Source: Desulfovibrio ferrophilus (lineage in GTDB: Bacteria > Desulfobacterota > Desulfovibrionia > Desulfovibrionales > Desulfovibrionaceae). Taken from it: a stretch of DNA of 64,000 nt. Numbering within the stretch: the first letter of the stretch is position 1; each line of letters opens with the position of its first letter. Made by a program: the position numbers and the translations under genes. Below, one piece after another: positions 1 through 64,000 of this stretch. The notes beneath the pieces were generated by a model. It did not search any database. It had not been told where the DNA came from and was given only the letters and a program-made list of their open reading frames with translations. The DNA is taken from assembly GCF_003966735.1 (NCBI RefSeq), contig NZ_AP017378.1, positions 2,438,905-2,502,904 on the forward strand, read 5' to 3'.

Positions 1-424
1 CCTGATTCAGACAGCCCACCAGTTTGCCATCCAGAATCAGCGGAGCCACGGCAATGGAACGAAGTCCCTGTGGGGCAGGAGTGGGGAGCAGCGCATCAAA
101 CAGATGCAAGGAACGATTTTCCAGAATCGGACTCTTGCGGTCCTGCAGCAGAGAGAGTGCAGCATCGCCATCCACCAGGGCCAACTGCTCGCGCAGTTCA
201 CCCGAAGCATCCAGATTGTCCAGCATTGCCGCCAACTCACCATCGCGGATGATGGATATCCAGACATGGGGAATATCGAATTTGGTTTTGATCAGGGAGA
301 CCAGACGCGCGAACAGAGCTTCAAAATCCAGGATGGTCAAGACTTCCGTCTCGATCTCGAAGAATTTTCGGCAGATCTCTTCATTGCGCTTCAGAACCGC
401 ATAAATCTGCTTTGCGTCGCTCAT
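1..424 (-). CDS. GAF/DUF484-like protein, N-terminal part (cut by window edge)
   Basis: The reverse strand is open from an ATG at 424-422 to the left edge, giving 141 codons without a stop. A good ribosome site (AGGGAGG) lies about nine bases before the ATG. The protein starts MSDAKQIYAVLKRNEEICRK. It has a helical N-terminus and then a stretch with the pattern of a GAF-type sensory fold: an ILDFEALFARLVSLI helix, a PHVWISII strand and an APLILDGKLVGCLNQ strand. This resembles the DUF484/GAF family. The ligand is unknown and the C-terminus is missing, so any output domain cannot be judged. A weak terminator separates it from the acyl-CoA ligase operon upstream. Confidence 0.7.
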   Translation of the reverse strand, partial: MSDAKQIYAVLKRNEEICRKFFEIETEVLTILDFEALFARLVSLIKTKFDIPHVWISIIRDGELAAMLDNLDASGELREQLALVDGDAALSLLQDRKSPILENRSLHLFDALLPTPAPQGLRSIAVAPLILDGKLVGCLNQ

Positions 425-501
425 CCTGAACGCCTCCCTGACAATTGCGGGAAATCTCCGCCCAACTCTAAAGATTTTCAGGAGTATCTCTCATCATTTT
501 C

Positions 502-538
502 AAAATAGCAAGGCGGCGAAGATTTCTCCCCGCCGCCC
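502..538 (-). terminator. Probable terminator of the acyl-CoA ligase operon
   Basis: The arms GGCGGCG and CGCCGCC pair around a 12-base loop (512-518 with 531-537). On the minus strand the hairpin is followed by TTGCTATTTTG, a weak T-rich tail. It lies just past the stop codon of the ligase gene at 568. Confidence 0.45.
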
Positions 539-567
539 TACACGATTCATACTATAGATAGCTATAA

Positions 568-2211
568 TTACACGCTTTTCATGTCCTGGTCGCGGATTTC
601 TGCACGCTTAATCTTGCCGGAGATGGTCTTGGGCAGCTCAGCAACATACGCGATCACCCGAGGATACTTGTACGGGGCAGTGACCTTCTTGACGTGGTTC
701 TGCAACTCCTTGGTCAGTTCATCGGTCCCCTCAAATCCCGAGGCCAAAACAATGGTCGCCTTGACGGCCTGGCCTCTTACATCGTCGGGAACGCCAGTGA
801 CTGCGGCTTCCACCACAGCCTCGTGGGAAATGAGTGCGCTTTCCACCTCAAAGGGTCCGATGCGATAGCCGGAGCTCTTGATCAGGTCATCCACCCGTCC
901 CATGAACCAGTAGTACCCATCCTCATCACGCCAGGCCTTGTCACCGGTGTGGTAATAACCGCCCTCCATGGCGTTGGCAGTTTTCTCCGGCTCGTCGAGA
1001 TACTCGCTGAACAGTCCGAGTACGGGCTCCTCACCGAGGCGAATACAGATTTCACCTTCCTCGCCGGACCCCACTTCATTGCCCTCGCCGTCCAGCAGTA
1101 CCACGTCCCAACCGGGGGTGGGCTTGCCGATGGAGCCGGGCTTGGCCTCCATGAACGGGAAAGTGGCAATCTGCAGCGTGGTCTCGGTCTGGCCATAGCC
1201 CTCGTAAATGGGCAGGCCCACAATACGCTGCCAGTCTTCGAACACGCTGGTGTTCAGCAGCTCACCCGCGGTGGTGCAGTGCCTGAGCTTGGTCAGATCA
1301 TACTTCCCAAGATCCTCACGGATCAAAAAGCGATAAATGGTCGGAGGTGCGCAGAAGGTGGTCACTCCCTCACGGGCCACGACTCCCAACAAATCTGCCG
1401 GGGTGAACTTGCCCCGGAAATCATAGACGAACACGGCAGCACCGGCCATCCACTGGCCATACATCTTGCCCCACACGGCTTTGCCCCACCCCGTGTCAGC
1501 CACGGTCAGGTGCACATCACCGGGTTCCAGGTCATGCCAGTAGGCACCGGTCACGTAGTGTCCGATGGGATAGTGATGGTTGTGCATGACCATCTTCGGA
1601 GGCCCGGTGGTGCCCGACGAGAAGAAGATCAGCAGTGGATCAGCACCACAGGCGGCGTCATCGGGACGGGGGAACACATCCGCAGCCGTAGCGCAGATGG
1701 TGTCGTAGTGGCTCCAGCCCGACAGCAGCATGCCCGGACCGGTCTGGACCAGGACCTTGAGCCCCGGACTTTCGGCGCGTGCGGCGTCCACAGTGGCTGC
1801 AACGGAATCCTCACAGACAACGGCGGAGATATTGCCTGTGGCCACCCGATAGACGATGTCCTTGGTAGTCAGCAGATTCGGAGAGGGAACGCCCACTGCG
1901 CCCAGGCGATGCAGGGCCAGCATGGTTACCCAGAATTCGATGCGCCGATACAGAATGATCATCACGCGATCGCCTTTGCCCACGCCCTGCTCTTTCAGGG
2001 CATTGGCCAGACGGCAGGAGGCAGTTGCCAGCCAGTGGAAGTCGTATTCCCGGCGGTACCCATCCGGTCCGATGTGAACAATGGCCTTGCGCTCGGGGTC
2101 CTCGGCTGCAATGGCGTCAAGGATGTCGAAGGAGAAGTTGAAATTCTCGGGGACCTCGGGGGCATAGGCGCTGATAAATTCTTCGTAGCTTGCGGGTTTG
2201 AGCTTGTTCAT
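568..2211 (-). CDS. AMP-forming acyl-CoA ligase (acetyl/medium-chain acyl-CoA synthetase-like)
   Basis: The 547-residue protein belongs to the ANL (AMP-binding) superfamily, which activates a carboxylic acid with ATP to an acyl-adenylate and then forms the CoA thioester. The phosphate-binding loop FFSSGTTGPPKM is at about residues 197-207. The C-terminal signature PKTISGKIKR carries the catalytic Lys at about 533. Sequence style is closest to acetyl- or medium-chain acyl-CoA synthetases; the substrate cannot be read. I chose the ATG at 2211 because AGAGGAGCC sits immediately before it; an in-frame ATG at 2247 has no such site. It is the last gene of a four-gene minus-strand unit and follows its paired cupin regulator by about 90 bases. 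No signal peptide, so cytoplasmic. Confidence 0.88.
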   Translation of the reverse strand: MNKLKPASYEEFISAYAPEVPENFNFSFDILDAIAAEDPERKAIVHIGPDGYRREYDFHWLATASCRLANALKEQGVGKGDRVMIILYRRIEFWVTMLALHRLGAVGVPSPNLLTTKDIVYRVATGNISAVVCEDSVAATVDAARAESPGLKVLVQTGPGMLLSGWSHYDTICATAADVFPRPDDAACGADPLLIFFSSGTTGPPKMVMHNHHYPIGHYVTGAYWHDLEPGDVHLTVADTGWGKAVWGKMYGQWMAGAAVFVYDFRGKFTPADLLGVVAREGVTTFCAPPTIYRFLIREDLGKYDLTKLRHCTTAGELLNTSVFEDWQRIVGLPIYEGYGQTETTLQIATFPFMEAKPGSIGKPTPGWDVVLLDGEGNEVGSGEEGEICIRLGEEPVLGLFSEYLDEPEKTANAMEGGYYHTGDKAWRDEDGYYWFMGRVDDLIKSSGYRIGPFEVESALISHEAVVEAAVTGVPDDVRGQAVKATIVLASGFEGTDELTKELQNHVKKVTAPYKYPRVIAYVAELPKTISGKIKRAEIRDQDMKSV

Positions 2212-2300
2212 GGCTCCTCTCATTGGATATGGGTTCGTGGAATTCATACTTGGTCGTCAATGAATCAAAGCGAGGCGCTCCGCCGGGCCCGGCAGCGCGC

Positions 2301-2852
2301 CTAGATAATGACGTCGATGAATTCCGCGTCCTTCCCGTCGAGAGCACGCAGGGAATGTGGGGTATGAGAGCTGAAATACAGGCTATCGCCCGGTTCCAGA
2401 ATCACTGGGTTACCGTCGAGCATCAGCTCCAGACGCCCTTCCAGCATATAGATGAATTCCTGACCGGAATGGGTCACGGCCTTGACTTCATCGGCCTTCT
2501 TGGCGGGCACGCGAATCTTGAAGGGTTCCATCTTGCGGCCAGTGAACTTGTAGGCAAGGCTCTTGTAGTCGTAATCCTTGCGACGCTCCACCGACAGTCC
2601 CTCGCCAGCCTTGACCAGTGAGAAGTTCGTCAGATGGGCTTCTGCCCCGGAAATGAGCACCGTCAGGTCCACACCGCATTCCTGAGCCACCTTGAACAAA
2701 TAGCTCACCGGAATCTCCATGACACCGGATTCGTAGGCAGCCACGGTCTCCGGTTCCACGGATAACTTGGCTGCCAGGTCCTCCACGGAGAGGTCCAATG
2801 CATCGCGCAGACCTGCCAGGCGAGGCGCAATTTCCTTGTATGCCTGTTCCAT
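2301..2852 (-). CDS. XRE-family regulator with C-terminal cupin domain (second copy)
   Basis: The 183-residue protein has an N-terminal helix-turn-helix of the XRE/Cro type (about residues 8-65; LSVEDLAAKLSVEPETVAAY) and a C-terminal cupin_2 barrel (about 110-180; GQEFIYMLEGRLEL, then LEPGDSLYFSSHTPHSLRA). The family senses a small ligand through the cupin and controls adjacent metabolic genes. The ATG at 2852 is preceded by GGAGGAGGAT, so the longer in-frame reading to 2978 is unlikely. It sits between two acyl-CoA ligases and precedes the one at 568-2211. Its cognate ligand is probably a carboxylic acid or acyl-CoA used by the adjacent ligase (inference). It is a paralogue of the regulator at 4606-5172. 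Confidence 0.85.
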   Translation of the reverse strand: MEQAYKEIAPRLAGLRDALDLSVEDLAAKLSVEPETVAAYESGVMEIPVSYLFKVAQECGVDLTVLISGAEAHLTNFSLVKAGEGLSVERRKDYDYKSLAYKFTGRKMEPFKIRVPAKKADEVKAVTHSGQEFIYMLEGRLELMLDGNPVILEPGDSLYFSSHTPHSLRALDGKDAEFIDVII

Positions 2853-2943
2853 ATCCTCCTCCTTCGTCTTGTCGGTCCCGGAGCAGCTGACGCCGCCGCC
2901 CCGGACCGTAATTCTCAATGGTCTCCGCAACTGCCCTACGCGC

Positions 2944-4596
2944 TTAGGCGTCGGGGAACAACTCGGCCCCCATATCACGCAGCTTGTACTTCTGAATCTT
3001 GCCGCTGGCGGTCATGGGATATTGCTCGAGAAACACCACGTAGCGGGGAATCTTGTGGAAGGCGATCTTGTCCTTGCAGAAGCCCTGCACATCCTTGGGG
3101 GTCAATTCCACCCCTTCCTTCTGGATGATAAAGGCCCCGATCTCCTCGCCGTACTTGCGGCTGGGGATACCAGCCACCTGCACGTCGGAAATGCCTTCCA
3201 TATTATACAGGAACTCTTCGATTTCGCGGGGATAGATATTCTCTCCGCCACGAATGATCATGTCCTTCAAGCGTCCGGTGATGGCCACATAGCCGTCCTC
3301 GTCCATCACGCCCAGGTCGCCTGAATGCAGCCAACCATCAGCGTCGATGGCCTGTTCCGTGGCCTCGGGCATGTTGTAGTACCCCTTCATCACCAGATAG
3401 CCCCGGGTGCAGACTTCACCCTGCACACCGCTTGCGCACTGATCACCCGTTTCGGGGTCCTTGATGAGTACTTCCACGGCGGGCATGGCCCGGCCCACGC
3501 TCTCGGTACGCCGACGAATATCGTCGTCCATGCGAGTCTGGGTCATGACCGGAGAGGACTCGGTCAGGCCGTAGCAGATGGTGATGTCCTTCATGTACAT
3601 CTGATCCATGACCTGCTTCATGACCCTGACCGGACAGGGTGAGCCAGCCATGATGCCAGTGCGCAAGGAGGAGAAATCGAAGTCCTTAAACCTATCGTGC
3701 TGCAACACGGCAATGAACATGGTGGGCACACCGTAGAGTGCCGTACACTTCTCACGCTCCACGCTCTTCATGACCAGCAAGGGATCGAACTTCTCCAGGA
3801 TGACCATGGCCGTTCCATGGGTGGTGGCAGCCAGCACTCCCAGTACGCAACCAAAGCAGTGGAATAGAGGCACAGGCAGACACAAACGGTCCTGCTCGGT
3901 GAAACCCTGATTCTCACCGATCCAGTAGCCGTTGTTGCCGATGGACTTGTGGGTCAGCATGACCCCTTTGGGGAAGCCGGTGGTACCAGAGGTATACTGC
4001 ATATTGACCACATCGTCGGGATGCAGGCCGGCCTGGCGTTCGGCGTACTGCTCGTCGGTGATCATCTTGCCCAGGGCCACGACCTCGGGCACGGAATACA
4101 TGCCTCGGTGCTTCTGCGGCCCAAGATAGGCCACCCGCTTCAGGTGCGGGAACTTCTCGGACTTGAGGGCACCGCGCTCCTGAGTCTTCAGCTCGGGCAC
4201 AAGCTCGTACATGGTGCGCACGTAGTCGGTGTCGTAGAAGCCATCCATGACAAAGATGTTTTCGCACTCGGACTGCTTGAGCAGGTAGTCCAACTCGGAA
4301 ATCTTATAGCTGGTGTTCACGGTCAGCAACACCGCACCAATCCTGGCGGTGGCAAACTGCAGGGCAACCCAGTATGGAACGTTGGTCGACCAGACCGCGA
4401 CTTTTTCACCCTTCTGCACACCCAGGGCCATCAGCCCCTTGGCAAAGCGATCAACCAGGGAGTTGAACTCACTCCAGGTCAGGCGAAAGTCACGGTCCAC
4501 ATAGACGACCGCATCCCGGTCCGGATATTTGGCGGCGGTTTCTGCCAGAATTTGGCCGAGGGTAATGTCCACGACAGCGGGGCGTTGATTCTCCAC
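2944..4596 (-). CDS. AMP-forming acyl-CoA ligase, FadD-like
   Basis: The 550-residue ANL-superfamily ligase carries the AMP-binding loop YTSGTTGFPKG (about residues 201-211), the adenylate motif YGLTESSP and the C-terminal SGKIQKYKLR with catalytic Lys533. Its style matches fatty-acyl or short/branched-chain acyl-CoA synthetases, which activate carboxylates to CoA thioesters. The start is GTG at 4596 with a GGGGGG site just before it, only nine bases after the upstream regulator's stop codon, so translation is probably coupled. It shares low identity with the other ligase in this operon, so the two probably use different acids. Cytoplasmic; no signal peptide. Confidence 0.88.
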   Translation of the reverse strand: MENQRPAVVDITLGQILAETAAKYPDRDAVVYVDRDFRLTWSEFNSLVDRFAKGLMALGVQKGEKVAVWSTNVPYWVALQFATARIGAVLLTVNTSYKISELDYLLKQSECENIFVMDGFYDTDYVRTMYELVPELKTQERGALKSEKFPHLKRVAYLGPQKHRGMYSVPEVVALGKMITDEQYAERQAGLHPDDVVNMQYTSGTTGFPKGVMLTHKSIGNNGYWIGENQGFTEQDRLCLPVPLFHCFGCVLGVLAATTHGTAMVILEKFDPLLVMKSVEREKCTALYGVPTMFIAVLQHDRFKDFDFSSLRTGIMAGSPCPVRVMKQVMDQMYMKDITICYGLTESSPVMTQTRMDDDIRRRTESVGRAMPAVEVLIKDPETGDQCASGVQGEVCTRGYLVMKGYYNMPEATEQAIDADGWLHSGDLGVMDEDGYVAITGRLKDMIIRGGENIYPREIEEFLYNMEGISDVQVAGIPSRKYGEEIGAFIIQKEGVELTPKDVQGFCKDKIAFHKIPRYVVFLEQYPMTASGKIQKYKLRDMGAELFPDA

Positions 4597-4605
4597 AATT
4601 CCCCC

Positions 4606-5172
4606 CTAGAACGGCACGTAGACGACGGCGTAGATTTCGGCAGGGCCGGGGCCCTTGCTGCCCACGTGATGCGGCACCACCGAATTGTAATACATACTGT
4701 CGCCGGGAGTCAGGATATGCACCTCCTGACCATAGCGCAGCACCACCTCGCCAGACATGACAACGACAAACTCTTCGCCCTCGTGGGAGGACATCTCGGG
4801 CTCGTCGCCCTCCGGCTCCAGGCGGATGAAGAACGGCTCCATGTGACGGTCCGCCTTGCCCTTGCCCAGATGCTGGTAGGTCATTTCGGGATGCTTTTCG
4901 CCACTGGCCAAAGGTTCGGAATCCAGTTTGCGATCAACCAGGCGATGGATCAACGGATCATCGGTCAGCGCATCGTCAGTGAATGTCCCCAATCGAACGC
5001 CCAACGCCCGGGCAATCTTCACCAGCGGCCCCAAGGCCGGGGATGCGGTCTGATTCTCGATGGCGACGATAAACGCGGCATCAAGCCCCGTCTTTTCGGC
5101 CATTTGCTCGACGCTCAGGTCCTTGCTCTCGCGGTAGGACTTGATACGGATGCCGATCTTTCCGTTCTCCAT
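4606..5172 (-). CDS. XRE-family regulator with C-terminal cupin domain (first copy)
   Basis: The 188-residue protein has an XRE helix-turn-helix (about residues 7-60; LSVEQMAEKTGLDAAFIVAI) and a cupin domain (about 115-188; GEEFVVVMSGEVVLRYGQE, LTPGDSMYYNSVVPHHVG). AAGGAGGAGCC lies before the ATG at 5172, which rules out the longer reading to 5316. It is the first gene of the regulator-ligase-regulator-ligase operon. A 14-base perfect palindrome sits about 170 bases upstream beside a TATAAT box and is a candidate binding site for this protein or its paralogue. The pairing suggests substrate-responsive control of acyl-CoA synthesis. Confidence 0.85.
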   Translation of the reverse strand: MENGKIGIRIKSYRESKDLSVEQMAEKTGLDAAFIVAIENQTASPALGPLVKIARALGVRLGTFTDDALTDDPLIHRLVDRKLDSEPLASGEKHPEMTYQHLGKGKADRHMEPFFIRLEPEGDEPEMSSHEGEEFVVVMSGEVVLRYGQEVHILTPGDSMYYNSVVPHHVGSKGPGPAEIYAVVYVPF

Positions 5173-5342
5173 TGGCTCCTCCTTTTCGCAAACAGGGGCA
5201 GGCCAACAGGTGCCCCATGATGTTGGTGACGAAGACAGGAAAAGCCCGCCAAACAAGGCTTGGCATTCCCGTAGCGCGACACCATACGGAAACTGGAGGA
5301 AACGCGCAATACGCAACGATCTTGAACAGTTAATAGATCATA

Positions 5343-5366
5343 TGTAATATATTACAGGAGATTATA
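5343..5366 (-). promoter_or_regulatory. Operator-like palindrome next to a -10 box, upstream of the regulator/ligase operon
   Basis: TGTAATATATTACA at 5343-5356 is a perfect 14-base palindrome. Reading the minus strand, TATAAT (5366-5361) precedes it, so a start site would fall inside the palindrome. No convincing -35 box is visible. The site lies between the M23 gene stop (5383) and the first regulator (5172). Confidence 0.4.
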
Positions 5367-5382
5367 AAGAAGAATGGAGAGA

Positions 5383-6393
5383 TTATCGAGAGACCGTTGC
5401 CCGGTTCGAGGAGTCAATGACAACGCCCTCACCATCAGGATTGGAGCGCCGGAGAATGAACCGCCCCACATATTCTCCGACCGGCCAATTGCTGTTGCCC
5501 CGCTTGCTGCCCACATACTGGAAGAACTGCACCTTGGACCGCTTCATCCTCTGCGCATGGCGTGCCAGCACCCTGCCCTCCGGTCCGGTCAATGCGAATT
5601 CCAAGCGATCGCCTTCGAGCAAGCCAGCCACTCGAATCCAAAAGACCAGGGCCTCACTCTCAGGCGCAAACACGGTTTTGCGGTGCATTCGCCGAGCCAC
5701 CTCGTCACGGGAAGGAGGCGTGGCGGCAAAACCCGATCCCAGTAACCGAGTTGGCTCATAGGGCAGCAGGCTCAAGGCCTGTTCTGTCCACAAGGGGTCA
5801 TCTCCCAGCGCGCACTCCGGGTCATCGGCCACACCAATAAATGGATCAACCGCTTTCCCTCGGACACGAACCGAAAATTCCAGGTGAGGAAATTCCGTAC
5901 GCCCAGAAAGTCCCACAAGGCCGAGGACATCTCCTGCACGAACGCGCTGCCCGGAGCGAACTCGCACACTGCCTTTTCTGAGATGACTGTACTGGGTCTC
6001 AACGCCCGCCCCATGAGAAATCACCACGGAATTGCCTGCAAAACGATCCCCCAGTGCGTCCAACCCGATTTCATTGACGCTCACGTCGTCCATGCCATCA
6101 CGAGTGGCCCTCACCGTACCCGGAGCAGCGGCGAGCACAGGAATGCCCTCTTCCATCTGCACCAGGTCGCGAACACGAAAGTCAGTCCCCGTATGTCCAT
6201 CGTAGGAGAGTCGACCACACGCATAGTCCCCGTACTCCGCCCCTGGGACATGATCGAAATACTGCTGAATGAAGCAATCGCTGCGCATGTCACAGTCCAA
6301 AGGCAACTCGAACTGCAGCGTTTCTGCCGACGCTGCCCCCCACAACATCACAACAATCAGGCAACCCAAGGCCGTAGCCAAGACCTTTGTCAT
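5383..6393 (-). CDS. M23-type (LytM-fold) metallopeptidase, exported, with an altered zinc motif
   Basis: The protein is 336 residues from the ATG at 6393; an in-frame ATG at 6426 would place extra residues before the signal peptide. A signal peptide (to about ASA, residue 23) implies export. The M23 core has the HxxxD motif (His67, Asp71 in DGHTGTDF), a SHL histidine (137) and FPHLEF in place of the usual HxH, so Glu172 stands where the third zinc ligand is normally His. M23 enzymes cut peptidoglycan cross-bridges. The C-terminal 130 residues form a beta-rich extension. It may be an active variant or a non-enzymatic LytM protein that binds or regulates cell-wall enzymes. It faces the FapA-like gene across a 175-base divergent gap. 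Confidence 0.8.
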   Translation of the reverse strand: MTKVLATALGCLIVVMLWGAASAETLQFELPLDCDMRSDCFIQQYFDHVPGAEYGDYACGRLSYDGHTGTDFRVRDLVQMEEGIPVLAAAPGTVRATRDGMDDVSVNEIGLDALGDRFAGNSVVISHGAGVETQYSHLRKGSVRVRSGQRVRAGDVLGLVGLSGRTEFPHLEFSVRVRGKAVDPFIGVADDPECALGDDPLWTEQALSLLPYEPTRLLGSGFAATPPSRDEVARRMHRKTVFAPESEALVFWIRVAGLLEGDRLEFALTGPEGRVLARHAQRMKRSKVQFFQYVGSKRGNSNWPVGEYVGRFILRRSNPDGEGVVIDSSNRATVSR

Positions 6394-6568
6394 TGCGAAA
6401 GGGGTATGGAGTTGGGGAACCAGCATCAGTTCAATATAGCGTACTTGGACTCGGCATGAAAGCCCCCGGAGTCACGGTGATGATTGCCAATCCTTATGAC
6501 AACGTGTAGATTTTATGTCAGGTCCACCTCACCGGGAATCAGGACCAAACTCGGGGGAGTCACACCGC

Positions 6569-8478
6569 ATGAGCGAAGATCCACAATCGGACCAGTCCAG
6601 CCAGACGGGGTCTGCGCTGACCATTTCCATCTCGGAAGATGGCATGACTGCGGTTATCGAAGCCTATACTCCAACGGGCTCCGACACCCCCCCCTCTCTG
6701 CACAAGCCCTCCATGACGCCATGCGCCAAGCCGGAATCATCAACCCCGATGGCCCGCTGGCAGACAAAGTCCTGCTCAAAGCCCGGCTCAAGAAGGACAT
6801 CACGGGCATGGTCGTCGCCCAAGGCAAACCACCAACCGATGCCAGCGATGCCAGAATCGAATTCAAGGGAGACATGGCCTACCCTGTCTTCCACGGTGAT
6901 GTCATCGCAGAGTTGATTCCTCCCGGCAAACCGGCTCCAGGCACCTCGGTGACCGGTGCGCCCATTCTCGCGAAGTCGGACCGCAAGCCTGCCGAAATCC
7001 ATATCGAAGAATCTTCCGGGGCAGTCCTCAACGAAGAAACCATGGAGATCAGTGCCAAGGGCTATGGACTGGTGGACTACCGCAAGAAGAAACTGATCAT
7101 CAAGCCGCTATTCAAGATCGCCTCCAACAGGCTAAAGATTTCAGGCACCATCTACCCTCAGACATTTCAGGGAACCCCCATTTCCGTGGACATGGTCAAG
7201 CGCGACCTCTGGTCCATGGGGGTGCGCACACTAGCGGAGGCTCCCCTGGCCAAGGCCATTTCCAAGGCCGAACGAACGGGCGAATCTCAGGACGGGGTAA
7301 CCGTAGCCAAGGGCAAGGCCCCGATTCATGGTGAAGATGGACGCTTCGAACTGGCGTTCATCGGAGCACAGGAAGCCATGGCCGAGGATGACTCCCATGT
7401 GGTCGACCCCCGTGAACGCAGCAAATTCGAGCCCATCAAGGAAGGCACACTGATCGGGCGATTGATCCCACCTCGGGAAGGCCACTTCGGGCGTGACGTA
7501 TTTGGTGAAGATCTGGTGCCCCGCAAAGGCCGCCCCGCCGAGGTCTATGCCGGAGAAAACGTCGATGTCACAGCCGACGGCGTGGAATTCAGCTCAGCCA
7601 TTGCGGGCATGATCACCTGGGACAAGAACCGGGTTTCCGTACTGGAAATGGTCCACATCACAGGCGACATCAGTTACGCCTCGGGCAACCTGCGACTGGA
7701 AAACGGTTCCGTCCTCATCGACGGTTCAATTCGCGACGGATTCAAAGTCACGGCTCCCGGAGATATTTTCGCAGGGATGGCCATTGAAAGCGCCCATGTC
7801 AGCGCCGGGGCCAATATTGGCGTCAAGGGCGGTATCGTCATGAAGGGCGAGGGCAAGGTTCGCGCCAAGGGCGACGTCTCCTGCAACTTCGCTGAAAACG
7901 CCCTCATCGAGGCCGACGGTGACATCAACGTGGCCCACAACCTTTCCACCAGCGTGGTCACTGCCAAGGGACGTGTGGTTTGCATCAAGGGCAAAGGCAT
8001 TATCCTCGGTGGAGTCACTGAGGCGGGCAAAGGAGTGGTCGCCAACGAGATCGGGTCGGACCTGGGGGTCAAGACCATGATCCGACTTGATGTGGGCATC
8101 GAGATCGGGGGCATCGACAAGCTCATTGCCGAACGCAAGACGCTTCGTGAACAGAAATCACAGATCGACGGAGCCCTTGGCACCGAATCTCCCAAGGCTC
8201 TGCTGGAACGCACCCCCGCCGGCAAGCGGCGCGACGTGGCCGAAATCATCAAGAAACGCATCGGCATCGTAAATCGCATGCAGGAAATCGAGACCGCACT
8301 GCAGGAACGACGCATCGCACTGGAAGAACTGAGCCTGCTTCGCGTCAAGGTCAACCGCGTCGCCCATCCCGGCACAGTCATCATCATTGCAGACAAGAAA
8401 GTCGTCCTGCATGAACCCCAGGAAGGTCCCTGCCAGTTCTTCTACGATCCGGAGACCACTGCCATTGTCATGGAGTAA
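6569..8478 (+). pseudogene. DUF342/FapA-like protein, reading frame broken at a C8 tract
   Basis: An ATG at 6569 with GGGGGAG before it opens a frame (MSEDPQSDQSSQTG...) that continues into the FapA-like N-terminus. At a run of eight C bases (6687-6694) it goes out of frame. The remaining 590 or so codons lie in the -1 frame (PPLSAQALHDAMRQAG onward). One extra C would restore a single protein of about 636 residues. The downstream part shows the repetitive DUF342 beta-helix (GDISYASGNLRLENGSVLIDG; repeated GxVxAxGDV units) and a C-terminal coiled coil (about residues 510-590). FapA-type proteins are linked to polar flagellar assembly. The break may be sequencing error, phase variation, slippage or decay. 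Confidence 0.75.
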
Positions 8479-8487
8479 TGCCGGACG

Positions 8488-9117
8488 ATGCCACGACCAA
8501 CCGATGAATACGCCACCGTTGCCCGGCTGTACGACCCGCTGACCGGCCCATTCTTGCGGGGGATTCGACGCGCTGTGGTGTCCCTGGGACTGAGCCTGAA
8601 GGCACACGACGTCATCGACATCTGCTGCGGCACGGGTGCACAACTCATCGCCCTGAACAACGCCGGATTTTCGTGCACGGGAGTCGATCTTTCACTGCCC
8701 ATGCTGACCGTGGCCCGCCAGAAGTCTCCAGCTTCAATCGCTTACATTCACGCTGATGCCACACATCTGCCCCTGACTGACAACAACTACGATTTCGCCA
8801 TTCTGGCTTTTGCTCTGCACGAAAAGCCTGGCATCGTCCGTGAAGCCCTCCTGACCGAAACCCTGCGGGTTCTCAAACCGGGAGGCACTTTGGCCATTGC
8901 GGACTACCTTGCTCCTCGCAATCTCGCGGGACGCGTGGGCCATCTGGGCGTGACAGTATTCGAGCGCGCTGCGGGCGGTGAACATTTCCTTCTCTATCAG
9001 GAGTATCTGCAAATGGGGGGAACTCTGGGGTTGCTCGACCGGCTTGAATTGTCTGGGACGGTCACTCGCTCCTTCCATCTTGGAGCCGTCGGACTGATCA
9101 CCCTGCAAAAACAATAA
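8488..9117 (+). CDS. Class I SAM-dependent methyltransferase
   Basis: The 209-residue protein has the SAM-binding motif I VIDICCGTGAQL (about residues 42-53), an acidic residue after motif II (GVDLS), and motif IV/V regions DFAILAFALHE and RVLKPGGTLAIADY. This matches the Methyltransf_11/25 group. The substrate is unknown. It starts nine bases after the FapA-like stop codon and probably shares that transcript. No membrane segments. Confidence 0.8.
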   Translation: MPRPTDEYATVARLYDPLTGPFLRGIRRAVVSLGLSLKAHDVIDICCGTGAQLIALNNAGFSCTGVDLSLPMLTVARQKSPASIAYIHADATHLPLTDNNYDFAILAFALHEKPGIVREALLTETLRVLKPGGTLAIADYLAPRNLAGRVGHLGVTVFERAAGGEHFLLYQEYLQMGGTLGLLDRLELSGTVTRSFHLGAVGLITLQKQ

Positions 9118-9145
9118 GGACCTGCAGCACTCGCCTCAGGTCCTT
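9116..9145 (+). terminator. Hairpin at the methyltransferase stop codon
   Basis: AAGGACCTG pairs with CAGGTCCTT over 9 bp with a 12-base loop, overlapping the TAA of the methyltransferase gene. The T-rich tail is poor, so termination strength is uncertain. Confidence 0.4.
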
Positions 9146-9240
9146 GATCTGGCGAACGGGGATTCCCCCGCCCAACATGTTCTGCGATAAAACGAGACAA
9201 AAGCCCACGCCACCGGCCCCTGCCGAAAAAACATATCCCG

Positions 9241-9855
9241 TCAACGCTGCTTGGCGTATCCCAATTCAGCCAATCGCTGACGCCAGGACTCTTCATCGTG
9301 CTTGGAGTAATCCCTGCGCTTGCAGTTCTCGACCTTGGGCAGGAAATCCCGATCCTCCAACCACTCCAGGATGTTGCGCACACTGACCGTCACGGTTTCC
9401 TTGTCGGTTTCACAAACAATATCGGCTCCAACCGGCTCTTCATAGGGCGAAGTAATACCGGTGAAAGCCTTGATTTCGCCTGCGCGAGCTCTGGCGTACA
9501 GACCTTTGACATCTCTGGACTCAACGACTTCAAGCGGACATTTGCACCAGATCTCGACATAGTTATCCAACAATGTCCTATTCTGCTGCCTGGCTTCCTC
9601 GAACGGGGCAATGGCAGCGACAACACTATTCACGCCATTCTTGTTCAACAGATGGGAGATAAATCCGATACGGCGGACATTGAGATCTCTATGCTCACGG
9701 GAAAATCCAAGCTCAGAGCTGAAATTCGTTCGAATCAGATCGCCATCCAGTAACTCGGCCTTGAGCATCCGGCGACGAATCTCGAGATAAACGTGCATGG
9801 AGAGCGTTGACTTCCCCGCACCCGACAGCCCCGTAAACCAGAGTGTAAACCCCAT
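9241..9855 (-). CDS. cysC: Adenylylsulfate (APS) kinase
   Basis: The enzyme phosphorylates adenosine 5'-phosphosulfate to PAPS using ATP. The 204-residue protein has the P-loop GLSGAGKST (residues 9-17), the DGDLIRTNFSSELGFS segment that binds APS, the FSREHRDLNVRR motif and the GITSPYEEP motif, all typical of CysC. A charged C-terminal tail (about 165-204) is longer than in compact CysC proteins. No ATP sulfurylase, PAPS reductase or sulfotransferase gene lies nearby. In a dissimilatory sulfate reducer APS is the respiratory intermediate, so this enzyme would draw off APS for PAPS-dependent sulfation or another use. Confidence 0.92.
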   Translation of the reverse strand: MGFTLWFTGLSGAGKSTLSMHVYLEIRRRMLKAELLDGDLIRTNFSSELGFSREHRDLNVRRIGFISHLLNKNGVNSVVAAIAPFEEARQQNRTLLDNYVEIWCKCPLEVVESRDVKGLYARARAGEIKAFTGITSPYEEPVGADIVCETDKETVTVSVRNILEWLEDRDFLPKVENCKRRDYSKHDEESWRQRLAELGYAKQR

Positions 9856-9918
9856 TCATGCAACTCCCTTTTGCCAAGGGATATAGTGTGTTTTGGGGTA
9901 ACCTGTCCACCGCTGCAA

Positions 9919-10656
9919 TCAGATTAACCTACCGAACTTATGCAATTCCAGAAACGCCCACACCGCACCAGCCCCGTCATCCGCCACGATATCCGCGCCA
10001 GCATCAACAAAGTTCTGACGCGTACACACACCGGTCAGGACTCCGGCAGTCCACGTACCCGCCCCCTTCCCCGTCGCAATATCCAGCACATGATCCCCGA
10101 CCATGATGGCTCGACAAGCTTCGACGTCCATGTGCTGCAACGCAACATGCAAATGTCCGGGATCCGGCTTAACCCGTGAAACATCGCCCCGGGCAAACAC
10201 ACAGTCCGTATACTCCGCAATATCAGGGAACACTTCGCGCACGGCCTGAGTACAGTTCCTCGTAATCACGGCTAACTTCAAGCCATCACCGCGCAATCGA
10301 TGCAGCATGGGCCGCACAAAGGGAAACAGCTCTCCCTTCCGGGCTGCGGCGATTTCAATATCCATTATACGACGATCAAAGCGGGCCCGAAGGGCCAAGG
10401 CCTCTTCGGGCGCTTCCCGAAGTAAGGGCGAAAGAATGATCTCCATCCATTCCAAGGCAGGAATACCTGGAACGAGCCGGGCAGTGGGTATGACCACCTG
10501 AACCAAAGCCAACAGTTCACGCTTCATGGCCCCAAAATCAATGGTCAACTCAGCCAGGGTGCCATCAAAATCAAAGACAACAGCCTGGAGACTCCCGGGA
10601 GTTAACACGGGGAATTCCCATGGCCGCTCAGCGGTACGCAACATGCCAACGGGCAC
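9919..10656 (-). CDS. HAD-superfamily phosphatase (phosphoglycolate phosphatase-like)
   Basis: The 245-residue protein has HAD motif I VVFDFDGTL (nucleophile Asp29, Asp31 from the GTG start), motif II LAVITRN, a Lys in motif III (RVKPDPGH) and the motif IV acidic pair GDHVLDI. The cap region between about 45 and 110 is helical, as in the C1-cap phosphoglycolate phosphatase/beta-phosphoglucomutase group. The substrate is unknown. The GTG at 10656 overlaps nothing but directly follows the TGA of the DUF3179 gene (TGAGTG), which points to translational coupling; an ATG 12 bases further in is an alternative start. Confidence 0.82.
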   Translation of the reverse strand: MPVGMLRTAERPWEFPVLTPGSLQAVVFDFDGTLAELTIDFGAMKRELLALVQVVIPTARLVPGIPALEWMEIILSPLLREAPEEALALRARFDRRIMDIEIAAARKGELFPFVRPMLHRLRGDGLKLAVITRNCTQAVREVFPDIAEYTDCVFARGDVSRVKPDPGHLHVALQHMDVEACRAIMVGDHVLDIATGKGAGTWTAGVLTGVCTRQNFVDAGADIVADDGAGAVWAFLELHKFGRLI

Positions 10657-11769
10657 TCAAAAAGAGCCTTCACCATTGCTTTGCCGCCCCCAAACTTCCG
10701 TAAAAGGATGAAACGCCTTCCAGGCAAACCACATGCTGTCCATGGCCGCGACCCGCTCCAGCTTCATACCCCGCAAGCGTCCTTCGGTGGCCTGGCCCAT
10801 GATATCCCAGCGTGACCGAGTCTCCTTATCTACGATCTCGTCGCCAGCCATCTCGAAATGCAGCCCCCGGCCATCAGCCTCGGCATGGAAAACCCTTATG
10901 GCATCCAGGGATTTGTCATAGATGGCCACGATGGGGGACATGCCGAAGTCCACACTTGCAAGCCTTCTCTTCTTGATTTCCGACTCAAGAAACGCCACCG
11001 CGATCTCTCCCTCGGCCAGCCCGAGAATGCGCACCTTGGGGTGAATGCTCGGGTCCACATGAGCGAGAGCGTAGTAGGATCCACCAGTGTCGTAATAGGT
11101 TCCCGACTTGGCGTACGATCCGTACCGATCCTTTCCGTATCGATATTTGTAGCCCGTCCGGCGGGAGAGCACCTTGCCCTCGGGATATCTTTTTTTTGCG
11201 TATTTCCAGCGTGTCCAGATCAGCGGAAACCTCTCCAACCGCTCTCCTTTCAGGGGCCCCCGAATGCCAATGCCCAACAACTGGGGCCAAAAGGTATTAG
11301 TCACCCGATCGTAGAGAATGCGATTCGAATTTGCCAACATCCCCATGTTTCCGAAGGAGGTATCCTGGCCTCCGGCTTTGGACAGATAGCCCACCACGGT
11401 CCCCGTCAACGGGCAGTAAGTCACGGTCCGATTTCGGCCCGTCTCCCGGATATTGACAACCTCGTGCATTACCAGAATGTTTCGCGGGTAGATCACCGCC
11501 TTGCTGTCCTCTCCCGGAAACTCTTCCACAAAGACGATCTCGTCGGGATCAAGATACAACCCGGCATCGGCCATGCCAACAAACTCCGGTTTATCCACGG
11601 CGGGCGGCAAATTGTACTGCCGATCATTGCCCACTATATAGCGTTTGAGCTCGGCAATGGCTGAATCCGCAAACCCTTCCTGAGCCATGGCCACACCTCC
11701 ACCGACGGGTGCAAGTAGGGTCACGATCAACAACAGACGAATCAGCGATATACAAATGATATTGGTCAT
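10657..11769 (-). CDS. DUF3179-family exported protein
   Basis: From the ATG at 11769 the protein has 370 residues. It begins with a hydrophobic signal segment (IICISLIRLLLIVTLLAPVGG) ending near AMAQ. The body shows the DUF3179 hallmarks: the PRNILVMHEVVN region, a YCPLTGTVVGY motif and the LYDRVTNTFWPQLLG motif followed by WxxW-like positions. The biochemical role of DUF3179 is not established. An upstream in-frame ATG (11790) adds seven residues and is less likely. It is translationally coupled with the HAD phosphatase gene downstream. Confidence 0.82.
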   Translation of the reverse strand: MTNIICISLIRLLLIVTLLAPVGGGVAMAQEGFADSAIAELKRYIVGNDRQYNLPPAVDKPEFVGMADAGLYLDPDEIVFVEEFPGEDSKAVIYPRNILVMHEVVNIRETGRNRTVTYCPLTGTVVGYLSKAGGQDTSFGNMGMLANSNRILYDRVTNTFWPQLLGIGIRGPLKGERLERFPLIWTRWKYAKKRYPEGKVLSRRTGYKYRYGKDRYGSYAKSGTYYDTGGSYYALAHVDPSIHPKVRILGLAEGEIAVAFLESEIKKRRLASVDFGMSPIVAIYDKSLDAIRVFHAEADGRGLHFEMAGDEIVDKETRSRWDIMGQATEGRLRGMKLERVAAMDSMWFAWKAFHPFTEVWGRQSNGEGSF

Positions 11770-12090
11770 GGCATCCTCATCGGACGGCAAGCCGCCCGGC
11801 TTTAGCAGCCCGGTTTGTTACAACAGCCTAAGCGTACGCTATCATGGCTTATTCTCAAAGCCACAGCACAGCCTCCAACCGCGCATTTCCCTGATGCCTT
11901 TTTATTTTCTGCTCCAGCCCCCCGGTATTCCACTACTTGACATGAAACACATCAAAGACAGCTTAGCTGTCTATTTACATTTTAATGTCAAGTGTGGTAA
12001 TTGCGATGCAGTTGATTGGAAAAAGGCGAGAAGCATTTATTCCCGGGCAGTTACTCGGATAGCCCTCGCCGCCCGGTTTGGGAGAACGTC
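11770..12090. other. Divergent intergenic region with nested inverted repeats
   Basis: This 321-base gap between the DUF3179 gene (minus) and the ribbon-helix-helix gene (plus) holds no supported gene. It contains ACTTGACAT (11935-11943) and its exact reverse complement (11985-11993), enclosing a hairpin AGACAGC-TTA-GCTGTCT (11956-11972). Both outer arms contain TTGACA. It is a likely control region. Confidence 0.5.
11935..11993. repeat. Nested inverted repeat, candidate operator
   Basis: There are two perfect 9-base arms (ACTTGACAT / ATGTCAAGT) separated by 41 bases, with a second perfect 7-base inverted repeat centred between them. The small ribbon-helix-helix gene starts about 100 bases downstream; proteins of that fold bind such repeats, so autoregulation is possible. 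Confidence 0.45.
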
Positions 12091-12273
12091 ATGGCCGAAG
12101 AGGACAAAAAGCAGCTTACACTGCGTATCCCCCAGGAAGTGCACAAGAAACTGCGCATCCTGGCGGCAATTAAAGGCCAGACCATGACGGAATACTTCAT
12201 CGAGTTGGTGGAGGAAGCCTACCGCAAGGACTCCAAGGATACCGGACCAATCCAACTCAAACTTCCCACGTAG
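12091..12273 (+). CDS. Small ribbon-helix-helix (Arc/MetJ-type) protein
   Basis: The 60-residue protein reads KKQLTLRIPQEVHKKLRILA, then KGQTMTEYFIELVEEAYRK. That is a beta strand followed by two helices, as in Arc/CopG-type DNA-binding dimers. I start it at the ATG at 12091 because GGGAGAA precedes it; the longer frame from 12016 has no ribosome site. It may be a transcription regulator or an antitoxin, but the gene behind it (12289) does not look like a known toxin. It is probably cotranscribed with that gene. Confidence 0.75.
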   Translation: MAEEDKKQLTLRIPQEVHKKLRILAAIKGQTMTEYFIELVEEAYRKDSKDTGPIQLKLPT

Positions 12274-12288
12274 GAGCAGGAGGGGGTC

Positions 12289-12690
12289 ATGAGTGAAGCA
12301 AGAACCGCAGGAGTACAAGGTCCCATGAAAGCCATCACGTTGGACAACGACGGCGGCGCGAGCATCTCCTTCAGAGGAGCGCTCTACGCCCAGACCTCTT
12401 TCTTCGAGGAAAACACCGGCGTACTCACCAAGCAGGAGCTTTACTCCACCGAAGACGGAGATCAGGTCTTTGCCATCATCGCTTCGGACGGCGACGCAAA
12501 ACAGAAAAGCGCCTATCTGGTCAAACGCCGGGGTAACACCTGCGTAATGTCCAATGGCGAGCAGGAACTTTCCCTGCCCTACGAATGGCTCATGATGTAC
12601 ACCCAGGCCCTGTGGGACATCGATCTGGACCAACAGCGCAAAGCCTGCAACTGCGCTGTGGACACCCCCGACATTTCCGCCAATCAATAG
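12289..12690 (+). CDS. Conserved-looking hypothetical protein
   Basis: The 133-residue protein is not recognised. It has a strong ribosome site (GGAGGGGG). The body alternates short strands (KAITLDNDGGASISFRG, VFAIIASDG, KSAYLVKRRGNTCVMSNG), suggesting a small beta-rich domain. A CNC motif lies near the C-terminus. No signal peptide or membrane segment. It lies 15 bases after the ribbon-helix-helix gene and before a strong terminator, so the two form one unit. Confidence 0.6.
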   Translation: MSEARTAGVQGPMKAITLDNDGGASISFRGALYAQTSFFEENTGVLTKQELYSTEDGDQVFAIIASDGDAKQKSAYLVKRRGNTCVMSNGEQELSLPYEWLMMYTQALWDIDLDQQRKACNCAVDTPDISANQ

Positions 12691-12714
12691 AATCTTCCCC
12701 TCTTGTGATCACCA

Positions 12715-12742
12715 AGCCCCCGCATAGCGGGGGCTTTTTTTT
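12715..12742 (+). terminator. Strong intrinsic terminator
   Basis: AGCCCCCGC-ATA-GCGGGGGCT (9-bp perfect stem, 3-base loop) is followed by eight T. It closes the ribbon-helix-helix/hypothetical unit. Confidence 0.9.
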
Positions 12743-12844
12743 GCGGTGCCGTCACATTGTCACCATCGCGCCTCACGGACGACTCAAAAACAGGGCAAAG
12801 GTGTCCCAAAACAAACCTAAAACAAACAAGAGGAGGAAACGAGC

Positions 12845-13027
12845 ATGACGCTCCTTTTTCCAGATGCCGAGGACAAAGGCAAAATCATCGGGATCCCCTG
12901 CCCGGCCTGCAACACCATACACAAGACCCACTACAACGAGATGAAACGCTCTACAGAAATCTGCGACAGTTGCAGTCGCATCTTTCACATCGAAATCTTC
13001 AAGGGTGGCACCATCGCCGTAGAATAA
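12845..13027 (+). CDS. Small zinc-ribbon-like protein
   Basis: The 60-residue protein has two CxxC pairs, CPAC (about residues 19-22) and CDSC (about 40-43), spaced as in a zinc ribbon. AGGAGGAAACGAGC precedes the ATG. The function is unknown; such small zinc ribbons can bind nucleic acid or act as protein adaptors. It stands alone between a terminator and the EamA transporter gene. Confidence 0.65.
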   Translation: MTLLFPDAEDKGKIIGIPCPACNTIHKTHYNEMKRSTEICDSCSRIFHIEIFKGGTIAVE

Positions 13028-13142
13028 CTCTTCACAAAAATCTCCGCCCGTCCATTTACCCTGCTGCCGCCACCTTTTGGCGGCACATCTCATTCCTGCA
13101 CATATTGCCAGCATCGCGGAATCGGGGTACTTGACCCCGGCT

Positions 13143-14048
13143 ATGCAGTCACGAGTCGTCAAAGCCAATATTTTTCTGCTGATCACCGCCATGGTCTGGG
13201 GCACAGGATTTGTCGCCCAGCGCTCGGGCATGGACTATGTCGGCCCCATGATCTTCAACGCCGTACGCTTTGCCATCGGTTCCTTGTCGCTGGTGCCTCT
13301 GGTCATCTGGTCTTCCCGACGCGGAACGACACTGCCCCCCGGCACAGAGGTCAGCAAGGGCTTCGCCATTCGTGGCGCCATGATCGCCGGAGCCATCCTG
13401 TTTTTGGGAGTGGCTCTGCAGCAAGTGGGCCTGGTGAACACAACCGCAGCCAAAGGTGGCTTCATTACCGGCCTGTATGTCGTTTTTGTTCCATTCCTGG
13501 GACTTATCATCGGCCAACGCCCAGGACTGGGTGGCGCACTGGGGGCGGGCATCGCAGCCGCAGGGCTGTTCCTGCTCTCCGTCACTGCCGATTTCACCCT
13601 GGCGCCAGGTGATTCCTGGGTGCTTGCCAGCGCAATTTTCTGGGCCATACACGTTCTGGTTCTGGGCTGGCTGTCACCCAAGATGGACTGCATCAAACTG
13701 GCTTTTGGACAGTTCGCCTTTTGTTCACTCCTGCATTTCATAGCCGCCTTCCTGACCGAAGAAGTCACTTTGGCTTCCCTGCAGGCAGGTTGGTTTCCCA
13801 TTGTCTACGGTGGCATCATGCCCGTAGGCGTTGCCTACACCCTTCAGGTCATCGCCCAAAAGGACGCCCCCCCAACCCATGCCGCCGTCATCCTGAGTCT
13901 GGAAGCCGTGTTCGCAGCTCTGGGCGGATGGGTCATTCTTGGCGAATCCATGACCGGACGCGGCATGTTCGGCTGTGCACTGATGCTCTCCGGAATGCTC
14001 GTCGCCCAACTCTGGCCCAAAACGCAAGGCTCAGAGGAAACCGTTTAA
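13143..14048 (+). CDS. EamA/DMT-family membrane transporter
   Basis: From the ATG at 13143 the protein has 301 residues with about ten hydrophobic segments in two repeated five-helix halves, as in the drug/metabolite transporter superfamily. The first repeat has WGTGFVAQRSG; the second has LSLEAVFAALGGWVILGE, a typical EamA ending. These proteins export or import small metabolites across the inner membrane; the substrate is not readable. The start is uncertain: the open frame reaches back to 13077 and no clear ribosome site is seen before either ATG. Confidence 0.8.
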   Translation: MQSRVVKANIFLLITAMVWGTGFVAQRSGMDYVGPMIFNAVRFAIGSLSLVPLVIWSSRRGTTLPPGTEVSKGFAIRGAMIAGAILFLGVALQQVGLVNTTAAKGGFITGLYVVFVPFLGLIIGQRPGLGGALGAGIAAAGLFLLSVTADFTLAPGDSWVLASAIFWAIHVLVLGWLSPKMDCIKLAFGQFAFCSLLHFIAAFLTEEVTLASLQAGWFPIVYGGIMPVGVAYTLQVIAQKDAPPTHAAVILSLEAVFAALGGWVILGESMTGRGMFGCALMLSGMLVAQLWPKTQGSEETV

Positions 14049-14119
14049 AACAAACCAGTTTCCTCTGATGGCTTATCCTCCCTGACACCCAGGTAATTGC
14101 TGGCCTCAGGGTTTCCGCA

Positions 14120-14147
14120 TTGACACAACAATATCCCCCCATATAAT
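14120..14147 (+). promoter_or_regulatory. Near-consensus sigma-70 promoter of the MarR-RND operon
   Basis: TTGACA (14120-14125) and TATAAT (14142-14147) are separated by 16 bases, 36 bases before the MarR start codon. Both hexamers match the consensus exactly. The expected start site is near 14154. Confidence 0.75.
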
Positions 14148-14182
14148 TACGGGTACAACTATTTCACCTACAGGAATTGCAC

Positions 14183-14641
14183 ATGCTAGATAATAGATTT
14201 TCCCTCGATGAATCAGTGGCATACGCCATTGCCCGCACAGGCAAAGCCATCAAATTCGAACTCCGTCGCTATTTCCGCGAGGCCGGCATCGATATCACCT
14301 CCGAGCAATACGCCCTGCTCTGCCGACTCTGGGAAAAGGAAGGCCGCTCGCAAAAGGAACTGGCTGAGTGCTCCTTCAAGGACACCGCCAACATCACCCG
14401 CATGATCGATGTTCTCGAAGGCAAAGGTGTTGTCTACCGCGAGCGCGACCCCAAGGATCGTCGCACCTACAGAATTTACCTGACCCAGCGAGGCAAAGAG
14501 CTGAAAGAGACCGTCACACCCATCGTCCTGGCCCAGGGTGAACGCGCCTATTCCTGCCTCACCGAAAAGGAACAGCGCAGTTTACTAGACATGCTCAACA
14601 GACTGTACAACCATATCAGCTATATGCGCGACAACGGCTAG
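14183..14641 (+). CDS. MarR-family transcriptional regulator
   Basis: The 152-residue protein has the winged helix of the MarR family: the recognition region QKELAECSFKDTANITRMIDVLEGKG (about residues 55-80) and the wing RERDPKDRRTYRIYLT with the conserved DxR core. MarR proteins repress adjacent efflux genes until a ligand binds. The ATG at 14183 has AGGA seven bases upstream. It is the first gene of a four-gene operon with an RND adaptor, an RND pump and a deoxyhypusine-synthase-like protein, so it probably represses its own operon. Confidence 0.88.
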   Translation: MLDNRFSLDESVAYAIARTGKAIKFELRRYFREAGIDITSEQYALLCRLWEKEGRSQKELAECSFKDTANITRMIDVLEGKGVVYRERDPKDRRTYRIYLTQRGKELKETVTPIVLAQGERAYSCLTEKEQRSLLDMLNRLYNHISYMRDNG

Positions 14642-14660
14642 TCGTCGTGCTGGGGGAGAT

Positions 14661-15725
14661 ATGAAGACTTCTATTATTACGTTGATCACGCTGATCGTCC
14701 TGACCCTGCCCACAGGGACCGTCGCACAGGACAAACCTCAGGGGCCGCCGCCAACACTGATCGAAACCGCCAAATCCGGCGCTGACAGCGTGGCTCCCCG
14801 GTCCGATTTCGTAGGTACCGTGTACTACCCGGAAGTCTCGGAAGTCGCCTCGGAAGTCGCAGGCCGGGTGCTGAATGTCCATTTCGAGGAAGGCCGCCGA
14901 GTGAATGCCGGAGCTGATCTGGTCACCATGGACACGGCCATTGCCGTCAAGCATCTCATCGCGGCACAGGGCTACCTGGACGAAGCCAAGGCAGCACAAG
15001 AGCTCGCGAAGATCGAGCTCAAGCGTCGCGAAGAACTGATCAAAAGCGGCTCCATCTCCACTCAGGAGTTCGACAACGCCTTTTACGCCCTACAGGAAGT
15101 CCAGAACAAGGCTCGTGCTCTGGAAGCCGTAGCCGACAGGCTGCAACTCGAAATTACAAAATCCAGAGTTCCATCACCGTTTGCAGGCATCGTGCTGGAA
15201 CGCAAAGTGGAACGCGGCGAATGGATCGCTGCCGGAGCCGTGGTCGCAACCGTGGCTCTGGACGAGGCCATGGACGTCATCATCAATGTCCCCGAAACCG
15301 TCCTGCCCTTTATCAGTGTCGACCAGACCATCGAAGTCACCATCGGGGGCAAGGCGACGTCGGGCAAGATCTTCGCCATCATTCCCCGAGGAGATGTGGG
15401 GACACGCACCTTCCCGATCAAGATTCGCATCCCCGGCACCCACTTTGCCCAAGGCATGCAGGCCACGGCCCATCTGCCCGTGGGTGCCAAGGTCAAGTCC
15501 GTCATTGTACCCCGCGATGCAGTAACCATCCTGCGCGGCCAGCCCATGGTCTTTGCCGCGGTCGACGGCAAGGCCCAGATGATCCCCGTCAACGTGGTGG
15601 CCTACCTGGGCCTTTTAGCCGCTGTAAACGGACCGGGCCTCGCAGAAGGCATGGACCTGGTTATCAAAGGCAACGAACGACTGTACCCCGGCGCACCGGT
15701 CCGCACGGCCGGAGCCAAACAGTAG
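14661..15725 (+). CDS. RND efflux periplasmic adaptor (HlyD/MFP family)
   Basis: The 354-residue protein has an N-terminal signal sequence (TSIITLITLIVLTLPTGTVAQ). It has the lipoyl-like half motifs (AGRVLNVHFEEGRRVNAGADLVTMD; later FAGIVLERKVERGEWIAAGAVV), a helical hairpin between them (about 95-155), and beta-barrel and membrane-proximal regions after it. It bridges the inner-membrane pump to an outer-membrane channel, which is not encoded here. GGGGGAG precedes the ATG. It is cotranscribed with the MarR regulator and the pump. Confidence 0.9.
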   Translation: MKTSIITLITLIVLTLPTGTVAQDKPQGPPPTLIETAKSGADSVAPRSDFVGTVYYPEVSEVASEVAGRVLNVHFEEGRRVNAGADLVTMDTAIAVKHLIAAQGYLDEAKAAQELAKIELKRREELIKSGSISTQEFDNAFYALQEVQNKARALEAVADRLQLEITKSRVPSPFAGIVLERKVERGEWIAAGAVVATVALDEAMDVIINVPETVLPFISVDQTIEVTIGGKATSGKIFAIIPRGDVGTRTFPIKIRIPGTHFAQGMQATAHLPVGAKVKSVIVPRDAVTILRGQPMVFAAVDGKAQMIPVNVVAYLGLLAAVNGPGLAEGMDLVIKGNERLYPGAPVRTAGAKQ

Positions 15726-15770
15726 ACACTCTCGCCGAGCCGCATCCTTGAGGTGCGGGTGGAGCGTTCC

Positions 15771-18700
15771 ATGGATATCATCCGGTCTTCCATCGACAAG
15801 CCTGTCACAGTGCTGGTGGGCATCATCCTGATCGTCTTGTTCGGGCTCATTGGCCTGTTCGGATTGCCTTATCAGTTGACCCCCTCTGTCACAGAACCTG
15901 AAATCACGGTAACGACGACTTGGTCCGGGGCCACGCCCTACGAGATCGAACGGGATATCATCGAAGAACAGGAGGATGTCCTCAAGGGCATCCCGGGCCT
16001 GAAGGAGATGGATAGCACCTCCAAGAACTCCAGCGGCGAACTCACCCTGAAGTTCAAGATCGGCACCGATTCCGATGATGCCCTGTTGAGGGTTTCCAAC
16101 AAGTTGAACGAGGTACCGTCCTATCCGGCCACTGCCGACAAGCCGGTGATCACGGCCACGGGTTCTGCCGCCTCGCCGGTAATCTGGATCGTGCTCAAGG
16201 CTCTGCCCGACAACAAGCGTCCCATTGCAAGCTACAAGACCCTCTTCGAGGACCGGGTGCGGCAACATCTGGAACGTGTGGAAGGCGTCGCCGACCTGTT
16301 CATCGGCGGCGGCACAGAGCAGGAAATGCACGTCATCGTCGACCCCGCCAAGCTGGCTGCACACGGGCTGACCATCCCCGACCTGATCGGTGTCCTGCAG
16401 ACAGAAAATATCAATATTTCTGCTGGTAATATGAGCCTGGGCAGCCACGAATACCGCATCCGTTCCGTGGGAGAATTCAAATCCCCGGAACAGATCGAGG
16501 CCGTGGTTATCCGCTCCACGGGCCAACAACGCGTGACCGTGGCCGATGTGGGTCGGGCGGAATTCGGTTTTGAACGCCCCGTCTCGGCCATGATGCACAA
16601 CAACGAACCTGGGATCGCCATTGGTGTAAAACCGGAGACTGGCGCCAATATTCTGGAAATGACCGACCGGGTCCATGAGGTCGTGAAAGAACTGAATAGC
16701 GGGATGCTCAAGGAGAACGGCATCCGCATGGACTGGACCTATGATCAGCGCCCCTACATCAATGGTGCCATCGGTCTGGTTCAACAGAATATCATCGTCG
16801 GCAGCATCCTGGCCGTGACCATCCTGATCATCTTTCTGCGCAGCCTGTCGTCCACCATCATCGTGGCCGTGGCCATCCCCATCTCCATTATTGGCACCTT
16901 CATTTTCATGAGTCTGTTCGGGCGCAACCTGAACGTGGTCTCCCTGGCAGGTATCTCCTTTGCCGTGGGCATGCTCGTGGACAACGCCATCGTGGTCCTG
17001 GAAAATATCGACCGCCACCGCAAGCAGCTGGGAAAACGTGCGGCCCAGGCCGCCTATGACGGCACAAGAGAAGTGTGGGGAGCGGTGCTGGCCTCCACCC
17101 TGACCACCGTGGCGGTATTTCTGCCCGTCGTCTTCATTGAGGAAGAAGCGGGACAGCTGTTCAAGGATATCGCCATCGCCGTAACCTGCGCAGTGAGCAT
17201 TTCCATGATCGTCTCCATTTCCGTGATTCCCATGTTCGCCAAACAGCTTTTCAGCCTGGCGGAACGACGGAAAAACGGAAAGGAATTCGAACTGCGCATA
17301 TTGAAACCTCTGACCGGGCTGGGCACACGCATTTCCAATAGCGTCATGGGCCTTGTCCAGACCTGTCTGAAAAGCACAGGCACCCGTCTGGCCACCATTC
17401 TGTTGCTTACCGGACTTGCCGTCGGCTCCTCCTGGCTCTTCATGCCCAAGATGGAATACCTGCCTCAGGGCAACCGCAATATGCTGCTCTCGGTCCTGAT
17501 TCCGCCTCCGGGCATGTCCGTCAATGAACGAACGGACTGGGGCAACCGCATCTTCGGCATGGCCGACCCGTTCCTGGGACAGGATGAAGTCAATGGCCTG
17601 CCTGGCATCCGCAACCTGTTCTATGTGGGCACTCCGGGCTTCAATATCTTCGGCGTCATTTCATCCCAGGAACAAAGAGCCAGAGAGTTGCTCGGCCCCA
17701 TGATGGGCTGGTCCAACTCCATTCCAGGAGTCTTCGGATTCAGCTTCCAGGCCGGTATCTTCCAGAACCAGATCGGCGGTGACCGGACCATTGACGTGGA
17801 CCTGATCGGGTCCGATCTGCCCACAATGGCCGCCGCCGCACAGACCCTGTTCCTGACCATCCCCAAAGCCATGGCAGGGGCCCAGGTCCGTCCGGTGCCA
17901 TCCTTTGAGATGACCTTTCCGGAAATCCGCCTTGCGCCCTACCGAGACAGGCTCAAGGCCACCGGGCTGACTTCACAGGACCTCGGCATTTCCACTGATG
18001 TCCTCATGGACGGCCGCAAGGTCGGAGACTTCAAGGAAGAAGGACAGCCTTCCATCGATCTGGTCCTCATGGCCTCGGAGCAGAAGATTTCCACTCCTGA
18101 AGATCTGTACGGAGCACTTCTGTCCACTCCAGACGGCAGGCTGCTGCCCATCTCCTCGCTTGCCGGCCTGACCAGAACAACTGGCATCAACGAGATTCGC
18201 CACCTGGAGCGCAACAGAACCTTCACCCTGCAGGTCACCCCTCCCGAAACCATGCCCCTTGAAGAAGCCATGGAACTCATTCAGGACAGCATCATCCCGG
18301 ACCTCGAGGCCAAAGGCGCACTTCAGGGGATGAAGACCCAGCTTTCGGGCGCGGCAGACAAGCTGACCGTCACCCGTCAGGCCCTGCAGTGGAACTTCAT
18401 CCTGGCCGTGGTCATCATCTACCTGCTGATGTCCTCACTGTTCGGGAACTTCTTCTACCCACTGATCATCTTGTTCACGGTGCCCCTGGCGGCGGCGGGT
18501 GGGTTCATCGGCCTGAAGTTGGAGAATCTTCTGCTCACCACACAGCCCCTTGATGTGCTGACCATGCTGGGTTTCGTTATCCTCATCGGTGTCGTGGTCA
18601 ACAACGCCATCCTCATCGTGCACCAATCCCTGAACAACATCCGCGAAGGCGGCATGGACCACAAGGAAGCCGTGCTGGAATCCGTCCGTACCCGCTTGCG

Positions 18701-18917
18701 CCCGATCTACATGAGCGCCATGACCTCCATCTTCGGCATGCTGCCTCTGGCGGTATGGCCCGGTCCGGGCTCGGAATTGTACCGCGGGCTCGGTGCAGTC
18801 ATCCTCGGCGGGTTGGCCCTTTCCACGGTCTTCACCGTGTTTGTCATCCCGTCGCTGCTCATGTTCTTCATCGGCATGGAGAAAAAGGGAACCCCGTCCA
18901 CCGCTACTCAAACGTAA
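15771..18917 (+). CDS. RND-family efflux pump (AcrB/MdtB-like)
   Basis: From the ATG at 15771 the protein has 1048 residues, the normal length for an RND pump. It has TM1 near the N-terminus, a first large periplasmic loop and a TM2-6 bundle that includes the proton-relay region VGMLVDNAIVVLEN. A second half follows with its own periplasmic loop and a TM8-12 bundle (GVVVNNAILIVHQSLNNIREGG). RND pumps export hydrophobic compounds driven by proton influx. The GTG at 15753 is an alternative start, but GTGGAG is well spaced before the ATG. It follows the adaptor by about 45 bases. The substrate is unknown. Confidence 0.92.
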   Translation: MDIIRSSIDKPVTVLVGIILIVLFGLIGLFGLPYQLTPSVTEPEITVTTTWSGATPYEIERDIIEEQEDVLKGIPGLKEMDSTSKNSSGELTLKFKIGTDSDDALLRVSNKLNEVPSYPATADKPVITATGSAASPVIWIVLKALPDNKRPIASYKTLFEDRVRQHLERVEGVADLFIGGGTEQEMHVIVDPAKLAAHGLTIPDLIGVLQTENINISAGNMSLGSHEYRIRSVGEFKSPEQIEAVVIRSTGQQRVTVADVGRAEFGFERPVSAMMHNNEPGIAIGVKPETGANILEMTDRVHEVVKELNSGMLKENGIRMDWTYDQRPYINGAIGLVQQNIIVGSILAVTILIIFLRSLSSTIIVAVAIPISIIGTFIFMSLFGRNLNVVSLAGISFAVGMLVDNAIVVLENIDRHRKQLGKRAAQAAYDGTREVWGAVLASTLTTVAVFLPVVFIEEEAGQLFKDIAIAVTCAVSISMIVSISVIPMFAKQLFSLAERRKNGKEFELRILKPLTGLGTRISNSVMGLVQTCLKSTGTRLATILLLTGLAVGSSWLFMPKMEYLPQGNRNMLLSVLIPPPGMSVNERTDWGNRIFGMADPFLGQDEVNGLPGIRNLFYVGTPGFNIFGVISSQEQRARELLGPMMGWSNSIPGVFGFSFQAGIFQNQIGGDRTIDVDLIGSDLPTMAAAAQTLFLTIPKAMAGAQVRPVPSFEMTFPEIRLAPYRDRLKATGLTSQDLGISTDVLMDGRKVGDFKEEGQPSIDLVLMASEQKISTPEDLYGALLSTPDGRLLPISSLAGLTRTTGINEIRHLERNRTFTLQVTPPETMPLEEAMELIQDSIIPDLEAKGALQGMKTQLSGAADKLTVTRQALQWNFILAVVIIYLLMSSLFGNFFYPLIILFTVPLAAAGGFIGLKLENLLLTTQPLDVLTMLGFVILIGVVVNNAILIVHQSLNNIREGGMDHKEAVLESVRTRLRPIYMSAMTSIFGMLPLAVWPGPGSELYRGLGAVILGGLALSTVFTVFVIPSLLMFFIGMEKKGTPSTATQT

Positions 18918-18926
18918 GGAGCCCTG

Positions 18927-19907
18927 ATGACCGCCATCCGTGCCTTCATGGAAGAGCATTTCAAACACTTCAACGCCCGCGAAACCCTGGACGCGGCAAA
19001 GGGGTGGTGCGATCTGCTTGATGGTGGCGGTCAGATGTTCCTGGCCATGGCAGGCGCCATGAGCACGGCGGAAATCGGCATTTCCCTGGCCCGAATGATA
19101 CGCCAGGGCAAGGTACACGCCATCTCCTGCACCGCTGCCAATCTGGAAGAAGACATCTTCAACCTCTTTGCCGGCAATGAATACAAAATCCTGCCCGAAT
19201 ACAGAGACCTGACTCCGCAGGATGAAGTCGCTCTGCGCGACAGTGGGCTGAATCGCGTCACCGACACCTGCATCCCGGAAACCGTGATGAAGGAGATCGA
19301 GGACCACATTGTCCAGATGTGGACCGAAGCGGCGAGCAGGGGAGAAGCGAAATTTCCCCACCAATTCCTGAATGACGTCCTCGATATTCCTGGCATAGAG
19401 GATCGTTTCCAGCTTCCGCGAGAGCGCTCTTGGGTCCTTGCCGCCAAGGAAATGAGCATCCCCATCTACACTCCGGGCTGGGAAGACTCCACTCTGGGCA
19501 ATATCTACACTGCCGAAGTCATGCTCGGGAATATCCCGAACCACAATGGTGTCAAACGGGGAACCCAGCAATTGGAGCATCTGGCAGGATGGTATAAGAA
19601 ACGAGCCGATGCGGAGATCCCCGTGGGGTTTTTCCAGATCGGTGGTGGCATTTCGGGAGATTTCTCCATCTGCGTCGTGCCCATGCTCATTCAGGACTGC
19701 TACCTGGAAGACACTCCCTACTGGGCCTACTTTGCCCAGATCGGTGACTCCACGACCTCATACGGGTCATACTCCGGCGCGCCGCCCAATGAAAAGATCA
19801 CCTGGCACAAGCTGGCCCCCGACACCCCTCGATTCATGATCAATTCCGACGCCAGCATTGTGGCACCGTTAATCTTCACCTACGTACTTGAAGATTCCTC
19901 GTCTTAG
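18927..19907 (+). CDS. Deoxyhypusine-synthase-family protein
   Basis: The 326-residue protein matches the deoxyhypusine synthase fold: GGGQMFLAMAGAMSTAEIGI at the N-terminus, PIYTPGWEDSTLGN, IGGGISGDFS in the NAD-binding region and ITWHKL with a lysine (295) at the position of the eukaryotic catalytic Lys. The KHH of the eukaryotic enzyme after GGG is replaced by GDF. Eukaryotic members transfer a butylamine group from spermidine to eIF5A; bacteria lack that target, so this enzyme probably makes a polyamine or acts on another acceptor. AAGGAGCCCTG precedes the ATG and it follows the RND pump by nine bases. Its last four bases overlap the end of cheD. Confidence 0.85.
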   Translation: MTAIRAFMEEHFKHFNARETLDAAKGWCDLLDGGGQMFLAMAGAMSTAEIGISLARMIRQGKVHAISCTAANLEEDIFNLFAGNEYKILPEYRDLTPQDEVALRDSGLNRVTDTCIPETVMKEIEDHIVQMWTEAASRGEAKFPHQFLNDVLDIPGIEDRFQLPRERSWVLAAKEMSIPIYTPGWEDSTLGNIYTAEVMLGNIPNHNGVKRGTQQLEHLAGWYKKRADAEIPVGFFQIGGGISGDFSICVVPMLIQDCYLEDTPYWAYFAQIGDSTTSYGSYSGAPPNEKITWHKLAPDTPRFMINSDASIVAPLIFTYVLEDSSS

Positions 19908-20467
19908 AATAAAGACGAATCCAGATCGCCAGCCTCGGCGGACACGGGCCTGACCCAGACTTCACCTGTGGCTGTCAGGAAAAACACCTTGCGTCCGCGC
20001 CTGCCGAGCACATCCTCGGCCATGACCTTCAGCCCATGCTTGGCCAGGGAGTCGCGTGCCGCACTCACGTTCTTGCGCCCGACATCGACGATATCACGCA
20101 CGGCATCCTTGCGTTCGGGGTCAATGGTGAATCCCCCCCCGAACAGCTTCACGTCCAGATCATGCGCTTTGATGCCCAATTTGCCGAAACGAACCATGAT
20201 TTCATCCACGGCCACATCCACATATTTACAAGACCTTTTTTCATTCAAATAACCGCAGCAAATCGGTAACATGGCATGAAAGATGGCGGCCGCAGACGAT
20301 ACAGGATGATAGAACGTCGCGCTGACACACGAACCTAGCACCGTGGTAATCATCGCAGGCCTGCGCGTAAAAATGCACTCTCCAATACGTAAATGCTCAA
20401 TGGGATAGCCTTGCTTTGCATATTGCTCCGGGCTGGTGATGGGGGGTGGGGAACCGGCTGATTTCAT
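19904..20467 (-). CDS. cheD: Chemoreceptor glutamine deamidase CheD
   Basis: CheD deamidates glutamines on chemoreceptors and partners CheC in adaptation. The 187-residue protein has the catalytic triad by spacing: Thr41 and Cys47 (TTVLGSCVSATFY) and His64 (IFHAMLP), then KLFGGGFT. The spacing equals that known for the family (Thr-6-Cys-17-His). It is convergent with the deoxyhypusine-like gene and overlaps it by four bases. No other che gene lies beside it, but a chemoreceptor is encoded at 46285-48300. Confidence 0.92.
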   Translation of the reverse strand: MKSAGSPPPITSPEQYAKQGYPIEHLRIGECIFTRRPAMITTVLGSCVSATFYHPVSSAAAIFHAMLPICCGYLNEKRSCKYVDVAVDEIMVRFGKLGIKAHDLDVKLFGGGFTIDPERKDAVRDIVDVGRKNVSAARDSLAKHGLKVMAEDVLGRRGRKVFFLTATGEVWVRPVSAEAGDLDSSLF

Positions 20468-20568
20468 ACCTAAACACTACGCACTTTCCTTGGCGGGGCA
20501 AAGGGCTCGTCATTCACATCAGGCTCAAAACACTGTAGCATCTCCGCAGGTCATTCAGGGAGGCATCA

Positions 20569-21501
20569 GTGGAACAAGAGGCAATTATCTATGTCGCCGG
20601 TCACCGAGGCTTGGTTGGCTCGGCTATTGTCCGCGCCTTGCAACAGGCGGGACACACATCCATCATCACCCGCACACACGCCCAATGCGATCTCACTGAC
20701 CAAGCCCAGGTCAACGATTTCTTTGCCCACCAGAAACCCCAATATGTAGTTCTGGCGGCAGCCAAGGTGGGAGGCATCCATGCCAACGACATCCGCCCGG
20801 CTGAATTTATTCGGGACAATCTGCTCATTCAATCAAACATCATAGATGCGGCTTACAGGAACGGGGCCAGAAAACTACTATTTCTGGGGTCGTCATGCAT
20901 CTATCCCAAGTTTGCTCCTCAACCCATACGCGAAGAGCACCTCTTGACCGGAGAACTGGAACCCACCAATCAGTGGTACGCCGTAGCCAAGATCGCGGGG
21001 TTGAAGATGTGCCAAGCCTACCGACGCCAGTATGGATTCAATGCCATCAGTCTGATGCCCACAAATCTCTATGGCCCTGGTGACAATTTCGATCTGGTCA
21101 GTGCCCATGTATTGCCTGCCCTGCTCCGCAAATTCCACGAGGCCAAGCTCACTGGCGCACCCGAAGTATCTGTCTGGGGCAGCGGAACCCCTCGGCGAGA
21201 ATTCCTGCATGTGGACGATCTGGCACAGGCCAGTCTGTTCCTGATGGACAATTATGATGAAGAAGACATCATTAATGTAGGGGTCGGGACCGATATCAGC
21301 ATTGCCGAACTTGCTGAGATCATTCAAGACATCGTCGGTTACAAAGGAAACGTCATCTACGACCGAAACAAGCCGGACGGCACTCCCAGGAAACTGCTGG
21401 ATGTCTCCCGTCTTACGGGAAAAGGCTGGACAGCAGGCATCAGTTTGCGCGAGGGCATTGCCTCCACGTATTCTTGGTTCGTCAATAATTCACCCTGCTG
21501 A
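20569..21501 (+). CDS. fcl: GDP-L-fucose synthase
   Basis: The enzyme converts GDP-4-keto-6-deoxy-mannose to GDP-L-fucose with NADPH (epimerase and reductase). The 310-residue short-chain dehydrogenase has [11 protein letters not shown] (NADP binding), AAAKVGGI, the catalytic Ser in GSSCIYP (about 108) and Tyr137-x3-Lys141 (YAVAK), and [11 protein letters not shown]. The start is GTG at 20569 with GGGAGG before it. The partner GDP-mannose dehydratase is not in the window. The product would feed a surface polysaccharide. Confidence 0.92.
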
Positions 21502-21508
21502 ATCGTCC

Positions 21509-21562
21509 CCACACGCAAAAAACGGCCCCCGATTCATCCCGGAGGCCGTTTTTTGCGTGTGG
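21509..21562. terminator. Bidirectional terminator, 19-bp perfect stem
   Basis: CCACACGCAAAAAACGGCC (21509-21527) pairs perfectly with 21544-21562. The A6/T6 tracts inside the stem give T runs in both directions. It sits between the convergent fcl and MucR-like genes. Confidence 0.85.
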
Positions 21563-21566
21563 CTTT

Positions 21567-21971
21567 TTATTTTTTCGCTGTTCCCTTCTTTTTCCTCTTG
21601 GTCCAGAGCTGCATTTCCTTCATTTTCTTACGACGCTCGCGTTGAAGACTCTTGCAGATCAACGGGGTTCCCTTTTTGTACCCCCACTTCTCCCGATACT
21701 CATCTGGAGTCAGACCAAACTTGATCAAATTCTTCTTGGTCAATATCTTATAAGGCTTGCCATCCTCAAGATTGATGATGGATTTCTCTCGGATAGCCTT
21801 TTTAGGGTCCACGGTAGGAGCAAGCTTTTCTTCTACGAGATCCCCCTCACCAATCCTTCTGATCCCATGGGCCAGCTTTTGAACCATGGATGTAATTTCA
21901 TCCTCGGTCATGGTTCGGACACTGGCTTGTGCCTTTACGATATCCAAAGCTTCCTTAAGATAATCTTCCAT
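21567..21971 (-). CDS. MucR/Ros-family regulator without zinc ligands
   Basis: From the ATG at 21971 (GGAGG ten bases upstream) the protein has 134 residues. It matches MucR/Ros in the PKKAIREKSII start of the finger, LTPDEYREKWGYKKGTPL and LQRERRKKMKEM. In standard members the finger has Cys-x2-Cys and His-x3-His; here the equivalent positions are Asn67, Asp70, Asn81 and Phe85. The C-terminus is very basic (KRKKKGTAKK). It probably still binds AT-rich DNA through the conserved basic fold, with other contacts replacing the metal. A second, zinc-bearing copy elsewhere in the genome is likely but not visible. Confidence 0.8.
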   Translation of the reverse strand: MEDYLKEALDIVKAQASVRTMTEDEITSMVQKLAHGIRRIGEGDLVEEKLAPTVDPKKAIREKSIINLEDGKPYKILTKKNLIKFGLTPDEYREKWGYKKGTPLICKSLQRERRKKMKEMQLWTKRKKKGTAKK

Positions 21972-22001
21972 GCGCGACTTTCCTCCGAAATATATCACCA
22001 T

Positions 22002-22322
22002 CGTTCAACAACCGTAACGACGGAAACTATTCACACACATTCCGTTGCGTCACGTAAACCCTCATTTCATGTCAGAGTATCATGTCTCTATCATACTAAA
22101 TCAAAACATTGCAACACAATTAAAGATCAGTACACGACACAAAACAAGTAATACACAGCATACACTTCCATGCACAACGACAAAATCAACTCCTCTTCGC
22201 CTTGGACGACAGACAGAAACTGAAGATCATGGGCATTCGCGAGCATTTTACATCACCCACAATTCATCATATAAAACCACAACACCACGTGTTCGCATGC
22301 ACCGACCAAGCAGAGGCATCAA
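22002..22322. other. AT-rich intergenic region, no gene seen
   Basis: This 321-base stretch is clearly richer in A and T than its neighbours and lies upstream of both the MucR-like gene (minus) and the small gene at 22323 (plus). The short frames in it have no ribosome sites. MucR-type proteins favour AT-rich DNA, so it may be an autoregulatory region. I see no clear repeat or promoter match. Confidence 0.4.
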
Positions 22323-22562
22323 ATGAAATACATTATTTTTGAAGATTTTTCCGGCCAGGCCATCCCCGTGCTCTTCCCCGACAGGATCGACCATGATGAA
22401 CTCAGGGAACAAATGCCCTATGGTACGGTCCTCTCCGCCGGATACGTCAACCACACTGGCGCAGGTTTTGTCTGCCATGGCGAAGCCAAGGCATTGGGCG
22501 TCGCATCCACCGCATCCGACGCCTCGGTGATTGAGCAGCATTTCCAGCAGGGAGCTGGTTAA
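22323..22562 (+). CDS. Small hypothetical protein
   Basis: The 79-residue protein is not recognised. It begins MKYIIFEDFSGQAIPVLFPD, has one Cys, no signal peptide and no membrane segment, and looks like a small alpha/beta domain. AGAGG lies nine bases before the ATG, and a strong terminator follows its stop. It stands alone between an AT-rich region and the sugar gene cluster. Confidence 0.6.
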   Translation: MKYIIFEDFSGQAIPVLFPDRIDHDELREQMPYGTVLSAGYVNHTGAGFVCHGEAKALGVASTASDASVIEQHFQQGAG

Positions 22563-22592
22563 GACCTCCCCCCTCTCCCTTCTTTCACACAA

Positions 22593-22632
22593 AAAGGCGC
22601 CCCTGCCGCAATCATGCGGCAGGGGCGCCTTT
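22593..22632. terminator. Bidirectional terminator, 18-bp perfect stem
   Basis: AAAGGCGCCCCTGCCGCA pairs perfectly with its complement around a 4-base loop (ATCA). It is flanked by A and T runs and lies between the convergent genes at 22323-22562 and 22654-23814. Confidence 0.88.
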
Positions 22633-22653
22633 CAATGAATTTCAAAAAAGGGT

Positions 22654-23814
22654 CTAAGCCAGGACCCCGGCAATCACTCCGCAGACCTCATCCACTTGCT
22701 CGTCAGTCATGTACGGGTGCATGGGCAGGCTGAAGATACTCTCTGCCAGACGCATGGAAACAGGCATATCCTCTGCAGCGTAGCCTAATTCTGCAAACGC
22801 CGTCTGAATATGCAACGGCTTGGGATAGTAGATGACCGAAGGAATTCCGGCTTCCTTCAGAGCGGCCTGAATCTCTTCGCGACGCTCATGGAGAATGGAA
22901 TACTGGGCCCAGGCACTGCGACATCCATCCGGCACCTTCTGGAAGGTAAACCCTGGCAGCTTGGACAACTGCCCGGTATACCGGTCCGCCACGCGTTGAC
23001 GCTGATCGAGTTCGCCGGGGAAGGCTGCCAACTTGGGTAACAACACGGCAGCCTGCAAGGAATCCAGGCGACCGTTGATCCCGATGCGATCATTGTCGTA
23101 GCGATGGCTCCCCATCCCGTGAATCATCAGCGACCGCATCAATTCGGCCATCTCGTCGTCATCGGTAAACACCGCTCCGCCATCGCCGTAACAACCCAAG
23201 GGTTTGGCCGGGAAAAAGCTGGTGGCAGAAACATGCCCCAAAGCCCCGGCCCGCACGCCGTTGTACTCGGACCCAAAACTCTGGGCTCCATCCTGCAACA
23301 CAAACAAACCATGGCTCTCAGCCAGCTCCATGATGGCATCGTACTCGGCAGGTACGCCGAAGATATCCACGGGAATGATCCCCTTGGGAGTCAGCTTGTC
23401 CACCCCGTTGGGCAGGGGATGCTTACCGGCATCGCCCATCTTCACGGCACGCACAGCCAGATTCAGCGCCTCGGGATTGATATTGAAAGTCTCGGGGTCC
23501 ACATCCACGTACACGGGAGTCGCTCCCAGCAGCGAAATCACTTCCGCAGTGGCGATAAACGTGAAGGGGGTCGTAAACACGGCGTCCCCCGGCCCGACTC
23601 CATGAGCCATCAGGGCCAGCAGCAGCGCATCTGTCCCGCTGGAACAGGCAATGGCGTTCTTCACACCTGCAAACCCGGCCAGCTTCTCTTCCAGCTCACG
23701 AACCTCAGGCCCCATAATGAACTGGCCATGTTCCAGAACAGCGTCCATACGGGCGCGAATATCAGACTCCAGCGCACGGAACTGGGCCTTCAAATCAATA
23801 AATGGCATTGTCAT
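22654..23814 (-). CDS. wbpE: DegT/DnrJ/EryC1 sugar aminotransferase, WbpE-like
   Basis: From the ATG at 23814 the protein has 386 residues and is a PLP-dependent sugar aminotransferase. It has FIDLKAQ at the start, GTDALLLAL (phosphate cup), FTFIATAEV, the Asp of FVLQDGAQSFGSEYNG and the PLP lysine in SFFPAKPLGCYGDGGA. The run of matches is closest to WbpE, which aminates UDP-3-keto-GlcNAc-uronic acid in O-antigen synthesis. GTGGAG lies ten bases before the ATG. It is the third gene of a minus-strand trio with a WbpD-like acetyltransferase and an epimerase; the WbpA and WbpB steps are not here. Confidence 0.82.
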   Translation of the reverse strand: MTMPFIDLKAQFRALESDIRARMDAVLEHGQFIMGPEVRELEEKLAGFAGVKNAIACSSGTDALLLALMAHGVGPGDAVFTTPFTFIATAEVISLLGATPVYVDVDPETFNINPEALNLAVRAVKMGDAGKHPLPNGVDKLTPKGIIPVDIFGVPAEYDAIMELAESHGLFVLQDGAQSFGSEYNGVRAGALGHVSATSFFPAKPLGCYGDGGAVFTDDDEMAELMRSLMIHGMGSHRYDNDRIGINGRLDSLQAAVLLPKLAAFPGELDQRQRVADRYTGQLSKLPGFTFQKVPDGCRSAWAQYSILHERREEIQAALKEAGIPSVIYYPKPLHIQTAFAELGYAAEDMPVSMRLAESIFSLPMHPYMTDEQVDEVCGVIAGVLA

Positions 23815-23876
23815 AATGTTCAGACTCCACAATGGCCAGGTTCATCCCCTTGGCCATGAACAGTGTTGATGGTCAA

Positions 23877-24503
23877 TCAATCGATCCGGGCAAGTCCCCG
23901 GCTCTGGTTCTCATAGTACCTGGCTTTGCAGGCCGCACACGACAGCGCATCATCCAAGTGTTCGCCACAGGCACAGACCCAGCCCTTCTGCCTGGCGGGG
24001 TTACCCACCACCAAAGAGTGATCAGGCACGTCAACCGTCACCACCGCTCCGGCCCCAATAAAGGCATACCGCCCAATGCTGATGCCGCAGACAACTGTAC
24101 AGTTGGCGCCCAGAGTGGCCCCTTTGCGGACCAGGGTCTGCCGAAGTTGCCCCATCCGCGGGATGTGGCTGCGAGGGTTGATGACGTTGGTAAAGACAGC
24201 GGAGGGACCGCAGAACACCTCGTCCTCCAGGGTCACCCCCTTATAGACGGAAACATTGTTCTGAATCCTGCAACGATTCCCGATGCTCACTTCCGGGCCG
24301 ATCACGACGTTCTGACCGATGTTGCAATCCTGCCCAAGAACGCATCCACTCATGATGTGAGAAAAATGCCAGATTCTGGTTCCGGCACCTATGGTGACAT
24401 GATCGTCCACATAGGAGCTTTCATGAACAAAAACGTCTTGCGTTTGGGGCTCATGCGTCGATTCTGTTCGCTTATCCGCCACAGGTTGTGTCCTATCCGA
24501 CAA
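23877..24503 (-). CDS. wbpD: Hexapeptide-repeat N-acetyltransferase, WbpD-like
   Basis: The 208-residue protein is a left-handed beta-helix acyltransferase: hexapeptide repeats VTIGAGTRIWHFSHI, VLGQDCNIGQNVVIG, CRIQNNVSVYKGVTLEDEVF, ATLGANCTVVCG. The order matches WbpD, which acetylates the 3-amino group of UDP-sugar uronates. The C-terminus adds two Cys pairs (CACG and CAAC), a probable zinc ribbon. The open frame starts at TTG (24503), but GTG at 24482 has AGGA upstream and is a good alternative. It follows the epimerase by five bases. Confidence 0.8.
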   Translation of the reverse strand: MSDRTQPVADKRTESTHEPQTQDVFVHESSYVDDHVTIGAGTRIWHFSHIMSGCVLGQDCNIGQNVVIGPEVSIGNRCRIQNNVSVYKGVTLEDEVFCGPSAVFTNVINPRSHIPRMGQLRQTLVRKGATLGANCTVVCGISIGRYAFIGAGAVVTVDVPDHSLVVGNPARQKGWVCACGEHLDDALSCAACKARYYENQSRGLARID

Positions 24504-24508
24504 TCAAA

Positions 24509-25393
24509 TCAGCTTTGCCCGTCCTCGGTTTCATGCATCTCGGCCAGGCAATCGAGCAGTCCCTGTCCCATGTCCGTGTACGACTCACCCACCAGCTTGG
24601 TCCCCACTCGCGGCAGGAAACCATAGGGAGTGATCTTGTAATGCCCGCCCAATGGCTGGTTCAGGAACTCGATGTCCGGTTTGTTACCCAGAATCTCGCG
24701 CACCATTTCCATCAGATCCCGCACGCGGTAGGGGTAGGGACCAGTCAAGATCACATGCTGGTTGGCGTACTCTTCATTCAAAATGCGTACCGAAAGTTTG
24801 GCCGCATCCCGAACATGGATGTATTCGCGCTGCTCGTCTCCGGTCCCCGAATAGGTCACCTTGCCCTGGGATAGAGCCGAATGCAGAATCCTGTAAATAC
24901 CGTTACGCATATCAGCCCGGCGACCATAGAGCGAACCATAGCGCAGGATGGAATATTCGATCCCGTAGCGCTCCTTGTAGGCCTCGATGATCCGTTCCGA
25001 AGCCTGTTTGCTGGCGCGATAAAAAGAACCCTTTTCACTATAGACATAGACGGTGCTGGCGAAGACATAGCGTTTGACGTTGGCCTCACGGCAGGCATCA
25101 AGGATGTGAGCGTTTCCCAACACGTTGAGCTGAATCGTCTCGATGGGCTTGTCACGGGCCTCGTCGATATCGGCGAGCCCCGCAAAATTGTAGACGTAAT
25201 CGGCGCCACTCACGGCCTTGCGCATGGATTCGGGGTCCAGGATGTCGCACAGGAACATCTCCTGACCATCGCTGAGATGGGGAGACTCCACGCGATCGCA
25301 AACCCGCACCTTGAACCCGGCCCGGACAAGCTCGTCGCACACATGGCTGCCCAGAAATCCGGAACCACCAAAGACTACTGCCAATTCACTCAC
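24509..25393 (-). CDS. NAD-dependent nucleotide-sugar epimerase/dehydratase
   Basis: The 294-residue extended short-chain dehydrogenase has the Rossmann motif FGGSGFLGSHV (about residues 8-18), a VYNFAGLAD strand, the Ser/Thr of FASTVYVYSEKGSFYRASK (YxxxK is present as YRASK) and RREYIH-like EQREYIHVRD. Substrate and product are unknown. The GTG at 25393 has GAGGAG seven bases upstream. It is the first gene of the trio with WbpD- and WbpE-like genes, so it probably modifies a sugar of the same surface glycan. Confidence 0.85.
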   Translation of the reverse strand: MSELAVVFGGSGFLGSHVCDELVRAGFKVRVCDRVESPHLSDGQEMFLCDILDPESMRKAVSGADYVYNFAGLADIDEARDKPIETIQLNVLGNAHILDACREANVKRYVFASTVYVYSEKGSFYRASKQASERIIEAYKERYGIEYSILRYGSLYGRRADMRNGIYRILHSALSQGKVTYSGTGDEQREYIHVRDAAKLSVRILNEEYANQHVILTGPYPYRVRDLMEMVREILGNKPDIEFLNQPLGGHYKITPYGFLPRVGTKLVGESYTDMGQGLLDCLAEMHETEDGQS

Positions 25394-25707
25394 GTTATAC
25401 TCCTCGATCTGCGGCCCCGGAGCGCAACATGGCGTTCATCATGCCCAAACGGACAGGTCGCCTGGCAGCCCCGGTATGCAGTAAAAAACAAACGTCCCGA
25501 CCAAGCCCTTGGCCGCGACTTCAGATTCAAAACAACGGCCTTCAGCGTCTGCCGAACCGCCCATATCCGAAATGTCTTCCTTTGCCAGCACGGTCTTGTC
25601 AACCGTTTTCCCCAAGAATCGTTGCGCCCCGGCGCTTCCCGGACACGAAACAGCCCTCGGAAACCAGGCTTCCGGGGGCTGGGGAATGTACTCTCACAGG
25701 TCATCTG
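25394..25707. other. Intergenic region between RTX gene and sugar cluster
   Basis: This 314-base gap holds a weak minus-strand terminator hairpin (25652-25680) after the RTX gene and the promoter side of the epimerase operon. An open frame on the minus strand (25390-25704) has no ribosome site and looks like chance. I see no other feature. Confidence 0.4.
25652..25680 (-). terminator. Probable terminator of the RTX gene
   Basis: On the minus strand AGCCCCCGGAA pairs with TTCCGAGGGCT around a 7-base loop with one wobble pair. The tail GTTTCG is weak. Confidence 0.4.
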
Positions 25708-28700
25708 CTAGGCGAGGTTCACAAGCTCGATATCGTCATACTCGGGTGCGTTTCCATTATAGGTAATATCCAGGCTGAAGGCACCATAGCTGCCATCGTT
25801 TCCGTCATCGTCGTAGTACAAGCTCTCGGCCCCATCATCGTAAATAAAGACGGCTCCATCCTGCGTCACGTCCGTGTAGTTATCGGTATAGTTCGTCACC
25901 ACAAAGAATCGGCCGGAATCCAATGTACCGGCAGCAAGGCCAAAATTAACCGAATCGAATTGCAATTTGTCAAAATCCCAATCCGCGTCAGAAATGGTGT
26001 CGTTGGTCATATCGCTTTCAATGGTGTACAGAAAAACGTCTTCCCCCAAATCGGAAGTCAGCATATCACCGGAAGCTCCACCCACAAGGGTGTCATTGCC
26101 CGTCCCTCCAGAGAGTTCATCGATTCCAATCCCCCCCCAAAGCTCATCGTTTCCGGCTCCACCTTCAAGATAATCATCGCCCTGACCGCCTTGGGCATAA
26201 TCATCGCCAGCCCCCCCGAAGAAAGTATCCTCACCCGAGCTGCCGGTTAAGGTGATCTGTCCCTCGTAATCGGATGCTTCCACCTTGGTCGCATCGGTCG
26301 CATCTATCGAAGTGAACGTCCCGGAGCTCATACTCACCGCACCGGTGCTCAGATTGATATCCACCTCATCGGTATCCTCCTGACCTCGGACGGTCAGGAC
26401 CCTTGAAGGAGCTGTTCCTGCAAGAGTCAGCAGTGTCGAATCCTGATACCCCGTGAATTCGTTGCCATAGATGACGTAGACTTCACCATTGGGGTCACCG
26501 CCGTGACCCGTGATCCCGAAATCCGCATAGCCATCGTTGTTCAAATCCCCCAGATAACCGACACCGTAGCCAGTGGAATCTCCCGCAGCCTTGCCCAGCA
26601 CAATCACCCCGTCTTCACCGCTCAGGGCATCCGGATCCAGACTGGCCTGCTTGGCTCCCCACCCTTTCACTCCGTTGACTCCGCCGAAGATCAGATAGCC
26701 CTCGCCATTCTCGTTGGCAGCAACCGTATGCCCGCCAACCATGAAATCCCCATAGCCATCGTTATTCACGTCACCAGCGGTCTGCACGGAAAAGCCAAGA
26801 CGATCAGTACTGCCTGCATTACCTGCCATGACATAGCCATAGGTGCCATCCGCCCCATTTGTTGCCAGCAGTTTTGACAACTGTATTGTGCCATCACCCG
26901 AACCATCCGCAGCATCCAGAGCCGCGAGTTGATCGCCGTAGACCACGAAGACCTTACCCGGGCCATACTGGCCAGTATAACTTTCCGGTGCTCCGATGAT
27001 CAGATCGCTAATCCCATCACCATTCACATCAGCATAACTCACCTGACCGGTAACATCCTGATTATCCACGCCCTCAAACAGATATCCATTACTTCCATCC
27101 AGGCCAGACACATTGAAACCACCGGAAAGAACGCTGGACTCCCCCTTGACTCCATAGGAACCGCCAAACACGAGATAGGCCTTGCCGGTTCTGTCGGCAT
27201 TGGACCCATGCCCCTCGTTGGCCCCGATCAAAACTTCGGCAAAACCGTCGCCATTCATATCCGGGATGCCAGTGACACTGTTGCCCATGAATTCACGTGC
27301 ATTGGAGTTGTAGAAAAAAACGCCGTTGGTTCCATTGAGCCCGTTCTGGCTCAACTCGGCCCCACCGGACCAGCCGTTACCACCGAACACCACATAGACT
27401 TCTCCGGAATCAAGGGTGGAACCCGCCATGAAACCGGACTGGATAACATCCGAAAAGCCATCACCATTGATATCGCCATAGCTGGCTGAACTCCCCCCCT
27501 GATCGTACGTAGTAAATCCGTTGAGGATAAAGCCGTTACTCCCGTCACCACCGTTGCCCGAAGCCAGGTATTTGACATTGAGGGTTCCATCGGCTGTCCC
27601 ATCCATGGCGTCCAAAGCCGCCAGGCTCGACCCGCCGAACAACACGTACCCTTCACCTGTTGCCGTGGAAAAACTGGTGGCTCCCAGAGAAAAGTCATCG
27701 TATCCGTCGTTATTGAAGTCACCCACGGTGCTCATATTCTTGTTGCGACCATAGGCCCCAAACCTACCTTCATATCGATACCCATCCAGGACATAGCCAT
27801 TGCTGCCATCCAGGTACGAAATATCAATGCTGCCGTCGGTGGTTCCGTCCGCAGCATCCAGATTTTCCAGGTTCGTGCCACCAAAGATCAGATAGGTTTC
27901 TCCGGCATTGTTAACGCCGTTAGGGTCGGCATTGGCTGCGGAAATCATGAAGTCATCTATCCCATCACCATTCACATCCCCAACCCAGGCAAAATCGGCA
28001 CCAAATGTGGTCCCGGCCTCATCGCCCACAATGGTGTAACCCGTGGTTCCGTCCAGACTCGCAGGGGCCGGACAGTCACAGGAAGCACTGGAGCTGCCTC
28101 CGCCCGAACCGCCACTATGGCCTCCGGTATCATCCCCGGTATCTCCATCGCCCGTGTCGCCGCCGGACACAGTATCGTCGTCATCGTCATCGCCACCGGC
28201 CAGGGAATCCGCAAAAGGATCATCAGGCTGGCCCCAGTTATCGGGGTCAAAAGGAGATCCGTCCCCACTTCCAGGGACACTGTCTCCCCCACCCAGAGTA
28301 TCTCCCCCGGCACCACCAGCCAGGGTATCATCGCCCAATATCTCCTCCATGGCGCCCATGATGAAGGACAGGATGTCACCTTCCGAGGCTCCGTCTTCGG
28401 GATTCAGCTCCACGGTGACCTCATCCTCGCCACCGCCACCATCTTCGCCGTCACCATTTCCGGTTCCGTCACCCGGGCCGTCACCCTCGTCACCATCATC
28501 ACCACCGTCATCCTCGCCGCCCTCGCGAGCTGTGGGAATGGAGAGAATCGGAGCGATGGCATCAAAAAAAGCTTTCTCGAAATCGGTATAGGTTCGGAGT
28601 TCGCCAAAGGTCCCATCCGCAAAGACATCAAGGATCAGGTTGGCGTTGTTGATGATCATGGTTCCGTAGGGGGTCGTCACGGTCAGGTCCTTGCCATCGT

Positions 28701-29106
28701 ACTGGAAGATACCGACCTTGAGTCCGTCCTCTCCAACCTGCAGGTCGGCACCTGTCCCCCGGATACCGATGGTTGCCAGAGGCGAAACCATGGACACGCC
28801 TTCGGGATTGGAGGCGGCAATCTCGCCAGTCACCATGCGAAACGTGCCCTCAGCCATATTGAGGACCATATTCGAGGCAGCACTATCCTGGGGGCTGTAG
28901 ACAAAGGAATCAATGGTCAGACGGGCGTTCTCACCCTGAGACAAGACACTTTGGTCTGCAAAACGAACTTCTACATGGGCACCCTGATTGGTCAGCAGGA
29001 TGTCGTCGGGATACACCTCGCTTCCAAGCTGTAACGGACGAAGACCAGCTTCGGACTCGGCTCTCACCTCACCCAAAAGACCGACCACATGACCAACGGC
29101 TTCCAT
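25708..29106 (-). CDS. Giant FecR / FG-GAP propeller / RTX repeat secreted protein
   Basis: The 1132-residue protein has four parts. A FecR-like N-terminal domain covers about residues 5-165 (RPLQLGSEVYPDDILLTNQG; TGEIAASNPEGVSMVSPLAT). A very acidic Gly/Asp linker covers about 190-350. Seven FG-GAP blades (DxNxDGxxD loops such as DVNGDGIDDF, DFNNDGYDDF, DINGDGFSDV) cover about 355-905. RTX nonapeptides (GGAGDDYAQ and following) cover about 955-1020, ahead of a 110-residue C-terminal secretion region. There is no signal peptide, which fits type I secretion. GGGGGGAG precedes the ATG. It is probably a calcium-binding surface or extracellular adhesin. No type I transporter genes lie beside it. 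Confidence 0.85.
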   Translation of the reverse strand: MEAVGHVVGLLGEVRAESEAGLRPLQLGSEVYPDDILLTNQGAHVEVRFADQSVLSQGENARLTIDSFVYSPQDSAASNMVLNMAEGTFRMVTGEIAASNPEGVSMVSPLATIGIRGTGADLQVGEDGLKVGIFQYDGKDLTVTTPYGTMIINNANLILDVFADGTFGELRTYTDFEKAFFDAIAPILSIPTAREGGEDDGGDDGDEGDGPGDGTGNGDGEDGGGGEDEVTVELNPEDGASEGDILSFIMGAMEEILGDDTLAGGAGGDTLGGGDSVPGSGDGSPFDPDNWGQPDDPFADSLAGGDDDDDDTVSGGDTGDGDTGDDTGGHSGGSGGGSSSASCDCPAPASLDGTTGYTIVGDEAGTTFGADFAWVGDVNGDGIDDFMISAANADPNGVNNAGETYLIFGGTNLENLDAADGTTDGSIDISYLDGSNGYVLDGYRYEGRFGAYGRNKNMSTVGDFNNDGYDDFSLGATSFSTATGEGYVLFGGSSLAALDAMDGTADGTLNVKYLASGNGGDGSNGFILNGFTTYDQGGSSASYGDINGDGFSDVIQSGFMAGSTLDSGEVYVVFGGNGWSGGAELSQNGLNGTNGVFFYNSNAREFMGNSVTGIPDMNGDGFAEVLIGANEGHGSNADRTGKAYLVFGGSYGVKGESSVLSGGFNVSGLDGSNGYLFEGVDNQDVTGQVSYADVNGDGISDLIIGAPESYTGQYGPGKVFVVYGDQLAALDAADGSGDGTIQLSKLLATNGADGTYGYVMAGNAGSTDRLGFSVQTAGDVNNDGYGDFMVGGHTVAANENGEGYLIFGGVNGVKGWGAKQASLDPDALSGEDGVIVLGKAAGDSTGYGVGYLGDLNNDGYADFGITGHGGDPNGEVYVIYGNEFTGYQDSTLLTLAGTAPSRVLTVRGQEDTDEVDINLSTGAVSMSSGTFTSIDATDATKVEASDYEGQITLTGSSGEDTFFGGAGDDYAQGGQGDDYLEGGAGNDELWGGIGIDELSGGTGNDTLVGGASGDMLTSDLGEDVFLYTIESDMTNDTISDADWDFDKLQFDSVNFGLAAGTLDSGRFFVVTNYTDNYTDVTQDGAVFIYDDGAESLYYDDDGNDGSYGAFSLDITYNGNAPEYDDIELVNLA

Positions 29107-29245
29107 ACTCCCCCCTCAGCTGCCGGTATTGGATAATCTATAGACGTTTAGGAGGATATTAGCAGGTTGGGCAAGCCAGAGCAATGACAACTCGGAATTT
29201 CATGACATACCAGCCAAAACCACTGGCATTTGGGCTATTTCATAC

Positions 29246-29274
29246 AAAAAGCCCGAGTGGTATTCCACCCGGGC
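29246..29274 (-). terminator. Terminator of the ridA gene
   Basis: On the minus strand GCCCGGGTGG pairs with CCACTCGGGC with one mismatch and a 4-base loop, followed by five T. It lies 32 bases past the RidA stop. Confidence 0.75.
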
Positions 29275-29305
29275 CTATCAGCTGGCAAATACAGAGCGTA
29301 GGGGA

Positions 29306-29680
29306 CTACGCCTTGGCCACCACGCACTTGATTTCAACCAGCCCCGCCTTGGGCAAGGCAGAAACTTCGATCACCGCGCGAGCCGGTTTATGCTCCCCAA
29401 AAAATGCGGCATAAATACCGTTGAACACAGGAAACTGCCCCATATCCGTCACAAAGACGTCCACGGCTGCCACATCGTTCACGGTCCGGCCCGCAGCTTC
29501 AATGATGGCTTTCATGTTCGACAGCGCCTGCCGCGTCTGAGCCTCGAACCCCTCAGCCATATCACCGGTTTTAGGCGACAGACCAAGCTGACCGCTGACA
29601 AAGACGAGGGCACCCGTATCTGCGGCCTGAGAATAAGGTCCCACTGCTGCGGCTGCTTTTTCAGTCTGAACAAACTGCAT
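29306..29680 (-). CDS. ridA: RidA-family enamine/imine deaminase
   Basis: RidA hydrolyses reactive 2-aminoacrylate-type enamines/imines, protecting PLP enzymes. From the ATG at 29680 (GGAGGA before it) the protein has 124 residues: AVGPYSQA, VFVSGQLGLSPKTGD, FEAQTRQALSNMKAII, VFVTDMGQFPVFN, then PARAVIEVSALPKAGLVEI. The substrate-binding Arg of PARAV (about 101) and the Glu of VEIK (about 116) are both kept. It stands alone with its own terminator. Confidence 0.92.
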   Translation of the reverse strand: MQFVQTEKAAAAVGPYSQAADTGALVFVSGQLGLSPKTGDMAEGFEAQTRQALSNMKAIIEAAGRTVNDVAAVDVFVTDMGQFPVFNGIYAAFFGEHKPARAVIEVSALPKAGLVEIKCVVAKA

Positions 29681-29850
29681 ATTATCCTCCATTACTGAAT
29701 TGAATTGTCTGCTGACGGACTATCACATCAAGCCGCAACCCTCCACGGAAAACGCTCTGCCCCTCTTGCATTTCCGACAAAAATGATCACCTATATAGTT
29801 CAAGAATACCCGTAGGCGGCCCGAAGTGCCGCCCAAAGGAGAACACAATC

Positions 29851-30078
29851 ATGAATTGCGTAATGATCAATAATTGGAAGAAGAGCGAGAAGGCTCCCGA
29901 GGCTGCTCAGCAAGCCGCCGAAATGACCCGCAAGCATTGGCAGGAGATCGCTTTGGATCATGGCTATGCCCCCAACAACGTCTGCCTCGCCGAAAGAGAC
30001 GGAGTCGTCATGGTGGGGCTGTCAGAGGAGATGTATGAGGATTTCCGCGAAGGAACCGGGGGCTGGAGCTTCTATTAG
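29851..30078 (+). CDS. Small hypothetical protein
   Basis: The 75-residue protein is not recognised. It is helical and charged (KSEKAPEAAQQAAEMTRKHW), has two Cys and ends in GTGGWSFY. AAGGAG lies before the ATG and an exact UUCG-loop terminator follows. It forms its own transcription unit. Confidence 0.6.
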   Translation: MNCVMINNWKKSEKAPEAAQQAAEMTRKHWQEIALDHGYAPNNVCLAERDGVVMVGLSEEMYEDFREGTGGWSFY

Positions 30079-30150
30079 AAGAGCCTTTAGAATCCCCAAT
30101 CGACATTAGCGCGGTGTTCCAAGCGACTCTTCGTTTTCGGCCTCTTGACC

Positions 30151-30174
30151 AAGCGCCTTCGGGCGCTTTTTTTT
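30151..30174 (+). terminator. UUCG-loop terminator
   Basis: AGCGCC-TTCG-GGCGCT (30152-30167) has a 6-bp stem with the stable UUCG loop and is followed by eight T. It belongs to the small gene at 29851 and overlaps the last codon of the convergent radical SAM gene. Confidence 0.88.
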
Positions 30175-31909
30175 AGCCTTTCTGCAAACCGCGCAGCCGC
30201 TCCAGAGTTCGGGATTCATGCTCGCGCTCGCCCATATTGCGGAAGCACAGGGCCGCATACTGCAAAGCCTGGGGGTTGTCCTCGAAAGGCAGCAGAAACG
30301 ACAATGCCTTGCCGAATTCTCCGAGATTCATGAGTGACACGGCCAAAGCCATACACAACTTCGGGTGCCCTTCGTTGGCGGTCAGGCCCAAGGCCAGAGC
30401 GCGTACGGATTCGGGGTATTCCCTGCGTTTCTGCAAAATCAACCCCAATCCCAAAGCCGCGGTGGCGTCGGGGTGATAGTCCAGGGCCCGGCGGTACAAG
30501 ACCTCCGCCACCGAGAGGGGATCGTTCACCAGTGGGTTACTGGAATAATCGCCATCGTGGAAGGTCATGCCCAGACGCGCCAGAAAATCGGCATGGCGGA
30601 CGGCCAATTCTGGATCACCAGACAATTCCACTCTCGCAGCATACTCCGGCAGACGGACACCATATTCACTTCGCAGCCTATTTCCGAAACGCTCCACGGT
30701 TTCCAGATCCAGGGTCTCGTCGGTCTGAAAATACTTGATGTCTTCAATCCGTTCCAACCAGATATCGTCCGTAGCCCCAGTCTGCTGCTTATAGCGCTCA
30801 TATAGCGCTGTGCCCGGAAAAATGGACAGAATGAAGAAATGACAGACCAGGGGGCGGATGCGGTCAATGAGCGCCAGGGTTCGATCCACAGTGGCCTCGG
30901 ATTCGCCCGGACAGCCATAGATGAAATAGGCTCGCGCCAGAATGCCCACGCTGTGGCTGAGCGCAAAGGCCCGAACCACATCTTCCTCGCGGATATTCTT
31001 ATTCAGGAAATCGCGAATCTCCGTATCACCACTCTCCACCCCGAAACTGATCTGAATGCACCCGGCCCGGCGCATCCAGCCGAGCACCTCGGCGTCCACC
31101 GCATTGACGCGTGAGATGGCCTGCCACTGGACATCCAGGCCTCGGTCCAGAATCTCGCGGCAGACCTCGATGACCCGGCCCTTGTCCAGAGTAAAAGTGT
31201 CGTCAGACACATAGAGATTATCAATGCCCTGCTCGACAAGGAGCTGCATCTCATCCACGAAATGCTTGGCCGAACGGAAACGAACCCTTGGACCCCAGAA
31301 GTCAGGAGAACCGCAGAACGTGCAGCGCCCAGGACAGCCACGGGTCAAGGCCAGATGATTGTAGCGAAACCAGCGAGCGGGGATGGGCAGGTCATCCAGA
31401 TTCTTCACGGGCGGGCGCACAGCGCTGCAGCACGGTCCCTGCGGGCCACGATAGGCAATCCCCGCAACCGAAGCCAGATCATCGCCTGCGCATAACGCCG
31501 CCACCAGCTCGGGCATGGTGACGTCACCTTCGCCCAAAACCACGGCATCAAGCTGAGGGTAGTGCCTCAGAAAAAAGTCCCAGAGGGCAGTGGCCGAGAT
31601 TCCACCGAACACCACCGGAACATCGGACAGCACCCGCTTCGCCAGTGCCGCGATCTCCAATGCACCAAAGCGGTTGGCCTGAAGAACCGTGAATCCGACC
31701 ACATCCGGGGCAAAGCTTCGGAGCTCGGCCTCCATGTCGTCTTCAAAGCCACGCTTACCGTGCCAATCAAAAACACGCACCTCATATCCGGCCTGGATAC
31801 AGGCCGCAGCAATGGCATAGGTGCCGATGGGCACGCTACGGATATCTTCTGTGTGGGTACGCTCCTCCAACCAATAGGCATAGATGAGCGCCACCTTGGG
31901 CGCGGGCAT
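30173..31909 (-). CDS. B12-binding radical SAM protein with C-terminal TPR region
   Basis: The 578-residue protein has an N-terminal cobalamin-binding-like domain (about 1-150; VVGFTVLQANRFGALEIAALA, VVLGEGD). A radical SAM core follows with CPGRCTFC (Cys192, 196, 199) and SFGVESGD. The C-terminal region (about 480-578) holds TPR-like helices (AEVLYRRALDYHPDATAALGLGLILQ). The fusion is unusual among B12-dependent radical SAM proteins, which often methylate unactivated carbons. The substrate is unknown. The open frame starts at the ATG at 31909. Confidence 0.85.
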   Translation of the reverse strand: MPAPKVALIYAYWLEERTHTEDIRSVPIGTYAIAAACIQAGYEVRVFDWHGKRGFEDDMEAELRSFAPDVVGFTVLQANRFGALEIAALAKRVLSDVPVVFGGISATALWDFFLRHYPQLDAVVLGEGDVTMPELVAALCAGDDLASVAGIAYRGPQGPCCSAVRPPVKNLDDLPIPARWFRYNHLALTRGCPGRCTFCGSPDFWGPRVRFRSAKHFVDEMQLLVEQGIDNLYVSDDTFTLDKGRVIEVCREILDRGLDVQWQAISRVNAVDAEVLGWMRRAGCIQISFGVESGDTEIRDFLNKNIREEDVVRAFALSHSVGILARAYFIYGCPGESEATVDRTLALIDRIRPLVCHFFILSIFPGTALYERYKQQTGATDDIWLERIEDIKYFQTDETLDLETVERFGNRLRSEYGVRLPEYAARVELSGDPELAVRHADFLARLGMTFHDGDYSSNPLVNDPLSVAEVLYRRALDYHPDATAALGLGLILQKRREYPESVRALALGLTANEGHPKLCMALAVSLMNLGEFGKALSFLLPFEDNPQALQYAALCFRNMGEREHESRTLERLRGLQKG

Positions 31910-32269
31910 GGTTCCTCCTGTTCGTTGGCCTTGCTGTACCCGAAGCAGTCCATGAAGGCCATCCCCGATCTACTCAGACTCCAACGGAAAACGCCGTCAA
32001 ATCTCCAGTACACGCGGGACAAAAGGTTGTGAAAATGTGCACGAATCGTTTGACGAAACGACTTTATTTTCATTATACGCGAGGACAAGTCAGTGGGTAG
32101 GAGGCCTGAAGTTCCAGCTCTCCCGCGTGGTTCAGGCTGCGCGCCTGCCGCTGAGAATCGATTTCAACTGTTTACAAATCGCGCAGGATATTTCACTCCT
32201 GTGCAGATTTTCGTTTTGCGCCAACACCGTCAAATATCATTATATAATATAAGAGAAGCTCAACCACCT
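31910..32269. other. Divergent intergenic region upstream of the dsr gene set
   Basis: This 360-base gap separates the radical SAM gene (minus) from the RsbRD_N-like gene and dsrMKJOP (plus). It has an AT-rich stretch with TATAAT at 32243-32248 but no well-spaced -35 match. A hairpin-like repeat GCGCAGGA / TCCTGTGC (32181-32204, one mismatch) lies just upstream. No gene is supported. Confidence 0.4.
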
Positions 32270-32788
32270 ATGCACCTTATCGATCTTCTACGCGAAAACA
32301 GAGAAGCCGTTCTTGAACGTTGGTTCGATCTAATCGTCAAGACTTACCCGGGGTTGAGTTCGATGTTTCTGCACAAGAAGCACCGTTGGGGCAACCCTGT
32401 GGGCACCAATATCGATGGAGCCATCGCAGGCCTCTTTGACGAATTATTGAAGGACGAGGCCGGTGAAGACCTCGCTCCTTTAATCGATACCGTTGTCCGC
32501 ATTCGCACGGTACAGGACTACTCGCCTTCCGAGGCGGTAGCCATTCTGATCTTCATCAAGCATGTAGTCCGCGAGCAGTTTGCCAAGCAGATCGATGCCG
32601 GCGAAGTGCCCGTGAGCGAAGTCCTGCAGTTCGAGTCCAGAGTGGACACGATGATGCTGGTGGCCTTCGACATCTACACAAAATGCCGCAACCAGTTGTT
32701 CGAGCTTCGGCTCGAGGACTTCAAGCGCCATTTTTCCGGAGTGCTCCGGAAAAAGGGAATTACAGTCGATTACCCGAAGTTCGAATGA
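32270..32788 (+). CDS. RsbRD_N-like regulatory protein ahead of dsrM
   Basis: From the ATG at 32270 the protein has 172 residues, all helical, and resembles the N-terminal domain of RsbR/RsbD co-antagonists (LRENREAVLERWFDLIVKTYP; VRIRTVQDYSPSEAVAILIFIKHVVREQF; ELRLEDFKRHFSGVLRKKG). No STAS domain follows, so a stand-alone sensor or scaffold is likely. It precedes dsrM by 58 bases in the same direction with no terminator between. Its placement suggests it controls or assembles the Dsr complex (inference). Confidence 0.65.
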   Translation: MHLIDLLRENREAVLERWFDLIVKTYPGLSSMFLHKKHRWGNPVGTNIDGAIAGLFDELLKDEAGEDLAPLIDTVVRIRTVQDYSPSEAVAILIFIKHVVREQFAKQIDAGEVPVSEVLQFESRVDTMMLVAFDIYTKCRNQLFELRLEDFKRHFSGVLRKKGITVDYPKFE

Positions 32789-32846
32789 TCTTCGGAGTCC
32801 GGTGACGGGGTAACTGGCACTGTAACTTAAATCGAGGTAGGGGCTT

Positions 32847-33890
32847 ATGAACGCACTGTATTCACTTTTCGCCGTCTTCGTTCTCATCCTTGTCGGGATG
32901 GGCGGAACCGCGGCTGGAATGACCCACTTGTTCGGAGTGGTCATTCCGTACCTGGCGATCGCAATCTTCTTTGTAGGATTCGTCGCCAAAGTCATTGGCT
33001 GGGCAAAATCGCCCGTGCCATTCAGGATCCCCACGACCGGGGGTCAGATGAAATCGCACGATTGGATCCGGCATTCCAAGCTGGACAATCCGCAAACCAC
33101 CGGCCAGACCATTGCACGCATGGCGTTGGAAATCCTGTGTTTCCGCTCCCTGTTCCGCAATCTGGCCGTGCAGCGCTTCGGCAGCACCGAGGACGGCGTG
33201 GACATGAAAGTCCGCTACGCTTCCTCCAAGTGGCTGTGGGGCTTTGCGCTGCTTTTCCACTACTCCTTCCTGATCGTGTTCGTGCGGCACTTCCGCCTGT
33301 TCACCGATCCGGTTCCGGGCTTCCTGTCCGGTCTGGAGTTCTTTGATGGTCTGCTGCAGCTCGGCGTGCCCACCCTGTACCTGACGGACGTGTTCCTGGT
33401 ACTGGGCGCGACATTCCTGCTGCTCAGGCGCGCCCTGCTCCCGCAGGTTCGCTACATCTCCTTGGTGGCCGACTATTTCCCGCTGTTCCTGATCCTGTCC
33501 GTTGCCTGTTCCGGCATCATGATGCGCTACTTCGGCAAGACCGACATCATGGCTGTTAAGGAACTGACCATGGGCCTGTTCAGCTTTGCGCCTGCGGCGC
33601 ACATCGAGGGAATCGGTGCCATCTTCTACATCCACCTGTTCCTCGTCTGCGTGCTGATCGCGTATTTCCCGTTCAGCAAGCTGATGCACCTGGGTGGTGT
33701 GTTCCTGTCTCCGACCAGGAACCTTCCCAACGACAACCGGGCGAAGCATCACCGCAATCCCTGGAACGACCCGAACGTCAAGGCTCACAGCTACGCGGAT
33801 TACGAAGACGAATTCCGTGAAAAGATGGTTGAAGCCGGACTTCCCGTCGAGAAAGGCCTGGACGAGGCCGCTCAAACCGAGGCCCAGTAG
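32847..33890 (+). CDS. dsrM: DsrM, cytochrome b subunit of the sulfite-reduction membrane complex
   Basis: DsrM is the NarI-like membrane cytochrome b that links the quinone pool to DsrK. The 347-residue protein has five or six hydrophobic segments with paired histidines for heme b (LLFHYSFLIVFVRHF; IYIHLFLVCVLIAYFPF) and a cytoplasmic loop with MKSHDWIRHSKLD. GAGGTAGGGG precedes the ATG. It is the first gene of dsrMKJOP, which ends at 37869. Confidence 0.93.
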   Translation: MNALYSLFAVFVLILVGMGGTAAGMTHLFGVVIPYLAIAIFFVGFVAKVIGWAKSPVPFRIPTTGGQMKSHDWIRHSKLDNPQTTGQTIARMALEILCFRSLFRNLAVQRFGSTEDGVDMKVRYASSKWLWGFALLFHYSFLIVFVRHFRLFTDPVPGFLSGLEFFDGLLQLGVPTLYLTDVFLVLGATFLLLRRALLPQVRYISLVADYFPLFLILSVACSGIMMRYFGKTDIMAVKELTMGLFSFAPAAHIEGIGAIFYIHLFLVCVLIAYFPFSKLMHLGGVFLSPTRNLPNDNRAKHHRNPWNDPNVKAHSYADYEDEFREKMVEAGLPVEKGLDEAAQTEAQ

Positions 33891-33906
33891 CCATAAGGAG
33901 TAGACG

Positions 33907-35526
33907 ATGGCTTGGAATGTAAAACCTGAAGAACTTTTGCAGTACGACTTCAAAGTTCCGCAGAAGGACTGGATGGATGTTCCGGCGGAATTCCGCCCGG
34001 GTAACTGGTGTTACCCCGGCAAACCGGAAATCGTTGAATATCTGAACAAGTCCACTCATGGTCAGTTCCCGTATGCCCGCAAATGGGTTCCCACTGACGA
34101 AGACTGGAAGCTGCCCGAAAACTGGCGCGACATCATTCGCGACGGTTTCCGTGAACGTCTGGACAAGTACCGCTCCTTCAAGGTGTTCATGGACATCTGT
34201 GTGCGTTGCGGTGCCTGCGCCGATAAATGTCACTTCTACATCGGTGGTGGTGACCCCAAGAACATGCCGGTGCTCCGCGCCGAGCTGCTGCGCAGCATCT
34301 ACCGCGGTGAGTTCACCCTCGCCGGGAAGATCCTGGGCAAACTGGCTGGTGCCCGCAAGCTGGAAGAGGACGTCGTCAAAGAATGGTTCCTCTACTTCTA
34401 CCAGTGCACCGAGTGCCGCCGCTGTTCGCTGTTCTGCCCCTATGGCATCGACACCGCTGAAATCACCATGATGGCGCGTGAACTGCTGCACCTGGTGGGT
34501 CTGAACATCAACTGGATCCTCGAGCCCGCCTCGAACTCCAACCGTACTGGCAACCACATGGGTATCCAGCCCCACGCCTACTACGACATGATGGACTTCA
34601 TGTGTGAAGACATTGAAGACATCACGGGCGTCAAGGTGAACTGCCCGGTGAACGAAAAGGGCCACGAGGTTCTGTTCATCACCCCGTCCGGCGACATATT
34701 CGCTGACCCGGGAACGTACACCTACATGGGCTACCTGATGCTCTTCCACGAGATCGGGCTGGACTATACTTGGTCCACCTACGCCTCCGAGGGCGGCAAC
34801 TTCGGCCTGTTCACATCCGACGGCCTGATGAAGAAGCTGAACGCCAAGATGTATGCCGAGGCCCAGCGCCTGGGCGTCAAGTACATCATCGGTGGCGAGT
34901 GCGGTCACATGTGGCGCGTGGTCAACCAGTACATGGATACCATGAACGGCCCGGCGGACTTCTTGGAGACCCCGGTCAGCCCCATTACCGGCACCCGCTT
35001 CGACAACGCTGCTGGAACTTCCATGATTCACATCACGGAGTTCACCGCCGACTTGATGAAGCACAATAAGCTGAAACTTGACCCCAGCCGCAACGACCAC
35101 CTGCGGGTCACGTACCATGACTCCTGCAACCCTGCTCGCGCCATGGGCCTCTTGGATGAGCCACGCTACGTCATTCAGAACGTATGCAACAACTTCTACG
35201 AGATGCCCGAGGAAACCATCCGTGAAAAGACCTTCTGCTGCGCTGGCGGCTCGGGCCTGAACACGGACGAGTACATGGAAATGCGCATGCGCGGCGGTCT
35301 GCCCCGAGGCAACGCCCTGCGTTACGTGCAGGAAAAACACGACGTAAACATGCTCGCCACCATCTGCGCCATTGACCGCGCGACCCTGCCCCCGCTGGCC
35401 AATTACTGGGCCCCGGGTGTTGACGTCACGGGCGTCCACGAGATGGTCGCCAACGCTTTGGTGATGGACGGCGAGATTCCCAGAGAAGTGAACCTGCGGC
35501 AGGAACCCCTGCCGGGTGCCGAGTAA
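33907..35526 (+). CDS. dsrK: DsrK, HdrD-like iron-sulfur subunit
   Basis: DsrK is the cytoplasmic catalytic subunit that reduces the disulfide-like DsrC trisulfide or a similar partner. The 539-residue protein has two [4Fe-4S] motifs (CVRCGACADKC near 98-108; CTECRRCSLFCPYG near 166-178) and two CCG domains of the HdrD type, including YHDSCNPARAMG and CCAGGSGLNTDEY, which hold the special cluster. It lies 16 bases after dsrM with AAGGAG before the ATG. Confidence 0.94.
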   Translation: MAWNVKPEELLQYDFKVPQKDWMDVPAEFRPGNWCYPGKPEIVEYLNKSTHGQFPYARKWVPTDEDWKLPENWRDIIRDGFRERLDKYRSFKVFMDICVRCGACADKCHFYIGGGDPKNMPVLRAELLRSIYRGEFTLAGKILGKLAGARKLEEDVVKEWFLYFYQCTECRRCSLFCPYGIDTAEITMMARELLHLVGLNINWILEPASNSNRTGNHMGIQPHAYYDMMDFMCEDIEDITGVKVNCPVNEKGHEVLFITPSGDIFADPGTYTYMGYLMLFHEIGLDYTWSTYASEGGNFGLFTSDGLMKKLNAKMYAEAQRLGVKYIIGGECGHMWRVVNQYMDTMNGPADFLETPVSPITGTRFDNAAGTSMIHITEFTADLMKHNKLKLDPSRNDHLRVTYHDSCNPARAMGLLDEPRYVIQNVCNNFYEMPEETIREKTFCCAGGSGLNTDEYMEMRMRGGLPRGNALRYVQEKHDVNMLATICAIDRATLPPLANYWAPGVDVTGVHEMVANALVMDGEIPREVNLRQEPLPGAE

Positions 35527-35540
35527 GGGAGGACTGACCT

Positions 35541-35930
35541 ATGTTTGACGGTGGTAAGATCATTGCCGGAATCATCGTCTTTGTCGGCCTGATGACGTTC
35601 CCGTTCTGGTACAACGTCGGCCAGGCCGCCTATAAGACGCCCGAGCTGCAGCTTCCTCCCAAGGATGTCGCAACCCAGTGTGTAGAATCCGCTGAATGGA
35701 TGCGGGCTGAGCACATGCAGCTCCTGGATAATTGGCGCGACTGGGTCGTACGCGATGGAAACCGCGTATACACCAGTAAGCAAAGCGGCGCTCACTTCGA
35801 GATGAGCCTCCAGAAGAGCTGCATGAAGTGTCACACCAGCAAGGAACAGTTCTGCGACAAGTGCCACACGGCCGCCGCAGTTGCTCCCTACTGCTGGGAT
35901 TGCCACATCGCGCCCAAGGAGGAGAAATAA
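35541..35930 (+). CDS. dsrJ: DsrJ, periplasmic triheme cytochrome c
   Basis: The 129-residue protein has an N-terminal membrane anchor and three CxxCH heme sites (CMKCH 94-98, CDKCH 105-109, CWDCH 118-122). Cys47 lies in ATQCVESAEW, the position of the unusual His/Cys-ligated heme known in DsrJ. It transfers electrons on the periplasmic side. Its stop codon overlaps the dsrO start by one base (TAATG), which couples their translation. Confidence 0.94.
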   Translation: MFDGGKIIAGIIVFVGLMTFPFWYNVGQAAYKTPELQLPPKDVATQCVESAEWMRAEHMQLLDNWRDWVVRDGNRVYTSKQSGAHFEMSLQKSCMKCHTSKEQFCDKCHTAAAVAPYCWDCHIAPKEEK

Positions 35931-36700
35931 TGAAAACCAATAGAAGACACTTCCTCAAAGTCGCCGGTGTGACGGCCATGGGACTTGCCGCCGGTGCTGG
36001 CACCGCGGCCGCTTCCTACCTGCCGCACTACGACCACGTGGCTCCCAACCACGACCACCTCACGGCTGGTCGCTGGGGCATGGTCATCGACACCAGGAAG
36101 TTCCACCATAAGGAAGACTTCCTGCCCCTGGTTGAAGCCTGTCACAAGTACCACAATGTGCCGACCATCCCTGGTAACCAGGAGATTAAATGGCTGTGGA
36201 CAGATAGCTTCCACCACTCCTTCCCGAACAAGCACAACGAGTTCTTGGAAGAAAAGATGCACCACCAGGATTTCCTGCTGCTGTGCAACCACTGCAAGAA
36301 CCCCCCGTGCGTTCGAGTCTGCCCCACGCAGGCAACCTACAAGCGTGCAGACGGCATCGTCATCATGGACATGCACCGCTGCATCGGTTGCCGCTTCTGT
36401 ATGGCGGGTTGCCCCTACGGTTCCAGAAGCTTCAACTTCCAGGATCCACGCCCGTTCATTGCGGAGCAGAACACGGACTACCCCACCCGCACCAAGGGTG
36501 TGGTCGAGAAGTGTAACTTCTGCGCCGAGCGCCTTGCCGAAGGCAAGTTGCCCGCCTGTGTGGAAGCGTCTGAAGGCAAGCTGATCTTCGGTGATCTGAA
36601 CAATCCCGAATCCGAGATCCGCCACATCCTTGCGGAGAACTACACCATCCGCCGTAAACCGGACCTGGGAACCGAGCCCAGCGTCTTCTACATCATCTAA
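35930..36700 (+). CDS. dsrO: DsrO, periplasmic [4Fe-4S] ferredoxin-like subunit
   Basis: From the ATG at 35930 the protein has 256 residues. It begins with a Tat signal (RRHFLK then a hydrophobic stretch ending near AAASYLP). It has cluster motifs CNHCKNPPCVRVC, CIGCRFCMAGC and CNFC...C, as in periplasmic NrfC/DsrO subunits. It passes electrons to DsrP and DsrJ. The longer frame reaching 35828 is a shadow of dsrJ. Confidence 0.93.
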   Translation: MKTNRRHFLKVAGVTAMGLAAGAGTAAASYLPHYDHVAPNHDHLTAGRWGMVIDTRKFHHKEDFLPLVEACHKYHNVPTIPGNQEIKWLWTDSFHHSFPNKHNEFLEEKMHHQDFLLLCNHCKNPPCVRVCPTQATYKRADGIVIMDMHRCIGCRFCMAGCPYGSRSFNFQDPRPFIAEQNTDYPTRTKGVVEKCNFCAERLAEGKLPACVEASEGKLIFGDLNNPESEIRHILAENYTIRRKPDLGTEPSVFYII

Positions 36701-36711
36701 GGTGGTGCGAC

Positions 36712-37869
36712 ATGCTTGAATATGCACTCAAAGGTGACAAGAAATACTGGATGTGGGTCGGCTTCCTCGGGCTGCTGATCTGCATCGGCGCCTACAGTTA
36801 CCTCCAGCAGTTCCAACAGGGTTTGGTGCTGACCAATCTGAGCCGCGACGTATCCTGGGGCTTTTATATTGCCCAGCTGACCTATCTGGTCGGTGTTGCC
36901 GCCTCTGGCGTCATGCTGGTGCTGCCCTATTACCTGCACGACTATAAAAAGTTCGGAAACCTCGTGGTGTTTGGCGAGTTCATGGCCATTGGCGCCATCG
37001 TCATGTGCCTGCTGTTCGTCATCGTCGACCTGGGCCAGCCCCTGCGTCTGATGAACCTGATCATGAATCCGACTCCGAACTCCGTCCTGTTCTGGGATGC
37101 CATGGTCCTTAACGGATACATGGGCCTGAACATCGTGGTTGGCTGGGCCTCTCTGGAAGCCCAGAAAAAGGGCGTACCTTACGCCAAGTGGGTCAAGGTA
37201 CTGGCAATCCTGTCCGTGCCCTTCGCCTTCTCCATCCACACCGTCACGGCGTTCCTGTACGCCGGTATCCCTGGCCGCCACTTCTGGCTGACCGCTATCC
37301 TGGCTGCCCGCTTCCTGGCGAGCGCCTTCTGTGCTGGTCCTGCCATCATGTTGCTGGCCTTGTTCGCCATGGAGAAGACCACCAAGTTCGAGCTTGGTAA
37401 AGACGCGGTCCAGATGCTGGCCCGGATCATCGCTTACGCCATGGTCTTCAACGTCTTCTTCTTCTTCCTTGAACTGTTCACTGCATTCTACTCCAACATC
37501 CCCGGACACATGCACTCCATCGTGTATCTGTTCTCGGGCCTTGATGGCTACAATGCCATGGTGCCCTACTTCTGGGCAGCTGCGTTCATGGCTCTCCTGT
37601 CTCTGGCTCTGCTCATTCCGAGCACCACACGCAAGTGCAAGCCCGTCCTGATCTTCGCGCTGATCATCCTGATCGCCGCCACCTGGATCGACAAGGGCAT
37701 GGGCCTCGTGGTCGCCGGTTTCATCCCCAACATGTTCGAAGGCGTGACCGAATACATGCCGTCGAGCACCGAGCTTCTGATCTCCATGGGCATCTATGCC
37801 ATTGGCGCGCTCATCGTGACCGTGCTGTGGAAGATCGCTGTTTCCGTGAAGAAGGAAGCTGCAGCCTAA
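36712..37869 (+). CDS. dsrP: DsrP, NrfD-type membrane subunit
   Basis: The 385-residue protein has about ten hydrophobic segments and is of the NrfD/PsrC type, which accepts electrons from quinol through DsrO. The N-terminus starts in a membrane segment without a signal. GGTGGTGCGAC precedes the ATG, 11 bases after dsrO. It is the last gene of the operon and is followed by a strong terminator. Confidence 0.92.
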   Translation: MLEYALKGDKKYWMWVGFLGLLICIGAYSYLQQFQQGLVLTNLSRDVSWGFYIAQLTYLVGVAASGVMLVLPYYLHDYKKFGNLVVFGEFMAIGAIVMCLLFVIVDLGQPLRLMNLIMNPTPNSVLFWDAMVLNGYMGLNIVVGWASLEAQKKGVPYAKWVKVLAILSVPFAFSIHTVTAFLYAGIPGRHFWLTAILAARFLASAFCAGPAIMLLALFAMEKTTKFELGKDAVQMLARIIAYAMVFNVFFFFLELFTAFYSNIPGHMHSIVYLFSGLDGYNAMVPYFWAAAFMALLSLALLIPSTTRKCKPVLIFALIILIAATWIDKGMGLVVAGFIPNMFEGVTEYMPSSTELLISMGIYAIGALIVTVLWKIAVSVKKEAAA

Positions 37870-37901
37870 CTCACCGGACGTTAGGCCCCTATACAGTGCT
37901 G

Positions 37902-37935
37902 AAGGCCCGTTCCCGAAAGGGGGCGGGCCTTTTTC
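37902..37935 (+). terminator. Terminator of the dsrMKJOP operon
   Basis: AAGGCCCG pairs with CGGGCCTT over 8 bp with a 14-base loop and is followed by TTTTT. It lies 33 bases after the DsrP stop. Confidence 0.85.
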
Positions 37936-38295
37936 CTTGGGTATGCCGCTTCGCCAGCCAGGAACACTGACCTTCCGGCACTCTCATGCAGGTAAGCGTA
38001 CTCACCCCATTGACCAGGCAAGCTCATTGCGCGGGCAACATCTGTTGGCCCAAAGCACGCTGCCCGCTCCTCCCCCCAGCAACGCATAAGCAGCAGTTTC
38101 TGCCACGGCACCCGGCATCAGAACAGTCCCTGCCCCCAGACCGGCACAGGACCAGACTCGTGGCATTGCCGCTGGGCAATAATTACAGATCGGATTGCCA
38201 CCTCCGCTCGCACTCAAAGAGTGATCATCAACGAGGCATGAACGCCCGACTCGTTCATTTCTCCGTCCCTGGCGCACTCGCCCTCTCTCTGAAAA

Positions 38296-38333
38296 GCAAA
38301 ACCGCCCGATGCAGCGTTGTTGCACCGGGCGGT
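38296..38333 (-). terminator. Terminator of the M16 peptidase gene
   Basis: On the minus strand ACCGCCCG pairs with CGGGCGGT (38301-38333), and the stem can extend through TGCA. It is followed by TTTGCTTTT. Confidence 0.75.
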
Positions 38334-38399
38334 GGATCGGATCAAAGTAAACACAGAGGAACGTCCCATTCCTGGGCGTCGCCCTGCTTAAGACGGCCC

Positions 38400-41027
38400 C
38401 TAGGGCGTCACTGTCAGCGTATAGCCCTTGTCCCAGATCAGATACTTCTTGGCCAGATTCTGAAGGTCTTTCGGCGTCAGAGTCCTGGCCTTGTCCAGGC
38501 TTGTGCGATTGTAATCCAGCGGGAATCCACGAACCAGCAACCCAGCGGCTTCGCTACTGCGCGAAGACAGACTCTGGTGCTCGCGGTAATAGTCGCCTTC
38601 CAGCAAGTTCTTGGCGCGATCGATCTCCTCAACGGAGAGCGTATTGGCATGCAGATCGGCCACTGCCGTCTCGAATCCGGCCAGAGCCTGCTCGGTCTTA
38701 TCCGGGTAGGTACCAATATAGAAGGCCAGGAATCCGGACTCAGGCGCCTGCCACAAGAGGGCGGTGACGGTGTACCCCAAGCCCTGCTTGTCGCGCAGTT
38801 CGCGGAATAGCATTCCCCCCTGACCGGCCAGGGCCTGTCGCAACAGATCCAGGCCAACGGCATCTTCATGACGGGAACCGGGCACAGGGAATGAGACCAC
38901 AATGTGCGACTGGTTGCGATCCGGCATGGTCAGATTCTTGTTGAACTCCTTGCCCCAATTCGGGGTGGAATACGCAAAATCCTGGGCTTGATTTTCGGTA
39001 GCAAGTTCTCGGGCAAGGCTGACAATGGCCTCACGATCGAAATCACCGCATACGGACATGATCCAGGACTGGGCACTCTGACGTTCCCAGAACCCGACAG
39101 TCTGCGCTGCAGTGTACTTTGCAACACCGTCAACGGTGCCGCGATGGAAGTACGAATAGGCAGTATCCGAGAAAAGCATGGGGAACAGATGGCGGAACGC
39201 CAGCCCCGTGGGCTGGTCCTCGCGCTGCTTGATGGCAGCGATCTGTTCCTGCTTGGCCCGCTCAACTTCCGCTTCGGCCAAGGCCGGAGAGGTCAACGTC
39301 TCCTTGAACAGCGGCAATAGCTCCTCGGAAAAACGCGACGGGAACTTAGCTCCGATCACGAACATGTCGCGGCTGGCCGAGGCATTGATGACGGCTGCCC
39401 GGTCGGACAGATAATCCTCATAGTCGTTAGCGGACAGGTTGCCTGTACCGCGAGTCAAGGAACGCGAGGTCAAGTCGGCCAGGCCTTGCTCGTCCGGGAA
39501 GAGCAAAGAATCCCCGCCCTTGTAGGCCATGGCAATGGAGGTGTAGGGCAATGTGCCGTCAGGCAGCAGCACCAAAGTATGTCCGCCACCCAGATCGATG
39601 GTCTCGGTCTTGCCGCGCCCCAGGGTGTTGGCAGCAGCGGCCTTGTCAGCCGAGCCCTTTGTCCAGGCTGCGTCCACAGTTCCCGCCAGGGAGTTCTTCA
39701 CCTCGGCGAGATCAACACCATTCTCCGGAATGAGTGCGGAGACCGCCAAGGCGTCACGGGTCAGATACTTGTCCACAAGGGTCTGCATCTGATCGGTAGT
39801 CACCCCACCCAGAGTGTAGAGATAATTCTCCTCGGCTTCGAGGCTACCCTCGAAGAACTGGAAATATCCGATCTTGGAAGCCAGTCCTCCCAAGGTCTCC
39901 TTGGAGGAATACAGAGAATTTTCGATGTTCAAGCGGGTGCGCTCAAGCTCCTGCGTGGTGAACACGGAGGCATCCAGCCCCGCCAGCTCCTGATTCAAGG
40001 CCTTCCAGAACTCAGGCAGCTTGTCACCATCGAGGGTGGCGCTGATATAAAACAGGCCAACCTGCTCAAGGCTCAAAGCATACGAGGAAATATCGTCCAC
40101 AAGGCCCAGTTCGTACTTGAACTTGCGATACAGGCGCGAAGTCTCGTCTCCACCCAACAGATGTCCCAGCATGTCCAAGCCGACAGCCTCGCCGGAATGC
40201 AGACCAGGCGCAGGAAAGGCTATTGCGACGTAAGCCTTGTTCCAAGGCCCCTGCTCCACATGGATACGCGGAGCGTTGTGCGAGGCCACGGGCAAGGGCC
40301 GCTTGGGAGTAACACGCCCAGTGTTCTGAAGCTGCCCGAAAAACTGTTCCACCTCGGCCACAGCAGCATCGGGCTGCACATCACCAACCACGACCATGAG
40401 CATGGACTGGGGCTGATAGAACTGACCGATATAATCGAGGATGTCCTGGCGACTGATGCCCTGAACACTCTCGCGGGTGCCAATAATGGGCCGCTCATAG
40501 CCATTGTCTTCCCAGACAAGAGGTTGCAGGGACTTGAAACGGCGTGAAGACGGACTATCCTCGCCACGCTCCAATTCGGCCAGCACAACCTTCTTCTCGC
40601 TCTCCAGTTCATCAGGATCCAGAGCCACGTTGAAGATCATATCCCTCAATACATCCAGGCCCAGAGTCAGACGCTCAGCAGGCAGATCGATCTTGTACAC
40701 GGTGTAGTCGAAGCTCGTGGCCGCGTTCAGGTAGCCACCAGCGCCTTCGATGGTCTCGGCAACCTCTCCGGGTGCGCGCTTGCCCGTGCCCTTGAAGACC
40801 ATATGCTCCAACAAATGGCTGATTCCCGACTGCTTGTCGGTCTCGTAGGCAGATCCGGCCCGCACGTAGAGCCGCAGGGAAACCAGAGGAAAGCGATCGT
40901 CCGGCTGCACCAGCACGGACATGCCGTTGGTCAGTTGTGTCAGCACCGTATCGGCAGCGGAAGCGGGTAGGGCACTAGCAGCGGCCATGGTCAACGCTCC
41001 CATAAGAATAAATATCTTCTTTAACAT
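38400..41027 (-). CDS. M16-family (insulinase/pitrilysin) zinc peptidase, two-domain
   Basis: The 875-residue protein has a signal peptide (IFILMGALTMAAASALPASAA) and an N-terminal catalytic half with the inverted zinc motif HLLEH (residues 71-75) and the downstream Glu in VVLAELERG. A second, non-catalytic half follows (from about 440). That is the usual two-half M16 architecture. It probably degrades peptides in the periplasm. CAGGAG lies before the ATG. The gene has its own terminator. Confidence 0.9.
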   Translation of the reverse strand: MLKKIFILMGALTMAAASALPASAADTVLTQLTNGMSVLVQPDDRFPLVSLRLYVRAGSAYETDKQSGISHLLEHMVFKGTGKRAPGEVAETIEGAGGYLNAATSFDYTVYKIDLPAERLTLGLDVLRDMIFNVALDPDELESEKKVVLAELERGEDSPSSRRFKSLQPLVWEDNGYERPIIGTRESVQGISRQDILDYIGQFYQPQSMLMVVVGDVQPDAAVAEVEQFFGQLQNTGRVTPKRPLPVASHNAPRIHVEQGPWNKAYVAIAFPAPGLHSGEAVGLDMLGHLLGGDETSRLYRKFKYELGLVDDISSYALSLEQVGLFYISATLDGDKLPEFWKALNQELAGLDASVFTTQELERTRLNIENSLYSSKETLGGLASKIGYFQFFEGSLEAEENYLYTLGGVTTDQMQTLVDKYLTRDALAVSALIPENGVDLAEVKNSLAGTVDAAWTKGSADKAAAANTLGRGKTETIDLGGGHTLVLLPDGTLPYTSIAMAYKGGDSLLFPDEQGLADLTSRSLTRGTGNLSANDYEDYLSDRAAVINASASRDMFVIGAKFPSRFSEELLPLFKETLTSPALAEAEVERAKQEQIAAIKQREDQPTGLAFRHLFPMLFSDTAYSYFHRGTVDGVAKYTAAQTVGFWERQSAQSWIMSVCGDFDREAIVSLARELATENQAQDFAYSTPNWGKEFNKNLTMPDRNQSHIVVSFPVPGSRHEDAVGLDLLRQALAGQGGMLFRELRDKQGLGYTVTALLWQAPESGFLAFYIGTYPDKTEQALAGFETAVADLHANTLSVEEIDRAKNLLEGDYYREHQSLSSRSSEAAGLLVRGFPLDYNRTSLDKARTLTPKDLQNLAKKYLIWDKGYTLTVTP

Positions 41028-41079
41028 CTCTACTCACTCCTGGTTCTCCTTGTCGTGTGGGCCGTCAGATGGCAGAGGC

Positions 41080-41108
41080 AAAAAAGCGAGGCGCATGCAC
41101 CCCGCTTC
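41080..41108 (-). terminator. Terminator after the short open frame
   Basis: On the minus strand AAGCGGGG pairs with CCTCGCTT (one wobble) with a 9-base loop, followed by six T. Confidence 0.65.
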
Positions 41109-41151
41109 AGATGTGATAAGACCTACCGATGAAAACGCAAGGCGATACGCC

Positions 41152-41238
41152 TCAATTCTTCGGGATTTCCGGCTGATACAGGTACTGCTCAAGGGGAACA
41201 TCAATACACTCCGTTTCGGAACTTTCACCCCAGAGCAT
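41152..41238 (-). CDS. Candidate 28-residue small protein
   Basis: The frame begins with the ATG at 41238, preceded by GGGAGG about six bases upstream, and ends at TGA. It encodes MLWGESSETECIDVPLEQYL plus eight more residues ending PEIPKN, acidic with a single Cys. It sits between two terminators. It is not recognised and could be chance; the strong ribosome site is the main support. Confidence 0.3.
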   Translation of the reverse strand: MLWGESSETECIDVPLEQYLYQPEIPKN

Positions 41239-41262
41239 TCTACACCTCCCAAGATCAATCGC

Positions 41263-41309
41263 AAAAACAGACCGGACTCTCGTGCATGTCACCATCCACG
41301 AGAATCCGG
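41263..41309 (-). terminator. Terminator of the large radical SAM gene
   Basis: On the minus strand CCGGATTCTCGTG pairs with CACGAGAGTCCGG over 13 bp with one G-T wobble and a 12-base loop, followed by TCTGTTTTTG. Confidence 0.85.
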
Positions 41310-41353
41310 CCCATCTGCAGCCACATCGGCTGCATTGAATATTCAACCGCCAA

Positions 41354-44092
41354 CTAGGGCAAATGCATCCACTGACGCATCTTTGTCAGTCTGAACCGTT
41401 CGGGAGGCAGGTCGGGATTCACCAGCTCCACGATACGCAGCGGTGAAAGATACTTGTCTGTCCAGTCAAAACGCAGAGACATGGACTTCATGCCTTCGGG
41501 CTCGGCCTGAGCAATCAGTGGCCGGATATCCGTGGTACGCTCACCCTTCTTGGTCATGCGCGTCCAGGGCATGGACTCGCGCGCCATGACCTCTGCCCAT
41601 TCGCCACACCGTGCCGCGACAATGTCCGAATCCTCCAGATATTCCAGCACGAAATCCTCGGCCACGGCCTGCTTCTGCTTCTTGCTCATGGACAGCGTCT
41701 CCACCATCAGCAGGTTGAAACCTTCGGGCAGATACGGCATCAGATGCTCGGCCAACTCCTGCGGGCCCATTTCCCTGCGCAAAAAGACATTGAACCATTC
41801 ACGTTCGCTGGCCACGCCAACGGACAGCGCCCGGCCAAAGGACACTCGCGGCAGAGGGTGGAACCCGGCAGAGTAGCTGACAGGGATCTTGGCCCGACGC
41901 AGGATCCGCCCGATGAACGATTGCAGCTCAATGGGTGACAGGAAACGGGTTTCCTCCAGCTTACTGTGCCAGATGCGATAATGGCAGGCCTTGTCGGACA
42001 GTTCTCCGATGTCAGGCGGCAGAGGACGCCCGCCCTGACCACGCTGTTGTGAACGCTCCTGCGGGGCCGGAGTTGAGCTTTTGCCGACGGGGTCAGCACA
42101 TTCAATGACCCCTGCGTCGTCTGTTGCAGCAGGAAAATCCTGTGCGCCAGTGGTAGCGATGTCAGCGGCGACAGTCGTCTCCGGCTCTTCAGTCTGGACC
42201 CCGGTTTGATGCGCGGCACCGCCGCTGGCATCGGACTGATCCCGCTCGGAGCAGACCACACGAGGCTTGATCTCGGCATCAGCCGCCTGCTTGACCAACT
42301 CGGACTCGCGTCCATCGAAATTGCAGACGCCGCAGTTGCGACAGGCCAGATAGCGGCAGTCGTCGGTCAGCTTGCCCTCTCGGGACCGCTTGAGTTCGGT
42401 GAGCAGAAATTTCTTGGTCACACCGCAGGTCAGATGATCCCAAGGCAAAGGCGCATCTACATCACGCTCAGCCAGATAATCCTTGGGATCCAGCCCTTCC
42501 TCCTCCATGGCTTCAAGCCACGGCTCCAGACGCAGATGGTCCTTCCAACTGGCAAACAACGCGCCCTTGTCATAGGCCCGCAACACCACAGGAGCCAAAG
42601 ATCGATCCCCGCGAGAGAAAAATCCCTCAAGATAACTCATCTCCGGCAGGTGGTAGCGCATCTTGACACGCTTATGCGGGCGGAACAGATCCTTCAGGTA
42701 ATTCACACGCTGACGAACCTCTTCCATGTCAATCTGCCGCTCCCACTGGAACGGGGTGTGCGGTTTGGGCACGAATGGCGACACCGCAGCCGTGACCTGC
42801 AAACGCTTGTCACGCGGCCCGGCGCAGTCACGCACTTTGAGGCACAGATCGAGAATGGCTTCAATATCCTCGGGGGTCTCGGTAGGCAGCCCGATCATGA
42901 AATACAGCTTCACCTGCTGCCAGCCCCGGTCAAAGAGCTTTTTGACATGCTCCACAAGGGCCTGCTCGGTGATGCCCTTGTTGATCACGTCACGCAGACG
43001 CTGGCTACCCGCTTCCGGGGCCAGAGTCGCACCCGTGCGGCGGATAGAAGCCATGAGCCCCATCACACGCTCGGAGACCGACCCCACACGCAGCGACGGC
43101 AGGCTGATGGCCACCTGCTCGGAACGACAGCGCTCGAAACTCTGGCTGAACAATTCTTCCAAGGCGGAATAGTCGCCCGTGGACAAAGAGAGGAACGAAA
43201 GATCCTCGTATCCGGTCTGTTCCAGGCCCTTGGCAATGAGTTGATCAAGGCTCTCGGGGGAACGCTCGCGTGCCGGACGATAGATCATGCCGGCCTGACA
43301 GAAACGGCAGCCGCGCGTGCAGCCGCGTGCGATCTCCACGGCCAGTCGATTATGCACGACCTCGGCATAGGGAACGATGTGGTTCGTGGGAAATTCACAA
43401 TGCTCCATGTCGGCCACAATGCGCTTTTCAATCTTGGTGTAATCATCCAGAAGCGGTTTCAGAGCCTTGCCCTGGCCCTGGGTGGCAAACAACGAAGGCA
43501 CGTACACACCGGGCACGTGACGAAGATCCTTGATGATCTCCTCGCGTGGGGTGCCCGCCTTTCTGGCCTTGGCAATGATCTCCATAACCTCAGGCAGCGA
43601 CTCCTCACCATCGCCGATCATCATCAGATCGAAAAACGGAGCCACCGGCTCGGCATTGAAGGCGCAACCGCCTCCGGCCATGATAATGGGGTCGTCCTCA
43701 CCGCGGCCCACGGCCATGAGCGGAATACGCGCCAGGTCGAGCATATACAGAATATTGGTGTAGCAAAGCTCGTGGGTGATATGGAACGCCACGGCGTCCA
43801 TTTTCCCCAGTGGAGTATCGGACTCCAGAGTGCAAAGGGGCTCGTTGTGCCGCTGCAAAATCTGACCAGCCTCTCGGTCCGGCGCAAAGACGCGCTCGGC
43901 CCAGAGGTTGTCGCGAGAGTTCACGATGCCGTAAAGGATCTTCTGACCGAGATAGGACATGCCCACCTCGTACATATCGGGAAAGGCCAGAGCCAGACGC
44001 CCCTCCACTTTGGAGGGGTCCTTGTGCACGGAACCAGGCTCCGTGCCCAGATAACGGCTGGGGCCGGTAAACAATGGCAGCAGATTCTTCAT
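41354..44092 (-). CDS. Large radical SAM protein with B12-like N-terminus and DUF2344 C-terminus (TIGR03960-like)
   Basis: From the ATG at 44092 (GGGAGAAAAG before it) the protein has 913 residues. Residues 1-240 form a B12-binding-like domain (DMYEVGMSYLG; AGGGCAFNAEP; GDGEES). The radical SAM core has ARGCTRGCRFCQAG (Cys258, 262, 265). A Cys-rich stretch CRYLACRNCGVCNFDG follows, then an Ala/Glu linker and a C-terminal DUF2344 region (HYRIWHSKLEETRFLSPIE onward). This fusion is known as two genes in some genomes; here they are joined. The role is unknown, possibly RNA or protein modification. It is probably cotranscribed with the gene at 44196. Confidence 0.88.
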   Translation of the reverse strand: MKNLLPLFTGPSRYLGTEPGSVHKDPSKVEGRLALAFPDMYEVGMSYLGQKILYGIVNSRDNLWAERVFAPDREAGQILQRHNEPLCTLESDTPLGKMDAVAFHITHELCYTNILYMLDLARIPLMAVGRGEDDPIIMAGGGCAFNAEPVAPFFDLMMIGDGEESLPEVMEIIAKARKAGTPREEIIKDLRHVPGVYVPSLFATQGQGKALKPLLDDYTKIEKRIVADMEHCEFPTNHIVPYAEVVHNRLAVEIARGCTRGCRFCQAGMIYRPARERSPESLDQLIAKGLEQTGYEDLSFLSLSTGDYSALEELFSQSFERCRSEQVAISLPSLRVGSVSERVMGLMASIRRTGATLAPEAGSQRLRDVINKGITEQALVEHVKKLFDRGWQQVKLYFMIGLPTETPEDIEAILDLCLKVRDCAGPRDKRLQVTAAVSPFVPKPHTPFQWERQIDMEEVRQRVNYLKDLFRPHKRVKMRYHLPEMSYLEGFFSRGDRSLAPVVLRAYDKGALFASWKDHLRLEPWLEAMEEEGLDPKDYLAERDVDAPLPWDHLTCGVTKKFLLTELKRSREGKLTDDCRYLACRNCGVCNFDGRESELVKQAADAEIKPRVVCSERDQSDASGGAAHQTGVQTEEPETTVAADIATTGAQDFPAATDDAGVIECADPVGKSSTPAPQERSQQRGQGGRPLPPDIGELSDKACHYRIWHSKLEETRFLSPIELQSFIGRILRRAKIPVSYSAGFHPLPRVSFGRALSVGVASEREWFNVFLRREMGPQELAEHLMPYLPEGFNLLMVETLSMSKKQKQAVAEDFVLEYLEDSDIVAARCGEWAEVMARESMPWTRMTKKGERTTDIRPLIAQAEPEGMKSMSLRFDWTDKYLSPLRIVELVNPDLPPERFRLTKMRQWMHLP

Positions 44093-44195
44093 CTTTTCTC
44101 CCGGGCTCAGCGGCCCGTGGTGCAGCGTAGCCGAGCCACGCAAAAAGGGCGACCCTCGGGCCGCCCGCAAATATCAAACTCAGCGGTCCGGCAAG

Positions 44196-44561
44196 CTACT
44201 TCTTGAGCATCTCGGCAAAGTCCGAAACACCCTGGGTGGCTCCACCGGTCATTCCCTGCAGGTTGGACAGATCGCCCGAGCTGGCCATGGCCAGACCGCT
44301 GGCGGCTTCGAGATATTTCGTCTCCAGATCAGCGGGAATTTTCTTATAGCGGTAGATCACATGCTTGTAGTCGATCTCGGCATCCATCTCGTTATCAAAA
44401 GGATAGCCAAAGGGAACAAGCATCATCTGCACGCCCTGCTGGGTCGGCACGGTCTGCAGCACAGCGGCGTCCTGCAACTTGGCCTGACCGTCTTCCTCGA
44501 CATATTTACCGAGGATCATCTCGCCATTGATCAGCTTCACCAAACGAATATCATAAGCCAT
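44196..44561 (-). CDS. Conserved-looking hypothetical protein, possibly Sm-like
   Basis: The 121-residue protein starts MAYDIRLVKLINGEMILGKY. Its beta-rich N-terminus with a LINGEMILGKYVEEDG turn recalls the Sm/LSm fold, but I cannot confirm the match. A tail of small residues follows (MASSGDLSNLQGMTGGATQG). AAGGAG lies before the ATG. It precedes the large radical SAM gene by 103 bases on the same strand. Confidence 0.6.
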   Translation of the reverse strand: MAYDIRLVKLINGEMILGKYVEEDGQAKLQDAAVLQTVPTQQGVQMMLVPFGYPFDNEMDAEIDYKHVIYRYKKIPADLETKYLEAASGLAMASSGDLSNLQGMTGGATQGVSDFAEMLKK

Positions 44562-44662
44562 TGGGTTCTCCTTGATGTGGGTTGAGGCAGGAAAGTAGGA
44601 ACTGCCGACGGCTTAGTCAAGGCGAGCGCCCCAACTCCCTTCTGCAGTCGGATGAATCAGCT

Positions 44663-45472
44663 CTATTTGGCCTTGGCGGCCTTGGCCTCGACCTTGCGCA
44701 AATACTTCTTCACTTCCATCAATTCCGGGTCCATGGACAAAGCCTGCTTGCACAGTTTCACTGCTTCCATGAACTGCTTCTTGCGAGCCGAAAGCCGGGC
44801 CTGGGCAAACAGCAAATACGGGCTGTCCCCCTGCTTCTCACGGATTTTCTTGATCAGAACCAGTCCACGGTCGGGTTTGCCTATCTTTTGCGAGGCAATA
44901 ACGAGCATGTCACATGCCTTGCGGTCATTATTATTTTTCTGCAAGGCCGGGCGCAGGTATTCAAAGGATTCCTTGAAAAATTCACCGGCCTGAAGCTTGG
45001 TGGCAATAATCAGATACATGGCATCTTCATCCACATACAGATGAGCAGCCTGACGGAAATATTCCTTGGCCTCGTCAAGTTTGCCAGCCGACAGCGCATT
45101 CTGGGCGTGGTTGATGGCCTTGTCGATATTCAGCTTGCGAGCGCGCACAGCCTCCATGGATTCCTTTTTACGATCCGCATGAATGGCCCTGATCAGCGGC
45201 ACAAGCTGGGCAAGAATCTGTTTCTCTCCACCCTTCTGAAAGACGAACGGTTCCTTGCGTCTGGCCGCAACGGCTTCCAGCTTGGAAACATTCTGAAGAT
45301 TCTCACGCAGCAATGAAGCCACTTTCTGCAATTCAGTGGAATGCAGTTGAGCGGTGAGCATGACCTTCAGCGCCTCGGCTATGGAAACCATGGGCCGGAG
45401 CGTCTGTCCCTTGAGGAACGCCGCTTTTGCACGACTCAAGTGCTGCACGACGGTTTGTACAGGCTTCGTCAT
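44663..45472 (-). CDS. TPR-like helical repeat protein
   Basis: The 269-residue protein is helical throughout, with TPR-like units in the second half (AINHAQNALSAGKLDEAKEYFRQAAHLY; FAQARLSARKKQFMEAVKLCKQALSMDPE). It has no signal peptide. AAAGGATAG precedes the ATG. The role is unknown; TPR proteins are usually scaffolds. It is upstream of the 44196 gene on the same strand, 101 bases away, and diverges from the cyclic-nucleotide-binding gene. Confidence 0.7.
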   Translation of the reverse strand: MTKPVQTVVQHLSRAKAAFLKGQTLRPMVSIAEALKVMLTAQLHSTELQKVASLLRENLQNVSKLEAVAARRKEPFVFQKGGEKQILAQLVPLIRAIHADRKKESMEAVRARKLNIDKAINHAQNALSAGKLDEAKEYFRQAAHLYVDEDAMYLIIATKLQAGEFFKESFEYLRPALQKNNNDRKACDMLVIASQKIGKPDRGLVLIKKIREKQGDSPYLLFAQARLSARKKQFMEAVKLCKQALSMDPELMEVKKYLRKVEAKAAKAK

Positions 45473-45656
45473 CTATCCTTTACTCCCTGAAAAATGGGGC
45501 CCTGCACCAAGCGCAGGCAAATCTAGTTACACGAATTGCCTGTGCTTTAAAAGAACCTTCACCCGCCTTGTCCATCCGCCAGTTGCCGCACTGCACTGTT
45601 GTATGTCATTGTTCTGGCTGAATCCTTTCCTTCAGCAGCCATACAAGGATGATCGA

Positions 45657-46166
45657 ATGCAGGAATCAGCCTATTTGGAAGGTCACGAGGAATACCTGGC
45701 CAACCTTCGCCGGATGCCATTGTTCCATTCCATGGAAGATGACCAATTGAGAGCCGTCCTCTCGCTTTCCAAACTCAGAAAATACGACAAGGGCGAGACC
45801 ATCATCAACGAAGGCGCTTTTGATTCCTGGATGTACTTTATCATCTCGGGCCGCGTGCGGGTGGAAAAGGCCGGGCGAAAGATAGGGGAAATCTGTGGCT
45901 CCGGTTCGGTGTTTGGTGAAATGGGAGTACTCAGCGAGCAGGAACGTTCCGCCACCGTACGCGCCCACACCGACGCCATGTGCCTGGCCGTGGACGCCTC
46001 TTTTTTGGAACGCCTGGATGAAAAGGACCGCAACGCCTGTTACACGGTGCTCTACCGCATGTTTGTGGATATTCTGGCCGAGCGCCTACGCGAAACAACC
46101 ACCGAATTGGCCACGGCCAAGGAAAAGATGGCGGTCCTGCGCAAGAAGATTGTCGATGGCGAATAA
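45657..46166 (+). CDS. Cyclic-nucleotide-binding protein without DNA-binding domain
   Basis: From the ATG at 45657 (AAGGATGATC before it) the protein has 169 residues. Most of it is a cNMP-binding barrel with the phosphate-binding cassette FGEMGVLSEQERSATVRA, including the Arg that contacts cyclic nucleotide. The last 30 residues form a coiled coil (RETTTELATAKEKMAVLRKK) instead of a helix-turn-helix. It may act by protein contact, possibly with the chemoreceptor encoded 118 bases downstream in the same direction. Confidence 0.8.
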   Translation: MQESAYLEGHEEYLANLRRMPLFHSMEDDQLRAVLSLSKLRKYDKGETIINEGAFDSWMYFIISGRVRVEKAGRKIGEICGSGSVFGEMGVLSEQERSATVRAHTDAMCLAVDASFLERLDEKDRNACYTVLYRMFVDILAERLRETTTELATAKEKMAVLRKKIVDGE

Positions 46167-46284
46167 TGCCGCTTCCCGTCGCTTCTATTGCGTTTTGCCC
46201 ATACCCATTATAGCTTGAACAATTACTACAGCATCGCCAATTCCAGCGATGCCTCCGGGACCTTCCATCTGGAGTAAGACGACC

Positions 46285-48300
46285 ATGCCCGACCTCAAGG
46301 ACTCCGGCTCATCTGCAAGTATCTGGATTCTCGGTGTGACTTTTGCCGCACTTGCAATCGTTTCTGCCGAAACGGCCTCGTGGTGGGTCGCAGGAATCGG
46401 GTCCGCCCTTGGCCTGGGCCTGACGGCCTGGGTTGCCAGACGAAGCTCCATGGCCGGTCGCCAAGCGGTGCAGACAGCCCGCGAGGCCTTTGAGCAACTC
46501 GATGCTGCCAAGGCTGAACTGGAAGCCCTGTCCCTGGCAGTGCACGCCTCCCCTCTGCCTCTGGCAGCCTTCGGGCCGGACAAGACGACTGCCGCGGCCA
46601 GCGAAAGCTTTGCCCGCCTGGCAGGACGCCCTGCAAACAAGATAGCGGGGCTGGATATCAAGACTTTGCTGGGCCCCGAAGCCGCCGAAGCAGCCCAAAA
46701 GGCGGATGCCCTCGAAGGAACCCAGACCGTTACTGTTTCGGGCGAGACCATCCGCGTTTACTCCACCCGAACCGGCGGCGGGGCCGCCGTTGTGCTGGCT
46801 GTTCCCTGCGCCCGCGAAATGGCCGAAGCCGAACACAATAGAAATAAACTCGCGAATTTTCATTCCGCATCCCAAGCCATCAATGAACTGGCTCAACGCA
46901 TGGCCGGATCATCCGAACTCATGAGCGCCTATGCCGATGAACAGGCCACTGGCGCAAATCGTCAAAAGCAACAGACAGAAGCCGTGGCCGGCGCCATCGA
47001 CAAGATGATGAGCGCTGTCATGGAGGTGGCCACCAATGCCTCAGCCACCTCCGAAGCCGCCAGCGAAGCACGCGAAGTGGCCGTTGATGGCACAAACATG
47101 GTGCACAAGGCCGTGGAAGGCATCAACACCCTGGCCACCTCCGCCAAGGAACTGGCCGAAGTCCTTGCCGGGCTGGATACCCAGGCCGGAGAAATCGGAC
47201 GTGTCATCGGCGTGATTTCAGACATCGCTGACCAGACCAACCTGCTGGCCCTGAATGCCGCCATCGAAGCCGCACGAGCGGGAGATGCCGGGCGTGGCTT
47301 TGCCGTTGTGGCCGACGAGGTCCGCAAACTGGCCGAGAAGACCATGCAAGCCACTGGCGAGGTAGAATCCGCAGTCAGAAACATTCAGGCGTCGTCCAAG
47401 GAGGCCATGACCTCCATGGACCGCACCGGCAGAATGGTGGAGGAGTCCACAGACCTTTCCAATCAGGCCGGACAGGCCCTTGAAAAAGTCATGGAGCATA
47501 TCGAAGGCATGGTGGATCGCGTGCACCATATTGCCCAGGCTGCGGAGGAGCAATCCGCCGCCGCCGAACAAATTTCCGCCAGTGTTGAGGAAATCGCCTC
47601 CATTGCGCGCGACTCCGATGAAGGGGCCACCCAGCAGGCATACGCCACCAAGGACATCGCCACCCTGTCCGCAGAACTGCTTGGCCTGGCCCAGGGGTTA
47701 TCCGGCAAGGAAGGCAAGTCCCTGAAGATTGCCAAGTCCGAAGGATTGATGAAAGGAGTGCTGCCCAAGCTGATGCAGGACTACATCAAGGACGAATTCG
47801 GTCCCGACACCTTCGAGGCCGTGCAGGAGGAACTGGGCGATCCGACCTTCCTGCCCGGCGAGAGCTACCCCGACACAGTACTGCACCAGATGGCCGATCT
47901 GGTCAGTGCCGCCACCGGCACCTCCAAACGCGACGTACTCTACGGCTTGGGGCTGGTCACCGTGAATGGCTTCCACAAGCTCTACAAGCGCTACTTCCGC
48001 ACCAAAGACCTGAAGGAATTCTACATGTCCATGAACGATGTACATGCCGAAGTCACCAAGGACATGCCCGGCGTGAAGCCCCCCAAATTCACCTTCGAAG
48101 ACAAGGGTGATACCCTGTTCATGAATTATACTTCGCCCCGCGCCCTGTTCGATTATTTCGAGGGCATCCTGAATGGCGCAGCCCGATTCTTCGACCAAAA
48201 GATCGATGTGCGGATCAAGCCCCTGAACAAGGATACCGCCAGGGCCGAGATTCATTTTCTGGAATGCGACAGCAAGACCGAGTGCAACCTCAAACCTTGA
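46285..48300 (+). CDS. Methyl-accepting chemotaxis protein with C-terminal H-NOX domain
   Basis: From the ATG at 46285 (GGAGTAAG before it) the protein has 671 residues. Two membrane segments lie near the N-terminus (about 12-30 and 33-50), then a PAS-like region (about 65-160). The MCP signalling hairpin has the conserved tip [20 protein letters not shown]. The C-terminal 183 residues (489-671) match H-NOX: MKG start, proximal heme His587 ([10 protein letters not shown]), the Y615-x-S617-x-R619 heme-carboxylate motif and Tyr624 where T. tengcongensis has the O2-stabilising Tyr140. The distal Trp and Asn equivalents are Met and Thr. It probably steers swimming in response to O2 or NO. Confidence 0.9.
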
Positions 48301-48500
48301 GAAACGTAAGCCCCCTTGCCAAATCGACTCAGGTTGCTTAGTTTCTCTTTACAGACCACCAGCCAGCAGCTTCCAGGACGGAAGCCGGAGTACAGCGGCA
48401 GCATCGAGGACCGGTGCCTCCGCCTGAACCCAAGCCCTCAGGGGCACGACCAGCCTAGCGCGTCGCATCGCACGCGTAATCGGCTGCTCGGGAAGCTGCG

Positions 48501-48953
48501 ATGAGCATCCTCAACGCCACACAAGCCAGCCAGGCCTTTGACGCCTATTCCCGTATCGCCAGCCAGCGTACGGTTGAAGAGCGTGCGCAAAAGGCCGTGC
48601 AGGAAGCTCGCACCGCCACCGAAACCGCACGGGTTCGCAAGACGACCATCGGTTTTTCCTTGGGCAAGTTCGGCATCGATTTCACCGCCCAGGACGTGGA
48701 GCTGGATACCGAACGCATCGCCCGCGACGCCCGGTCCGGGCAGCAGCAGATGCAACGGGCTCGCTCCGAGACCTTCAGCTCTCATCTTGAAGCCGCCGAA
48801 ATCCTGAGCACGGCCGAGCCAAGATCCGCAAAGCAGGCAAACCCGGATGAACCGGACACCAGCAACCTGACCCGCCGCCGCGCTCTGGAAGCCTACGCCG
48901 AGGCATCCCTCAATTTTGAGACGATCGTCCCAGGTCGTCTTGGCTCCATCTAG
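48501..48953 (+). CDS. Hypothetical protein
   Basis: The 150-residue protein is not recognised. It is rich in Ala, Arg, Glu and Thr, mostly helical (KAVQEARTATETARVRK; IARDARSGQQQMQRARSE), and has no signal peptide or membrane segment. GGGAAG precedes the ATG. It follows the H-NOX receptor by 200 bases in the same direction. Confidence 0.55.
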   Translation: MSILNATQASQAFDAYSRIASQRTVEERAQKAVQEARTATETARVRKTTIGFSLGKFGIDFTAQDVELDTERIARDARSGQQQMQRARSETFSSHLEAAEILSTAEPRSAKQANPDEPDTSNLTRRRALEAYAEASLNFETIVPGRLGSI

Positions 48954-49205
48954 CAGAGCGCCCAAGGCAATCATCTGTATTGGTGCCGCACAATGAGCAC
49001 ACCCTCAAGTATCCTTAAATACACGTCAGTCTTGCTCATTTCTGACGCCTCGCATCTGACTCACCAGAAAGTCTTGTTCTCTTCATCTGTTGAAATTCAG
49101 GCTTGAAGTCTCAACAACCAAATGGACTAAGTATCCACCCATTCGAAAAGCCTAGCGCTCGATCTCCAGTGGGGATTCCAAGACAGACAAAACTCCTGCC
49201 GTTTA

Positions 49206-49796
49206 TTATTTCCACCTGTTACGAGCCGGATTCAGGACCTCGCGACCTTCCCCCGCATAGATCTCCCGCTCAGCCTTGGGTTCGATGGTTACGTCAGGCC
49301 AATGGCCAGTCTGGGGCTCGGGTCCTTTCATGGTCGTGGCCGAGGGAGCATGATCCACCATGGCTGGTCGCAGACGCGGGTCCGCCCCCGACACGGCCCA
49401 GGAAAATTCGATGGGCACGTTGTTGGGATCAAAGGCATACACGGAATGGATGAACCCGTGGTCAACCACTTCGGACGGCTCGAACCCGGCGCCCTCGAGG
49501 AGGGCTTTGACCTCCCACAAGTCTTCCTCGCCTTCCACGCCAATGGACACATGATCAAACGCGACGGGGCCGCGCACCGGAAAACCGTGATCCTTCATGG
49601 TTGCGGGTTCAGCATCGGGCCATTCAAAAAAGGCGATCATGTCCGAGCCTGAAATCTCGAAAAAGTAATGGCGATAGCCGGGTCTACCCAACCCCACCAC
49701 AAGACGCATCCCCAATAGATCGCGCCAAAAGCGGATGGTCGCGTCCATATCACCAGTCACCATGGCCAGATGATTAATCCCTGCATATCGCGGCAT
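49206..49796 (-). CDS. VOC-superfamily (glyoxalase/dioxygenase-like) protein
   Basis: The 196-residue protein is a two-repeat VOC fold: INHLAMVTGDMDATIRFWRDLLGMRLV, then AFDHVSIGVEGEEDLWEVKALLEGAGFE, with metal ligands plausible at His9, the His of DHVSI and Glu of EFSW. Substrates vary across the family. GGGAG precedes the ATG. It stands alone; the last 40 residues are an extra tail. Confidence 0.8.
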   Translation of the reverse strand: MPRYAGINHLAMVTGDMDATIRFWRDLLGMRLVVGLGRPGYRHYFFEISGSDMIAFFEWPDAEPATMKDHGFPVRGPVAFDHVSIGVEGEEDLWEVKALLEGAGFEPSEVVDHGFIHSVYAFDPNNVPIEFSWAVSGADPRLRPAMVDHAPSATTMKGPEPQTGHWPDVTIEPKAEREIYAGEGREVLNPARNRWK

Positions 49797-49973
49797 TGAA
49801 TACTCCCGATGTTCGTAAGTCCCTCAATGATTACCGGATGCCGCCGCCTCTATCAATATATGTGAATTACGGCGCGAGGTTTGAGCTTGCTACTGCCCGC
49901 TGCCAACGGTATGGAACTGAACCGGACAGACATCAGCGAGCCATGGGCACGCTGTGAAAACAAGGAGAATACC

Positions 49974-50588
49974 GTGGGCTTTCTTTCCGCCAGCACCAGC
50001 TTCACACGCTATCGCATCATAGGCGAAATCCCCGAGACTCTGTGGCCCGAAATCCCCGACAGGCTCAAGAAAAACGCCTTCCAGGACATCGACCACACCT
50101 CGGAAGAGCGTTCCTTCGGCTGGGTCTGCTTTGATGAGATGCTCGATTCCCAGTGGCGCACCGCTCCCCCTGAAAAGGGTGAGTTCATGACCTTCTCCCT
50201 GCGCCTGGACACCCGTCGCATATCGGCTGCGGTGATGAAAAAACACTATACCCTGGCCCTGAACGACGAGATGGAACGCGTGGAGAAGGAAGGCAAGAAA
50301 TTTGTCTCCCGCGACCGCAAGCGTGAACTCAAGGATCAGACCAAGATCCGCCTCATGGCCCGCAGCCTGCCCATCCCGGCAGTCTTCGACGTGGTCTGGA
50401 ACGTGCGCTCCAATGTCATCTATCTGGCCTCCACCCAAGGCAAACTGTGCAGCCTGTTCGAAGATCAGTTCACCCTGACCTTTGATCTGCACCTGGAGCC
50501 GTTGACCCCGTATTATCAGGCGTTGCAGCTGCTGGGCGAAAGCCGTCAGCAACAGTTGGACGACGTCGAACCAACCCTCTTCGTCTAG
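49974..50588 (+). CDS. rdgC: RdgC-like protein, N-terminal part
   Basis: RdgC is a ring-shaped DNA-binding protein that limits RecA. From the GTG at 49974, with AGGAG six bases before it, the protein has 204 residues beginning VGFLSASTSFTRYRII, then WPEIPDRLKKNAFQDIDHTSEERSFGWV and RDRKRELKDQTKIRLMARS, as in the RdgC N-terminal and middle regions. It is shorter than typical RdgC (about 300). The next gene, 15 bases on, looks like the missing C-terminal part. Confidence 0.7.
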   Translation: MGFLSASTSFTRYRIIGEIPETLWPEIPDRLKKNAFQDIDHTSEERSFGWVCFDEMLDSQWRTAPPEKGEFMTFSLRLDTRRISAAVMKKHYTLALNDEMERVEKEGKKFVSRDRKRELKDQTKIRLMARSLPIPAVFDVVWNVRSNVIYLASTQGKLCSLFEDQFTLTFDLHLEPLTPYYQALQLLGESRQQQLDDVEPTLFV

Positions 50589-50603
50589 CCTTAGGAGCCG
50601 AAC

Positions 50604-51143
50604 ATGGAAGACGCCTATCTCGGACAGGCCACCGATATCGTGCTGGGCCAGGATTTCCTGACCTGGCTCTGGTACAAGAGCGAAGCCAAAGGCGGGCACT
50701 TTGCCACGCCCGACGGTGAGACCTTTGCCATGTATATGGAACAGCGAATCTCGGTTCAGGGTGGCGAAGGCGACGCCAAAGAGACAACTTCCGTCTCCGG
50801 ACTGATGAGTGAGCTCAAGGAAGCCAAGGCCGGACTGGCCCTGGGCAAAAAGGTCTCCAAGGCCCAGATTAAAATCGAGTTGGACTCGGACGTCTGGCAG
50901 ACCACCCTGAAGGCCGAGGATTTCAGCCAGACCTCATTCAAGACCCCCAAGGTGGAGTTCAAACAGGAGGAAGGCGATGACCCCGATGCCTCCTTCCTGG
51001 AGAAGATGTATCTGGTCGAACGCGGTATGGCCTTTCTGGACGCCGTGTACTTCGAGTTCCTGAAGCTCCGGTTCTCCGAGGGCTGGGACGAGGAACGCAA
51101 AAAGGTTCGCAGCTGGCTGAACAAGAACGGTCAGGACGACTAG
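50604..51143 (+). CDS. RdgC-associated protein, probable separate C-terminal part
   Basis: The 179-residue protein starts just after rdgC with TAGGAG before the ATG. It begins with [14 protein letters not shown] and ends with [19 protein letters not shown] middle segment [20 protein letters not shown] is placed like the RdgC C-terminal strand region. It may complement the shorter RdgC N-terminal part, so the two could form one functional unit. The match is from memory of family style and is not proven. Confidence 0.5.
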
Positions 51144-51165
51144 CCCGGGCACGACCGGAGACTGC

Positions 51166-51951
51166 ATGCTCACCTATCCCCGATTCGACCCCACCGCCCT
51201 TTCCATTGGCCCCGTGAATATCCACTGGTACGGACTGATGTACCTTGTGGGCTTCGCTGGAGGCTGGCTACTGGGCCGTTGGAGGGCTTCACGCCCGGGA
51301 TCGGACTGGACCGCCACAGAGGTGGACGACCTGATCGCCATGGCCATGTTCGGCGTGGTTCTGGGGGGCCGGCTGGGCTATGTTCTCTTCTACGAACCCA
51401 TGGCCTATCTGGCGGACCCGCTGTCCATCGTCAAGATCTGGAACGGCGGCATGTCATTCCATGGCGGACTGCTTGGCGTCATCTTCTGCTTCTGGCTACA
51501 CGCCCGGCGCACTGGCCGCACCTTCTGGGCCGTGTCCGACTTTGTTGCGCCGCTGGTACCCATCGGTCTCGGAGCCGGACGCATCGGCAATTTCATCAAT
51601 GGCGAACTCTGGGGCCGCGTCACGGACGTGCCCTGGGCCATGATCTTTCCGGGATGGGAGGCAGGCCCCTATCCCCGCCACCCCTCGCAACTCTATGAGT
51701 TTGCGCTGGAAGGAGTGGTCCTGTTCTGCCTGCTCTTTATCTTTTCCTCCCGGCGCCCCCCTGAACGGGCCGTGTCGGGACTCTTTGCCCTGGGATACGG
51801 ATTCTTCCGTTTCCTCGTGGAATTCGTGCGCCAACCCGATGCGCACCTGGGTCATGTGGCCCTCGGTATGACTATGGGGCAGCTCCTGTCCCTGCCGCTC
51901 ATGCTCTACGGAATGTACCTGCTGTGGACCGCTTATCGCCGCCACGCATAA
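51166..51951 (+). CDS. lgt: Prolipoprotein diacylglyceryl transferase
   Basis: Lgt transfers diacylglycerol from phosphatidylglycerol to the lipobox Cys of lipoprotein precursors. The 261-residue membrane protein has several hydrophobic segments, [12 protein letters not shown] at the start (the HWYG motif), [24 protein letters not shown] (the signature) and [18 protein letters not shown] precedes the ATG. It follows the RdgC pair by 22 bases and precedes thiC by 23 bases. Confidence 0.94.
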
Positions 51952-51974
51952 CCACAAACTGGATAGAAAAAGAT

Positions 51975-53240
51975 ATGCCTACCAACCCGATTCTGGAACA
52001 GTTGCTGAATGAGCATCTCCCGGCCCTTGCCAAGACCGAGGCCCTGGAAGAATCCGTTATCACCGAGGCCATCAAGAACGGCACCATGGTGCTACTGGCC
52101 AACCCGGCGCACAAGAACGTTCAGCCCACGCTGATCGGTCAGCCCGCCTCGGTCAAGGTCAATGCGAACATCGGCACCTCCCCGTTCGTGGAAGAACCTT
52201 CCAGAGAAATCAAGAAGCTGCATCTGGCCGAAGCCGCCGGCGCACACGCCGTAATGGACCTGTCCACCGGTGGTGATCTGGATACCATCCGCAAGGAAAT
52301 GCTGGCAGCTACGCGGTTGCCGCTCGGCACCGTCCCGCTGTACGGCTGCGCCCAGAGGCGCGTCAAAGCAGGCGCACACGCCGCTTCCTTCACTGCCGAT
52401 GGCCTGTTCGAAGAAATCGAGAACCAGGCCAAGCAGGGCGTGGATTTCATTACCGTGCACTGTGGCGTCACCCGCCGTGCCTCCCAGTTGATCGACAGCG
52501 CCGACCGCATGCTGGGCGTTGTTTCCCGTGGTGGCTCCATGACCGTGCGCTACATGAAGGAAACCGGCAATGAGAACCCGCTGTACGAGCAGTATGATCG
52601 CCTGCTGGAAATCTCTGCCAAGCACAACCTGACCCTCAGCCTTGGCGACGGCATGCGTCCCGGTGCTGGCGTGGACGCAGGTGACACCGCCCAGTGGGAC
52701 GAGGTCGTGACCCTGGCCGAACTGACCCGCCGTGCATGGGACGCCGGTGTCCAGGTCATGATCGAAGGCCCCGGCCATGTGCCGCTGCACCTGGTGCAGG
52801 CTCAGATTCAGGGCATCAAACAGCTGTGCATGGGCGCTCCCCTGTATGTACTCGGCCCCCTGGTCACCGACAGCGCCCCCGGCTACGACCATATTGCCGG
52901 AGCCATCGGTGGCGCACTGGCTGCCTGGTTCGGCGCCGACTTCCTGTGCTACCTGACCCCGGCCGAGCACCTGACCCTGCCTGACGGCAAGGACGTCTAC
53001 GCCGGAGTCATGGCCTCGCGCATTGCAGCACAGGCCGCGGAAAATGCACTGGGCCGCCCCCTGGCCGTCGCCCGCGACCTGGACATCTCCCAGGCCCGTG
53101 CCGACCTGGACTGGAACAAAATGGCCGATCTGGCCCTTGATCCGCCCATGGTTCGCCACCGCCGTGAGGACCACAAGGACCGTGAGGAATGCGCCATGTG
53201 TGGCGAGTTCTGCGCCGTCAAGATGCTCAAGGACTTCTAG
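51975..53240 (+). CDS. thiC: Phosphomethylpyrimidine synthase ThiC (or BzaF-type paralogue)
   Basis: ThiC is a radical SAM enzyme that makes the HMP-P pyrimidine of thiamine from AIR. From the ATG at 51975 the protein has 421 residues with KVNANIGTSPF, DLSTGGDLDTIRKEML, VMIEGPGHVPL, LGPLVTDSAPGYDHI and the C-terminal cluster CAMCGEFC (Cys406, 409, 413). The BzaF paralogue, which makes 5-hydroxybenzimidazole for B12, looks similar and cannot be excluded. No TPP riboswitch fits the 23-base gap after lgt. A strong terminator follows. Confidence 0.82.
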   Translation: MPTNPILEQLLNEHLPALAKTEALEESVITEAIKNGTMVLLANPAHKNVQPTLIGQPASVKVNANIGTSPFVEEPSREIKKLHLAEAAGAHAVMDLSTGGDLDTIRKEMLAATRLPLGTVPLYGCAQRRVKAGAHAASFTADGLFEEIENQAKQGVDFITVHCGVTRRASQLIDSADRMLGVVSRGGSMTVRYMKETGNENPLYEQYDRLLEISAKHNLTLSLGDGMRPGAGVDAGDTAQWDEVVTLAELTRRAWDAGVQVMIEGPGHVPLHLVQAQIQGIKQLCMGAPLYVLGPLVTDSAPGYDHIAGAIGGALAAWFGADFLCYLTPAEHLTLPDGKDVYAGVMASRIAAQAAENALGRPLAVARDLDISQARADLDWNKMADLALDPPMVRHRREDHKDREECAMCGEFCAVKMLKDF

Positions 53241-53286
53241 AGTCCGACAGGCGCACGGGAACCTTGTTCCAGCGCAAATACCAATA

Positions 53287-53320
53287 AAAACGGCCCCAGG
53301 CATCTGCCCGGGGCCGTTTT
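53287..53320 (+). terminator. Terminator of the rdgC-lgt-thiC unit
   Basis: AAAACGGCCCC pairs with GGGGCCGTTTT around a 12-base loop, followed by more T. It lies 46 bases after the ThiC stop. Confidence 0.85.
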
Positions 53321-53441
53321 ATTACATCAACCAAAATGGAAGACCGCCCGCCTTCCTGGCTGACGGCCCTTCACATGTCTCCGGAAAGAGACTTCACACG
53401 GTGCACCTCTCCAGGCGCAACTCCCACCCCTTAAATATTCG

Positions 53442-53795
53442 CTAGTTGACGCAGGAGCTCTGCCTGGGCGCAATGGCCAGCATCGCCACTTCGTCAACGG
53501 AGGAAGATTCCTCGATCAATACGCGAAAGCGCTGCCCGCTGGTGGAGAACCGGGCTAAAATATTTTCGTAATCCTCGGCATGCTCACCTTCCAGAACCGG
53601 GGCAAAGCCCGACTTGCGGTGCAACTTGATCAGGTCACTGGCTGCGGTGGCCAGGTCCCGATATTCGTTGATCATACTCTCCCTGATGCCCATGTGCATG
53701 ACTTCTTCCAGCACTTCGGGTTTCAGGCACTCCTTCAGACGGGCAAAGGTGCGATTCAATTCTTCCTGAGTGGGTTCCGTGTTCAGCGCTCTCAT
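53442..53795 (-). CDS. Hypothetical protein
   Basis: From the ATG at 53795 (GGAAGGAG before it) the protein has 117 residues. It is helical (FARLKECLKPEVLEEVMHMGI; INEYRDLATAASDLIKLHRK), with no signal peptide, and is not recognised. The longer open frame reaches 53876 but lacks a ribosome site. It converges with the thiC unit. Confidence 0.55.
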   Translation of the reverse strand: MRALNTEPTQEELNRTFARLKECLKPEVLEEVMHMGIRESMINEYRDLATAASDLIKLHRKSGFAPVLEGEHAEDYENILARFSTSGQRFRVLIEESSSVDEVAMLAIAPRQSSCVN

Positions 53796-54100
53796 CAACC
53801 TGTCTCCTTCCGGCCGGGACTCATTCCCGGGTTTTTGTTGGTCTGGAAGGTGTTGAGCAAATATCGCGCCAGCCATGGATGGAAGTCATTTTGAGGCCGT
53901 ATAACAAGGAAAATACAGATTTCTTAAAATGGAATCCCACAGCAATCAGTCGAGCTGCGTCGAAAAACCGACACTCATTTTTCCCACGAATTGCCTTAAT
54001 GTTTTTTGCACTTCGTCCGAATAGATATCATAGGCGTCAGGCGCCCCCCACCCCCGGTTTTTCCGGGATGAACAATCTGGCCTCGGGAGGAGGCGGTACT

Positions 54101-54508
54101 ATGGGCTCAGTCATCGCCCTGGAGCAATACAAGAAGCGGCAAGCCCCGGAGAAGCACCTGGATTCGGTGCTCTATCCACGGCCGCGCATCAACGACAGCG
54201 AGATTTTCTCGAAGGACTTTACCAGGCTGGAGAATGTGGTCTTCGCCATCCTGAAGGTCCGCGAAATTCTGCGCTACCACGTGCATAGCAATGAGGAATG
54301 GCAATACCTCATCCTGTGTGTGCTGGACGCAGCCTATTACTTCGACGCCCAAAAAAGCCAATTGCTCAAGGAGGCCACGACCACTCTCAAGGACTATATT
54401 CTTGATGAGACCAACGCCAGAAATGGCAAGGACATGACCTCCGCTCTGCTGCTGATGGACCTCATCGAGAAATCACCAAGGATGAAGAAGACAGCGCCCA
54501 CGGACTAA
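54101..54508 (+). CDS. Hypothetical protein
   Basis: From the ATG at 54101 (GGGAGGAGG before it) the protein has 135 residues, helical (FTRLENVVFAILKVREILRYHV; DAQKSQLLKEATTTLKDYIL), with no signal peptide. It is not recognised. A terminator follows its stop. It is divergent from the 53442 gene. Confidence 0.55.
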   Translation: MGSVIALEQYKKRQAPEKHLDSVLYPRPRINDSEIFSKDFTRLENVVFAILKVREILRYHVHSNEEWQYLILCVLDAAYYFDAQKSQLLKEATTTLKDYILDETNARNGKDMTSALLLMDLIEKSPRMKKTAPTD

Positions 54509-54533
54509 GTCACAAGGTCACGCAAGCAACAAG

Positions 54534-54563
54534 AACGCCCCCGGAGAAATCCAGGGGCGTTTT
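54534..54563 (+). terminator. Terminator after the 54101 gene
   Basis: AACGCCCC pairs with GGGGCGTT around a 12-base loop and is followed by TT. It lies 25 bases past the stop codon. Confidence 0.7.
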
Positions 54564-54652
54564 GTCATGCGCCAATTGATGCGGATGGGTATGGATGGGT
54601 TCGACGTTCTGGTTGTGGGGAACCAAAACAGGCGCACGCCAAAACTCTGGAG

Positions 54653-55078
54653 TTACTGTGTCCTGTGGGCTCCAGGGGCAGCTAGTTCATCCCCGTCGCG
54701 GCAGGTATCGCACACTCCATAAAATTCAGTCGCTCCGTGGGTAATGGTAAACCCCGGGGCCGAAACGCTGTGCACTTCCGGTTCCGGCAATTCGTCCATG
54801 ACATCTCCCACTCGGCCGCAGTTGACGCAGCGCACATGGCAATGCGAACTGACGTCTCCATCGAAACGCTTCTGACTGCCTGCAGATTCCAGCTTGAGGA
54901 CCTCTCCATTCTCGGAAAGGACGTCCAGATTCCTGTATACGGTTCCCAGACTGATGCGCGGCAGTCGTTCGCGAACAATTTCATACAACTCATCCGCAGT
55001 GGGATGGCTGGTTAGCTTGCGCAACTCCTCGAGAATGATCTTGCGCTGCTTGGTCATGCGTTGTGGCTTATTTTCCAT
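54653..55078 (-). CDS. Fur-family transcriptional regulator (PerR-like)
   Basis: The 141-residue protein has the Fur winged helix (MTKQRKIILEELRKLTSHPTADELYEIV; SLGTVYRNLDVLSENGE) and a C-terminal dimerisation domain with CVNC (84-87) and CDTC (123-126), the structural zinc site. The regulatory metal site has HCHVRC. It may sense peroxide (PerR) or iron (Fur). AGGGAG precedes the ATG. Its upstream gap is AT-rich; a radical SAM gene and an AhpF-like reductase gene lie upstream on the same strand. Confidence 0.85.
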   Translation of the reverse strand: MENKPQRMTKQRKIILEELRKLTSHPTADELYEIVRERLPRISLGTVYRNLDVLSENGEVLKLESAGSQKRFDGDVSSHCHVRCVNCGRVGDVMDELPEPEVHSVSAPGFTITHGATEFYGVCDTCRDGDELAAPGAHRTQ

Positions 55079-55244
55079 GCTGATACTCCCTGATTACTAA
55101 ATAAGAACTATTACCATTAAAAGATTTCGTCAAGGAATAATTTTCGCGAGAAGGTTGTCACAACATCGCGCTGCCTTCAATAAAAAAACCACAACAAAAC
55201 AGGGGATTGCCAGAAGGCTGGAGAAAAGGACCAACTCCAGGGCT

Positions 55245-56114
55245 CTACAGGGCCCGGAAACGCTCATCCTTCAAGGGCTCATGCCCGGCCAGAGCTCGAT
55301 CGATCTGTTCCAGAGCTGCCTGCTTGCCCGAGGGCAGGCGCACCTTCAGCGGCAGATAATTTGAGGCATGATTGGCCAGGAACAACCCTCGCGTCAGCGT
55401 CGTGCATTCCAGCATGGTGCGCAATTCCGTCAGCATCCCCTGGGCATCGGGCAGTTCGAAATCACCACGCTGCCACTGCGCATGCAGAGGAGTATTTTCC
55501 ATGAGCATGAGTGTCAGGGCTCCGACATGCTGCGGGTCCATCCTTGTCAGCACCTGCCCCGTGGCCCGGGCATGTATGGACGAACGCTCCACTCCACCCA
55601 ATCCAAGCAGCACGGTCACGGACAGCCGCATCCCGGCCTGTTTGATCCGCAGCCCCTGGTGGATAATGGCCTCGCTGTTCCCATGCTTGCAGACCCGGGC
55701 AAGGGTTTCATCATCCCCGGACTCCAGCCCCATATAGACAATGCCCATTCCGGCATCGCGTAGCTCCATCAACTGAGAATCGCTCTTCAGGCCCACTGCC
55801 TTGGCACTGCCATAAGCCCCCACCCGCGTGACCCAGGGCAACTGCCCGCGAATCTCGCCAAGAATTTCCTGCAACCGAGCCTGAGGCAGCACCAGTGCAT
55901 CTCCCCCACACAGGAACAATCGCCGCTGATCCCGGCAATGGCGGGCAGCATAGGCAATATCCTGGGAAACGGTCTCCCGGTCCTTGATGCGAAACCGTTC
56001 CCCCTTGTAGGCCCCACAAAAGGTGCACTTATTGTGGGAACACCCCACGGCGACCTGAAGCAGGATGCTGCTCCCCTCGTTGGGGGGCCGAATGATGGTG
56101 CCCTCATGCTGCAT
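55245..56114 (-). CDS. Radical SAM protein (CX4CX2C motif)
   Basis: From the ATG at 56114 the protein has 289 residues, beginning MQHEGTIIRPPNEGSSILLQ. The cluster motif is CSHNKCTFC (Cys25, 30, 33), a CX4CX2C form rather than CX3CX2C. LESGDDETLARV and RMDPQHVGALTLM follow. The ATG at 56180 is possible but would add residues not seen at the start of similar proteins. The substrate is unknown. It lies between the Fur-type gene and the AhpF-like gene on the same strand. Confidence 0.82.
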   Translation of the reverse strand: MQHEGTIIRPPNEGSSILLQVAVGCSHNKCTFCGAYKGERFRIKDRETVSQDIAYAARHCRDQRRLFLCGGDALVLPQARLQEILGEIRGQLPWVTRVGAYGSAKAVGLKSDSQLMELRDAGMGIVYMGLESGDDETLARVCKHGNSEAIIHQGLRIKQAGMRLSVTVLLGLGGVERSSIHARATGQVLTRMDPQHVGALTLMLMENTPLHAQWQRGDFELPDAQGMLTELRTMLECTTLTRGLFLANHASNYLPLKVRLPSGKQAALEQIDRALAGHEPLKDERFRAL

Positions 56115-56269
56115 GAGAATGTCCTTATATCGATCAAACCGAGTGCTGATGCTTCTTCCGTCGCGGAAGGAGCTCTCCATAAACAAGAACTCCGGTCAAA
56201 CCCCGTGCACCAAACACGCACAGGGCCAGACCGGAGCAAAACGAACTCATTGCAGAGGAAAAGGCAACC

Positions 56270-57958
56270 CTAATCGGCTCGCTTCCAGTACGGATTGGAC
56301 AAATCCTCGAACACGGCCAGGGCAGCGGTGGAGCCTTCGCCCACGGCCGTTGCGATCTGCTGCACTCCGCCGATCACATCACCACAGGCGTAGATGCGCG
56401 GGATATTGGTGCGCATGTTGCGATCCACCTTGATATAGCCCCATTCATCCAGAGTTACACCCACCTGCTCGGGAATCTCGGTGTTCGGATTCCAGCCGAT
56501 GGCCAGAAACGCACCATCAACCTTCAACTCGCTGGTTTCCTCCGTCTTGACGTTCTTCAGACGCACTCCGTGCAGCCCGGTCTCGTCACCTACGAACTCT
56601 TTCACTTCGGTGTCCCAGATCACCTCGATGCCCGCGTCTCTGATACCGTTCTGAAGGTGCTTTTCAGCCCGGAACTCGTCACGACGATGAACGAGGGTCA
56701 CTTCAACATCCATGTTCTTGAGATGCAGGGCTTCCGTCAGGGCGGTGTTGCCGCCGCCGACCATGATCACGTGCTTGCCCTTGTAGGCCCAACCATCGCA
56801 GGACGCACACACGGAAACACCCCGGCCGAAAAGCTGCGCCTCGCCCGGGACTCCCAGCAGCTTGGCGCTGGCTCCCGTGGCCAGAACCAGCGACTTGGCC
56901 AGATAGCGGCCCTTGGCCGTGATGATCTCGACCTTCTTGCCGATCTTGATCTCATCCAGGCCTTCACCCTCGTGAATATCGCAATAATCACGGGCCTGGG
57001 CCGAGATCATCTCCATCAGCTTGATCCCGCCCACCATCTTGAATCCGGGGTAATTCTCAACCTCGGGAGTCAGGATCACCTGACCGCCGACCACTCCCTT
57101 TTCCAGGACCAGGGTCTTCAACCCACTCCGTTCGGTATAGATAGCAGCGGTCAATCCGGCCGGACCTGCCCCTGCGACCACAACGTCATACTCCCCTGCG
57201 GGGGTGACGTCCTCAGCCATGGCACGGGTGGCAGCCTGATCCGGGGCGTCAGGGTCATTCTTCTGCATCTCTTCCAGCAATTCTTCAGCGTGCTTCAGGT
57301 AGACCATCTCAAGCACGAACCGCTCCTCGGGCAGCAGCCCCTTCTGGCGGAACGACTCGTTGGTCACGGTCAGGGGCACGGACTGGGCCTGATACTCATC
57401 GGCCAACGCCTGGTTCTCCACGGTCTCCACGCACTCGGCAGAAATCAAATCGGGTCGTTCAATGGCCGCGCGCATCACCTGACTGACCTGGCCGGGGCAA
57501 TAAGGACAAGTGGGACTGATGAAGACCTTGATTTCGCGTTCCTCGGACAATCCGGCCAGAACATCCTGCGAAGATTGAGACAGCCCGCTCTTGCCATGGG
57601 AAATGAGCATCATGGTCTCGATAAAGACGCGCGCCTCTTCACCCAGCGGGGTTCCGGTGTAGCGAATGCGGTACTTTTCGGGCTGCACCAACAGACTGGG
57701 GGAAAGGCTTACCCCGTATTTGGAAGCCTTTTCGCTTTCCAGGTCATTAAAATTGACCGTGATCTTCTCACCAAGCCTGTCGATGTCGCGCATGAACATT
57801 TCCATGGCTTCATTGTAGGGGTCGTTCACTCCGGGTTGGGTGAAGACCTCCAGAGTCACGGGCTCGGGCATATCCTTGAACAGCTTCTCGAGGTGAGTCC
57901 TACTGTCTTCGGGCAGGTACCACTGCTCTTCGCCATTCTTCTTAGTCTCGTCGCTCAT
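56270..57958 (-). CDS. AhpF-like FAD disulfide reductase with N-terminal thioredoxin-fold domains
   Basis: The 562-residue protein has two N-terminal thioredoxin-fold domains (about 1-125 and 140-235); the first lacks cysteines and the second has CPYC (151-154). A thioredoxin-reductase module follows with FAD motif GAGPAGLTAA and active site CASC (384-387) and NAD motif VGGGNTALTEAL. This matches AhpF, which reduces peroxiredoxin AhpC. No ahpC is adjacent. GGAGGATTGGTCC precedes the ATG. With the Fur/PerR-like gene nearby, an oxidative-stress role is likely. Confidence 0.88.
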   Translation of the reverse strand: MSDETKKNGEEQWYLPEDSRTHLEKLFKDMPEPVTLEVFTQPGVNDPYNEAMEMFMRDIDRLGEKITVNFNDLESEKASKYGVSLSPSLLVQPEKYRIRYTGTPLGEEARVFIETMMLISHGKSGLSQSSQDVLAGLSEEREIKVFISPTCPYCPGQVSQVMRAAIERPDLISAECVETVENQALADEYQAQSVPLTVTNESFRQKGLLPEERFVLEMVYLKHAEELLEEMQKNDPDAPDQAATRAMAEDVTPAGEYDVVVAGAGPAGLTAAIYTERSGLKTLVLEKGVVGGQVILTPEVENYPGFKMVGGIKLMEMISAQARDYCDIHEGEGLDEIKIGKKVEIITAKGRYLAKSLVLATGASAKLLGVPGEAQLFGRGVSVCASCDGWAYKGKHVIMVGGGNTALTEALHLKNMDVEVTLVHRRDEFRAEKHLQNGIRDAGIEVIWDTEVKEFVGDETGLHGVRLKNVKTEETSELKVDGAFLAIGWNPNTEIPEQVGVTLDEWGYIKVDRNMRTNIPRIYACGDVIGGVQQIATAVGEGSTAALAVFEDLSNPYWKRAD

Positions 57959-58157
57959 GGACCAATCCTCCGATATCTCAAATTCAGCTGTTGCAATAGG
58001 CTACGATCATTTTCCAATAACAACCTAGCATATCCGCAAGCGAGTTCAAGCGTGAGACGTCGACTTTTCAGAACAAAGACACCCCGCGTCAGGGTGACCA
58101 GTCCCTCAGAGGCGAGTCCGCCAGACACGCCCCTGGAAAACCCGAAGGTCTCAGGAA

Positions 58158-59126
58158 TCAGCCGTTGACCACGTTGACCGGGGTCCCCGCCAGGAAGGCT
58201 GTGATGTTCGCCGCGGTCTGCTCCATGAGCCGGACCCGTGCGGCCTGGGAGGCCCAGGCGATATGAGGCGTCAGAATACATCGCGGAGCTTGCATCAGCG
58301 GATTATCAACCTTCACCGGCTCACTGGACAACACATCCAGCGCGGCTCCACCGAGCAGGCCTTGGTCCAGTGCCTTGGCCAAGTCAGGCTCGTTGATGAG
58401 TGCTCCTCGCGCTGTGTTGATCAGCAACGCATCGGGCTTCATCCGTGACAACAAAGCCCGGTTCACGAAACCCTCGTTGTCCGGGGTCAACGGGCAGTGC
58501 AGGCTGATGACGTCCGACTCCTCGAAAATCTCTTCCAGTGAGGCAAACCCGAACGGCTTGAACCATGGCGCAGGTTTGGGTCTGGGCGCATGAGCCAATA
58601 CCCGCATCCCGAAGGCATGCGCCAATTCAGCCACTCGTGATCCAATGCCCCCGAAACCGACAATCCCCATGGTCAGCCCTGCCAGCTCCACCTGTGGACG
58701 CAACCAATAGCACCAGTCCGGCCCCTGTCCCCAGCGCCCTTCACGCACGCTGACGTCGTGAGCGGAAATGCCATGGCAAAGTTCCAGAGTCTGAGCCATG
58801 ACAAACTGGGCCACGGCGCGAGTTCCATACCCTGGCACATTGGACACGGGGATTCCCCTGTCCCTTGCAGCGGCCACGTCCACCACGTCATAGCCTGTGG
58901 CCAGCACGGAGATGAATTCGAGGTTTGGCAAACCGTCCAGCAGTGCTGCGTCCACAACCGTTTTGTTGGTCATCAGAATCCGCGCATCACGAGCACGCTC
59001 CAGAACCTGCCCGGGATCAGTCCGGTCATGAATCTTCAGTTCCCCCAAGGCCGCTACCGGATCCCAGGGGTTATCGCCGGGGTTCAGCACATATCCGTCT
59101 AAAACAACCATCTGCGTTTTGGTCAT
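58158..59126 (-). CDS. D-2-hydroxyacid dehydrogenase (glycerate dehydrogenase-like)
   Basis: The 322-residue protein is an NAD-dependent D-2-hydroxyacid dehydrogenase: GIVGFGGIGSRVAELAHAFG (NAD-binding), DVISLHCPLTPDNEGFVN, TARGALINEPDLAKALDQG and ILTPHIAWAS with the catalytic His. AAGGAG lies before the ATG, which starts only four bases after the TRAP binding-protein stop, so the two are coupled. The substrate may be hydroxypyruvate, glyoxylate or a related 2-oxoacid. Confidence 0.88.
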   Translation of the reverse strand: MTKTQMVVLDGYVLNPGDNPWDPVAALGELKIHDRTDPGQVLERARDARILMTNKTVVDAALLDGLPNLEFISVLATGYDVVDVAAARDRGIPVSNVPGYGTRAVAQFVMAQTLELCHGISAHDVSVREGRWGQGPDWCYWLRPQVELAGLTMGIVGFGGIGSRVAELAHAFGMRVLAHAPRPKPAPWFKPFGFASLEEIFEESDVISLHCPLTPDNEGFVNRALLSRMKPDALLINTARGALINEPDLAKALDQGLLGGAALDVLSSEPVKVDNPLMQAPRCILTPHIAWASQAARVRLMEQTAANITAFLAGTPVNVVNG

Positions 59127-59130
59127 TGTC

Positions 59131-60186
59131 TCACTCCTTGCCTGCGTTCAATTCGCCAAGGGCCTTCAAATAACTATCGCGAACCGTACGGGCAAGGGTA
59201 GAGGATGCAGCACGGTCACCAGCGGCCTCATGACTCCAGCGCCGAAAGGCCGTCAGTGCTTCGGGAGCAATCCCGCGCAGGATTGAAGAATCCCCGGTCA
59301 CCAGGGCAGCCATGGCCCGTGCATTGCGCGCGGTAAAATCGGCACTAAGTCGATGGTCTTCCTCCACGGCGGAGGCATTGATGATAATCCGCAAACTGGC
59401 AGGCAGCGCCTCGAAGGCCTTACGGTTCAAACAGAGCATCATCCGGCCAGCCGGGGCCTGCCAGGCCGGCCCCCAGGACATGCGCGCCGCCTTGTGGAAC
59501 CCTAATTCGCGTTCATGGAACAAACCATGCCAGGAGGCTGCGTCCAACCTCCCCGAGGCCAGGGCACTGACTGTGGGGGTACCGTCCTCAGGGAGGACGG
59601 GCAACGCCCCTGCGCGCGCCAGCACATCGGACACGACACCCTGAGCAGGCACGCGCAATCCCTTGAAATCATCCAGTCCATTCAAATTCCGATTGGACCA
59701 GCCAAAACGCACCGGACCTGTGTCACCCATGGAGCGGGGATAGAACCCCAACGGTTCGCAGGCCTGCTTCCAGAGGGCAGCTCCCCCCATCCCGTAGAGC
59801 CAGGCATCATACCCCGCCGGAGTCAGGCCAAAGGGGACGGAGCTGAACCATTCCAGAGCGGGCGAGCGTGGAGCCAGATCCCGCGCAAAACAATGCGAAC
59901 AATGAACCTCATCCCGCTCAAGCATGCCCAGGACATCTGACGGAGTCATCCCCTCAGGCGCCACCGACACATCAATGGCCAGACGGCTCTCGGACAACAG
60001 GGAAACCCGACGTGCAAAGCGAATAGCCCCACGCTTGAACAGTTCCATATCTCTGGTCCAGGCCAGAACCATCTTCCAGCGAACCTTGCGCCCATCGGCA
60101 ACTCTGGCCGCTGCTGCCAGCGGAGTTCCCGCCAGCAAAGCGCCTCCCATCCAGGCCGCACGCCTCAAAAAAACCCTGCGATTCAT
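59131..60186 (-). CDS. TRAP transporter substrate-binding protein (DctP), Tat-exported
   Basis: The 351-residue protein begins with a Tat signal (RRVFLRRAAWMGGALLAG). The body has the DctP pattern: WKMVLAWTRDMELFKRGAIRFARRV and FKGLRVPAQGVVSDVLARAGA, then SALASGRLDAASWHG. It captures an organic acid for a TRAP permease, but no DctQ or DctM gene is adjacent. GGAG precedes the ATG. It is coupled to a D-2-hydroxyacid dehydrogenase. Confidence 0.85.
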   Translation of the reverse strand: MNRRVFLRRAAWMGGALLAGTPLAAAARVADGRKVRWKMVLAWTRDMELFKRGAIRFARRVSLLSESRLAIDVSVAPEGMTPSDVLGMLERDEVHCSHCFARDLAPRSPALEWFSSVPFGLTPAGYDAWLYGMGGAALWKQACEPLGFYPRSMGDTGPVRFGWSNRNLNGLDDFKGLRVPAQGVVSDVLARAGALPVLPEDGTPTVSALASGRLDAASWHGLFHERELGFHKAARMSWGPAWQAPAGRMMLCLNRKAFEALPASLRIIINASAVEEDHRLSADFTARNARAMAALVTGDSSILRGIAPEALTAFRRWSHEAAGDRAASSTLARTVRDSYLKALGELNAGKE

Positions 60187-60361
60187 CGCAAATCTCCGTC
60201 GCTGTCACGCTTATAGACCGCACTGTCCCCTGCGCCCTTCACTATCATAGCGCAGGGCCAAACGCGACACCGGCACACCCATGTTTTCACGTTTATCCAA
60301 TTGTTTAATGCGTCTGATTTTGATAGTAACAGTACATCCCCATGCCCACTAGGGAGCATAG

Positions 60362-61600
60362 ATGACACGCGCATTACGAACCTACATCCTCACACTGCTC
60401 GCCCTTTCCGCCCTGTGCATCGGCCCTCGCCCCTGTGGCGCAGGCCAAGACATCGTTCTGGGCATGTCTGCTGCATTCTCAGGCCCCATCCGGGAACTGG
60501 GCATTGAACTCCATCGAGGGGCTCAGGCCTACTTCGATCAGGTTAATCAGCGCGGCGGCGTCCACGGAAATACCATCTCCATCCTTGCGCTGGATGACGC
60601 CTACAATCCACAAAAGTGCCTGGACAACACCATCACCCTGATCCAGCGCAGCAAGGTTTTCGCCCTGTTTAATTATGTGGGCACCCCCACGACCACCAAA
60701 ATCCTGCCCCTCCTGAAACGCTACGGTGACAGGAACATGCTGATGCTCTTTCCGCTGACCGGAGCCGAGCCCCTGAGACGCCACCCCTATGTGGAAAAAA
60801 TTTTCAACCTGCGAGCCTCCTACAACGATGAGGCACTGGCACTGGTAGACAACTTTCTTGCTGCCGGACGGGATGACATCGCTGTTTTCTATCAGGCTGA
60901 TGCCTTCGGGCGCAACGGATGGGACGGCGTTCGTCGGGCCCTGGCCTCTCAGCACAAGACCATGGCCGTCGAAGCCACCTACCACAGGGGCACCGCCTAT
61001 GAAGACGACATGACCCCACAAATCGAAATCATCCAGAGGAAAAAACCCCAGGCCGTGATCTGCGTCGGCACATCGGCCGCCTGCGCCGCCTTTATCCGCG
61101 ACGCAAACACCCTTGGATTGCAAGTCCCCATCGCCACCATGTCCTTTGCCGACCCTGAGACCACACTTGACCTTCTGGAAAAAGAACCCTCTTTCCCCGC
61201 AGAACGCCTCGGAGACATCATCACCTCCGCAGTCGTCCCCTGCCACGAACACCATGAACTTCCGGCAGTGCAGGAATTCATGGCCCTCATGGAGCAAACA
61301 ACCTCTGTACCAACCGGACTGATCAAAGGCCCTTATTCGCCTCCCGCTTTCAGCCCGGTTGCCTTCGAGGGATTTCTGAACGCCAAGGCCCTTGTCCTGG
61401 CTCTTGAGCGCATCGGTCCCAATCCCAGCCGCAAGGCCCTGGCCAAGGCTCTGAATGACCCCTCCGGGTATGATCTGGGCCTGGGTACCCCCGTGGTCTT
61501 CAGCCCTGATCGGCACCAAGCCATGGACAAGATCTATTTCATCGGTTTCGACAAGGGGCGCCTGGTTCCCATTCATGACTTCGGGCGGTGGTCGCAGTGA
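60362..61600 (+). CDS. ABC-type substrate-binding protein (Peripla_BP_6), sensor partner
   Basis: The 412-residue protein has an N-terminal signal (LRTYILTLLALSALCIG) and a two-lobe periplasmic binding fold: IVLGMSAAFSGPIRELGIELHRGAQAYFDQVNQRGG, then FVYNYVGTPTT-like and DIAVFYQADAFGRNGWDGVRRAL. This is the leucine/amide-binding family. No ABC permease lies beside it. GGGAGCATAG precedes the ATG. It ends two bases before a membrane c-di-GMP enzyme gene, so it probably delivers a signal to that sensor. Confidence 0.85.
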   Translation: MTRALRTYILTLLALSALCIGPRPCGAGQDIVLGMSAAFSGPIRELGIELHRGAQAYFDQVNQRGGVHGNTISILALDDAYNPQKCLDNTITLIQRSKVFALFNYVGTPTTTKILPLLKRYGDRNMLMLFPLTGAEPLRRHPYVEKIFNLRASYNDEALALVDNFLAAGRDDIAVFYQADAFGRNGWDGVRRALASQHKTMAVEATYHRGTAYEDDMTPQIEIIQRKKPQAVICVGTSAACAAFIRDANTLGLQVPIATMSFADPETTLDLLEKEPSFPAERLGDIITSAVVPCHEHHELPAVQEFMALMEQTTSVPTGLIKGPYSPPAFSPVAFEGFLNAKALVLALERIGPNPSRKALAKALNDPSGYDLGLGTPVVFSPDRHQAMDKIYFIGFDKGRLVPIHDFGRWSQ

Positions 61601-61602
61601 AA

Positions 61603-64000
61603 ATGACCCGTCTGTTCAAGAAAACCCTGCTGTTCATGCTCCTGGCCTTCGGCGTCATCGCTGCAGTGTCCTCATCCTACTCGGCCTGGACGCTTCGCGA
61701 TCGCATGACCTACGAGTATGAATCCAAAGCCCTGGCCATTGCCAAATCCATGGCCGACTCCAGCGCGGAGTTGGTCCTGTCTCGCGATGCGGCGTCCATT
61801 CAATCACGCATCGACCAGTTCTTGGACATTGATGGGGTCTCATACGTTCTGGTGGCCTCCCACTCAGGGGATATCGTGGCACACACTTTTGTCCCGGAAA
61901 TCCCGGAGCAGATCTCCACGTTGCTGTGGGACCTCCGGACACTCAATGCCGGGCGTGTCAAAACACCGATCAGCCTCAGCCTCACCTTACCGGACAAGGG
62001 CGAATTCATTCATGTCGCACACCCCATCCTTGCAGGAGAAATTGGCAGCGTTCATATCGGCATGGACAAGGGCCTGATCAACAAGGCCATCCTCGGGGCC
62101 ATCATCAATCATCAGATTCTGACCCTGGCCCTGTTCCTGACCTGCGCGCTGATCGCCTATTTCTTCATGGAAAACATCTCGCGCCCGTTAATCGCACTCA
62201 CCGAGTACGCCCGCAAGATCAAGGGCCGCGACTTTGAAGCCACCCTGGACATCGACTCCAACGATGAACTGGGCGAACTCGCCGGCGCCTTCCACTCCAC
62301 CTCTCAGGAACTCTCGACCCTGATTACCGGGCTGGAAGAATCGGTGAAAAATGCAACGGACGAGTTGCAGGACACCTTGGCCACTGTCTCGGCCATTGTG
62401 AACAACATGGCCGATGGCCTGCTGGTGACCGATGCCGAAGGCAACCTCCTGCAATTCAACTCCGCTTTGCTGGATATGTTTGGTGCCACCTCCGGCAACT
62501 TGATCGAAACCAACGTCCGCGACCTGCTGGGAGCGGAGATGCACGCCATGCTGACGTTGGCCGGACTGGACCACTGCAATATTTCCACGGAGGACGGCGA
62601 CTCCGAATCTCCCCAACAACAGGCAACCATAGAAGTCAACGGACAACGGCTGGATGGGACATCCTTCCCTGCCGAAATGTCCATGGCCATGCTCCCGCTC
62701 AAGGGTGATCTCAATATTGTTGGCATCATCCGCGATATCACCAACCGTAAGCAGGCCGAACTCAAACTCAAACTCGCCCACGCCGAGTTGGAAGAACGCG
62801 TCGAACAACGCACGGCCGAACTCTCCGAATCCAACAAACAGCTGACGGCAGAAGCTGCCGAACGCAGTGCCGCCGAACTGGCTTTGCGTCAGGCCGAGGC
62901 CAAATATCGGGGCATCTTCGAGAACGCCATCGAGGGCATCTTCCAGCTCGCTCCGGACGGCACCTATGTCGCCGCCAACCCCGCTCTGGCCCGCATTTAC
63001 GGCTACGCCAACCCCATGGAACTTCTGGGGGCGGCAGGCTGCGGCATGGCTGGCTTCCATGTGGACGAATCCCATGGCGAAGAGTTTTGGTCACAACTTA
63101 AGGAAAACAAGGAAGTCCGTGACTTCGAATCCCAAGCCAGACGCCAGGATGGTCGTATCGTATGGACTTCCCAAAACGCCCGGGCCGTCCATGACGAAAG
63201 GGGTAAGCTTCTCTTTTATGAAGGATCGGTGGAAGACATCACCAACCGCAAGGAAGCCGAATCAGCCTTACGGCACCAGGCCTTCCACGATCCTCTGACC
63301 GGACTGCCCAACCGCATCCTGTTCCTGGATCACCTGCGTCAGGCCATGGAGCGCACCAAGCGGACCAAGGACTTTGTCTACGCTGTGCTCTACATGGACC
63401 TCGACCGCTTCAAGATCATCAATGACAGCCTGGGCCACAACATCGGCGATGAACTCCTGAAGCACGTGGCGCGCAAGCTGGAAGAGGCCGTGCGCACCAT
63501 GGATACCGTCGCCCGCTTCGGAGGCGACGAATTCGCCGTGCTGCTCGAGGATATGCGGGCCCCGCGCGAGGCCATCAAGATCGCCAAGCGCATTTCCGAC
63601 GCAGTCAAGGAACCGGCGCATCTGGGTGGCTACGACGTGCACACATCGGCCAGCCTCGGCATCGTATTGGTCAAGAAGGACTATGACCGCCCCGACTCCA
63701 TCCTACGCGACGCCGATACGGCCATGTACAGAGCCAAGGAATCCGGGCGCTCACGCTTCAAGGTCTTCAGCCAACGCATGCACGACCAGAACGTGAGGCT
63801 GCTGGAACTGGAAACCGAACTACGAAAATCCCTGGAACGCGATGACTTCGTGACCCTGCTGCAGCCCATTGTGGACCTGGACAACAAGCGCCTGAACGGA
63901 TTCGAGGCCCTAGTCCGTTGGAACCACCCCAAGCTCGGCATGATCTCCCCAGCGGAGTTCATCCCTCTGGCCGAGGACACTGGTCTGATCCACCCCCTGG
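61603..64000 (+). CDS. Membrane GGDEF-EAL sensor protein (cut by right edge)
   Basis: From the ATG at 61603 the open frame runs to the window edge (799 codons without a stop). It has an N-terminal membrane segment (LLFMLLAFGVIAAVSSSYS), a periplasmic region, a second segment (LFLTCALIAYFFM, about 178-190), a HAMP-like stretch (ISRPLIALTEYARKIKGRDF), two PAS domains (about 270-385 and 435-545), GGDEF (RFGGDEF at about 637) and the start of EAL (GFEALVRW at about 766). Both the cyclase and the phosphodiesterase signatures are intact. It makes or degrades c-di-GMP, probably on input from the upstream binding protein. Confidence 0.9.
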   Translation, partial: MTRLFKKTLLFMLLAFGVIAAVSSSYSAWTLRDRMTYEYESKALAIAKSMADSSAELVLSRDAASIQSRIDQFLDIDGVSYVLVASHSGDIVAHTFVPEIPEQISTLLWDLRTLNAGRVKTPISLSLTLPDKGEFIHVAHPILAGEIGSVHIGMDKGLINKAILGAIINHQILTLALFLTCALIAYFFMENISRPLIALTEYARKIKGRDFEATLDIDSNDELGELAGAFHSTSQELSTLITGLEESVKNATDELQDTLATVSAIVNNMADGLLVTDAEGNLLQFNSALLDMFGATSGNLIETNVRDLLGAEMHAMLTLAGLDHCNISTEDGDSESPQQQATIEVNGQRLDGTSFPAEMSMAMLPLKGDLNIVGIIRDITNRKQAELKLKLAHAELEERVEQRTAELSESNKQLTAEAAERSAAELALRQAEAKYRGIFENAIEGIFQLAPDGTYVAANPALARIYGYANPMELLGAAGCGMAGFHVDESHGEEFWSQLKENKEVRDFESQARRQDGRIVWTSQNARAVHDERGKLLFYEGSVEDITNRKEAESALRHQAFHDPLTGLPNRILFLDHLRQAMERTKRTKDFVYAVLYMDLDRFKIINDSLGHNIGDELLKHVARKLEEAVRTMDTVARFGGDEFAVLLEDMRAPREAIKIAKRISDAVKEPAHLGGYDVHTSASLGIVLVKKDYDRPDSILRDADTAMYRAKESGRSRFKVFSQRMHDQNVRLLELETELRKSLERDDFVTLLQPIVDLDNKRLNGFEALVRWNHPKLGMISPAEFIPLAEDTGLIHPL

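Follow-up and report, generated by a model that had tools for sequence, protein, structure and literature searches.

Within a 64,000-nucleotide stretch of Desulfovibrio ferrophilus DNA (the window), a gene of the deoxyhypusine synthase (DHS) family stands last in an operon encoding a MarR regulator and an RND efflux pump, raising the question of whether its product belongs to the pump or is a polyamine enzyme that came to lie beside it. We consider it fairly probable that the protein is a polyamine (homospermidine-type) synthase, distinct from the bacterial DHS homologue SpeY, which in this species has been brought under the control of MarR; as a component of the pump it is not conserved.

All four genes of the operon lie on the forward strand and encode, in order, a MarR-family regulator (14183..14641; PF01047, 57.8 bits; ATG start at 14183, with an earlier in-frame TTG at 14177), an RND periplasmic adaptor, or membrane-fusion protein (14661..15725; PF16576 (HlyD_D23), 65.2 bits; TIGR01730, 177.7 bits against a cut-off of 94.9), an RND efflux permease (15753..18917; PF00873 (ACR_tran), 667.9 bits) and the DHS-fold enzyme (18927..19907), with gaps of 19, 27 and 9 bases between them. 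Open reading frames and Pfam matches thus agree with the order and the nine-base last gap given in a first-pass annotation of this DNA. The TTGACA/TATAAT promoter that it reported is also present, as a sigma-70-type match with a 16-base spacer (14120..14147, forward strand; TTGACA at 14120, TATAAT at 14142) that agrees with the consensus at 12/12 positions; a scan of the region returned three promoter-like sites against 2.5 expected by chance, and only this one scores 12/12. The RND stop codon overlaps into the ribosome-binding site of the DHS-family gene (TAAGGAGCCCTGATG; TAAGGAG), so translational coupling between these two genes is likely. The DHS-family gene, the only PF01916 gene in the 3.72 Mb host genome, is probably co-transcribed with the pump, and this one-species arrangement probably puts it under MarR control, in which case enzyme and pump would be co-regulated. 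A convergent CheD-like gene (19904..20467, reverse strand; PF03975, 81.3 bits) overlaps the DHS stop by four bases.

The encoded protein is a whole-length superfamily member, its PF01916 (DS) match scoring 128.5 bits (cut-off 27) and covering profile positions 11-287 of 288. An AlphaFold2 model (mean pLDDT 89 from 60 rows, with residues 275-284 below 50) has the DHS fold (Foldseek E 1.1e-14) and aligns with human DHS over 286 residues at 2.6 Å (VIA Z 27.9). Alignment with human DHS confirmed the catalytic lysine proposed earlier, human K329 corresponding to K295 in TWHKL, which is invariant (60/60 rows). The positions of human E136, E137, D238, E323, W327, K329 and D342 are unchanged in the alignments, and those of D243, H288 and D316 are N, D (D245) and Y (Y282), respectively; we take His288 and Asp316 to be residues of the DHS spermidine pocket. 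The human numbering follows PMC10981699 in part.

Related proteins of about 320 residues form a branch, clade A, that shares only about 25% identity with the remaining DHS homologues of the order (clade B). The replacement of the KHH after GGG by GDF, pointed out earlier, is correct with respect to human DHS (window GGG-IS-GDF aligned with human GGG-VV-KHH), but it is the normal clade-A state (G in 89, D in 90 and F in 90 of 90 other clade-A rows), and this invariance, broken once, at the G, rules out a lesion. Moreover, the window protein retains 108 of the 109 positions at which 95% or more of 108 other clade-A rows agree, and therefore looks constrained despite its long branch. It is probably an active, polyamine-type DHS-family enzyme. 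No NCBIfam cut-off was reached by the window protein (NF001980 (homospermidine), 96.3 of 450 bits; TIGR00321, 83.5 of 304.25; PRK02492, 62.3 of 500), nor were the curated cut-offs reached by any of the ten other DHS proteins scanned (seven clade A, three clade B). In a deep tree of clade A, clade B and archaeal DHS the branch lengths run from 3 to 10 changes per column, and no conclusion on how the clades descend from one another is drawn from it.

Conservation of the pump together with the enzyme is ruled out by comparison with other genomes. The same-genus genome G001 (99% complete) carries EamA, MarR (91% identical), adaptor (74%), RND (87%) and CheD genes in this order, and has no PF01916 gene anywhere; with the CheD-like gene as the right-hand boundary marker, its CheD orthologue directly follows the RND gene, and about 220 bases without similarity occupy the site where the DHS-family gene stands in the host. 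The G001 promoter has the same -35 element and GATAGT as its -10. Ten further loci of RND orthologues (L144-L153, 58-64% identity) have no DHS gene. Conversely, among 134 clade-A loci only two have RND similarity, both being the host genome itself; in the 132 others, many of which are second copies of the same genomes and whose flanks span 1.5 to 8 kb, less where a contig ends, no RND gene was found, even at E 0.01. At one locus (L058) a single adaptor-like match (E 1e-4) lies near the clade-A gene. In the accessible parts of the literature on bacterial DHS homologues, on homospermidine in Bacteroidota and Planctomycetota, and on RND pumps with spermidine or MarR, we recognised no operon combining a clade-A gene with RND genes.

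The gene order by which the first-pass annotation proposed to judge a polyamine-efflux link is therefore absent from the other loci examined, and of that link there stands a probably active polyamine-type enzyme that is probably co-transcribed with the pump; the functional tie to efflux is unsupported. A shared function of pump and enzyme is unlikely as a general rule. In D. ferrophilus itself a partnership is possible, such that the pump exports the polyamine made by the enzyme, or the polyamine protects the cell against the same stress, with MarR inducing both. The nine-base spacing, common promoter, likely translational coupling and purifying constraint on the enzyme would all fit, but the operon is kept without the enzyme in G001, pump orthologues and clade-A genes occur apart in the other loci examined, and from one instance alone a partnership is not distinguishable from a chance placement; we consider this explanation improbable. 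The efflux context offers a natural test of MarR control over a polyamine enzyme.

If the pump does not account for the enzyme, its relatives point to polyamine metabolism. In a scan of named genomes, the best 80 of at least 566 relatives (54-74% identity) came from Planctomycetota, Bacteroidota, Chlamydiota, Myxococcota, Acidobacteriota, Cyanobacteriota and others. In at least 13 of these 80 loci (L054, L065, L067, L069, L071, L073, L075, L076, L079, L082, L084, L093, L096) the clade-A gene adjoins speA and/or agmatinase, with a nearest gap of at most 118 bases; the count is a lower bound, since only 67 of the 80 loci are flanked by 1 kb or more on each side. These loci span at least five phyla (Chlamydiota, with 7 of the 13, Myxococcota, Planctomycetota, Acidobacteriota and Melainabacteria), and the arrangement is tandem in 12 of 13 and convergent in L079. 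A 417-residue decarboxylase in L111 that clustered with SpeA was removed from the SpeA count on account of its length and a 2,026-base gap, and an apparent conserved neighbour (cluster 3) was dropped as an ORF running antisense to the DHS gene. The adjacency to speA or agmatinase was seen in these named relatives and not at the window gene itself. In clade B an agmatinase-family gene lies within 0.5 kb in 8 of 19 genomes (G035, G037, G039, G040, G041, G048, G052, G057).

The distribution of polyamine pathways points the same way. Among 59 genomes of the order, host included, 28 carry a DHS-family gene: clade A in 14, clade B in 19, and both clades in 5 of these. A gene for NspC, the carboxynorspermidine/carboxyspermidine decarboxylase, exceeds its cut-off in 1 of these 28 genomes versus 24 of the 31 without a DHS-family gene, a near-exclusion significant before any correction for kinship (Fisher p 4e-9). 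The sole genome with both is that of the D. ferrophilus host, in which a cluster about 0.2 Mb away encodes SpeA, a carboxynorspermidine-synthase-like dehydrogenase (422 bits, below the cut-off of 800), NspC and agmatinase. Furthermore, none of 25 named clade-A genomes has nspC over the cut-off, 12 have speA, and in 21, including Rhodopirellula baltica, clade A is the sole over-cut-off DHS homologue. According to the available portions of PMC10407285 and PMC9992855, the bacterial DHS homologues termed SpeY make homospermidine, and those of PMC4334474 and PMC12254169 report homospermidine in several Planctomycetes, Pirellulaceae included. No usable report was found that mentions homospermidine together with Hymenobacter, Pontibacter or Rufibacter.

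From the adjacency to speA and agmatinase, the exclusion of nspC, the homospermidine made by SpeY and the homospermidine of Planctomycetes, we infer a homospermidine-type triamine as the product of clade A. The enzyme would be a cytosolic, NAD-dependent aminobutyl-transferase of the DHS fold, and clade A would most likely couple small amines (putrescine with a second putrescine or with spermidine, to yield homospermidine or a comparable triamine) rather than modify a protein lysine. By analogy with DHS and SpeY, NAD would take a hydride from the amine donor, K295 would carry the butylimine, and the butyl group would then pass to the acceptor amine, with NADH reducing the product. Several observations count against this reading: the missed curated cut-offs, the pocket differences described below, the spermidine pathway that the host already has, the coexistence of clades A and B, and the source of putrescine, in that SpeA, agmatinase, SpeD and OKR decarboxylase were all not found in 9 of the 14 clade-A genomes of the order (G005, G009, G010, G014, G025, G038, G043, G047, G055). 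As far as we found, clade A, a broad branch of a known superfamily, has not been characterised in the literature on bacterial DHS homologues; it stands as the sole DHS homologue in many of the Planctomycetota, Bacteroidota and other genomes examined, and no curated model that we tried names it. Were it the homospermidine synthase of those genomes, it would complete their polyamine pathway at its final step.

Other products are conceivable within the same chemistry. In four of the speA-adjoining loci (L071, L076, L084, L093) agmatinase was not seen, so agmatine could be a direct substrate there, and the enzyme could couple agmatine or another amine to a guanidinopolyamine, as the caldomycin synthase CdmS does. 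Agmatinase is, however, adjacent in 9 of the best 80 of at least 566 relatives, and the window protein misses the PRK02492 cut-off, which makes such a product unlikely.

The pocket raises a further alternative. At the E137 position clade A has E, and H is found in 20/20 clade-B rows and in a curated-type cyanobacterial SpeY; the D243 position is N in clade A and likewise in two haloarchaeal DHS rows, in which the D316 position is L; and the H288 and D316 positions are replaced in all or nearly all rows. The pocket is thus unlike that of SpeY (E137 position) and that of DHS (H288 and D316), and the substrate may therefore differ from both. In addition, 5 of the 14 clade-A genomes of the order also carry clade B, and Moorena has a curated-type SpeY as a second copy (520 bits against the NF001980 cut-off of 450) alongside clade A, so clade A may not be redundant with SpeY. 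We see a small chance that clade A represents a third functional class of bacterial DHS-fold enzyme, with a DHS-like glutamate and an Asp/Tyr pocket, whose product would be a triamine so far undescribed for the clade or whose target would be a bacterial protein, and that is wired to MarR here so that polyamine response and efflux switch on together.

To our knowledge, bacteria lack eIF5A. The first-pass annotation on this ground left the acceptor open, which overlooks the small amines described as acceptors of the bacterial homologues SpeY and CdmS in the accessible text of PMC10407285, PMC9992855 and PMC10981699. Clade A could instead act as DHS does on eIF5A and place the aminobutyl group on a lysine in some bacterial protein, such as EF-P or a component of the membrane; the glutamate retained at the E137 position and N192, which clade A has in common with two haloarchaeal DHS rows, both distinguish it from clade B, and its occurrence beside SpeY-like enzymes in some genomes would also fit. 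The speA/agmatinase operons and the exclusion of the spermidine route point instead to small-molecule synthesis, and the replaced H288 and D316 positions further argue against a DHS-like role, so we hold protein modification to be quite improbable.

In a quick tree the rows nearest to the window gene are two of Desulfohalobiaceae type, and it stands apart from the family's own copies (support 92), on a branch of 0.59 as compared with 0.028 and 0.046 for those two rows. Clade A is present in 39 of 288 genomes of the family. The placement in the tree is compatible with transfer or with old differential loss. A search for a DHS remnant in the 220-base gap of G001 gave only a weak best local match (E 0.071, opposite strand), which was rejected, and so does not distinguish gain in the host from loss in G001. 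Only short, weak repeats were found as insertion marks around the gene, foreign composition is not indicated (GC 0.56 for the gene, 0.57 for the window), 50,697 phage records gave no match, and plasmids gave distant haloarchaeal DHS only. The gene may have come to stand last in the MarR-adaptor-RND operon through its acquisition in D. ferrophilus, or may have been lost from G001, and would by this position have been brought under MarR control. That it is a recently captured gene drifting towards inactivity, as its long branch might suggest, is very unlikely given its intact frame and the 108 conserved positions retained, catalytic lysine included.

Among known systems, the enzyme is close to SpeY (NF001980/PRK00770), described from Anabaena work cited in the available parts of PMC10407285 and PMC9992855 as a DHS-homologous homospermidine synthase: both have the PF01916 fold, the catalytic lysine and the active-site Trp and Glu, and some clade-A relatives lie in operons with speA or agmatinase. 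They differ in that clade A has E, D and Y where SpeY has H, N and L at the E137, H288 and D316 positions, in the 96 bits of the window protein against the NF001980 cut-off of 450, and in the low identity between clades A and B. With DHS itself (human 1DHS/6XXJ, archaeal 8PUT/7CMC) it has in common the whole-chain fold (Z about 27) and the K329, E137, D238, E323, W327 and D342 positions, but the H288 and D316 positions are replaced, identity is 18%, and TIGR00321 gives 83.5 bits against 304.25. CdmS of Thermus, in the portions of PMC10981699 available, is likewise a bacterial DHS homologue acting on small amines, and the D243 and D316 positions are replaced in both enzymes (F and L in CdmS, N and Y in the window protein), although the window protein reaches 62.3 of the 500 bits of PRK02492. 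Finally, the operon has the MarR, adaptor and permease order of MarR-regulated RND operons, kept in G001, and departs from them in having a polyamine-type enzyme as its fourth gene, an arrangement found only here among the loci examined.

The deoxyhypusine-synthase (DHS) homologue that ends the MarR-adaptor-RND operon (18927-19907, plus strand) is met by a convergent CheD-like gene (19904-20467), which overlaps the DHS stop by 4 bases.

Its bacterial clade, clade A, occurs alongside other homologues in several genomes. In the cyanobacterial Moorena (L188, L092), one genome holds both a separate clade-A gene and a curated-type SpeY, a DHS-homologous homospermidine synthase that scores 520 bits against the cut-off of 450 and whose gene is adjoined by speA. 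In 4 genomes of a single genus of the Desulfovibrionales (L120-L123), argS lies between a clade A and a clade B homologue that are separated by ~6-13 kb. The deoxyhypusine synthase genes found on haloarchaeal plasmids (L191, L192), one of which was typed conjugative, are nearly identical, and each adjoins a uroporphyrinogen-III synthase gene.

Among the matches listed for the AlphaFold2 model of the window protein (m42dcabaa3943), the DHS entries are followed by AgrE (6lrh), matched in its C-terminal part at Z 17.1 over 211 residues; the likeness is one of fold only.

Follow-up and report, generated by a model that had tools for sequence, protein, structure and literature searches.

Binding of NO is general among H-NOX proteins, and work on Tyr-type H-NOX receptors has, to our knowledge, been confined almost entirely to isolated domains from two Firmicutes. 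According to a published rule, the H-NOXs of obligate anaerobes that bear a tyrosine and are fused to a chemoreceptor (MCP) bind O2 (PMC8738867). Trp9 and Asn74 have been described as partners of this residue, Tyr140, in anaerobe H-NOXs (PMC1435932), and the cavity and tunnels of the protein matter for ligand affinity as well (PMC7356049). DcrH of Desulfovibrio vulgaris, a chemoreceptor of another type, has been proposed to serve negative aerotaxis (PMC9388753, PMC13401364).

This study analyzed a 64,000-nucleotide stretch of DNA from Desulfovibrio ferrophilus (the window), which encodes a receptor resembling those of T. tengcongensis (Caldanaerobacter; Tt) and Clostridium botulinum; these are likewise MCP fusions from anaerobes that contain Tyr140, the proximal His, and the YxSxR motif. 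O2 sensing is already known from anaerobe H-NOXs that have the tyrosine and an MCP fusion, so the window receptor is a variant of an established kind. Iyer et al. reportedly had already listed Desulfovibrio HNOB-MCP fusions in 2003; an earlier mention of the architecture is therefore likely, and its discovery is not claimed here.

Domain organization of the receptor

The gene and its parts were located in the window as follows.

46271..46274, + strand: ribosome-binding site GGAG, 10 nt ahead of ATG 46285 (sequence)
46285..48300, + strand: MCP-H-NOX gene, 671 aa plus stop (ORF and Pfam)
46312..46443, + strand: hydrophobic helical hairpin, residues 10-53 (model secondary structure, hydropathy)
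46549..46809, + strand: predicted degenerate PAS fold, residues ~89-175 (AlphaFold model, Foldseek)
46849..47688, + strand: MCP hairpin, probably of the 40H class, residues 189-468 (Pfam, alignments to 6s18 and Tsr)
47689..47748, + strand: linker of ~20 residues (length nearly constant across the family)
47749..48279, + strand: H-NOX (HNOB) domain, residues 489-665 (Pfam, phmmer, model fold)

An alternative start at ATG 46249 was rejected, ATG 46285 with its upstream GGAG being the better one. Just upstream of the receptor gene and on the same strand, positions 45654-46166 encode a small lone cyclic-nucleotide-binding protein, Crp-like, in which Pfam detected no DNA-binding domain.

The original prediction described an MCP hairpin followed by a full H-NOX domain, with the H-NOX at the C-terminus here and at the N-terminus in T. 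tengcongensis. Pfam returned MCPsignal (residues 256-440, E 7.5e-47) and HNOB in that order, the contrast with T. tengcongensis was correct, and the MCP-H-NOX observation was confirmed as real. The architecture is not due to chance, because it was kept in 98 homologues (the window copy included).

In the secondary structure of the model, residues 10-53 formed two putative TM helices joined by hardly any periplasmic loop; hydropathy peaked at residues 8-31, and the second helix of the hairpin fell below the 1.6 cut-off. The MCP region aligned with the aromatic-acid chemoreceptor 6s18 over 271 residues with zero gaps, whereas its alignment with E. coli Tsr (36H) contained symmetric gaps about 14 residues long. 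These alignment gaps, and not a class HMM, indicate that the hairpin probably belongs to the 40H class.

The AlphaFold model of residues 1-214 (pLDDT 84.5), which drew on an alignment including PAS-bearing relatives, revealed the helical hairpin at residues 10-53, a helix, and a PAS topology at residues ~90-175. The pLDDT of the PAS region was mostly 85-95, and its Foldseek matches were mostly PAS/LOV chains (E to 1e-5). Pfam PAS models matched 75 of 89 relatives, yet no Pfam PAS family matched the N-terminal region of the window copy, so that the PAS of this copy appears to be degenerate. This predicted domain was overlooked in the original prediction and is added by the present analysis.

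The H-NOX domain and its heme pocket

The HNOB model (PF07700) matched residues 490-643 (E 1.3e-36; 126.4 bits against a cut-off of 25.5) and was covered from position 1 to 162 of its 163 positions. A phmmer search of the PDB found the Tt H-NOX at 1e-16. The structural model of residues 465-671 (pLDDT 90.6) was compared with Tt H-NOX 1u4h, and the H-NOX fold was recovered (Z 20.7, 2.3 A, 173 residues); the best structural match was the Nostoc H-NOX (Z 22.4, 1.6 A). The residues of the heme pocket were assigned by alignment.

47773..47775, + strand: Met497, at the position of Tt Trp9
47959..47961, + strand: Thr559, at the position of Tt Asn74
48043..48045, + strand: His587, at the position of the proximal His102
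48127..48141, + strand: Y615-x-S617-x-R619, the heme propionate motif (Tt Y131/S133/R135)
48154..48156, + strand: Tyr624, at the position of Tt Tyr140

Pro600 and G556 further matched Tt P115 and G71. The phmmer alignment contained no gap from YxSxR to Tyr624, and the absence of indels between R135 and Y140 makes the register of Tyr624, as distinct from its side-chain orientation, secure. The retained His587 and YxSxR motif, the equation of Tyr624 with Tyr140, and the replacement of the distal Trp and Asn by Met and Thr, all of which had been read from the sequence earlier, were borne out by these alignments.

Distribution and conservation across the family

Relatives were gathered by whole-genome searches of the window's family; a scan of the contigs of close relatives gave one locus only. 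The MCP-H-NOX fusion was present in 96 of the 288 family genomes (97 proteins), and these proteins plus one from a public MAG constituted the set of 98 homologues. An H-NOX of any type was present in 97 of the 288 genomes, among which G204 had a stand-alone H-NOX only (L003:1366-2031). The latter is of the non-Tyr type, and another species of its genus has the MCP fusion. A phylum-wide sample of 395 genomes yielded only 6 other H-NOX proteins outside the family, all in frames of 186-246 residues.

The MCP was N-terminal to the H-NOX in all 98 fusions, and the linker between them measured 21-23 residues in 91 of the 98. Identity of the ~98 variants to the window copy was 40-81%. The near-constant linker suggests tight coupling between the H-NOX and the MCP. 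Across about 20 genera, the proximal His was present in 97 of 98 fusions, YxSxR in 97 of 97, and Tyr140 in 95 of 97 (one further locus ends before Tyr140), counts that are not independent events because all family sequences are related. Position 74 was Thr in 84 fusions and Ser in 13, the latter in the three genera g33, g37, and g39; thus, Thr or Ser occupied this position in 97 of 98 fusions, and it accompanied Tyr140 in all 95 Tyr140 proteins. Position 9 was Met in 58, Ala in 17, Thr in 16, and another residue in the rest, and neither W9 nor N74 was found in any of the 98. The pocket had been called mixed; Met9 and Thr74 are indeed present, but they are not a quirk of this receptor, since Met/Ala/Thr9 and Thr/Ser74 are the family standard.

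Two relatives carried paired changes. In L102:2404-4578, H102Y was paired with Y140F, and both the proximal His and Tyr140 were lost; in L104:2318-4480, the sole fusion with Ala74, T74A was paired with Y140F. The 11 stand-alone H-NOXs compared (seven from the window's phylum and four from plasmids) had neither Tyr140 nor Thr/Ser74, position 74 being hydrophobic, Ala, or Cys. On the basis of the covariation of positions 74 and 140, we propose that Thr/Ser74 may replace Asn74 as the hydrogen-bond partner of Tyr140. The tree, in which support was 87/74 and long branches meet, would allow Tyr140 to have arisen once.

Linkage to cheA in relatives and the cheA operons of the window genome

The window gene had no conserved neighbours beyond its genus. 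The original prediction missed the cheA linkage that is found in relatives. There, cheA immediately followed the receptor gene, in the same orientation, in 32 of 33 loci of genus g37 and in 3 of 3 loci each of g36 and g4, and in g35, g16, g12, g3, and g31 it was 2.3-3.5 kb downstream, within a single chemotaxis operon, with an atypical-MCP homologue between. The intervening genes in L107, L109, L120, and L077 encode an atypical MCP (~610 residues) and CheY, and cheR and cheB follow cheA in L107, L109, and L120; these genes were assigned by Pfam in L109 and by sequence in the other three loci. Because the clusters of neighbourhood ORFs were mostly frame shadows of the MCP, the cheA cluster alone was used.

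Besides the receptor gene, the window genome has about 24-25 MCP genes, and it encodes two CheAs. One CheA belongs to the orthologue of the relatives' operon, at about 827-834 kb (L130), comprising an atypical MCP, cheY, cheA, cheR, cheB, CYTH, and clpA, with an M29 peptidase gene upstream in place of the receptor. At the head of this second cheA operon is a 657-aa MCP-like protein (L130:6982-8955; G000:C1:826981-828954), in which Pfam found two weak MCPsignal stretches. For each of the 45 H-NOX-linked CheAs, the L130 CheA was a closer relative than the second CheA of the window genome, and the order cheB, CYTH, clpA recurred in g35, g16, and g12. The clpS/clpA/aat neighbourhood is one that we take to be that of D. 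vulgaris cheA1 (DVU1594). The other CheA (L131) adjoins HEAT, cheR, parA-like, cheW, and cheY genes, a set resembling the CheA3 operon of D. vulgaris. That operon is required for soft-agar motility, whereas what CheA1 and CheA2 do in D. vulgaris has yet to be worked out (PMC3944678). CheA was present in 97 of 97 H-NOX-positive genomes and in 130 of the 191 genomes that lack H-NOX (Fisher p 3e-13, a value that ignores kinship).

Proposed O2 sensing and alternative explanations

The findings are probably best explained by an O2-responsive chemoreceptor that binds O2 on the ferrous heme of its H-NOX domain and feeds the CheA of the second chemosensory operon. Heme binding, the O2 signal, the coupling route, and the CheA partner are what we infer. 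Under the published Tyr/MCP-fusion rule (PMC8738867), the receptor would be an O2 receptor; the original prediction had spoken of an O2-avoidance sensor, and its O2 part fits this rule and the Tyr140 of 95 of 97 fusions, with O2 as the predicted ligand.

The receptor would be anchored in the membrane and face the cytoplasm. Its C-terminal H-NOX would bind O2 on ferrous heme held by His587, and the bound O2 would be hydrogen-bonded by Tyr624, probably aided by the Thr559 hydroxyl; because Trp9 and Asn74 are absent, the O2 affinity could be lower. Binding would rearrange the heme and the H-NOX, and the change would be passed through the ~20-residue linker to the C-terminal arm of the predicted 40H hairpin. 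Since MCP hairpins return membrane-proximally, the C-terminal sensor would enter the four-helix bundle where the N-terminal PAS does, the PAS lying beside the C-terminal arm. A signal reaching the hairpin tip would change CheA activity. Because the receptor gene is not linked to cheA in the window genome, the partner was predicted from relatives, which point to the CheA encoded in the atypical-MCP/cheY/cheA/cheR/cheB operon elsewhere in this genome as the probable cognate kinase. A broader reading is conceivable but tentative: a family-wide O2-sensing lineage in which a Thr/Ser74-Tyr140 hydroxyl pair stands in for the Trp/Asn/Tyr network, and which acts at the C-terminal end of the MCP, would feed a second CheA array, non-flagellar or conditional, and not the main flagellar one.

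The same pocket could be read as that of an NO sensor by which cells are steered in settings such as denitrifying or host niches, with Tyr140 tolerated. H-NOX domains are generally known to bind NO, and without Trp9 and Asn74 the hydrogen-bond network of the tyrosine would be unlike that of Tt. However, Tyr140 and Thr/Ser74 were kept together in 95 proteins, whereas the 11 stand-alone H-NOXs have neither, and a tyrosine combined with an MCP fusion marks the O2-binding group (PMC8738867); we therefore consider NO sensing unlikely.

A redox or dual-signal receptor, whose heme reports the oxidation state or provides one input beside a PAS that, like that of Aer, may sense energy or redox, would suit the N-terminal PAS fold, the TM hairpin, the absent periplasmic domain, and the frequency of PAS among relatives (75 of 89). 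The PAS of the window copy has nevertheless degenerated beyond recognition by the Pfam PAS models, whereas the heme pocket is conserved, and this possibility appears quite unlikely. Relative L102, which is devoid of His102 and Tyr140, would accord with a degenerate or heme-free H-NOX that has a structural role only. Such a role is highly improbable for the window copy, which retains the proximal His (as in 97 of 98 relatives), YxSxR, Pro115, and Tyr140.

Comparison with known systems

A limited literature search, which does not prove absence, revealed no paper describing a C-terminal H-NOX in Desulfovibrio. Nor did it turn up any account of the order reversal as a trait conserved in the family, of a pocket of the T/S74-Y140 type, of linkage to cheA, or of a candidate second array. 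For the O2-responsive receptor proposed here, the ~98 natural variants, in which Tyr140 is fixed and the other two pocket partners are changed, provide a test of Tyr140 alone for O2. The analysis further provides an H-NOX receptor with a candidate kinase pathway, and models of coupling are constrained by a sensor at the opposite end of the MCP with a near-constant linker.

DcrH is likewise an MCP of a sulfate reducer with a C-terminal O2-binding domain, and its C-terminal hemerythrin is, by analogy, a precedent for a C-terminal sensor (PMC9388753). It differs from the window receptor in that the domain is a di-iron hemerythrin and not a heme H-NOX, and in having a periplasmic domain and a HAMP. 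Aer consists of a cytoplasmic PAS, a membrane anchor without a periplasmic sensor, and an MCP. The window receptor shares this layout, but Aer has no H-NOX, and the PAS here appears degenerate. The stand-alone NO-type H-NOXs (Shewanella, Vibrio, and Nostoc) have the same fold as the window H-NOX, whereas the stand-alone H-NOXs compared (n=11) lack Tyr140 and an MCP fusion. Two Clostridia N-terminal H-NOX MCPs with W9/N74/Y140 were compared, those of Tt and Acetoanaerobium; the latter, with the full triad, comes from a 2.6 Mb record that is classified as a plasmid (L132:3348-5180). In contrast to the Tt-type receptors, in which the H-NOX is N-terminal and carries W9/N74, the window copy has a C-terminal H-NOX with M9/T74 and a predicted PAS before the MCP.
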